Source: a virus | IMG/VR virus record: IMGVR_UViG_3300028840_000184 | Span: 1-28,665 of that record | DNA length: 28,665 nt | Strand: one strand, 5' to 3' | Part shown: in pieces, positions 1 to 28,665 of the stretch | Numbering within the stretch: the first letter of the stretch is position 1 | Layout of the letters: each line of letters opens with the position of its first letter | Translations under genes and position numbers: made by a program | Notes under the pieces: generated by a model | What the model was told of the DNA's origin: nothing | Database searches by the model: none | What the model saw: the letters and a program-made list of their open reading frames with translations, nothing else

Positions 1-65
1 ACCTTTTTCCTTTTGGTCAGCTTGCGAATCTTGCGGATGGCCGTTGTGTAGATGAAATCATTCAT
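1..65 (-). CDS. terL: 5' fragment of large terminase gene (duplicate of the copy ending at 28586)
   Basis: The ATG at 65-63 and the next 20 codons encode the N terminus of the large terminase, cut by the window edge. The same bases occur at 28522-28586 as the start of the full gene. The TerS stop and this start overlap as ATGA, showing that the two terminase genes are adjacent on the circle. It is not a second gene. Confidence 0.9.
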   Translation of the reverse strand, partial: MNDFIYTTAIRKIRKLTKRKK

Positions 66-144
66 TCATCATCACCGAATAATGGCTGTTCACGATGTGT
101 CACTTCGTGCTTCTCGGTCAAGTTGTTCAGACGTTGTGTGATGC
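1..144. repeat. left copy of 144-bp terminal direct repeat
   Basis: The first 144 bases are identical to the last 144 bases of the window. The repeat covers the first codons of the large terminase gene and the last codons of the small terminase gene, both on the minus strand. The simplest reading is an assembly overlap from a circular or circularly permuted molecule of 28521 bp; a genuine short terminal repeat of the virion DNA is possible but less likely because it sits inside genes. Confidence 0.95.
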
Positions 145-469
145 TTGTGTTGTAGATGCCGGTCATGCCGCCTTCAATCTGGTCCTGTCGGATGCTTTTG
201 CGTATACGCGAACAGATAGTGCAATATTTGTCATAGCTGCCATTTGTATTGGCAAAATAATGCTCAAGACCTTCAATGATGCCTTCATTTGCGACATAGT
301 TCTCAAAGCCTTCCATCGTCAATGGTTTCTGAAGTTCACGATGCACAGTTATTGCTTTCGGACCAATGAAATCCTTTACAGTTATCGGATGGTCCTTTGT
401 GTGTGCAGCATAGTCAAGGAACAGCTGCCACATCTTCTCTGGTGTTTCAATGTACTTCTTCTTTGCCAT
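62..469 (-). CDS. terS: terminase small subunit, P22 gp3-like (GP3_package family)
   Basis: This 135-residue protein should recognise phage DNA and recruit the large terminase for packaging. The pattern matches the P22 gp3-like family: an N-terminal MWQLFLDYA segment, the central PLTMEGFENYV, and the C-terminal signature DQIEGGMTGIYNTSITQRLNNL (residues about 95-116), followed by an acidic tail. Length is usual for the family. The stop overlaps the terL start by 4 bp across the window join, and the start overlaps the stop of a 58-codon upstream gene (TAATG). The neighbour and the family signature agree, so I am confident of the role, although the DNA site it binds cannot be told. Confidence 0.88.
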   Translation of the reverse strand: MAKKKYIETPEKMWQLFLDYAAHTKDHPITVKDFIGPKAITVHRELQKPLTMEGFENYVANEGIIEGLEHYFANTNGSYDKYCTICSRIRKSIRQDQIEGGMTGIYNTSITQRLNNLTEKHEVTHREQPLFGDDE

Positions 470-645
470 TACTTCTTGAAGTTTCTCAATGCTTCCTGTG
501 GCGTGTTGCCGACACCTTCCTTGAAGTTGCCTTCATTGTTCCAATACCTGTTGGCATCTTCTCGTTTGAATGCGTGCCACTTCATTGTGTAGGTGTTGTG
601 TGTGATATACACGCCATAATTCTCATGGTTCTTATTCTCCTTCAT
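469..645 (-). CDS. small conserved-looking protein of 58 residues, unknown function
   Basis: An open frame of 58 codons starts MKENKNHENY and ends EALRNFKK. Both ends are locked into the operon: its ATG overlaps the upstream stop (ATGA at 645-642) and its TAA overlaps the TerS start (TAATG at 471-467). The protein has an aromatic, strand-like core (GVYITHNTYTMKWHAF) and a C-terminal TPQEALRNF helix, a layout that loosely resembles HicB-like small folds, but I do not recognise a family. Because it directly precedes terS it may be cotranslated with the packaging genes. Function unknown; existence well supported by coupling. Confidence 0.72.
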   Translation of the reverse strand: MKENKNHENYGVYITHNTYTMKWHAFKREDANRYWNNEGNFKEGVGNTPQEALRNFKK

Positions 646-896
646 TTCTTCCTTCTTCTCTTTGGTCTTGGCTTTGGCTTATTTTCTTCAGCGAACTTCA
701 GCATCACACGTGCCATTGTCTGTGCAGAATTGCCACAGGAGAAGCATACACGTGCATTGCCGTGAATGGCCTTGTAGGTTTCTTCATATGCTTTAACTTC
801 AGTCTTAGTCATTTTTCCGCTGAACCTTCTGGCTGCCATCATTTCAAGTTGTGCCGTTCGTTCAGTTATAAATAGCAAAATGTCCTTTTTGTCCAT
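642..896 (-). CDS. small basic protein with a CxxC pair, unknown function
   Basis: The 84-residue product starts MDKKDILLFITERTAQLEMM, carries CFSCGN at about residues 52-57, and ends in a lysine/arginine/proline-rich tail (KPKPRPKRRRKK). One CxxC pair is not enough for a full zinc site, so a dimeric or partial metal site is only a possibility; the basic tail suggests nucleic-acid binding. It is coupled on both sides: TAATG with the upstream gene and ATGA with the 58-codon gene downstream. I do not recognise a family. Confidence 0.7.
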   Translation of the reverse strand: MDKKDILLFITERTAQLEMMAARRFSGKMTKTEVKAYEETYKAIHGNARVCFSCGNSAQTMARVMLKFAEENKPKPRPKRRRKK

Positions 897-1090
897 TAGT
901 CAGTTTGATCAATTAATTGTTCACTTGCAGGTTCAACGCAGAAACCGCAGGTCTGTTTGTCCTGTTGAATTTCATCGAAGCATTTGAGAAATGCATCTCT
1001 TGATACTTCGTGTAACTGGTTAACGGTTGCTATGTGTGTCTTTGGAAACAACTCCATAGCCCTAGCTTCTGCTTGTTCTCTTGTTTTCAT
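896..1090 (-). CDS. small protein with C-terminal CxxC, unknown function
   Basis: The 64-residue product begins MKTREQAEARAMELFPKTH and contains CGFC near residue 49, with a predicted helical N-terminal half. It overlaps the upstream gene by ATGA and the downstream gene by TAATG, so it sits firmly in the operon. A stretch of 39 bases of this gene (993-1031) has a degenerate copy at 1517-1555, which suggests a past duplication. No family recognised. Confidence 0.68.
   Translation of the reverse strand: MKTREQAEARAMELFPKTHIATVNQLHEVSRDAFLKCFDEIQQDKQTCGFCVEPASEQLIDQTD
993..1031 (-). repeat. parent copy of a 39-bp duplicated segment inside a small gene
   Basis: This segment encodes ATVNQLHEVSRDA in the 64-residue gene at 896-1090. 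It matches 1517-1555 at 35 of 39 positions by direct comparison. Confidence 0.75.
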
Positions 1091-1320
1091 TCGTAAGTCT
1101 CTTTGTAGTATTGTTCTGATTCTAATTGTCTACTCGCTTTGTAATCGCTTTTACCTCTGTAATAACCCATCTTAATCTGCTCCCGTTCCGTTTCGAGTAG
1201 GTTCATTTCCTTGATGTCATCTAAAACCATCTTCAATAAATACTCAATTGAGGGAGATTTGGTTTTTTTAGCCTCTTTTTCGTACTTATCAATCAACTGT
1301 TGCATAGCTGTCTTTTTCAT
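1087..1320 (-). CDS. small charged, helical protein, unknown function
   Basis: A 77-residue protein rich in lysine, glutamate and tyrosine, begins MKKTAMQQLIDKYEKEAKK and has no cysteines or membrane segment; it looks mostly helical. The start is preceded by GAGAGAAG, the purine leader seen before several early genes, and follows the non-coding stretch with inverted repeats at 1321-1429. Its stop overlaps the next gene (ATGA). The DNA here is richer in A and T than the virion genes. No family recognised. Confidence 0.65.
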   Translation of the reverse strand: MKKTAMQQLIDKYEKEAKKTKSPSIEYLLKMVLDDIKEMNLLETEREQIKMGYYRGKSDYKASRQLESEQYYKETYE

Positions 1321-1429
1321 CTTCTCTCAATTAGTGTGCTATAACGCACGATTCAACTTAATTCTATCTCAATTCTCAATTCGCGATTCGCAAAGTGCGT
1401 TAAACCGCACAACCTGTACTAAATAACAT
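1321..1429 (-). promoter_or_regulatory. AT-rich non-coding stretch with two GTGC-type inverted repeats
   Basis: Two short inverted repeats share the core GTGC/GCAC: 1395-1410 has GTGCG and CGCAC arms of 5 bp around TTAAAC, and 1336-1349 has GTGC and GCAC arms around TATAAC. Between them lie repeats of the type AATTGAGA. The block separates a tiny possible membrane peptide from the operon that leads into terS, so an operator or a transcript-processing site is plausible. I see no good TAnnTTTG promoter in it. Confidence 0.4.
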
Positions 1430-1513
1430 TTAGTCAAAATTTTCTCCGTTCAATATTCTAACGACATAAATCAACAGCAACATAATAAAACAGAATAGAA
1501 TCACATCATCCAT
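1430..1513 (-). CDS. possible 27-residue membrane peptide
   Basis: An ATG at 1513 opens a 27-codon frame (MDDVILFCFIMLLLIYVV then RILNGENFD) with one strongly hydrophobic segment of about 16 residues followed by a positive residue, as in single-pass phage micropeptides. There is no upstream Shine-Dalgarno site and the frame starts just beside the relic duplication at 1517-1555. The hydrophobic pattern is the only support; it could be chance. Confidence 0.35.
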   Translation of the reverse strand: MDDVILFCFIMLLLIYVVRILNGENFD

Positions 1514-1516
1514 GTC

Positions 1517-1555
1517 GCATCTCTTGAAACTTCGTGTAACTGATTAACAGTCGCT
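1517..1555 (-). pseudogene. degenerate copy of 993-1031, relic of a duplicated small gene
   Basis: Thirty-five of 39 bases match 993-1031 in the same orientation, and the frame still reads ATVNQLHEVSRDA, but it follows a TAA and has no start, so it cannot make the protein. It looks like the trace of a partial tandem duplication or of recombination between related small-gene cassettes. Confidence 0.6.
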
Positions 1556-1567
1556 TAATTCGCAATG

Positions 1568-1735
1568 TTACTGTTCGCTTTGCCCTACAACAGCCGGTAT
1601 AGTTAATTTTTTAACTAACTCTATTGCTACTCTTTCAAAGTCTGTTTCAAATAAAGCTATGTGTTTTCCATGTCCTTGTACATCTACTTCTACACTTGCT
1701 TTTCTTAATATTTCTTTTATTTCTATAAGTTCCAT
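1568..1735 (-). CDS. small protein of 55 residues, unknown function
   Basis: The frame starts with ATG at 1735 (MELIEIKEILRKASVEVDVQ) and ends VVGQSEQ. It alternates helix- and strand-like segments with balanced charge, as expected of a folded small protein, and its codons are notably A/T-ending. It lies between the 42-codon gene upstream and the tiny membrane peptide downstream and does not overlap either. No family recognised; supported by amino-acid composition and strand consistency only. Confidence 0.5.
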   Translation of the reverse strand: MELIEIKEILRKASVEVDVQGHGKHIALFETDFERVAIELVKKLTIPAVVGQSEQ

Positions 1736-1827
1736 GATTCATTTATTTTTATCCTTTAAAAAACTAACCATACCCAACGTTGTGCTTCAATAATGACACA
1801 TTAACACCAATTCAACCCGTTAGTGTA
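1736..1827. other. non-coding gap with a short palindrome
   Basis: About 90 bases without a credible frame. It contains TAATG-ACA-CATTA (5-bp arms) near 1793-1805 and a poly-A-like leader in front of the 55-codon gene. I see no clear promoter. Confidence 0.4.
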
Positions 1828-1956
1828 TCACTTCTGATTGGAATTATTGTTTAAAATTTCCAATCTTTCAATTGACCGAACTATTGAATCAACCTTTCGC
1901 GCTATCTTCTTAGCCTTCAGCTTGTGACCATTCAATTTGACAATCTTGCTGCTCAT
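1828..1956 (-). CDS. small basic protein of 42 residues, unknown function
   Basis: The ATG at 1956 overlaps the stop of the upstream membrane-protein gene (ATGA), and the frame runs 42 codons (MSSKIVKLNGHKLKAKKIAR...NNNSNQK). It is strongly basic and helical in character, so nucleic-acid or protein binding is possible. The coupling to the upstream gene is the main support for its reality. Confidence 0.55.
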   Translation of the reverse strand: MSSKIVKLNGHKLKAKKIARKVDSIVRSIERLEILNNNSNQK

Positions 1957-2225
1957 GGCATCCAGAAGATTCTAAATATGTACAGTATCCGTTCAAACAA
2001 CACGGCCATCAATGCCACCTGGACAGATGGCCAGACAGCTTCAGTTGTTGCTGCTCCAACAGCCAATCCAATCCAGAATGATAGACACAGCGAACAATCG
2101 AATGGCTTAATGCTTGCCCATTCGTCAATGTTCATCCATTGTTTAATGTACGTCTGAATGCTTATCACTTCGATTAGAAGTGATGCGATGACCGCTGCTG
2201 ATACAGCGTTGTAAAATAATTCCAT
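1953..2225 (-). CDS. small membrane protein with C-x2-C-x2-FW motif (DUF1360-like)
   Basis: The 90-residue product has a hydrophobic N-terminal segment (residues 5-25), the motif FDCSLCLSFWIGLAVG near residues 42-57 at the head of a second membrane segment, and a third hydrophobic stretch towards the C terminus. The CxxC-x-x-FW arrangement recalls the DUF1360 family of phage and bacterial membrane proteins of unknown function. The start codon lies 83 bp inside the end of the sigma-like gene, a long overlap. Downstream it is coupled to a 42-codon gene. Confidence 0.65.
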   Translation of the reverse strand: MELFYNAVSAAVIASLLIEVISIQTYIKQWMNIDEWASIKPFDCSLCLSFWIGLAVGAATTEAVWPSVQVALMAVLFERILYIFRIFWMP

Positions 2226-2724
2226 AGTAATCTTCCTTTAGTTGGTCCAATGTTCTACGGACCGAGTTGCCAATTGATTTGAATGGAATGTCTACCTTTT
2301 TGGAAACTTTCCGATAACTTCCTTCCTGGAGCCACAACCGCAGCACTTCCTTGTCATACCAATGATAGCTGTCCAACAATGCTTCGATGATCATCATGTC
2401 ATCTTCCTGGTCCCAATCGTAACCATCGGCATCATCGGCAATGTCAGGAATCTCTGTGCTGTGTGCGAATAGGCCATGCTTTCGTGCGAATGTAGACCTT
2501 GGTGATGTTGCCATTGTCATCATGGTGCGAACTACGTAGTAACGCAGATAGCCACCATCATTGACCTTTTCCCATTTCTGTTCATCCATTTCCAGAATGA
2601 CCATTGCAGCTTCCTGGATAAGGTCATCAGCAAACCTGTGACAAATGCGAACTGCAAGTTCACGCAGTTCATCATCTGCCAACAGGTCAATTGCTGCTTG
2701 TCGTTTAGAATGGCAGGTCATCAT
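2143..2724 (-). CDS. sigma-70-like / helix-turn-helix regulator
   Basis: From ATG at 2724 the protein has 193 residues. Residues 25-85 (FADDLIQEA, GYLRYYVVRTMM, STFARKHG) resemble sigma region 2, with DDLIQE at the usual place, and residues 118-165 (WYDKEVLRLWLQEGSYRKVS, then IPFKSIGNSVRRTLDQL) look like a region 4 helix-turn-helix. Phage proteins of this kind are often annotated as sigma factors and may steer host RNA polymerase to late genes. The frame is open further upstream, but that would overlap the whole of the SSB-like gene end; the ATGATG at 2724 inside that gene is the natural start. The last 27 residues overlap the next gene in another frame. Confidence 0.65.
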   Translation of the reverse strand: MMTCHSKRQAAIDLLADDELRELAVRICHRFADDLIQEAAMVILEMDEQKWEKVNDGGYLRYYVVRTMMTMATSPRSTFARKHGLFAHSTEIPDIADDADGYDWDQEDDMMIIEALLDSYHWYDKEVLRLWLQEGSYRKVSKKVDIPFKSIGNSVRRTLDQLKEDYYGIILQRCISSGHRITSNRSDKHSDVH

Positions 2725-2998
2725 TTCCGATGGCTGCAGCCTTCTCTTTGGATTTTGCCACAACCTTTTCTTTGACACTTCCTTCCTTCTCTGGTTTCCA
2801 TGTGTCCACAGAAATTGCCACGTCATTGCCATAGTCATCAAGTTGATCACGCAGGTTGATGTTGACCTTCACATACTTCTTGCCGTTGTAGACGAACGTG
2901 TGTTCAGTAGGAATCTTGTCAAGACAGATGGATGCTTTCAACCATGTGTCACCTTTCTTCTGGCCATTGCCACAGTAAATTGTTTTTTCTTCACTCAT
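2705..2998 (-). CDS. putative single-stranded DNA-binding protein with DDLPF tail
   Basis: The 97-residue protein has a beta-rich body (TIYCGNGQKKGDTWLKASICL, then HTFVYNGKKYVKVNINLRDQL and VAISVDTW) and a charged linker ending in GNDDLPF. An acidic C-terminal tip with a final Pro-Phe is the protein-interaction tail of bacterial SSB proteins, and the length and strand pattern fit a small OB fold. I recognise no close family, so SSB function is inferred from the tail, the size and the replication neighbours. A perfect -7 promoter element lies 23 bases upstream of the start, so it may have its own transcript. Confidence 0.55.
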   Translation of the reverse strand: MSEEKTIYCGNGQKKGDTWLKASICLDKIPTEHTFVYNGKKYVKVNINLRDQLDDYGNDVAISVDTWKPEKEGSVKEKVVAKSKEKAAAIGNDDLPF

Positions 2999-3020
2999 TG
3001 TGTTTAAAAATTGATTTCTA

Positions 3021-3028
3021 CAAATATA
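3021..3028 (-). promoter_or_regulatory. Bacteroidota-type -7 element (TATATTTG) upstream of the SSB-like gene
   Basis: The minus strand reads TATATTTG, a full match to TAnnTTTG. No good TTG -33 element is seen 19-21 bases upstream, so it may be weak or regulated. The predicted transcript would begin some 15 bases before the start codon at 2998, with the leader TTTTTAAACACA. Confidence 0.5.
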
Positions 3029-3034
3029 CGATTT

Positions 3035-3691
3035 TCAGAATAATCTTTGTTGCGCTTGGTGTTGCTTCAATCGTTTCATTGCTGCATCAAAGTATTCCTT
3101 GTCAAGTTCGCAGGCTGTCAAGTCAAAACCTAAGTTGTGGCAAGCTATGGCAATACTTCCGGAACCAAGATGCGTGTCAAGTATTTTGTCACCTTCTTTT
3201 GCGTAGTTCATCAAAAGCCATTCGTAAAGTTTAACGGGCTTTTGTGTTGGGTGGATTCTTTCTTCAACTTTTTGATTTTTTGGCCCCTGCCTAAATCCAC
3301 ACCACGTGTATCTGTATATTTTTGCTGCTCTTTTAAATGAAGTAAAGGCAAATTCCCCATCGCTAAAATCTTGTGCACCAGTGTCTTTATCCCAAAAAAT
3401 CCATCCCATGCTTGGCGGTATATGTTCTACCATGTAATTGCCTCCCCAAATAATCTGATTTTTAGAAACTCTAAATAATTCGGAAAAGTAAATTTTATCT
3501 GGTATTGTTGAATCCATACCTGCAAATGGTTTATACTTTCTTGCTTTCCATCTGCCTCCAGTTCTTTTTTCGTTATTGCCACCATGTTCACCAATCCCGT
3601 AAGGAGGGTCAACAATAGCCAAATCGAACGCATTATCAGGCATCTTAGCCATTGCATCCATGCAGTCCATGTTTGTTATCTGAATACCCAT
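3035..3691 (-). CDS. DNA (adenine-N6 or cytosine-N4) methyltransferase
   Basis: Starting at the ATG that overlaps the upstream stop as TGATG (3691), the protein has 218 residues. Catalytic motif IV is DPPY at residues 28-31; HPTQKPVKL (147-155) and LDTHLGSGS (171-179) correspond to motifs X and I. The order motif IV before motif I is that of beta-class enzymes. Motif I has H and S where F and T are common, a conservative variant. No restriction gene is adjacent, so it is an orphan enzyme that may protect phage DNA from host restriction. Its DNA is richer in A/T than neighbours: by hand count 36 G/C of 120 at 3421-3540, suggesting separate acquisition. Confidence 0.9.
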   Translation of the reverse strand: MGIQITNMDCMDAMAKMPDNAFDLAIVDPPYGIGEHGGNNEKRTGGRWKARKYKPFAGMDSTIPDKIYFSELFRVSKNQIIWGGNYMVEHIPPSMGWIFWDKDTGAQDFSDGEFAFTSFKRAAKIYRYTWCGFRQGPKNQKVEERIHPTQKPVKLYEWLLMNYAKEGDKILDTHLGSGSIAIACHNLGFDLTACELDKEYFDAAMKRLKQHQAQQRLF

Positions 3692-4251
3692 CAAACAATA
3701 CCATTTGAACGGAACCATCTGGTCACAGTCTGTTCATATCTGTTGTCTTCCTGCATCAACGCAAATCTACCTTGTGGCTTTTCGTTCGGCAATGCCTTGA
3801 CTTCATTCCTTTCAAGTAGGTATTGGTAAAGTAATCCCCACATTGGAAATTCTGGCAATCTGCCATGTTCCTGAAGGTAGTTGATGGTCCATTGATACAT
3901 GAATGGTGCATCAATAGGATCACTTGCTGCTTCCAATTGTTTCGGTTGGAATTTTGGCTGTGATGCCTTGCTTCTTTCTGTCTGCTGAAATGCTCGTAGA
4001 ACTTCACCAACAACCTTTGGTGACAATTGCTGACCATAGGTTGACAATGTCAATGGCTTGTTGTTCAAAGATAGACTTCCGGATGCGGCCTTCTGAAATG
4101 CTGTGACCAACTTGAAGTCATCAATGTGCGGAAATTCAGCATCCACGAATCTTGCGATGATGTCCATCAGCATCTGACCATCTGGTGACCTGTCGAATTG
4201 TTTACAGCCAACCAATAAAGGCAGCTTGTGAATAGTTGCTTGTTGAATCAT
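3691..4251 (-). CDS. replication-module protein of unknown function
   Basis: The 186-residue protein contains no motif I can name. A segment near residues 30-80 (MDIIARFVDAEFP, FKLVTAFQKAASGSL, LSTYGQQLSPKVVGEVLRAF) is helical and has the look of a conserved domain found beside DUF6291 proteins in Bacteroidota phages. The start is preceded by CACACAGAGAGAACAC, the purine-rich leader common to the early genes. It is placed between the DUF6291 protein and the methyltransferase, so a replication or DNA-processing role is likely by context only. Confidence 0.6.
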   Translation of the reverse strand: MIQQATIHKLPLLVGCKQFDRSPDGQMLMDIIARFVDAEFPHIDDFKLVTAFQKAASGSLSLNNKPLTLSTYGQQLSPKVVGEVLRAFQQTERSKASQPKFQPKQLEAASDPIDAPFMYQWTINYLQEHGRLPEFPMWGLLYQYLLERNEVKALPNEKPQGRFALMQEDNRYEQTVTRWFRSNGIV

Positions 4252-4274
4252 GTGTTCTCTCTGTGTGTTGTAAT

Positions 4275-4934
4275 TTATGAATTTATTTTTGGTTGTTCAA
4301 CTTCAAAGTCAAATTTGAATCCGTTGACATCGTCACCTTTCTCCTTCGCCCGTTTTATCCAGGATAGCACCGCTGCTTTCCAATTGGCCATTGGCACCTG
4401 TCCGACCATCCAACCTTTGCTTTCGTAGTAATACCAAAACTTGTCTGCTTCATCTTGGCTTCTGCATCCGGAATGATACATCCATTCTCTCACTTCATCC
4501 AATGATGGTGCGCCAACAACATTGACATTTCCATTCTCATTTACATTACCATTTACATTACCATTTACATTACCATTTACATTTACATTAGGTTTTTCAC
4601 TTGTATAACCTAAGTCTGTCAATGGTTTGTGTTTGGTTTCATCTAGGTTATGGTTTGGTTTTACTTTGGTTTTAGTTAGGTTACGGTTTGGTTTCGGTTT
4701 GGTTTTTTTTGAACTTGGACGGCCACCTTTTTGGCCATTGTTGAATCTTGCAATATTTGCATCTAATTGTGGCTTGATCAACCTAAATGCCAACTTTGGT
4801 GTGCCTTCCAATGATGGCTCCACGAAGTTCAAAGCATAGTCACAGATGGCATCAAACATGGCGCACTTTTCTTCTGGACACAGGTCTTCAGCAGCTTCAA
4901 AGAATGACCTGTAAAAAATAAAGCTGTCTCTCAT
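4275..4934 (-). CDS. DUF6291-type replication protein with repeat linker
   Basis: Residues 3-72 (SFIFYRSFFEAAEDLCPEEK ... RFNNGQKGGRP) match the DUF6291 pattern known from phage replication modules. A lysine/asparagine/threonine-rich linker follows (75-115), then four or more GNVN tetrapeptide repeats (about 116-138), and a C-terminal domain (145-195) with FWYYYESKGWMVGQ and NWKAAVLSWIKR, the helical pattern seen at the end of many phage replication initiators. Two folded domains joined by a low-complexity linker suggest an origin-binding or helicase-recruiting protein. Start overlaps the DnaA-like stop (ATGA). Exact function uncertain. Confidence 0.72.
   Translation of the reverse strand: MRDSFIFYRSFFEAAEDLCPEEKCAMFDAICDYALNFVEPSLEGTPKLAFRLIKPQLDANIARFNNGQKGGRPSSKKTKPKPNRNLTKTKVKPNHNLDETKHKPLTDLGYTSEKPNVNVNGNVNGNVNGNVNENGNVNVVGAPSLDEVREWMYHSGCRSQDEADKFWYYYESKGWMVGQVPMANWKAAVLSWIKRAKEKGDDVNGFKFDFEVEQPKINS
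4537..4590 (-). repeat. 12-bp tandem repeat encoding GNVN repeats
   Basis: The unit CCATTTACATTA on the plus strand recurs at 4549-4560, 4561-4572 and, with one change, 4573-4584, flanked by partial units. It lies within the DUF6291 gene and encodes the asparagine/valine/glycine linker. A multiple of three bases lets copy number vary without frameshift. Confidence 0.85.
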
Positions 4935-5374
4935 TTGATGACGAATTTAGTTCCTTGTTTGAAGAATCGGAATCCAAGGGAACGCAGGATCTCTGTCAGT
5001 TCAGCAACCGTGTACTTGTATTCAAACAGCAATTCATTGTCAATGCGCCTGATATTATGAATCACAGATGCATGGTTCATGGATGCCATTTCAGCAATAC
5101 GTGTGATGGATAGACCTGTTTCCATTTCCGGCTGTCGCAATAGCCAAAAGACAGCTGCCCTGGCCTTCACGATATGCGCTCGCCTATCTTTGCTGTATAA
5201 CGCATTTCTGTCAACACCATAGTATTTCATAACAGCATTTGTGATATTCTCCACGTTCACTGCCTGCCCGTTAACTATTGGCGCATTAATGACTTGATCA
5301 GTCAATTCTTGTCGGTAAAATTCCACCAACTTTTCAATGCTTTGCTTTTCGATTTCTGATAATTCTTTCTTCAC
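4931..5374 (-). CDS. stand-alone DnaA domain-IV-like DNA-binding protein
   Basis: The 147-residue protein matches the C-terminal DNA-binding domain of DnaA: VMKYYGVDRNALYSKDRRAH (48-67) with the following IVKARAAVFWLLR is the basic loop and helix region, and ASMNHASVIHNIRRID (97-112) takes the place of the DnaA signature helix (F..RDHSTV.HA). There is no AAA+ ATPase part. It probably binds DnaA-box-like sites at the phage origin or competes with host DnaA. It starts with GTG at 5374, overlapping the upstream stop as GTGA, preceded by TTTAAAAACACAGAGAA. Neighbours are replication genes. Confidence 0.8.
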   Translation of the reverse strand: MKKELSEIEKQSIEKLVEFYRQELTDQVINAPIVNGQAVNVENITNAVMKYYGVDRNALYSKDRRAHIVKARAAVFWLLRQPEMETGLSITRIAEMASMNHASVIHNIRRIDNELLFEYKYTVAELTEILRSLGFRFFKQGTKFVIK

Positions 5375-5622
5375 TTCTCTGTGTTTTTAAATATTTCTGA
5401 ATAAATGTCTGTCATGTAATGACCTATCGCCGCCCTTGTGAAATCTGACAATGAATTATATGGTGTGTTCTTCATTGTCCTTTTCATCAAGTCAATCTGT
5501 TCTTCAGACAGTCTGACTGTTATCACCTTTGATGCTTTTTCTTCAGATGTTTTTTTCTTGAATCCACGTTCTCCCTTTTTCGGATAAAATTCTGCACTGT
5601 CAAATACTGTTTTCCAAATCAT
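5371..5622 (-). CDS. ribbon-helix-helix DNA-binding protein
   Basis: The 83-residue product has a basic N-terminal part and a ribbon-helix-helix core at residues 33-70: the strand KVITVRLSEEQ, then IDLMKRTMKNTP and a second helix SLSDFTRAAIGHYM. Such dimers act as repressors or as partners of plasmid/phage replication genes. No toxin gene is adjacent, so an antitoxin role is not favoured. The last codons double as the purine leader of the DnaA-like gene, whose GTG overlaps the stop. Target unknown. Confidence 0.75.
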   Translation of the reverse strand: MIWKTVFDSAEFYPKKGERGFKKKTSEEKASKVITVRLSEEQIDLMKRTMKNTPYNSLSDFTRAAIGHYMTDIYSEIFKNTEK

Positions 5623-5633
5623 TTTTGTGTTTT

Positions 5634-5969
5634 TTAAAGGTTAATTCTCTGAATAATGTCCATCCAATCTTCAAACTTCATTGCCACATAATCTGGCTGA
5701 TGGTTCTTCGTGAACACAACAACAGGGACACGGCCATCAATGGCCGCATCATCCTGTGATTGTTTCAATGCTGACCAAATGTTCAGCCTTTCCTGGTTCT
5801 TGCACTCAAAGCTGAACTGTGACAATGGTCCATCAAGGTCAATGATGTCACCTTTGATCGTCATGCCACCGGACATTGGTGTTCTTCGTACATTGGTACC
5901 GAATCGTTCATTCAGCAGCTTGGCCACCTTCCGTTCGAACCTTTTGCCCTTGTCGTTCGCGTTCACCAT
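5634..5969 (-). CDS. PD-(D/E)XK endonuclease, Holliday-junction-resolvase-like
   Basis: The 111-residue protein has the layout of small PD-(D/E)XK nucleases: E12 in KGKRFERKVAKLL, a basic patch VRRTPMSGG, D41 in KGDIIDL, and the E-x-K pair E55/K57 in FECKNQE, followed by a helix. This resembles archaeal-type Hjc resolvases and phage putative PDDEXK endonucleases. It may resolve replication or recombination intermediates before packaging. It overlaps the upstream nuclease-like gene by 7 bp and sits beside exonuclease and annealing genes. Confidence 0.75.
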   Translation of the reverse strand: MVNANDKGKRFERKVAKLLNERFGTNVRRTPMSGGMTIKGDIIDLDGPLSQFSFECKNQERLNIWSALKQSQDDAAIDGRVPVVVFTKNHQPDYVAMKFEDWMDIIQRINL

Positions 5970-6397
5970 GTCTTCAATTGTTTACGGTCAACGAACCAGA
6001 CAGGACCATTTCCAAGGTCTTTCTTGCCTGCTCTTTCAATCATTCCCTTGGTTGCATAGCCAGCAATATCAACTGTGCTGCCATCGACAATTGCCAGAAC
6101 ATAGGCATCGTGCATCAGCTTCGGAACAACCAAATTGCCATCCTTCCGGTCAGTTGCCTTGATGTCAATGGTGTTTCCATAAGTGCTGATGAAATCGAAT
6201 GAATCCTTTTCAAGATTGCTGATGATGTCCAGGTGTAGATTGAACTGCTTGCTGAATGCGTATTCAGCCGTGAATCCAATCCTGCTTGCCTTTCGCTTGT
6301 CAATGATGGTTGAATCGGTGCCACAACCTTGCCAGAATCGCATGGATGCGATCATGTCACACATTGCCAACTCTCTCGGTGATAGTGTGATTTTCAT
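5963..6397 (-). CDS. second PD-(D/E)XK-like putative nuclease
   Basis: The 144-residue protein shows a nuclease-like arrangement: E45 in GFTAEYAFSK, D68 in DSFDFI, D78 and K80 in TIDIKAT, followed by a strand DAYVLAIVDGSTVDIAGYATK typical of restriction-like folds. It is thus a probable PD-(D/E)XK member, though the match is by motif spacing only. It is coupled to the exonuclease upstream (ATGA) and overlaps the resolvase-like gene downstream. It could act as an endonuclease in recombination or host DNA breakdown. Confidence 0.6.
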   Translation of the reverse strand: MKITLSPRELAMCDMIASMRFWQGCGTDSTIIDKRKASRIGFTAEYAFSKQFNLHLDIISNLEKDSFDFISTYGNTIDIKATDRKDGNLVVPKLMHDAYVLAIVDGSTVDIAGYATKGMIERAGKKDLGNGPVWFVDRKQLKTW

Positions 6398-7020
6398 GGC
6401 TTCAGAATATTATCAAGGTAATCCTTCGCCAACGCCAACCTTTCAACCAATTCCTGCTGCATTGCAACATCCGCAGGAACATTGATGATGACCATTCTGA
6501 ATGCTTCATTCTCAATCCTTGGATCAAAGCTAATGAAGTCACACGATGTGGCACCTGTGGCCAACATACAACCTTGCATCTGCCAAATGTACTTCTTGTC
6601 AATGTCCTGGTTGATGACGTTCTTCAGATGATTGGCTGTGTTGTATGGGCATTTGATTTCAATCAACTTGTCGGTGCCAACAACTTTGCCATCTGGACTG
6701 CCACCGGAATAGTCTGATATTTCACAGAAACCAAGCTCTTCCACTTCGCATTCCATGCGCTTTTCGTATTCTTCTCTGGCCACAGATTCGTATTCATTTC
6801 CATGATCCAATGCTGCACCAAATATCTGCACTCGTTGGCCTGTCAGCTTTTCTGCTGCCACTTCCATCATGTAGCTGATGGCTGTGCCGCCAAACACTTC
6901 ATCCTTCTTGCGCCCTTTGGTCATCAGATCACCAAATCTTGATGCTGTAAACTTTCCAAGTCTGGCAGCGAACCATTGTTCAGTTCTCTGCAATTCGTCT
7001 TTTTCTTCGAAGATGTCCAT
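6394..7020 (-). CDS. YqaJ-like recombination exonuclease (lambda exonuclease family)
   Basis: The 208-residue protein has an N-terminal RTEQWFAARLGKFTASRFG (12-30), an upstream acidic helix (HGNEYE, 73-78), the catalytic strand pair SGGSPDGKV (D110) and LIEIKCPY (E121, K123), and YIWQMQGCMLATG (144-156). These are the hallmarks of the YqaJ/lambda Exo family, which degrades one strand of duplex DNA 5'-3'. The protein just upstream looks like its annealing partner, forming a Red-like two-gene recombination pair. Confidence 0.9.
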   Translation of the reverse strand: MDIFEEKDELQRTEQWFAARLGKFTASRFGDLMTKGRKKDEVFGGTAISYMMEVAAEKLTGQRVQIFGAALDHGNEYESVAREEYEKRMECEVEELGFCEISDYSGGSPDGKVVGTDKLIEIKCPYNTANHLKNVINQDIDKKYIWQMQGCMLATGATSCDFISFDPRIENEAFRMVIINVPADVAMQQELVERLALAKDYLDNILKP

Positions 7021-7022
7021 GA

Positions 7023-7409
7023 TTACTTGTTTTTATTTGGTGAAAAATCATCTGATTCGTCTTGTCCGTAGACGTTGTGTTGGTAGAATCCGGACAGCTT
7101 CAAACATACACGTGACAGCGAACGCTTTTCAGCCATTGCCACAGGATACTTTTGCCGTGTGTTATCTGGTGCCGATTCGCCATACGTTTCAACTGTGATG
7201 GTGTGACCATCTGGTCCTGCCATTTCACCGATTGCCTTGATCACCACGTGCTTGCAATCATCTGTCATGTGGACCATTTCATAACGGACCCGGATTCCAC
7301 GGTGTTGCTGAATGCGCTCAATGCCTTGCCTTGTGATGATAACAAAACCTTGTGGCGATTTGAAGAAATGGTCAGCCGTTAGGCCATTCTCTGTGGCCAA
7401 CTTCTTCAT
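7023..7409 (-). CDS. putative single-strand annealing protein (Rad52/ERF-like)
   Basis: The product (128 residues from ATG at 7409) contains GFVIITRQGIERIQQ, a strand block around VIKAIGE and TVETYGE, and the C-terminal YPVAMAEKRSLSRVCLKLSGF, which resembles the AxAExRAxSRA helix of Rad52/ERF-type annealing proteins, ending in an acidic tail. Placement two bases before a YqaJ exonuclease supports the role. An in-frame ATG at 7433 would add eight residues (MKTTERET), but those codons are the purine leader AACAACAGAGAGAGAAACC found before other early genes, so I favour 7409. Confidence 0.6.
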   Translation of the reverse strand: MKKLATENGLTADHFFKSPQGFVIITRQGIERIQQHRGIRVRYEMVHMTDDCKHVVIKAIGEMAGPDGHTITVETYGESAPDNTRQKYPVAMAEKRSLSRVCLKLSGFYQHNVYGQDESDDFSPNKNK

Positions 7410-7445
7410 GGTTTCTCTCTCTGTTGTTTTCATACTTATTATTGA

Positions 7446-7778
7446 TTATTGATTAGTGATTTCTGATTTGCTTTTCAACGTGAGCATTGCATACTCGCTT
7501 GTGAATGCCATCCAATAGAATGGCAATGTGTCTGTTGGTGTGTGAACACCTTCGTGATGGTCATAGTCAGCATCCCACATGGCCAACCATCTGGTTACTT
7601 CTCCAAGGATGTGACGTTCAACGACCATCTGACTGTCTGCGTAAATCAGCACATTGACCTTTCCCATCTGGTCAATGGCATCGATTCGTGTGATGATGTC
7701 CAGGACTATCATCTTGGCTTCATCAGACAGATACGTTGTGTCTGTCGTGTAGCATTCAATTAAAGATTTGTTTTTCAT
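7446..7778 (-). CDS. early protein of unknown function
   Basis: The 110-residue protein begins MKNKSLIECYTTDTTYLSDE and has a helical middle with many tryptophans and aromatics (VTRWLAMWDADYDHHEG, LPFYWMAFTSEYAML). No motif is recognised. The start is preceded by AAAAACAGAGAGAAG, the early leader. It is the second gene after the early promoter, a place where phages often carry host-takeover or counter-defence proteins, but this is only a hint from position. Confidence 0.65.
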   Translation of the reverse strand: MKNKSLIECYTTDTTYLSDEAKMIVLDIITRIDAIDQMGKVNVLIYADSQMVVERHILGEVTRWLAMWDADYDHHEGVHTPTDTLPFYWMAFTSEYAMLTLKSKSEITNQ

Positions 7779-7800
7779 CTTCTCTCTGTTTTTATTATGA

Positions 7801-8025
7801 TTACTTGTTAATTACATCTTCGTGAAATGCATCATCATCGCCACATGATTCGCAAATGCCAACCAATGCAACTTGTCCGTGATGCTCTGAATAACCAATA
7901 ACTGCATGTGTCTGGCCGCATTCACATCTGAATTGTGAATTATTGTTGATCAATTGAAATCCATGCTCCTTCAAAATGAAGATAGCCTGTTCTTTTGTCT
8001 GTACGCAGTTTAATCCTCTTGCCAT
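7801..8025 (-). CDS. early zinc-ribbon protein
   Basis: First gene after the early promoter. The 74-residue protein has C34 and C36 in FRCECG and C58 and C61 in ICESCGDD, with strands between, a likely zinc-ribbon. The leader TTTAAAAACACAGAGAA precedes the ATG. Possible roles are binding nucleic acid or host polymerase; nothing in the sequence decides it. Confidence 0.65.
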   Translation of the reverse strand: MARGLNCVQTKEQAIFILKEHGFQLINNNSQFRCECGQTHAVIGYSEHHGQVALVGICESCGDDDAFHEDVINK

Positions 8026-8043
8026 TTCTCTGTGTTTTTAAAT
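8026..8043 (-). promoter_or_regulatory. purine-rich translation leader TTTAAAAACACAGAGAA
   Basis: This leader directly precedes the first early gene and recurs, with small changes, in front of the genes starting at 1320, 4251, 5374, 7409 and 7778; shorter A-rich versions precede 2998 and 5622. There is no AGGAGG. It probably stands in for a Shine-Dalgarno site, as Bacteroidota genes commonly use A-rich leaders. Confidence 0.55.
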
Positions 8044-8050
8044 GTTTCCA

Positions 8051-8082
8051 CGAATGTACAAAAACACGTTGATAACTTCCAA
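8051..8082 (-). promoter_or_regulatory. early promoter, Bacteroidota type
   Basis: On the minus strand a TTG (8082-8080) is followed after 21 bases by TACATTCG (8058-8051), close to the TTG-N19..21-TAnnTTTG consensus of Bacteroidota primary sigma factors. The start of transcription would fall near 8044-8047, giving a leader of about 20 bases before the ATG at 8025. It lies just downstream of a hairpin ending the lysis operon. Confidence 0.6.
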
Positions 8083-8103
8083 GCAAATGCACGGAAAATT
8101 TTA

Positions 8104-8121
8104 CACGTTAACGCTAACGTG
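8104..8121 (-). terminator. hairpin between lysis block and early promoter
   Basis: CACGTTA and TAACGTG arms (7 bp) enclose a 4-base loop, and the minus-strand transcript continues TAAAATTTTCC. It is the only large gap between the two ends of the gene circle, 28 bases after the last lysis-block gene. The U-run is interrupted, so it could alternatively be an operator for the early promoter. Confidence 0.5.
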
Positions 8122-8149
8122 CTGATAATCAACCCAATAATTTTAACGA

Positions 8150-8377
8150 CTAATTAACGGACAGCCACGTGTCATCATCATCTGACTGTGTGCTGACTAT
8201 TCGCAGATACATTTCTTCTGTGTTGACCAACGTGTTGTGATAAGCAGACATTTCATCTTGAATGGCCTTGTTCCTTTCGCTGATTCTCCACAGAATGTAA
8301 GCTGTGACCATCAGCCAGAAGATGACAATGAACAGCAGGACCATCGCAATGATCAGCAAATTTATGATAGTCTGCAT
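8150..8377 (-). CDS. small single-pass membrane protein, last gene of the late block
   Basis: The 75-residue protein starts MQTIINLLIIAMVLLFIVIF, with one long hydrophobic segment (about 4-30) and a charged helical C-terminal half ending DDDDTWLSVN. A GTG three bases earlier could also start it; the ATG overlapping the upstream stop (TGATG) is preferred. It may be a second holin, antiholin or membrane-anchored accessory; no family recognised. Confidence 0.6.
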   Translation of the reverse strand: MQTIINLLIIAMVLLFIVIFWLMVTAYILWRISERNKAIQDEMSAYHNTLVNTEEMYLRIVSTQSDDDDTWLSVN

Positions 8378-9402
8378 CACCTTACTTTGCCTTTGATGAT
8401 TCGCAAGTTATCAACTTCAAAGTCACCGTTGTCATCAACGCGAATGATGGCGAAACCATGATTCCATTTGTTCACGGGCATATATCCAGGATGCAGTTCA
8501 CAGAGACACCCTGTGGACCATGTTGTCACAACCTTGCCATCAAGATTGGATTCTGAATGTTCAGATGTTTGATGATTATGTCCACAGATAACTGATGCCT
8601 TTGCTCTCATGTAGTAGCCACGTGCAGGATTGACAGGTGAAAAAACTGACCTTCCAAATTCGTGACCATGCATAATAGAGAGCTTACCTGCCTTTATCAC
8701 ACGTTTGTCTTGAATCAGTTCACAACCAAGTTCACCAAATCGTAGCAATTGGTCCATCGTGAAGTCTGCTGTGCCAATCAGTTCTGGTGCCTTAGTTCTC
8801 AGATACGCCTCATACCTTTCTTCGTGATTGCCTAACTTGAAATAGAATGGCACACCATCAAATTCCTTCCGGAACACTTTCAACAGTTGCCGTGTTGCTT
8901 CCAATTCTTCAGCGAATGACCTTTTTCTTGGATCACGTTCATAACGCGACAATGCATAGCAATCAACCGTGTCACCATTGAAGACAATGGCATTCACCTT
9001 TTCTTGCTTGCCATATTCAATTGCTTTTGTAATGGCATCAATATTATGATAAGGAACATGAATGTCTGACAACAACAGAATTCTTGTGGCTGCTTTCGGC
9101 AACACGAATGGTTCCCATTCAGATTCATCTGATTCTGGAAGACCAAATGGATTGGCAATTCCTAATGCTTTCGCTTGCTGTGCCTTCTCTGTTGTCATGT
9201 GTTTCTTATCTTTCAAAGTTGCCCTATCCTTATCACCTGTCTGTCCGCGATAGTATCTGATAATTTTTCTTACATTCTCCACATCTATAAATGCAGATTT
9301 GTTCCTTTTGTATATCAGTTTCGCCAATGATAGTGATGGCAGATGTGACCAATGCTTCAGATATTCCTGGACGATTTCGCCCTTGATGGATTGCTTGTTC
9401 AT
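8377..9402 (-). CDS. calcineurin-like metallophosphoesterase
   Basis: The 341-residue protein has a helical N-terminal part (1-55) resembling a DNA-binding helix-turn-helix, a linker, then all metallophosphoesterase motifs: LLSDIHVPYH (D113, H115), NGDTVD (142-147), GNHEER (191-196), MHGHEF (H245, H247) and GHNHQTS (274-280). Family members hydrolyse phosphoesters in nucleotides, proteins or DNA ends with two metal ions. Phages carry such enzymes at varied places; here it follows lysis genes. Substrate unknown. It is coupled to both neighbours (ATGA upstream, TGATG downstream). Confidence 0.88.
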   Translation of the reverse strand: MNKQSIKGEIVQEYLKHWSHLPSLSLAKLIYKRNKSAFIDVENVRKIIRYYRGQTGDKDRATLKDKKHMTTEKAQQAKALGIANPFGLPESDESEWEPFVLPKAATRILLLSDIHVPYHNIDAITKAIEYGKQEKVNAIVFNGDTVDCYALSRYERDPRKRSFAEELEATRQLLKVFRKEFDGVPFYFKLGNHEERYEAYLRTKAPELIGTADFTMDQLLRFGELGCELIQDKRVIKAGKLSIMHGHEFGRSVFSPVNPARGYYMRAKASVICGHNHQTSEHSESNLDGKVVTTWSTGCLCELHPGYMPVNKWNHGFAIIRVDDNGDFEVDNLRIIKGKVR

Positions 9403-9623
9403 TGATGCTGCGCCATTATACGTTCACGATAGAATTTTGGATCTATTTCACGAATTTTAACAGCCAATTCCATCCATTGCTTCTTTGCTTCTTGCCTTTC
9501 TTCCTTGGTGCTATCTGTTCCAAGGTTGCATTGAATCAATGCATTCTGATGCAGCAGTTCATCAATCTGCTTCCGGACATCTGTGTCCGTGTGATAGTAA
9601 TAGTTTCCTTTCATCTCTGCCAT
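9399..9623 (-). CDS. small helical protein of unknown function
   Basis: The 74-residue product begins MAEMKGNYYYHTDTDVRKQI and is highly charged and helical (KEERQEAKKQWMELAVKIRE), with no membrane segment. It overlaps the spanin-like gene by 13 bp and the metallophosphoesterase by 4 bp (ATGA). No family recognised. Confidence 0.6.
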   Translation of the reverse strand: MAEMKGNYYYHTDTDVRKQIDELLHQNALIQCNLGTDSTKEERQEAKKQWMELAVKIREIDPKFYRERIMAQHQ

Positions 9624-10213
9624 AGTTTTCTTCCAACAGTTACACCAACATAATGGTCACCGTTGAATTTGTAGTTCGCAGTAAGATACATCATTTTGAT
9701 GTCTCCGTGAATACCAACACCAAACAATGGTGTGACCTTTTCGATGAAATCAGTCTGTGCTTCGATGGATGCATGGATGCCAACACCATACATTGGTGCC
9801 TTCTGCACATTGGATGTGTAGGTGAATGCTGCTTCTTCTGTCACATTCTGGTAATTGAACCAAGTTGCATTCAAGCTGCCATCTGCCAGTGTGATGGTTG
9901 TGTCATACTTGTTCACTTCTGTCAGCCATGCTTGGATGATTTTAACTGTATCAACCTTCAGAACTTCACGTTCCTTGATGATGGTGTTGGTGACCGTGTC
10001 CGTGACAGTTACACGTTCCACAAATCTGACTGTGTCGGTCTTCCATCTGTCCACATATTCTGTCCGGTAAACAGGTTTCTCAATTTCAATTGTCTCTGTG
10101 ATTGTCTTGGCACCTGTTCCACAGCCTTTCCATGCAACAAGTACACCAAGAAGAAAGGTGACAATGTATGGCCACACACTTCTGAATAGACTAATCAGCA
10201 ATTGCCTGTCCAT
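9611..10213 (-). CDS. membrane-anchored protein, candidate spanin (DUF6808-like)
   Basis: The 200-residue protein has one N-terminal membrane segment (about 12-28, VWPYIVTFLLGVLVAW), a cysteine-glycine turn, a long charged region rich in T, V, E and K (40-90), and a C-terminal third with alternating strand pattern (YGVGIHASIEA, LFGVGIHGDIKM, YVGVTVGRKLW) that looks like membrane-facing beta hairpins. Following a lysozyme and overlapping it by 19 bp, it fits a spanin joining inner and outer membrane in one chain; similar proteins occur after lysozymes in Bacteroidota phages. No lipobox was seen. Confidence 0.55.
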   Translation of the reverse strand: MDRQLLISLFRSVWPYIVTFLLGVLVAWKGCGTGAKTITETIEIEKPVYRTEYVDRWKTDTVRFVERVTVTDTVTNTIIKEREVLKVDTVKIIQAWLTEVNKYDTTITLADGSLNATWFNYQNVTEEAAFTYTSNVQKAPMYGVGIHASIEAQTDFIEKVTPLFGVGIHGDIKMMYLTANYKFNGDHYVGVTVGRKLWQR

Positions 10214-10686
10214 AGATTCACTTCATCTTCTCTTCTGCGAATCAACCCACGCAATACCTTGCCGCCACCTTTGGTCCATCTTCGAAATTCATCTGGAATG
10301 TTCTGATCATCTGCACAATGATTCACTTTTCGCAACAATGTTGATTTGCTGAAGTTGCCAATGCCTACATTGTAAACAAACGAAATCAATGCAGCCTTCT
10401 GGTGTGCCTTCAGCTTTACGTCCAGGACACCATTCACCTGCTTCTCAACCTTCTTGATGTGATGCAATAGTTCTTCTGTGGCCTTTTCTTCATCAATTGC
10501 ATCGTCATCCATTGACACCTTGGTGCCATCTGAATAGATGGTTGTGCCATAGCCGATTGTTGGCACATTAGCCGGACACAGATATGGTGCAGCTTCAAAG
10601 CCTTCAAACTTCTTGATGACTTCTGCTGCTTGCTTTGCTGCGCTTTTTCTTGTGGGTTTCTTTTCTTTTTCCATTGCAATGTCCAT
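10195..10686 (-). CDS. endolysin, T4-type lysozyme (GH24)
   Basis: The 163-residue protein contains IKKFEGFEAAPYLCPANVP followed by TIGYGTT: E28, C37 and T43 have the E-8-D/C-5-T spacing of the lysozyme active site, with Cys in place of the Asp of T4 lysozyme, as in some other phage lysozymes. Later segments (ALISFVYNVGIGNFSKSTL, GLIRRREDEVNLW) fit the family. There is no signal peptide or N-terminal membrane anchor, so export by a holin is expected. It follows the holin-like gene by 42 bases. ATG at 10674 (residue 5) is an alternative start. Confidence 0.92.
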   Translation of the reverse strand: MDIAMEKEKKPTRKSAAKQAAEVIKKFEGFEAAPYLCPANVPTIGYGTTIYSDGTKVSMDDDAIDEEKATEELLHHIKKVEKQVNGVLDVKLKAHQKAALISFVYNVGIGNFSKSTLLRKVNHCADDQNIPDEFRRWTKGGGKVLRGLIRRREDEVNLWTGNC

Positions 10687-10728
10687 CTAAACATTCACAT
10701 CTGATTGGCAGCCATGCACACCATTCAC

Positions 10729-10956
10729 CTACATCTTGCACTTGTTTTCTTTCAATTCCCCACGCATTTCAATCAATGCTTTCGTGTTTTCGCTAATTAC
10801 ATCGCTGAACTTCTCAACGTGTCGGTCATTCGCTTCTTGCCAATCCTTCCGTTCTTCACGATGGATGTCAGTCAGCTTGTTCAGATAATAAACCAATACC
10901 GCGAGAAAGATTCCCGCTATTCCGTAACTCGCTAAAGCCTCTAAAATTGCATCCAT
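10729..10956 (-). CDS. holin-like membrane protein
   Basis: The 75-residue protein has one membrane segment near the N terminus (IAGIFLAVLVYYL, about 13-25) and a charged coiled-coil-like tail (DIHREERKDWQEANDRHVEK...). This layout is that of BhlA-type and other single-span holins. It lies directly before the endolysin and overlaps its upstream neighbour as TAATG. Role assigned by topology and place. Confidence 0.65.
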   Translation of the reverse strand: MDAILEALASYGIAGIFLAVLVYYLNKLTDIHREERKDWQEANDRHVEKFSDVISENTKALIEMRGELKENKCKM

Positions 10957-11162
10957 TACTCCAAAGTTTCCTTTTCAGTCCATTCTTCCGTTTGTATGAT
11001 TGCCAAAATCTCAGCGTGGCTGTATTGCCCAGCATTACCAAGCCTGTGAACAATAAAAAGACTTTCATCAACCGACTTTGTTACAGTGTCTGCTGAATCT
11101 TCGTCAATCTCATCGAAGTTGATAGTATCAATTTCTTCTATTCGTAGAATATCATAGCCCAT
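10956..11162 (-). CDS. small acidic protein of unknown function
   Basis: From ATG at 11162 the product has 68 residues (MGYDILRIEEIDTINFDEID...). It is acidic, with SLFIVHRLGNAGQYSHAEIL in the second half, and no membrane segment. An upstream ATG at 11198 would add 12 residues but overlap the lectin gene by 47 bp. Between a receptor-binding candidate and the holin, it could be a fibre chaperone or a lysis regulator; no family recognised. Confidence 0.55.
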   Translation of the reverse strand: MGYDILRIEEIDTINFDEIDEDSADTVTKSVDESLFIVHRLGNAGQYSHAEILAIIQTEEWTEKETLE

Positions 11163-11880
11163 ATCTATCTTTTGTTGAGTTGAAATTTTGCAGAACATCT
11201 GCTGCGCTTAACGCCCTATTGTAAACCAAATACTGACTACCATCACCTGCATAACTAGTAGCACTTCCACCATCAACTCTTCTGGATATTCTTAATTGTG
11301 GCGGCGAGTTGTAGTTAAGTGATGAAGCGTAACTTCCTTGTGCAGCTAAAGAACCATTTACGTACAACTTCTGTGGGTTGCTTGGTAAAGTTCTATCATA
11401 AGTACCGCAGACATTAACCCATTGCGCGTCTGTAATTGGCGTATCTATTAACCCTGCTGCCGTATTGTTAATGCCCCAAAAAACATTTCCAGAAGTAATA
11501 AGTAGATATACATTTCTAGCACCACTTCCCAGTCCATAATTAAGAACAACTTGAGATGCTGCAACACCGTTTGGCTTTATCCATGCATTGAATGAAATAG
11601 CATCAGTCAAGCTGCCAATTCCACCAAGTACTTCGGCATAGTCACTCACGCCATCAAAATCGAAGTAACCACCATCGGCAGAAACAAACGGAACGCCATT
11701 TATCAATGTTGCATCATTCCCCTGTGAACTTAGGTCGAACCAATCAACACCACTCCCTGAATAACTCGCTGGAACTGCTGAATCCAAATAAAGAATCAAC
11801 CCGTCTGTTACAACCGATGAAGTAGGTGCGCCTCCTCCTCCACCTTTCAAAAATGGTACTCCTATTCCTATTCCTAGCAT
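11152..11880 (-). CDS. LamG/concanavalin-like lectin protein, candidate receptor-binding protein
   Basis: The 242-residue protein has a glycine-rich N-terminal part (LKGGGGGAP) and a LamG_3-type jelly-roll domain over residues 24-242: DGLILYLDSA, YFDFDGVSDYAEV, ISFNAWIKP, LYVNGSLAA and the closing YLVYNRALSAADVLQNF. Such domains bind sugars. In a phage, with placement at the end of the virion block, a role in binding host surface glycans is plausible. It may sit on tail tip or capsid surface. Confidence 0.72.
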   Translation of the reverse strand: MLGIGIGVPFLKGGGGGAPTSSVVTDGLILYLDSAVPASYSGSGVDWFDLSSQGNDATLINGVPFVSADGGYFDFDGVSDYAEVLGGIGSLTDAISFNAWIKPNGVAASQVVLNYGLGSGARNVYLLITSGNVFWGINNTAAGLIDTPITDAQWVNVCGTYDRTLPSNPQKLYVNGSLAAQGSYASSLNYNSPPQLRISRRVDGGSATSYAGDGSQYLVYNRALSAADVLQNFNSTKDRYGL

Positions 11881-11883
11881 TAA

Positions 11884-12150
11884 TTACTGATTGTAGATTA
11901 TAACACTTCCACTTGACATGGTGATGGCTGTGATAGCATCACTTGCAGGCACTACAATGTAAGCTCCAGCTTTTACAGTTGCACCTGTCAATCCAAAGTC
12001 TGCAAGTGCATCAACGCCACTAACTTCAAACGTAGTGAACACCGTGTCTTCTTGTGCAATAATTGAATAGCCTTTCAATGATGTGAATGCGCCTGTTCCG
12101 GTCAGCAATTTGCAGCCCCGTGTTCCGATTAATTTCTGTGATTCGGTCAT
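11884..12150 (-). CDS. small beta-rich virion protein
   Basis: The 88-residue product (MTESQKLIGTRGCKLLTGTG...) is made almost wholly of short strand-like segments rich in G, T, A and V, the composition of small capsid-decoration or tail-accessory proteins. Located between the tail-terminator-like gene and the lectin gene. No named family. Confidence 0.6.
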   Translation of the reverse strand: MTESQKLIGTRGCKLLTGTGAFTSLKGYSIIAQEDTVFTTFEVSGVDALADFGLTGATVKAGAYIVVPASDAITAITMSSGSVIIYNQ

Positions 12151-12160
12151 TTTTTAAATT

Positions 12161-12592
12161 TTAGCTTGTTGGTATCTGGCAACGGTCATAGGCAAATGGC
12201 TGTGTAATTGACAGCACACAACTATGCCCGCTTACTTTATCGGTGAATCTTTCTGTGAATGGTTCAAATTGTACTGATGTTTGGATGTTCAACTGCTCCG
12301 TGTGCAGTTGTCTGAAGTATGCCACGAAATCCATCAGAATCAATATCGTGTCTGACATAACTTCATGTTCATTCTCCTCGCCTGGAAGTACACGGTCCAT
12401 GCAAATCAGTCTGATGTCATAGGTCAATGTCCGTTCAGTAACAGATGCACCTTGTTCAATCGCCCAAAGAACAACGTAGTCCAATTCTTCTGGCTGTAAT
12501 TCCCACACATCACCTTGGCCGTACTGCCTTATTTGCAGGTGGCTGTTGGCCTGTGCTTCGATTATTTCGAATATGTTGTTCAGCGTGTACAA
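12161..12592 (-). CDS. tail-terminator/neck-like protein, TTG start
   Basis: The frame is closed by a TGA at 12601-12599 and holds no ATG or GTG near its beginning, so TTG at 12592 is the only sensible start, giving 143 residues (MYTLNNIFEIIEAQANSHLQ...). The pattern YDIRLICMDRV followed by HEVMSDTILILMDFV is typical of small neck or tail-completion proteins of Bacteroidota phages. Its 5' end overlaps a 42-codon frame that is coupled to the connector gene upstream (12638). Either translation of that frame feeds re-initiation at TTG or a +1 frameshift joins the two. Confidence 0.65.
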   Translation of the reverse strand: MYTLNNIFEIIEAQANSHLQIRQYGQGDVWELQPEELDYVVLWAIEQGASVTERTLTYDIRLICMDRVLPGEENEHEVMSDTILILMDFVAYFRQLHTEQLNIQTSVQFEPFTERFTDKVSGHSCVLSITQPFAYDRCQIPTS

Positions 12593-12638
12593 ACTTCTTC
12601 AGCTTTTCGATGTTCTTCTTGTTTATTCCCTTTGCCAT
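12510..12638 (-). CDS. possible 42-codon overlapping frame, coupled to the connector gene
   Basis: The ATG at 12638 overlaps the stop of the connector gene as TAATG. The frame reads MAKGINKKNIEKLKKFVHAE... for 42 residues, basic, and ends at a TGA at 12512-12510 within the next gene. It could be a small protein, a translational-coupling leader for the TTG-started gene, or the 5' part of a frameshifted product. Confidence 0.35.
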   Translation of the reverse strand: MAKGINKKNIEKLKKFVHAEQHIRNNRSTGQQPPANKAVRPR

Positions 12639-13207
12639 TAGTAGTCAATGTATCCGTCTCTGTACTTGTCCTGTAAACTTCGTGACCTGTATCTGTTTCC
12701 AAGGAAGATGCCTGTTGAATAGACATCTTTCTCTGGTCTTATCACATCAAGTCCAGAATCTGGTGATTGGTAAGCAGGATAATCTGATGCATTTTCGCAC
12801 AGGAATCTGACCAATCGCTCTGTGTACCATTCAGCCTTGTCACGATATTTCTGACTGATGAAATTGATTTCATCCAAGGAAGATGTGCTTGCGTTTTCAG
12901 ATGACTGCTGCATCAAGCCTTTATTCAAGAACTTGTATGAAATAGCTGTTGGTGCTTCGCTTTCAATCCAATATCGCAGACATGGTTGAATGTAGTCATC
13001 CAACAATGTTTGGTTTGCAGTTGTCAAGCTGTTGCCAATGATCTGTGTCTTGATTTCATCGTACAATGTACTGCCTAATTTTGGCTGCACATAGATGTCC
13101 TGGCACATGATGATGACAGGACGAAGATACTTGAAGTCAATATTCTCGTGCAGCAATGTGCTGTCCTTCAGATAGCTTTCTGATATGAATAATACAGGTG
13201 TTGCCAT
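12638..13207 (-). CDS. head-tail connector (neck) protein, DUF6712-like
   Basis: The 189-residue protein has the pattern of the DUF6712 neck family: an N-terminal SESYLKDSTLLHENIDFKYL, then VIIMCQDIYVQPKLGSTLYD, TLLDDYIQPCLRYWIESEAP and a C-terminal helix. Located directly after the portal (TGATG overlap), it likely forms the ring between portal and tail. The C-terminal 40 residues are rich in R, Y and D. Confidence 0.72.
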   Translation of the reverse strand: MATPVLFISESYLKDSTLLHENIDFKYLRPVIIMCQDIYVQPKLGSTLYDEIKTQIIGNSLTTANQTLLDDYIQPCLRYWIESEAPTAISYKFLNKGLMQQSSENASTSSLDEINFISQKYRDKAEWYTERLVRFLCENASDYPAYQSPDSGLDVIRPEKDVYSTGIFLGNRYRSRSLQDKYRDGYIDY

Positions 13208-15345
13208 CAGTTTGCTTGCTTAGTAATTAGAACTTGACGCCATTCGTGTCTGCAATGGATTGATTTGCCCCACCATCCACCGCCACGATTCCAGACATTT
13301 CGGCCTTCTTGCATTCCCAATCTTTGGATTTCTTCCAAGGTCCACACTTTGCCTGTGTAATTCGGACCAATTTCTTGGACATCTTCTGAACGCCAATCTG
13401 ATGGTCTGCTTTCACGCAGCAAATCAATGCAGAAATCACGTGATGTTGGAATGGTCAATGATTCGCCTTTCTGCTTCAGTTCTGGCCGTAGGTCATAAAC
13501 GTAACCGATTCCAAATTCTTCTTCCACAGGTTCGATGTCATCAATGATTCTCTTGCCTTCATCAGTCACATCAACAACACGTTGTGTGCTGCCTGCGATT
13601 TCCTTGATTACAATGTTGATGGCATTGGCTTCATTCAATGTCTGAATGGCCGCCATCAGCCTTTCATTGGTGATCTGCAAACTTCTTGCAATTGCAAGGA
13701 ATGGTGTTGATGGTTCCTTTACCAAGATGTCCAGGATTGCTGATTCAATTGGTCCGATTTCGCTGAACCAATATTTCAGACATTCAGATTCACGAATGTG
13801 TGCAGTTTCAAAACTATCAAATTTGAATCTTCGGTCAGCCACAACTTTATGGTCAAAGCTGCCTGTGTTTCGTAGGTATTCAAGAACACGTTCATCATCT
13901 TCTTTGCTATCGGATGATTTGCAGCAGATTCTTTGTGAATTGAATGCAGACACTTCCGGCAATGGTTCACCATTGATGGTTGCCGCTGCTTTCGCAGGTT
14001 CGAACCCGTACAGTTCAACCAAGATTGCAATGGCAGAATTGGCATCCACAACACCTTCCTTCACATTCTGAAGTAGCGTGATGATTCCGCTAACGCCACC
14101 AACACTTCCTTTCAATGCAGCTTGTGCATCCTTGGTTTTACTGTCAACAGATTCTGTTCCTTCTTCTTTTTCTACAGCCGACAATCCAACAGCTTCGCGA
14201 ATTTCATCTTCAGTCATCACAGATATGATGGTGCTTTCAGAGAATTGAACGCTGATTGGTTCCGTGTCGCTGATGGTCAGCCTTCCTTCCAATCCTTGCA
14301 ATGCGGCCAGGTCATTGAATGTGCGCTCAATGAATTGTTGCCTTGCATTGACATACGTGTTCTGAAATAATTCAAAGCTGTCAACCAATTGGTTGCGTGA
14401 ACTGAATATTCCTTCTTCCTTTATTCCGAACAATGCAGGATCACTTATCTGATGGCCTGCATACAATTCCTGTTGAATCGTCTTGTTCAATAGGTCGAAT
14501 CGCTTGTCAAAGTCATTGCTGTTCAGTTGCTGAATTTCAGCAGACCGGTCACGTGAATCGGAAAAGTTCAGAAGAATGCTGTTGGCATTGTCCGTGCCTG
14601 TGAACTTGGCTTTCACCATTCTTTCAATTTCCTGCTGCTCGCTTTCGGTCGGAATGCCAGAATTGAAATTCAAAAGTGTCCCGGCCATGAAACCATTGGA
14701 AATGCCCTTGTTGAAATAGTCACTTACCTTTCTGTCAAGGTCAATGTAATTGATGGCACCAAGATATGATGGCAATGGATAGTATTGACAGTTAGGCTGA
14801 TAGCTTTTTACATACAGCAACTGCTTGCCGCCTGGTTCCTTCCAATTGAATGCTTCTATCTTTTCAACTTCTGGATTGTACTTACTCCAATCATCAGAAT
14901 AGTAGTAACAATAGCCATCATCAGACACACGATACTTTGCGAAGTCTGCGTGATAGATGGCTGCTATCTTTTCACCAATGCTGTCATAGATAACTTCCAG
15001 AGCATAGCCGCCATAAAGTTCCAAGTCATGTGCAACTTTCACCAAGATGTCATCCAAAGATTCATATGGATTCGGATGCTTCACAAACTGCTCCATCTTG
15101 GCCTTCATGACAGTTGTCATTCCATCTGTGTCAATGGACCATCCACGGCCACAAACATAGTCACGTTTACTGTTGATGATGGCATGATGCTTTGCGCTGT
15201 TCCTGTACAATTCCAGAAGAAAGTCAGGATAGCGATTTTTGTATTCGCCTTCAGAGCCATACAGAATCCAATCCTTGCCACGCTGTTCCTTAAATTCTGG
15301 AACAACATTGGCTTCAAAGTTCAATATGCTTAGACTATTCGCCAT
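13207..15345 (-). CDS. portal protein with winged-helix and MuF-like C-terminal extension
   Basis: From ATG at 15345 the protein has 712 residues (a GTG at 15369 would add eight). The N-terminal 390 residues have portal features: YRNSAKHHAIINSKRDYVCG, the segment VAHDLELYGGYALEVIYD, and GHQISDPALFGIKEEGIFSS. After an acidic linker, residues about 545-620 (FLAIARSLQITNERLMAAIQ and on to VTDEGKRII) resemble a winged helix. The last 70 residues (YTGKVWTLEEIQRLGMQEGR, WNRGGGWW, HCRHEWRQ) resemble the C-terminal zinc-type tail of MuF/minor head proteins. So portal and internal head-protein parts appear fused. At 712 residues it is longer than the common 400-550. Confidence 0.82.
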   Translation of the reverse strand: MANSLSILNFEANVVPEFKEQRGKDWILYGSEGEYKNRYPDFLLELYRNSAKHHAIINSKRDYVCGRGWSIDTDGMTTVMKAKMEQFVKHPNPYESLDDILVKVAHDLELYGGYALEVIYDSIGEKIAAIYHADFAKYRVSDDGYCYYYSDDWSKYNPEVEKIEAFNWKEPGGKQLLYVKSYQPNCQYYPLPSYLGAINYIDLDRKVSDYFNKGISNGFMAGTLLNFNSGIPTESEQQEIERMVKAKFTGTDNANSILLNFSDSRDRSAEIQQLNSNDFDKRFDLLNKTIQQELYAGHQISDPALFGIKEEGIFSSRNQLVDSFELFQNTYVNARQQFIERTFNDLAALQGLEGRLTISDTEPISVQFSESTIISVMTEDEIREAVGLSAVEKEEGTESVDSKTKDAQAALKGSVGGVSGIITLLQNVKEGVVDANSAIAILVELYGFEPAKAAATINGEPLPEVSAFNSQRICCKSSDSKEDDERVLEYLRNTGSFDHKVVADRRFKFDSFETAHIRESECLKYWFSEIGPIESAILDILVKEPSTPFLAIARSLQITNERLMAAIQTLNEANAINIVIKEIAGSTQRVVDVTDEGKRIIDDIEPVEEEFGIGYVYDLRPELKQKGESLTIPTSRDFCIDLLRESRPSDWRSEDVQEIGPNYTGKVWTLEEIQRLGMQEGRNVWNRGGGWWGKSIHCRHEWRQVLITKQAN

Positions 15346-15727
15346 AGACTGTGTATGTTTGGTTGCCACCTGTGTACACTTCAGATGGTGCAGGTGTGCC
15401 GATGACCTTCACAATTCCCTGTTCCAATAAGGCCAGACCTGTTGGATCAAGGTTTGATGATGAACTGTTGGCATAGATATAATAACGCCATTGGCCATCA
15501 TTGCCCAACTTCACTTCACCCGCTGTTGGTGTTGGTGTTCCGCTTCCAACTTCCGTGATTTCGAACTTGTTGAATCTGTTCGGAAATGTTGATGTGTCCT
15601 GTGCCACGCAATATTGCACACCTTCTGTTGTGTCACTTCGCAATTCGAAAAGATAGTAAGTTGCTGTGCCATACTCGGATAAGGTCACAGCCACTTCATT
15701 AGCCGTATTTCGTTCGATGTTTATCAA
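15335..15727 (-). CDS. virion-associated beta protein, TTG start
   Basis: The 130-residue protein begins MINIERNTANEVAVTLSEYG and reads as strands throughout, ending YTGGNQTYTVYGE. The N-terminal pattern N-E-V-x-x-TLSE followed by YYLFEL is one I associate with small structural proteins of Bacteroidota phages. The start is TTG at 15727, overlapping the upstream stop as TTGA, since no ATG is near. It precedes the portal gene. Confidence 0.6.
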   Translation of the reverse strand: MINIERNTANEVAVTLSEYGTATYYLFELRSDTTEGVQYCVAQDTSTFPNRFNKFEITEVGSGTPTPTAGEVKLGNDGQWRYYIYANSSSSNLDPTGLALLEQGIVKVIGTPAPSEVYTGGNQTYTVYGE

Positions 15728-16176
15728 ACTGCAAAAACTACATATTCAATGTCAACATCTGCCGTGTCCGCTTGTGCACTTATCACATCAATGTCCACGA
15801 ATGCGCTGAATGCACCTGGAGTAGAATCTGCATCCATGCTTCCTGTAGACAGCATGAATGTGGCACCTGCATCAACTTTTACGTCTGCCGTTGCGCCTCC
15901 ACTCTTTTTGAATCTTACCCTTAGGTAGTTGGTGTTGTCCAAGTTTGTTATTCTGATATACTTGATTGAACTTCTGACAAACTTGCCTTGTCCGTTGTCG
16001 CTGTTCAATTCTATCAAATCAATTTCGTTTGAAGAATCAACAGTCATCACCCTTCTGTCAGCTTCTGCAATGTTTTGAATTGTACGAGTATGCGACCCGC
16101 TACGGTCTATCCCCGCAAGGTTTAGACCTTCTGAAATAGTGATTGTTGCCGTACTTGGAGTAACTGTGCTTGCCAT
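15724..16176 (-). CDS. small virion protein of beta structure, unknown role
   Basis: The 150-residue protein starts MASTVTPSTATITISEGLNL and has alternating strands (YIRITNLDNTNYLRVRFKK, DAGATFMLSTGSM, VDIEYVVFAV), like head decoration or tail accessory proteins. The leader contains the TATTTA and AAAGCACAACAACA pattern also found before the scaffold gene. It follows a strong hairpin after the tail-tube gene, so it may begin a new transcript segment. Confidence 0.6.
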   Translation of the reverse strand: MASTVTPSTATITISEGLNLAGIDRSGSHTRTIQNIAEADRRVMTVDSSNEIDLIELNSDNGQGKFVRSSIKYIRITNLDNTNYLRVRFKKSGGATADVKVDAGATFMLSTGSMDADSTPGAFSAFVDIDVISAQADTADVDIEYVVFAV

Positions 16177-16228
16177 TGTTGTTGTGCTTTTCTTTAAATA
16201 GCAAATGGTTCAGATTGTGCCAAAACGC

Positions 16229-16260
16229 AGAAAGGTGCAGCAGTAATGCCACACCTTCCT
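16229..16260 (-). terminator. strong hairpin after tail-tube gene
   Basis: A 14-bp stem with three G-U pairs in the minus transcript closes a 4-base loop (TTAC), followed by CGTTTTGG. It stands alone between the tail-tube gene and the next virion gene. With only four U residues it might be a partial terminator or an RNA 3'-stabilising element. Confidence 0.55.
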
Positions 16261-16282
16261 AACACAGAGAGAGAGAAATTTA

Positions 16283-16822
16283 TTAGTTGCTTACGCTTGC
16301 AATCATGTCTTCAACAGTTCCTGTTGTAGGTGTTAACTTCAAGGACATAGCTGGCTCCATTCCAGAGAATGTCAACGTGTAACCTTGCAGGTCACCGAAT
16401 GCTGTTCCTGTTGCTGCTGTTCCGGCTGTAATTTCAAGACCATTTGACCTTCCAACAACAAACGTGTTTGGTGTTTCATCATTGGTAGTGTACATGATCA
16501 CAACACGATTCTGCGCCAATAGCTTGATTTCGTCACGTGTCGCTGTGGCCAATTTTGGAAGAACAACAGTTACTTCTGGTGCCATGTACACAGTTCCATT
16601 CTGAATGGATGCTGTGATGGTTTCAGTTACCGCTGAAGTTTCCTTCAGTTGCTCATACGATTGGAAGACCAAAGATGCAGATGCAAACGCTGTGATGTCT
16701 CCGTCACTAACTGTTTCACCTAACGATTCGTAATCAGCCAAACTTGCAATGTATAACTTCTTGATGCCACCGATACTGTCGCGGCAAGGCAATGCAAAAT
16801 TTGATGTTAACGGGCAGCTCAT
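16283..16822 (-). CDS. major tail (tube) protein
   Basis: The 179-residue protein begins MSCPLTSNFALPCRDSIGGI and KKLYIASLADYES, then has strand-rich segments (SLVFQSYEQLKETSAV, GTVYMAPEVTVVLPKL, RVVIMYTTNDET, GYTLTFSGMEP). The CRDSIGGIKKLYIA opening and the E-x-T-A beta pattern match tail tube proteins of Bacteroidota siphoviruses. It is bounded by hairpins on both sides (16847-16870 and 16229-16260), as might suit a gene needing high expression. Located directly after the major capsid gene. Confidence 0.72.
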   Translation of the reverse strand: MSCPLTSNFALPCRDSIGGIKKLYIASLADYESLGETVSDGDITAFASASLVFQSYEQLKETSAVTETITASIQNGTVYMAPEVTVVLPKLATATRDEIKLLAQNRVVIMYTTNDETPNTFVVGRSNGLEITAGTAATGTAFGDLQGYTLTFSGMEPAMSLKLTPTTGTVEDMIASVSN

Positions 16823-16846
16823 TTGCTAATTGTTTTTTTTAGTGAT

Positions 16847-16870
16847 GGTGATGGCATTGCTGCCACCACC
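16847..16870 (-). terminator. hairpin with GCAA loop after major capsid gene
   Basis: In the minus-strand transcript a 10-bp stem (one G-U pair) encloses GCAA, a GNRA-type tetraloop. It lies 22 bases after the capsid stop. It is followed by CATCACTAAAAAAAAC rather than U's, so it is not a classical terminator; protection or processing of the capsid mRNA 3' end is an option. Confidence 0.45.
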
Positions 16871-16891
16871 TTTGAATCAATTCAATGCAGA

Positions 16892-17854
16892 TTAAACTGC
16901 TACTTTGCCAACTTGGTCAGGGAATGCAACTTGTGTTCCCATGATAAATTCGCAGGCAACACGGATGCTTCTGTTGTCCTTAGAATACCAAACTTCAAGA
17001 CCTGCATCTGATGTGTCAGTATCAAGATCAAGTCCAAGAACAAGGTTGTTCAAAGATGCACCGTAAACGCCATTCAATCCGGTCAATCCGTTCACACCAA
17101 TCACTTCGATGTTGGTTCCTGGATATACCAATCTGAATGGATCGAAATCAGATGCATAGTTAGCAAGCTGTCCACCTGTTGAAGTCAATCCGCTTCCATC
17201 AAGGATTCCAGCTGCAAGTAGTCTGAATTTGTCAAGGCCTACGAAGATCTTGAAATCTGGCTGTGCTGCTGCTGCTGATGGAGACAATGCGTAAACACGC
17301 TGAACTGCTTCAACCATGTCCGCAACAGTCAATGGTGTTGATAATGTTGATCCATTGTAAGCTGCCACGTTGCAATCTGTGAACGATGCAGCATTCTGAA
17401 GAATACCATCGAACATATCCAAGTTGGTTCCAGAAGTTCCAGAACCATCACCTTGCCAGATGATTTTTTCAATTTCGTCTTGGATTTTCTCAACAAGGTA
17501 GTTGCTGAATACTTCTTCAAATGGCATTGAATCCTGAATTGCTCCAGGTGCCAATTGAGTAGACAGGTAATAGTTCTCCAATTTCTTTGGGCAGAACTCC
17601 ATGTTGATCTTCACGTGCTTTGCATCAATTGTCTGCTGTGTGAATGTCACATCACCATCAGCAGCAAATGAACAAGTTGCACCTGCTTGTGCCATGTTCA
17701 CGTCAACATCCATCAAATTCACAGTTGTTGGTCCTTTAACACCCAACTGCTTTCTCATTAGTTCAGCAGTTCTTCCACCTGCCAATGCCTTGGTCAGCAA
17801 TGGAAATTGCTGCTCGTTTACGAATGGGCTTAATGCCGAAATATCAAATGCCAT
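16892..17854 (-). CDS. major capsid protein
   Basis: The 320-residue protein starts MAFDISALSPFVNEQQFPLL and carries patterns of HK97-fold capsid proteins: VNLMDVDVNMAQAG, KHVKINMEFCPKKLENYYLS, FSNYLVEKIQDEIEKIIWQG (a long spine-like helix with GDGSGT after it), FVGLDKFRLLAAGI, and a closing NRSIRVACEFIMGTQVAFPD. Its place after the protease and scaffold-like genes agrees. No long N-terminal delta domain is visible, consistent with a separate scaffold protein. Confidence 0.85.
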   Translation of the reverse strand: MAFDISALSPFVNEQQFPLLTKALAGGRTAELMRKQLGVKGPTTVNLMDVDVNMAQAGATCSFAADGDVTFTQQTIDAKHVKINMEFCPKKLENYYLSTQLAPGAIQDSMPFEEVFSNYLVEKIQDEIEKIIWQGDGSGTSGTNLDMFDGILQNAASFTDCNVAAYNGSTLSTPLTVADMVEAVQRVYALSPSAAAAQPDFKIFVGLDKFRLLAAGILDGSGLTSTGGQLANYASDFDPFRLVYPGTNIEVIGVNGLTGLNGVYGASLNNLVLGLDLDTDTSDAGLEVWYSKDNRSIRVACEFIMGTQVAFPDQVGKVAV

Positions 17855-17889
17855 GATTTTTGTTTTTTTTTATGGTTTTAATTTCTTGT

Positions 17890-18498
17890 TTACTTCTTCA
17901 ATGCTTTTCTCATCTTCTCCACGATGTCAGCATCAGATGTTGCCTTCGCGAATGGATTGTTGACCTTCTTGGTTGGTTCAACAGATGGTTTTGCCGCCAT
18001 CTTCTCCACGATGTCCGTGATCATGCCAATGGCCTTTTCCATTTCATCGAATCTGGTGTTGATTCCTTCAATCGCTTCAGCACTTGCAAAGTTGTGTGCT
18101 GCAATGACGTCAGCAGCAATGGCCGACATCTTCACGTCAACATCAACTTCTTCTGCTGCCATTTCTTCCTTCTCTTTTTCTTCTGCTTCAACTTCTGCTT
18201 CAGAATCTTCTTCTTCAGCTTCTGGTGCCATCACTTCAACAATGACTGCACCTTCAGTTCTGATGATTGTGCCATCTTCCAATTCATGGTCACCATCTGG
18301 CGCATCAATTTCATTGGCCGCTTCGTCAATTACTTTGACAGATGCGCCAACTTCAACAGCAGGCTCAACACGCACAATGGTGCCATCCACTAATTTGCCA
18401 TCAATGAATGCAGCTTCAACTGTTTCTTCTGCTTCGCTTCCGAATAGAATCTTCTTAATCTCTGGCAATTTGTTGCCCACCAATTCTGAAATGTTCAT
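17890..18498 (-). CDS. acidic scaffold-like protein
   Basis: The 202-residue product has an N-terminal beta part (GKLVDGTIVRVEPAVEVG and a second DGTIIRTEG repeat), a glutamate-rich run (EAEEEDSEAEVEAEEKEKEE, about 91-110), and a C-terminal helical part (DEMEKAIGMITDIVEKMAAK ... MRKALKK). Position between protease and capsid genes plus acidic coiled-coil character suggest a head scaffold. The two DGTI-R repeats are unexplained. Leader TATTTAACAAAAAAGCACAAGC precedes the ATG. Confidence 0.65.
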   Translation of the reverse strand: MNISELVGNKLPEIKKILFGSEAEETVEAAFIDGKLVDGTIVRVEPAVEVGASVKVIDEAANEIDAPDGDHELEDGTIIRTEGAVIVEVMAPEAEEEDSEAEVEAEEKEKEEMAAEEVDVDVKMSAIAADVIAAHNFASAEAIEGINTRFDEMEKAIGMITDIVEKMAAKPSVEPTKKVNNPFAKATSDADIVEKMRKALKK

Positions 18499-18549
18499 GC
18501 TTGTGCTTTTTTGTTAAATAGACATTTGTCTGATGTGTGCCATTTAGCT

Positions 18550-18591
18550 GTTCACGGATGTCATCTGTTCACGATTCGTGAACTTGTGAAC
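18550..18591. repeat. cluster of four GTTCAC/GTGAAC sites with a perfect palindrome
   Basis: GTTCAC occurs at 18550-18555 and 18567-18572 and GTGAAC at 18578-18583 and 18586-18591. The middle two form the perfect 17-base inverted repeat GTTCACGATTCGTGAAC (18567-18583). It fills the 94-bp gap between protease and scaffold genes, so it could be an operator, a processing site or a terminator stem; no U-run follows. Confidence 0.6.
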
Positions 18592-18592
18592 A

Positions 18593-19180
18593 TCATTTCT
18601 GAATGGCATCAATGACTGCTTCAATCACTTCCTGGTCCATTGTCATTTCCTTGTCTTCGCGAAATATGCCTTCAACTGAAAAACCTTTCAGCATATAGCC
18701 ATCTTCTTCCTTGATCTTCTTCCATACTTCATCATTCTCCACACGCATCGAACCGAACCAACTGCCTTGTGGCACATCTTGAAATCCTTCCGGAACACCT
18801 TTCACATCATCGACAATCCATGATTCGAAGATGAACACATCATCCACAGGTGTTTCGTGCATCTCATTGACTGCTTTGGTCAACCCATTCTTCATGAACT
18901 TGTACACGATTTTGCGAATGGTTTCAGCAGTGAACACGACATACCATTCTTTTTCATCCCATCTACGATAGATGGGCAACGATGCGATCATGAACGGACC
19001 GGTTATGATGCGCTTTTCTTCGTCCTTGACTCTGAACTTGTATGGTTCCTTCACTTTGCTGAATGCCATGAAATCACGTTCAATTGCAGGTTCGTCTACT
19101 AAACTGACGAAATCCACGCCACTTTCATCATTGTCATCTATGGTCAAATAGACCAAAGGAATCTTTTTGTCTTTTTCCAT
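18593..19180 (-). CDS. prohead protease, XkdF type (Peptidase_S78_2)
   Basis: The 195-residue protein matches the XkdF family: GVDFVSLVDEPAIERDFMAF (21-40), KRIITGPFMIASLPIYRR (56-73), WYVVFTAETIRKI, NEMHETPVDDVFIFESW (105-121) and PQGSWFGSMRVENDEVWKKI, ending KGFSVEGIF. H108 and one of S120 or S140 are candidate catalytic residues by comparison with phage serine proteases. It would cleave scaffold and/or capsid precursors. It sits just before the scaffold and capsid genes, as usual for the family. Confidence 0.88.
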   Translation of the reverse strand: MEKDKKIPLVYLTIDDNDESGVDFVSLVDEPAIERDFMAFSKVKEPYKFRVKDEEKRIITGPFMIASLPIYRRWDEKEWYVVFTAETIRKIVYKFMKNGLTKAVNEMHETPVDDVFIFESWIVDDVKGVPEGFQDVPQGSWFGSMRVENDEVWKKIKEEDGYMLKGFSVEGIFREDKEMTMDQEVIEAVIDAIQK

Positions 19181-19182
19181 TG

Positions 19183-20796
19183 TTATCCGGTTAGGCCAAA
19201 TGTGGCTTGATTTTGTATTTGCTGAATATTTTCTTGTGATCCCGATAGTTGTGATTCCACGACAAATGCTTGAACAGGTGCCAATTGTGCTGCTTCTGCA
19301 TTTACCAATTCAGTTGTGTTGGTCGTGACAGGTGAAATAGATGGTGCTGATGGTGCTGATGCAGATACTGCTCCTGCACTTGGTCCAGGTGCTGTGTTCA
19401 ATATTTGTGTCGCTTGCACCATAGCCGCAACAACGGAACCAACCATCGATGCAATATAAGCCACCTGCAAGAATGGTGCAGCAGGTCCACCTGCTGATGC
19501 TGCTGCTGTTGCGCCTGCAATTGCTGTTGATATTGCCACAGCCGTGTTGATTGCTAATTCTGCAACTGCAAACGCTTTGGCTGCTTCCACACCTTCTTCA
19601 CCTTGTTGCTCCAAGAATGAAGCAATCTGTCCCAATGCACTTGCAGTTTGTTGTGCTGCCAGGATTTTTGCATTCTTCACTTTTTCCGCTTCAAGTTCAG
19701 CCAATGAAATCTGCTTGGCTGCGTATGCTTGCTGCAATGCAATCATCCTTGCATTGTTCTGAATTTGATCTTCAGTTATGCCTTCATTGTTCGCCTTCAG
19801 AAAATCACGCAACGCTTTCTGATGTTCAGCATATTCATTATCTAAGTCAATACGCTGTTGGTAAAAACTTGCGTATTCTTCGCCATACAAACCTTCGATT
19901 GTGAATATTTCAGCCTGTATTGATGCTTCGTTTCTTTGGTCAAACAATGCCTGTTCTTCTGCTCTCAATGCAGCTGCATTGGTTTTTTGTTCAGAAGTTA
20001 TTCCTGCTATCCTTTCGAGAATATCTTCTTCTTCAGCCAATGCATCAATTTTTGCCGCTTGTGCAGGAATAGATTCTTCATTTATTGCCAATTCTGCTTC
20101 ACGCAAATCGATGCGAGTCTTGGCCAATTTCAATTCCCCGCGCAATTGCTGCTCCAATATCACGGCAATTTTGTCATTGGCTTCTATTCGCTTCTCAATA
20201 TCCAATTCTATGTTGTCGCGAATCTGTCGCTGAACTTCTGCTTCTCGCTGCTTCTGAAGCATAAATTTGCGCTGTTCTGCTTCTGCCAATTGCAGTTCAT
20301 TCCGCATCTTCACAATATTCTCTGCTTGGTCCAATGCGCCATCTGCACCATGCAACAATGCATTCCCAAAGTCTCTGAACTTCTGGATTATGTCATCCAT
20401 GTTCATGTTCTGAATCCCTTGCAATCCATCAACCAAATCTTGAACTGCACCTGCAACATTGCCAAACACAACTTCCAATGTGACCATTGCCGTGCTTAAT
20501 CCATCCGTGATTCTCTGGTTGCTGCGAAGTAGGTCTGCAAGTTTTTCAAAAATCAGAAGAACAACAGACAGCTTGCCGATCATCTTGACAGCATTGCCAA
20601 CTGATCCGCTGAATGATTTCACACCTTTGGATGCACCTTCTGCTCCTTTTTCAGCAGATTTGAATCCGCCTTCCATCTTCTTCTTAAGGTCATCAGTTGT
20701 GGCCTTCAGTTCTTCCATCTGCTGCTTCAAATCATCAATCTCTGATGCAGCATCTCTGGTTTTTACGTCAACTTCAACAGCAATTCTTGTGGCCAT
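19183..20796 (-). CDS. tape measure protein
   Basis: The 537-residue protein starts with a helical part (VKTRDAASEIDDLKQQMEEL, a coiled-coil heptad pattern), a hydrophobic stretch (IGKLSVVLLIFEKLADLL), a long middle of charged coiled coil (about 165-395), and an alanine/glycine-rich segment with hydrophobic helices (AISTAIAGATAAASAGG, YIASMVGSVVAAMVQAT), then a Ser/Pro/Ala linker. This is the usual plan of tape measures. At about 0.15 nm per residue the tail would be near 80 nm. It is placed before the capsid genes, which is unusual. Confidence 0.8.
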   Translation of the reverse strand: MATRIAVEVDVKTRDAASEIDDLKQQMEELKATTDDLKKKMEGGFKSAEKGAEGASKGVKSFSGSVGNAVKMIGKLSVVLLIFEKLADLLRSNQRITDGLSTAMVTLEVVFGNVAGAVQDLVDGLQGIQNMNMDDIIQKFRDFGNALLHGADGALDQAENIVKMRNELQLAEAEQRKFMLQKQREAEVQRQIRDNIELDIEKRIEANDKIAVILEQQLRGELKLAKTRIDLREAELAINEESIPAQAAKIDALAEEEDILERIAGITSEQKTNAAALRAEEQALFDQRNEASIQAEIFTIEGLYGEEYASFYQQRIDLDNEYAEHQKALRDFLKANNEGITEDQIQNNARMIALQQAYAAKQISLAELEAEKVKNAKILAAQQTASALGQIASFLEQQGEEGVEAAKAFAVAELAINTAVAISTAIAGATAAASAGGPAAPFLQVAYIASMVGSVVAAMVQATQILNTAPGPSAGAVSASAPSAPSISPVTTNTTELVNAEAAQLAPVQAFVVESQLSGSQENIQQIQNQATFGLTG

Positions 20797-21377
20797 CAGA
20801 CAGGTATTAAACGGTAATTAACATAAACTGTAATGTCTGCATCACCTGCAGTTGGGTTACCTGTTGGAACCTGCACCAATAGGTCAGCGTTTGCTATCAG
20901 TTGTGTGTCTGTTGCGCCAAATGTACTGTCAATAGCCAACCTTCTGACAGATGTAACGGATGCATTTAAAGCAGATAAACTTACCGCTTGCCTTTCGGTT
21001 GCTCCACTACATATCAACTCAAGACCTACATTGGTCGCATACGGTGCGCCTGGATTGTCAATCTTCACACTTGCAGATACAACTTCTATTGCATAGCCGG
21101 ACACAGCTGACACAATGGTCAATGGTGTGCTGTTCAATGTCAACACATCTGCTGATGCAATGGTCAGTTCAGCACTTCCGCCAATGCAGAAGATACCATT
21201 GTCACCACGTGACCAGATGACATTGTCAGCTTGGTTGATGAACAGTTCACCCTTATAGATGTCTGTCGCTGTCCATGCAGGTGATGGTTGTGTGTGATCA
21301 GTTGATGGTGCCACCGTTGGAACAGTTCCAGATATTGTGGACCTTTTGATCTTAATTCGTGAATCTTGTGTTGCCAT
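20796..21377 (-). CDS. virion appendage/baseplate-associated protein
   Basis: The 193-residue protein begins SRIKIKRSTISGTVPTVAPS and has the segment WTATDIYKGELFINQADNVI, a pattern I associate with N-terminal domains of phage tail-fibre or appendage proteins in which a display of repeats follows. The remainder is beta-rich (LTIASADVLTLNSTPL, SGYAIEVVSASV, DITVYVNYRLIPV). Tail-tip attachment is likely by context, between a large tail protein and the tape measure. Confidence 0.6.
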   Translation of the reverse strand: MATQDSRIKIKRSTISGTVPTVAPSTDHTQPSPAWTATDIYKGELFINQADNVIWSRGDNGIFCIGGSAELTIASADVLTLNSTPLTIVSAVSGYAIEVVSASVKIDNPGAPYATNVGLELICSGATERQAVSLSALNASVTSVRRLAIDSTFGATDTQLIANADLLVQVPTGNPTAGDADITVYVNYRLIPV

Positions 21378-21380
21378 TGA

Positions 21381-24071
21381 TTAGTTTATGTTTTCGCCAC
21401 CATCTATTGTATAAATAGATGAATCGCCATATTGTATCTGAATTTCATCAGCCATTCCATCCACAACGTAGATGGTGCCACCTGCATCCGTTGCCCGAAC
21501 GTCATCTTCGCCACCTTCGATGATGTATCCATTCATCTGTTCTTCACCATTGATGATGGTGACATTCGACCTGCTGACCTTTGCACCATCTGTGGCAATG
21601 ATGCGGACATTGTGTAATCCTGCACCAACTTCATTCCTGTCACCAATGATGGTGATGTTGCTGCTTCCTTCACCAACCTTGTTGTCATTACCTTGCACCA
21701 TGAATGTTGTTGTGCTGTCACCAACACGGTTGCGCTTTCCTGACACCTTCCCGCCATTGAACTGTGGGAATACATTGCCACTTCTCTGAACCTTCTTCAC
21801 AACAGGTGCGTTGACTTTTGCCAATCCATCAGACACCTTCTTTGGTTGGCCAACTTGGAATGTGTCAACTTCCAATGGTTCCTTCACAATCACCTTGAAC
21901 AGCTCCACTTTTGTTAACTGCTCTTTAAACGGATTGTAATCTTTTATCTCGTTGATTCGCCAATAGCTGTTGTCAATCTGTATCTGGTCACGGAAATCAA
22001 GATTCATGATGTCCAAAGGTTCCAAGTAGAACATGGCTGTCATCAGCTTGCTGTCCTTGTTGGTTATTTCAATGACATGGTTCCTGTGGAATACATTGAA
22101 CACATTGGCATTGGTGTACAACAGACTGCCTGTGTATGCATTGCCAGAGTAGAACAACTGCCTTGGAATGCCAAAGTTGATATCCTGTTGTGGAATGATG
22201 CCACCTGTTCCAGGATGTGTCAAATGTCCTGCGTACGGATAGGATGACTGTGGCACATTGATTGTGACAAAACCATTCTGTGTTGCCTGTCTGTATCTAA
22301 AGATCCAATCTGGATTGCTTGGAATCAATCCGCCAAAGTAGAGCAATCTGATGTTGTGTTCAGTTTCGGCCACACCATCTTCAATGTCTTCGTTGTAAAT
22401 TTTACCAATGATACGATTGCTTGGATTATCATTGACCATTGGCGTTGCGCTGAATACAACTTCCATTTCATTGGTTCCAAGTTGGAAGTCATTGTCAACT
22501 TCCGCCTTTGCTCTACCATAGACATGGCCAAAGCTGTCATTGTAACGCTTGTTGTAGTAGTCATCATCTTCTGCATACGTGTAGACAAATTCATTTCCCG
22601 TAAGAAGACCCAAAGGTTGCAATGTCACATCCTTGTCACGTGCCATCTTATGTGTCCAATCCTTCACTCTTCCGGATTGGTAGAATGTGTCACGTGTTTC
22701 AATCAACAGATTCCGTTCATCATTTGGATCAATGGTGACATAAAGATTGAACATCTGAATGACCGACAGCAACAGGTCCTTCATTTCGATTTCTGGCACC
22801 AAGCTGTTCATCGGAATCGTCTGACCTTCAACAATTGCAAGGTCACCGGATGTCACTTCTATGGTTGATGCTGTGTTCACATCACATTGGTAGTTGGCGA
22901 AAAACGCCAATGCAGCATTGGTAGTGATGAACACTTGCACAAATAGCCTGTCACCTGCTTCCAGGAATACATTCTCCACATTCGCAGACAGCAATGTTGT
23001 GCCTGACAATTGCAGGTCACCAACAGAACTGCCAACCTGTGTGATGGTGCCACCTGTGTTCTGCGTGTAGAATCTGAATTGAATTGGCTGCACACCTGGA
23101 AATGATGTGCCTGTCAATGTCACGGTGAATGACATGGTCACCAATGCATTGTAATATCCATCTATGGATGCTTCGTAATAGTCACCCGAATCATTCCAAA
23201 GGTTATTTGGATCAATCGAACTGTTGAAGTCCAACATAACTTCGGAAAGTAATGGACCTGCAGGAATGTTGTTTGAAAAAAACGATTGATTCAAATCTTG
23301 CCCAGGAGATGCAGCTTGTGCAGTTCGTGCTTCAACTTCGGATTCGTTCAGTTGGAATCCTTCATTGGTCCATGGAATAATCAGTCTCTGGAAGAATGAT
23401 GATGACAGGAATGTGGATGTGTAGCTGAAATCAGCAAAGCTGAATATTCGGTCAATGATATCATGCAGAAACACAGCCGGTCTGAAATCGCTGACCTTGT
23501 AGATTCGTTCAGATGTCTGCTGATACAATGGTTCGTTGACACCATAGTCAAGCATTGGATAGACATAGCCATCTGTGTTGGACCAACTGCTGACTATTCG
23601 TCCATAATCATATTCGTGATCAAGGTCGCTGAAGTCAATCAATGGCTGACCATTGTCATCCAAACCGTTCAATTCAGAATCGCCCAATTCGTTGAAGATG
23701 TTGGCCATTTTTCCAATGAAGATAATTTCATAGATCAACTGATCCTTCTTCGCAGTTATCTGTCGCAACTGCAAGGTGCCATCCATTACTTCAATGCCAT
23801 CCGATATGATTCGCGCATTCGCCCTTTTATTAGGATTGAAATTTGCCGCAATGTTGGCAGCAGATGAATCATAAAGGTTGCTGATATTTACGTCATAAAT
23901 CTGTCCAAAGATGGCATCATTCCGTTGTGTCCCTGGACATTGAATGGTTTTGGAATATTCAGTTTTCCGTTGGTCAGGATGCCGGATGTCAGCAATCGCG
24001 TAATTGAACGAAAAATCAAATTGAAATATGTCAATTGGCCTACCTTCGACCAACACCTGCACATCAGCCAC
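21381..24071 (-). CDS. large tail protein with C-terminal beta-solenoid-like region
   Basis: The 896-residue protein is the largest gene. It starts with GTG at 24071, inside the end of the upstream gene. The N-terminal part (IDIFQFDFSFNYAIADIRHP ... RKTEYSKTIQCPG) and segments around residues 410-460 (LLLSVIQMFNLYVTIDPNDE) fit tail-hub or tail-tip proteins of Bacteroidota phages. Residues about 755-850 contain repeating short strands with N-x-V-G and G-x-N patterns (NRVGDSTT, NDNKVGEGSSNIT, DRNEVGAGLHNVR), a beta-solenoid-like layout as in fibre tips. It may contribute to host binding. No enzymatic motif was seen. Confidence 0.68.
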   Translation of the reverse strand: MADVQVLVEGRPIDIFQFDFSFNYAIADIRHPDQRKTEYSKTIQCPGTQRNDAIFGQIYDVNISNLYDSSAANIAANFNPNKRANARIISDGIEVMDGTLQLRQITAKKDQLIYEIIFIGKMANIFNELGDSELNGLDDNGQPLIDFSDLDHEYDYGRIVSSWSNTDGYVYPMLDYGVNEPLYQQTSERIYKVSDFRPAVFLHDIIDRIFSFADFSYTSTFLSSSFFQRLIIPWTNEGFQLNESEVEARTAQAASPGQDLNQSFFSNNIPAGPLLSEVMLDFNSSIDPNNLWNDSGDYYEASIDGYYNALVTMSFTVTLTGTSFPGVQPIQFRFYTQNTGGTITQVGSSVGDLQLSGTTLLSANVENVFLEAGDRLFVQVFITTNAALAFFANYQCDVNTASTIEVTSGDLAIVEGQTIPMNSLVPEIEMKDLLLSVIQMFNLYVTIDPNDERNLLIETRDTFYQSGRVKDWTHKMARDKDVTLQPLGLLTGNEFVYTYAEDDDYYNKRYNDSFGHVYGRAKAEVDNDFQLGTNEMEVVFSATPMVNDNPSNRIIGKIYNEDIEDGVAETEHNIRLLYFGGLIPSNPDWIFRYRQATQNGFVTINVPQSSYPYAGHLTHPGTGGIIPQQDINFGIPRQLFYSGNAYTGSLLYTNANVFNVFHRNHVIEITNKDSKLMTAMFYLEPLDIMNLDFRDQIQIDNSYWRINEIKDYNPFKEQLTKVELFKVIVKEPLEVDTFQVGQPKKVSDGLAKVNAPVVKKVQRSGNVFPQFNGGKVSGKRNRVGDSTTTFMVQGNDNKVGEGSSNITIIGDRNEVGAGLHNVRIIATDGAKVSRSNVTIINGEEQMNGYIIEGGEDDVRATDAGGTIYVVDGMADEIQIQYGDSSIYTIDGGENIN

Positions 24072-25362
24072 GTTGTCTTCTGTTTGTAAGTGAATAGTTC
24101 AATTCGAATGTGTACTGCATCAGCTTGTCATTCAACGATGTCTTCTTCTGAATGCTGTTGCCTGTGATGTTCATGGCGATCAATTCATTGTTCACTTCTT
24201 GATAAACAACAGGTGATGTGAACAGGTCATTCATCCATGTGCTTTCAGCTTCGGTCAAATAATCTGTGTTGACTGTTAACTTCTCGGTCATCTGCACATC
24301 ATAGTCAGTCTGTCCACGTGATGCCTTGGTGTAGTCATACGAATAGCCTGTGAACGTGTGATGCTGCTGATGATAGGATTCTCTTTTCACATCTGTCTTC
24401 TCCATTGATTTCAGATTGAAGTTGAATGAATCGATTCCACCAAGCCTGTTCAGCCAATGCAGACGAACAGGTTCATACTTCGAACATTGTTGGTCCAGGT
24501 TGAATGTCACAGCTTCTGATTCCTGGACATTGGTGCTGTTCAGCAGCATGATGGTATAACTTTTGGCACCATTCAGAACAGCTGATGGTGTGCTGCCTGT
24601 CATCAACAATGGATCAATGTTTACAATGTCCTGTGGACCAATGGCAATTCGCCAATATTGGGAATCGTAATTGTTGGCAGTTGGATATGGTGATGTCACG
24701 AATCCAGAAGAAAGCAATGTGCCTTGGCCATCAACATCATCGTATGCATTGATCAAGAACTTGTTTGCACTCAGCTTATCATTCACTATGTAGTACAACC
24801 ATGCTGACTGACCAGAGTCAATGTTTCGGATGCTTGGCGCATCTGTCAGGAATCTCGTTGTTGTAGATGGTCCATTGACAATGAAATCATTCGGGTCAAA
24901 ATCAAGCCATTCAACTACATTCCGAACACCATTCCATACTGATTTCTGATCGAAAATCGTCAAACCAACATTCACATATCTATCAGTTGCAGGATTGATA
25001 TCTTCTTCGTTTATGGTCATGAAGTATTCAAAATGACTGTTGTCATTCTGGAAGAACGCTTGATGGTCAGCCGCAGGAATAGACACATCATGTGTCAACT
25101 GTGATTGCAAGATTCTGGAGACATCGAACCATGCGTTTTCTTGGAATGGTGAACCTTGGAATATTCCAACAGATGGATATACAACCAATGTTGCAATAGG
25201 TAGATCACCTGTGACGTAAGGGTATTTCAGAACATTGATTCTGAAACGCAGCGTTGGTGTATACTGTGTGCTGCTGATGACATACCTGTTGTCATTGTAA
25301 GCCAATGAATAGTTCGCAGGTTCCTGTCTGCTTCCAATTGCGAAAACAATTACTGTTGCCAT
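24064..25362 (-). CDS. tail structural protein of unknown role
   Basis: The 432-residue product is beta-rich throughout, starts MATVIVFAIGSRQEPANYSL and ends with KDKLMQ-like strands then LTNRRQRG. Its conserved-looking parts include FQENAWFDVSRILQSQL and YEPVRLHWLNRLGGIDSFNF, which I associate with a family of tail proteins found next to the large tail protein in Bacteroidota phages. It precedes the 896-residue protein and overlaps it by 8 bp. Likely a baseplate or distal tail component. Confidence 0.65.
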   Translation of the reverse strand: MATVIVFAIGSRQEPANYSLAYNDNRYVISSTQYTPTLRFRINVLKYPYVTGDLPIATLVVYPSVGIFQGSPFQENAWFDVSRILQSQLTHDVSIPAADHQAFFQNDNSHFEYFMTINEEDINPATDRYVNVGLTIFDQKSVWNGVRNVVEWLDFDPNDFIVNGPSTTTRFLTDAPSIRNIDSGQSAWLYYIVNDKLSANKFLINAYDDVDGQGTLLSSGFVTSPYPTANNYDSQYWRIAIGPQDIVNIDPLLMTGSTPSAVLNGAKSYTIMLLNSTNVQESEAVTFNLDQQCSKYEPVRLHWLNRLGGIDSFNFNLKSMEKTDVKRESYHQQHHTFTGYSYDYTKASRGQTDYDVQMTEKLTVNTDYLTEAESTWMNDLFTSPVVYQEVNNELIAMNITGNSIQKKTSLNDKLMQYTFELNYSLTNRRQRG

Positions 25363-25907
25363 TATCCTTGTGATTCAATAAATTCCTTCAGTTGCTCCAT
25401 TGTCAATGCCACATCATCGGCAATGGCTTCTTCAATTTCAGATGGCACCGCCCTGTTGATTGGTTCCGTGTATGGATCAATCCAATTCCTTGGTCGCATT
25501 CCGTAGTTGGCCAGATTCCTTGAAATGACAAATGCCAATCCACGGTGCTTGGATTCCGACCATTGTGCCGTGTCGGAATCTCCTTTGAATCCGCCTATCT
25601 TGTCACGGACAGTTGGAATTTTCAGCCATTCATAGATGTCCTTGTAGTTGTCAGCGAATGTGAAGTTGTTTGGTCGCTTACCTTGTGGCCTTGTTCCTTC
25701 ATCCAGGTCCAGGCCATAGTCTTCCATCGTGATCTGCATCTGGTAGATGTTACCGAACACTTTGACCTTTGGCTGCTTTGGCAAGCTGACAGATGTCCCA
25801 AGTCTACCTGTAGCAACAAGATTGTTGTCCTTGATAGATTTTCCCAAGGCATTGGTGTATGCCTTCCGGAATCCGTTCAATGTATCAACCAATTTGTCAA
25901 ATGCCAT
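25362..25907 (-). CDS. HK97 gp10-like tail-completion protein
   Basis: The 181-residue protein opens MAFDKLVDTLNGFRKAYTNA, has the VATGRLGTSVSL turn, a strand pair QMQITMEDYGLDLDEGTRPQ, and a C-terminal RPRNWIDPYTEPINRA region: the pattern of gp10-type minor tail or tail-completion proteins. It couples to the next tail gene by TAATG at 25362. Its place among tail genes supports the call. Confidence 0.65.
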   Translation of the reverse strand: MAFDKLVDTLNGFRKAYTNALGKSIKDNNLVATGRLGTSVSLPKQPKVKVFGNIYQMQITMEDYGLDLDEGTRPQGKRPNNFTFADNYKDIYEWLKIPTVRDKIGGFKGDSDTAQWSESKHRGLAFVISRNLANYGMRPRNWIDPYTEPINRAVPSEIEEAIADDVALTMEQLKEFIESQG

Positions 25908-25910
25908 TTT

Positions 25911-26687
25911 TCAATCTTGCTTGCTGTTGAATGTTTTGTTGACGATCATGCGCTTGTTTTTCGCGATAGAAAGTAATGACATTAAAAAGTTCTCTGATTG
26001 GAAGACGGAAGAAATGGTCCCATTTGCTGTGATCATTGTTTGCCAGATTGTTGACCAGGTCGATCCATCCAAATCTGGTTTCATACGTTTCAACTGCTTT
26101 TCCGCTTCCTTCAGATTCTTCTTGGCCATCAGCCCCAAATAGACCTGCATATTCTCCACGTAGTTCTTGTAACTTTCGAAAAAAAAAGCAGTCAACGGAT
26201 ATACAACATCCATCTTTGCATCCTTCATGTCAGCAGCAACTTCGCTGTGTTTCTCTGAATCATAGGTGCCGTCCTTCCATCCGAACCATGTCTTGGTTGA
26301 TGGAATACAGAACAATGCAAGAATGTCGGCCATGTTGTCCATCACCTTGTCCTGGTCCTTCATCAGATGCATCAAGGTAATGTATTGCCCACCGGTCAGC
26401 TTCTCCACATCACTTTCAATTCTGTACTTGGTGCCATTGGCCACCATGTACTTTTGCAATTTTCCTTCAACTGCTGATGACAGGAATGCCAATGATTTCA
26501 TCACGTTTGTGTATGATTTCAGAGACAGTTCTTTGACTGCTGATTCTGACCATCCAGACATGATGCTGATGATTGCCACGTTCTTTTCATATTCGTGCAG
26601 GTCATCATGCTTCAACACATTCTGCAAAGCTGCGAACTGCTCAACAGTCACTTCTGACCAACTACTTGGAAGTTCAATTTCGTTCAT
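25911..26687 (-). CDS. putative tail assembly chaperone or related tail protein
   Basis: From ATG at 26687 the protein has 258 residues. It opens MNEIELPSSWSEVTVEQFAA, a pattern typical of a phage family placed before the tail genes and often considered chaperone-like, and the rest is helical with many lysines. A GTG 54 bases upstream is less likely because it would overlap more of the preceding gene. AAGGAG occurs just upstream of this start (GGAGAATG), too close to act as a normal Shine-Dalgarno. Function inferred from family resemblance and place. Confidence 0.5.
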   Translation of the reverse strand: MNEIELPSSWSEVTVEQFAALQNVLKHDDLHEYEKNVAIISIMSGWSESAVKELSLKSYTNVMKSLAFLSSAVEGKLQKYMVANGTKYRIESDVEKLTGGQYITLMHLMKDQDKVMDNMADILALFCIPSTKTWFGWKDGTYDSEKHSEVAADMKDAKMDVVYPLTAFFFESYKNYVENMQVYLGLMAKKNLKEAEKQLKRMKPDLDGSTWSTIWQTMITANGTISSVFQSENFLMSLLSIAKNKRMIVNKTFNSKQD

Positions 26688-27030
26688 TCTCCTTTCTGAT
26701 CTGTTCAATTTTTCTGATCGCCCAATTGACACCTTCATCACCGCCCCATGCGAGCCACATCAAACGTCCACAACCTTCACCAAGTTTCCTTTTGCTGTTC
26801 CTTTTGTGCCGAATGAATGCCGCCATCCTTTCGATTGTCTCCACGGAAATTGGTTCACGATTCGCCAATTGCCTTGCTCTGGCTTTGCCAACAGGTGTGC
26901 CACATGATTTCCATCCATACTTTTCCGCATATAGCAATGCTGCCTTCGCATTCTCGGATGCAGCCTGTGGATAATCATTGTATGCTTCCTGCATTTTCCA
27001 AACACGTCCAAGTCTTTCCAGGATGTTCAT
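26674..27030 (-). CDS. conserved phage protein with CGTPVG...WGGDEG domain
   Basis: The 118-residue protein holds GWKSCGTPVGKARARQLANR (39-58), ISVETIERMAAFIRHKRNSK and LMWLAWGGDEGVNWAIRKIE, motifs I recognise from head-module proteins of many phages, sometimes fused to other head proteins, of unknown function. Here it stands alone after the small terminase-side genes. The leader has TATTTACTTGAAAGACAACAC. It overlaps the next start by 14 bp. Confidence 0.6.
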   Translation of the reverse strand: MNILERLGRVWKMQEAYNDYPQAASENAKAALLYAEKYGWKSCGTPVGKARARQLANREPISVETIERMAAFIRHKRNSKRKLGEGCGRLMWLAWGGDEGVNWAIRKIEQIRKENERN

Positions 27031-27060
27031 GTGTTGTCTTTCAAGTAAATAGCAAAATGG

Positions 27061-27267
27061 TCAATCTGTATCTACTGCAAATCGCAACATCAGCAATCTG
27101 TCATAATATGGCATGAATGTTCTGTTCCCTGGGTTGTTCCGGAGAATCTTGACATGGCTGTCAATCATCTGTGGCACATTGGTCACAACTTCACACTTGC
27201 TGATTCGCACCTGCTCTGGAAAGGTCATTTCCTTCAATTCCTTTTCAAGTCTGTTCAATGGAATCAT
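27061..27267 (-). CDS. small conserved protein, DUF6965-like
   Basis: From ATG at 27267 the protein has 68 residues: IPLNRLEKELKEMTFPEQVR, VPQMIDSHVKILRNNPGNRT and MPYYDRLLMLRFAV. The L-x-x-ELK, I-x-x-H-x-x-x-L-x-x-NPGN and PYYDRL pattern matches DUF6965, a small family frequent in Bacteroidota phages. A TTG start at 27276 is possible but less likely. It overlaps the zinc-binding gene by 23 bp. Function unknown. Confidence 0.6.
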   Translation of the reverse strand: MIPLNRLEKELKEMTFPEQVRISKCEVVTNVPQMIDSHVKILRNNPGNRTFMPYYDRLLMLRFAVDTD

Positions 27268-27418
27268 CTGATTCAATTTTTGGAATTACAGCCATTGGTA
27301 TTGCAATCTTCGCGTTGTTGTTCGTGCAGCTAATTTTATGGAAGCCTACCTTGTGGCAGATAGGACATTCTTCTGCATTCGTCAGCTTATCGGTTGACGA
27401 TTCGGTTGATTTTGTCAT
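27245..27418 (-). CDS. small zinc-binding-like protein of 57 residues
   Basis: A short frame from ATG at 27418, five bases after the TerL stop, reads MTKSTESSTDKLTNAEE, then CPICHKVGFHKISC, and ends DDSIEQT. The CxxCxK-x-x-x-HxxxC pattern is a candidate zinc site. It overlaps the start of the next gene by 23 bp. Existence is supported by close spacing and the cysteine cluster; the function is unknown. Confidence 0.6.
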   Translation of the reverse strand: MTKSTESSTDKLTNAEECPICHKVGFHKISCTNNNAKIAIPMAVIPKIESDDSIEQT

Positions 27419-27422
27419 CTTA

Positions 27423-28586
27423 TCACCTGACTGCGTAGGTACCGGTTGACATTGATTTGCTCATGATGGAATAGCGTGCTGCATCAATCGCGTGATTTGA
27501 ATGGTCCACAGGAATGTTCAATGATGCACCTGTCTTGTCTGTTTGCCAGACGTAGCCACGCAGTTCCTTGATCAGATTGGTTGATGATGATGTCACCATC
27601 AATGGCACCTGTTGCATTTGGTTGATGCCATACATGATGCTGTCCTTCCCTTTGACTGCTCCACGGATTCTGTGGCCATACCTTCGCAGTTCATCAATGC
27701 TTTTCGGTTCTGAAGAATCTGCAATGATTTCAATGCCTTTGAATCCATCCAGGACATTGCTGATGTCCTTGTTGCTCATTCCTGTTGCATAGTGAATTTC
27801 ATGCATCCATAGCTTGCCATCTGCTTGCCGAACTTCCACAATGGCCGTTGCATCATTGGTATAGCCCCAATCCAATCCAATGCATCGCCATCTGTAGTTG
27901 TCTGGCAGTTGGTCACATTGGTTCCAATTATCGAACACTACACCTTGCAATGCTCCGATTCTTCCAAGGCCATAGACATTCCACCAATTTTGCCAATAGG
28001 CTGAATGCTTTGCTTTTTCTTCTGCTTTTTCAATGTCCTTCCGAATCGTGTCCGGCAATGCTTCATTGTCCTTGAATGTCAAAATCAGATGTTCAGAATC
28101 ATCTTCTTGCAGCACTTCGGTGTGCGCCCAAAATTCCATCGTTGGATTGAAGTCAATGAAGATTTCATCAGATGTTCTGATGGCCAATTGATAGTATGAT
28201 TCAAATGGAATGTTGTTGGCTTCGTTGACATACAAGATGTTCCTTCTGGCACCACGTAATCGTGCCTCCTGGTCTGCGCTAAAGAATTCGATATAGGAGC
28301 CATTAGCAAATGTGTATGTCAGCAATGACCTGTTCCATCTGGAATCATTGTATCTGCCTGTGATCTGCATCACCTTCAGAAAATCCTTCATGGCACCACG
28401 CCTAAGATGTGGAACCGATTCCGACACAACAGATATTTCAAGGCCATCAATTCTGGCTGCTCTGTCAATCAATACCGGAAGAATGCCGAATGTTTTACCG
28501 GCAGATGTTCCACCTTGGATGACCTTTTTCCTTTTGGTCAGCTTGCGAATCTTGCGGATGGCCGTTGTGTAGATGAAATCATTCAT
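27423..28586 (-). CDS. terL: terminase large subunit (PBSX type)
   Basis: The 387-residue protein is the packaging ATPase and nuclease. Walker A is GGTSAGKT at residues 25-32; Walker B is ILYVNEAN with E122 as the candidate catalytic glutamate (about 117-124). The C-terminal nuclease has IGLDWGYTNDATAI (D near 240), IIADSSEPKSIDEL (D near 295) and HAIDAARYS (D near 367). The set fits Terminase_3/PBSX-type TerL. It overlaps the TerS stop by ATGA across the window join and is followed after five bases by a small zinc-binding gene. Confidence 0.95.
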   Translation of the reverse strand: MNDFIYTTAIRKIRKLTKRKKVIQGGTSAGKTFGILPVLIDRAARIDGLEISVVSESVPHLRRGAMKDFLKVMQITGRYNDSRWNRSLLTYTFANGSYIEFFSADQEARLRGARRNILYVNEANNIPFESYYQLAIRTSDEIFIDFNPTMEFWAHTEVLQEDDSEHLILTFKDNEALPDTIRKDIEKAEEKAKHSAYWQNWWNVYGLGRIGALQGVVFDNWNQCDQLPDNYRWRCIGLDWGYTNDATAIVEVRQADGKLWMHEIHYATGMSNKDISNVLDGFKGIEIIADSSEPKSIDELRRYGHRIRGAVKGKDSIMYGINQMQQVPLMVTSSSTNLIKELRGYVWQTDKTGASLNIPVDHSNHAIDAARYSIMSKSMSTGTYAVR

Positions 28587-28665
28587 TCATCATCACCGAA
28601 TAATGGCTGTTCACGATGTGTCACTTCGTGCTTCTCGGTCAAGTTGTTCAGACGTTGTGTGATGC
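28522..28665. repeat. right copy of 144-bp terminal direct repeat
   Basis: Identical to 1-144. It closes the circle: joining 28521 to 1 restores both terminase genes without loss. Confidence 0.95.
28583..28665 (-). CDS. terS: 3' fragment of small terminase gene (duplicate of 62-144)
   Basis: This stretch encodes the last 26 residues of TerS (ending QPLFGDDE) in the repeated part of the window. The gene continues at 145 in the unique part. It is not a second gene. Confidence 0.9.
   Translation of the reverse strand, partial: ITQRLNNLTEKHEVTHREQPLFGDDE

Follow-up and report, generated by a model that had tools for sequence, protein, structure and literature searches.

We analyzed a stretch of 28,665 nucleotides (hereafter, the window), the IMG/VR virus contig IMGVR_UViG_3300028840_000184, the main genes of which lie on the minus strand. 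Because an exact 144-nt direct repeat is present at both ends of the record (1-144 and 28522-28665), it is probably a complete, circularly permuted phage genome of about 28.5 kb. Between the membrane protein gene h90 and the terminase small subunit gene terS, seven minus-strand frames, 27-84 codons long, fill positions 469-1956 (Table 1). The first-pass annotation had placed at least seven small frames here, three or four of them below 60 codons, and four of the seven are indeed below that length. The couplings that it described can be read from the sequence as ATGA at h90/g42, d77/c64, and b84/a58, and as TAATG at c64/b84 and a58/terS. Its statement that no function is recognizable also stands, with none of the seven proteins assignable to a family of Pfam, PHROG, NCBIfam, or PADLOC.

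Table 1 Features of the small-gene locus and its surroundings in the window
Feature	Position	Strand	Remarks
terS (terminase small subunit, left flank)	62-469	-	phrog_606, E 1e-8
a58 (58-aa core small gene)	469-645	-	TAATG coupling to terS; alignment A5
b84 (84-aa core small gene)	642-896	-	helical, CxxC, basic tail
c64 (64-aa mobile accessory gene)	896-1090	-	MKTREQAEAR...QTCGFCVEP; 39 viral loci
d77 (77-aa mobile accessory gene)	1087-1320	-	MKKTAMQ...ETEREQIEEAY...YYKDTY; 13 viral loci
Leader of d77 (109 nt, conserved)	1321-1429	-	two palindromes; model R1
e27 (27-aa microprotein)	1430-1513	-	single TM; four distinct sequences
Relic of c64-like gene (39 nt)	1517-1555	-	ATVNQLHEVSRDA; fused to e27 start
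f55 (55-aa accessory gene)	1568-1735	-	IPAVVGQSEQ tail; 76% homologue L082
Noncoding (92 nt)	1736-1827	-	only in the window phage among close relatives; no relative aligns
g42 (42-aa basic small gene)	1828-1956	-	ATGA coupling to h90
h90 (90-aa membrane protein, right flank)	1953-2225	-	motif KPFDCxxCLSFWIG
Sigma-factor-like protein	2143-2706	-	TIGR02937, E 1.5e-7, under the curated cut-off
Portal	13207-15369	-	
TerL	27423-28586	-	follows terS across the 144-nt terminal repeat

Structure-based and remote searches gave little more. A Pfam scan of the seven frames and h90 found no HTH domain above cut-off, the b84 match to ROS_MUCR (E 0.03) falling under it. The AF2 model of b84 (pLDDT 81) had no fold match in the PDB (best E 4.7), d77 was predicted to be helical (pLDDT 73, pTM 0.47), and a PDB sequence search with these two proteins returned no meaningful match. 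The membrane protein h90 is kept in every close relative covering that stretch, and its CxxC motif also occurs in a 77-aa protein of two further loci (L040/L043; hhalign E 1e-5). The host is likely a member of Bacteroidota, since the distant DNA matches listed for the first 6 kb, all of which lie within a methyltransferase region, are mostly to phages of Flavobacterium and other Flavobacteriia, together with 14 Streptococcus phage records. The DNA methyltransferase gene itself (3035-3718) is variable: it is absent in most close relatives while its neighbors are conserved, and is present in L006/L008 (70%), L010 (61%), and L012/L014 (59%).

To compare the locus among phages, viral contigs were scanned with TerS, which yielded 80 related loci; in 19, TerS was at least 80% identical over its full length. 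In the 12 close relatives that were aligned, both flanks are unbroken at 76-92% identity (terS-a58-b84 on one side; h90 and the sigma-factor-like gene, in most cases with g42, on the other). Most of the 12 lack c64, e27, and f55, as well as d77 with its preceding gap and the 92 nt that precede f55. For example, c64 was found in two of the 12, at differing places, and other genes stand in at the exchange position of the window: a 29-aa TM protein (tm29) in L018-L020 and, in L011, L012, L014, and L015, a 55-aa Cys-rich protein (zn55), preceded by a shorter c64 beside g42 and followed by e27. Given that the flanks align while the contents differ, these alignments indicate that gene swapping takes place between g42 and b84 (about 897-1827). 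The first-pass annotation had regarded the whole cluster as a hot spot of small accessory genes; this description fits the g42-b84 interval and does not extend to a58 and b84. Virtually every close relative retains these two (b84 in all that cover its place, a58 in all except L006/L008, which keep d77 and c64), and the same comparison identifies them as a stable core beside terS. One loss has left a trace. Positions 1517-1555 repeat 39 nt of c64 (993-1031) at 90% identity, and comparison with L011, in which the shorter c64 and zn55 are present, shows them to be a remnant of the shorter c64 after a deletion through the end of zn55, with a short ATG common to both sides at the junction. Between b84 and a58, a 49-aa frame (MPAIKCDNGKWKWGTKGSC...) overlapping the extended C-terminus of b84 was seen as a further small gain in L010 (4477-5001).

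In a different explanation, b84 and a58, and with them the rest of the cluster, would serve terS as packaging accessories and would not be host-takeover genes. Nearly every close relative has both genes next to terS and coupled to it, and distant relatives carry a similar small helical gene with CxxC near terS. However, homology of b84 to that WWCxxC protein, which is collinear with it, was rejected as not significant (hhalign E 0.15 between the two CxxC groups), L006/L008 do without a58 even though their terS is 88% identical, and a packaging role leaves c64, d77, e27, and f55 unexplained. We regard this explanation as possible for the cluster, if on balance unlikely.

The exchanged genes recur in phages with little else in common. 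Among 30 records tested that carry relatives of d77 or c64, a TerL of 98-99% identity occurs in just three, all of the close group; the TerL of the others is 57%, 44%, or about 32% identical or has no match, and none of the d77/c64 records tested outside the close group had a portal match. A pool of at least seven small families (d77, c64, MRPTLHEYV, a 43-aa TM protein, and three others) is represented by combinations that differ among records. A search of 84,980 bacterial and archaeal genomes gave a single d77 locus (L197), a 4.4-kb contig of a MAG that holds four other members of the pool and is, by inference, probably a phage fragment. A tblastn search with d77, c64, b84, and zn55 against 50,697 phage records found no match. 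Many of the loci are fragments, so that an absence there is no proof, and several come from the same few metagenome sample series, so that copies of the pool genes and of the leader described below are not all independent. Read together, the protein comparisons indicate that d77 and c64 are part of this pool, whose families are reassorted between phages that have unrelated packaging genes. In other phages, we also observed, upstream of d77 relatives, small proteins with the DNA-binding domain of the DnaA C-terminus (Bac_DnaA_C, E 7e-13 and 5e-14; L131:900-1358 and L136:875-1219).

The conserved leader of d77 contains two similar palindromes, IR1 at 1336-1349 (GTGC-N6-GCAC, GTGCGTTATAGCAC) and IR2 at 1396-1411 (GTGCG-N6-CGCAC, minus strand GTGCGGTTTAACGCAC). 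Viral contigs were scanned with IR1 as the pattern, and a sequence model (R1) was then built from ten copies. R1 recovered further copies in loci for which similarity to the c64 protein had been the sole basis of retrieval (L147, L154, L155, L158, and L172); five of these copies keep the stem with a changed loop, and a second L158 copy has one stem mismatch. In total, there are 16 distinct leader copies with at least five gene types behind them (d77, c64, MRPTLHEYV, a 60-aa Zn protein, and a metallophosphoesterase), always on the coding strand with 2-29 nt to the start codon. None was present in 487 kb of control sequence (52 loci). The offset of IR2 is near-constant in 9 of the 16 copies. In the close relative L005, the leader and c64 lie elsewhere, before the metallophosphoesterase gene, and a second leader copy precedes that gene (L159, same contig). 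Leader copies before the metallophosphoesterase are found at L158:2498-2547 and in L159, L160, and L161; the counterpart of this gene in the window (8377-9402) has no leader. As the metallophosphoesterase is a conserved backbone gene, the leader is not confined to accessory genes.

We considered two other roles for this element. It could be a recombination end, attC-like or from another mobile element, that moves small genes as cassettes and is no promoter, given that its two palindromes are inverted copies of one another, that it is placed at cassette boundaries, and that leader-gene units appear at differing loci. However, the leader is found only upstream of genes, with none at the far end of a moved unit; L125 and L126 have lost the left palindrome and keep the right part and the gene; and no integrase, including tyrosine integrases, was recognized among the window proteins scanned (a subset of the frames). 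These points make a recombination end improbable. An RNA hairpin formed by the right palindrome, IR1, and governing translation of the next gene is about equally improbable: the GTGC/GCAC stem is kept in 96.9% of cells with a variable loop, but it is just 4 bp long and no pair shows a compensatory change, and DNA binding accounts equally for conservation of a palindrome. In the absence of covariation, the hairpin is not favored over a DNA site. An integron attC site had separately been considered for the 1736-1827 gap, prompted by CTAACGGGTTG...CAACGTTGGGTATGGTTAG, and was rejected: 1755-1830 folds no better than shuffled sequences (z 0.09 and 0.13), and the half-site CAACGTTGGGTATGG occurs in other viral contigs only without its partner half-site, with exact matches that look like chance.

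Substitution patterns in the relatives show which of the frames behave as genes. Third codon positions take most of the changes in a58, b84, g42, and e27 (14/7/41, 23/14/48, 11/3/22, and 8/4/12 at positions 1/2/3, respectively), and pooled dN/dS is 0.09 for a58 (14 distinct relatives), 0.17 for b84, 0.22 for g42 (nine distinct sequences), and 0.22 for e27 (four sequences of 27 codons), similar to h90 (0.21). These values indicate that all four, even e27 at 27 codons, are real genes under purifying selection. The stand-in zn55, at 0.06, is likewise under strong selection. For the exchanged genes, dN/dS was 0.37 in c64 (three sequences) and 0.73 in d77 (only two, quite divergent), and the case is backed by their recurrence as protein families, with both ends of d77 conserved (MKKTAMQ and YYKDTY) around a variable middle (alignment A3). 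The weakest case is f55, which has a single homologue (76%) in one other phage; matches at 35-37% (L083-L085) sit in unrelated GC-rich DNA and were taken as spurious. Its tail is common, largely at the DNA level, to otherwise different small ORFs with differing N-termini (L122-L124). That the seven frames are mostly spurious or decaying sequence, as the one relic and the absence of f55 from close relatives (together with its lack of the C-terminal extension, with cysteine pairs in L122 and L124, of the tail-sharing ORFs) might suggest, is highly improbable and largely refuted for a58, b84, g42, e27, c64, and d77 by these dN/dS values (0.09-0.22 in four frames) and by family conservation. As a side observation, the 24-nt stretch encoding PVVGQSEQ or AVVGQSEQ is conserved at the DNA level in ORFs of L122, L123, and L124 with different N- and C-termini, in the manner of a reused module, and the peptide motif also occurs in L125 (880-1134).

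We therefore favor, with a probability of roughly 0.7, the explanation that accessory genes from a shared pool are exchanged at this cluster, with the leader as a putative promoter/operator. The sigma-like gene, h90, and g42 make up one half of a conserved skeleton and b84, a58, and terS the other, and closely related phages gain and lose small genes between g42 and b84. Capture may proceed through phage recombination of the usual kind and through short homologies, as suggested at the c64 relic. The palindromes would be bound by a dimeric regulator of phage or host origin, and the leader could thus give newly captured genes ready-made expression, probably early and repressible, with no further adaptation. 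The swapped genes may act on the host or its defenses, whereas b84 and a58 would have a stable role, perhaps linked to packaging. No sequence, profile, or fold match links any protein of the cluster to anti-defense or host takeover; by analogy with known systems, an anti-defense function of the swapped genes is nevertheless plausible, and more so because their pool is phage-restricted and reassorting and because they share a palindromic leader. More tentatively, and with considerable doubt, the leader might mark a community-wide set of anti-defense or host-takeover genes in Bacteroidota phages. If so, it could itself be used as a finder of such genes and would be a bacterial-phage counterpart to the common early regulatory sequence of archaeal viruses.

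The nearest anatomical parallels to the leader are acr-aca promoters and the small early genes of SIRV2. In acr-aca operons, the promoter contains a single inverted repeat or two similar ones (PMC9410906), and the locus is similar in having small phage genes after a promoter-sized region (here a putative promoter) with two similar inverted repeats. In contrast, no Aca-type HTH protein was recognized in the cluster, and its proteins are not known to inhibit CRISPR; without a recognized HTH gene there, we do not claim membership in this class. In the archaeal virus SIRV2, small early genes, acrs included, share one regulatory sequence (PMC11065993), which resembles the unrelated small genes found here behind a highly similar upstream sequence; the present case differs in concerning a bacterial, probably Bacteroidota, tailed phage and in having the leader also before one backbone gene. 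The antiviral hot spots of P2-like phages and P4-like satellites (PMC9122126) likewise hold accessory genes at one position that vary by phage, whereas the genes here are single, small, and phage-restricted, with no known family and no recognizable defense systems. Similarly, the phage small proteins reviewed in PMC11323111 are phage-encoded and <100 aa, as here, but the present families are unrecognized in PHROGs, Pfam, and NCBIfam. With conserved flanks and differing contents in the 12 relatives, and contents common to otherwise unrelated phages, we classify the locus as a phage accessory-gene hot spot whose gene families and leader are undescribed.

The distinction between core and exchanged genes, the common gene pool, and the leader are new relative to the first-pass annotation. 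Annotation tends to overlook genes under 60-80 codons; the locus provides comparative evidence for real genes down to 27 codons and separates a stable part from an exchanged part, and the phage families d77 and c64 as well as the leader motif are searchable. An exchange site beside a packaging gene is a place to seek host-handling genes, a candidate function here, and if the leader is an early promoter/operator, it offers a sequence-only route to candidate anti-defense genes where accessory genes have no known relatives. Elsewhere in the genome, the portal of L005 is 97% identical to that of the window in an alignment that skips window residues 407-477, and its open frame has 665 aa vs 720 aa in the window, an in-frame block difference.
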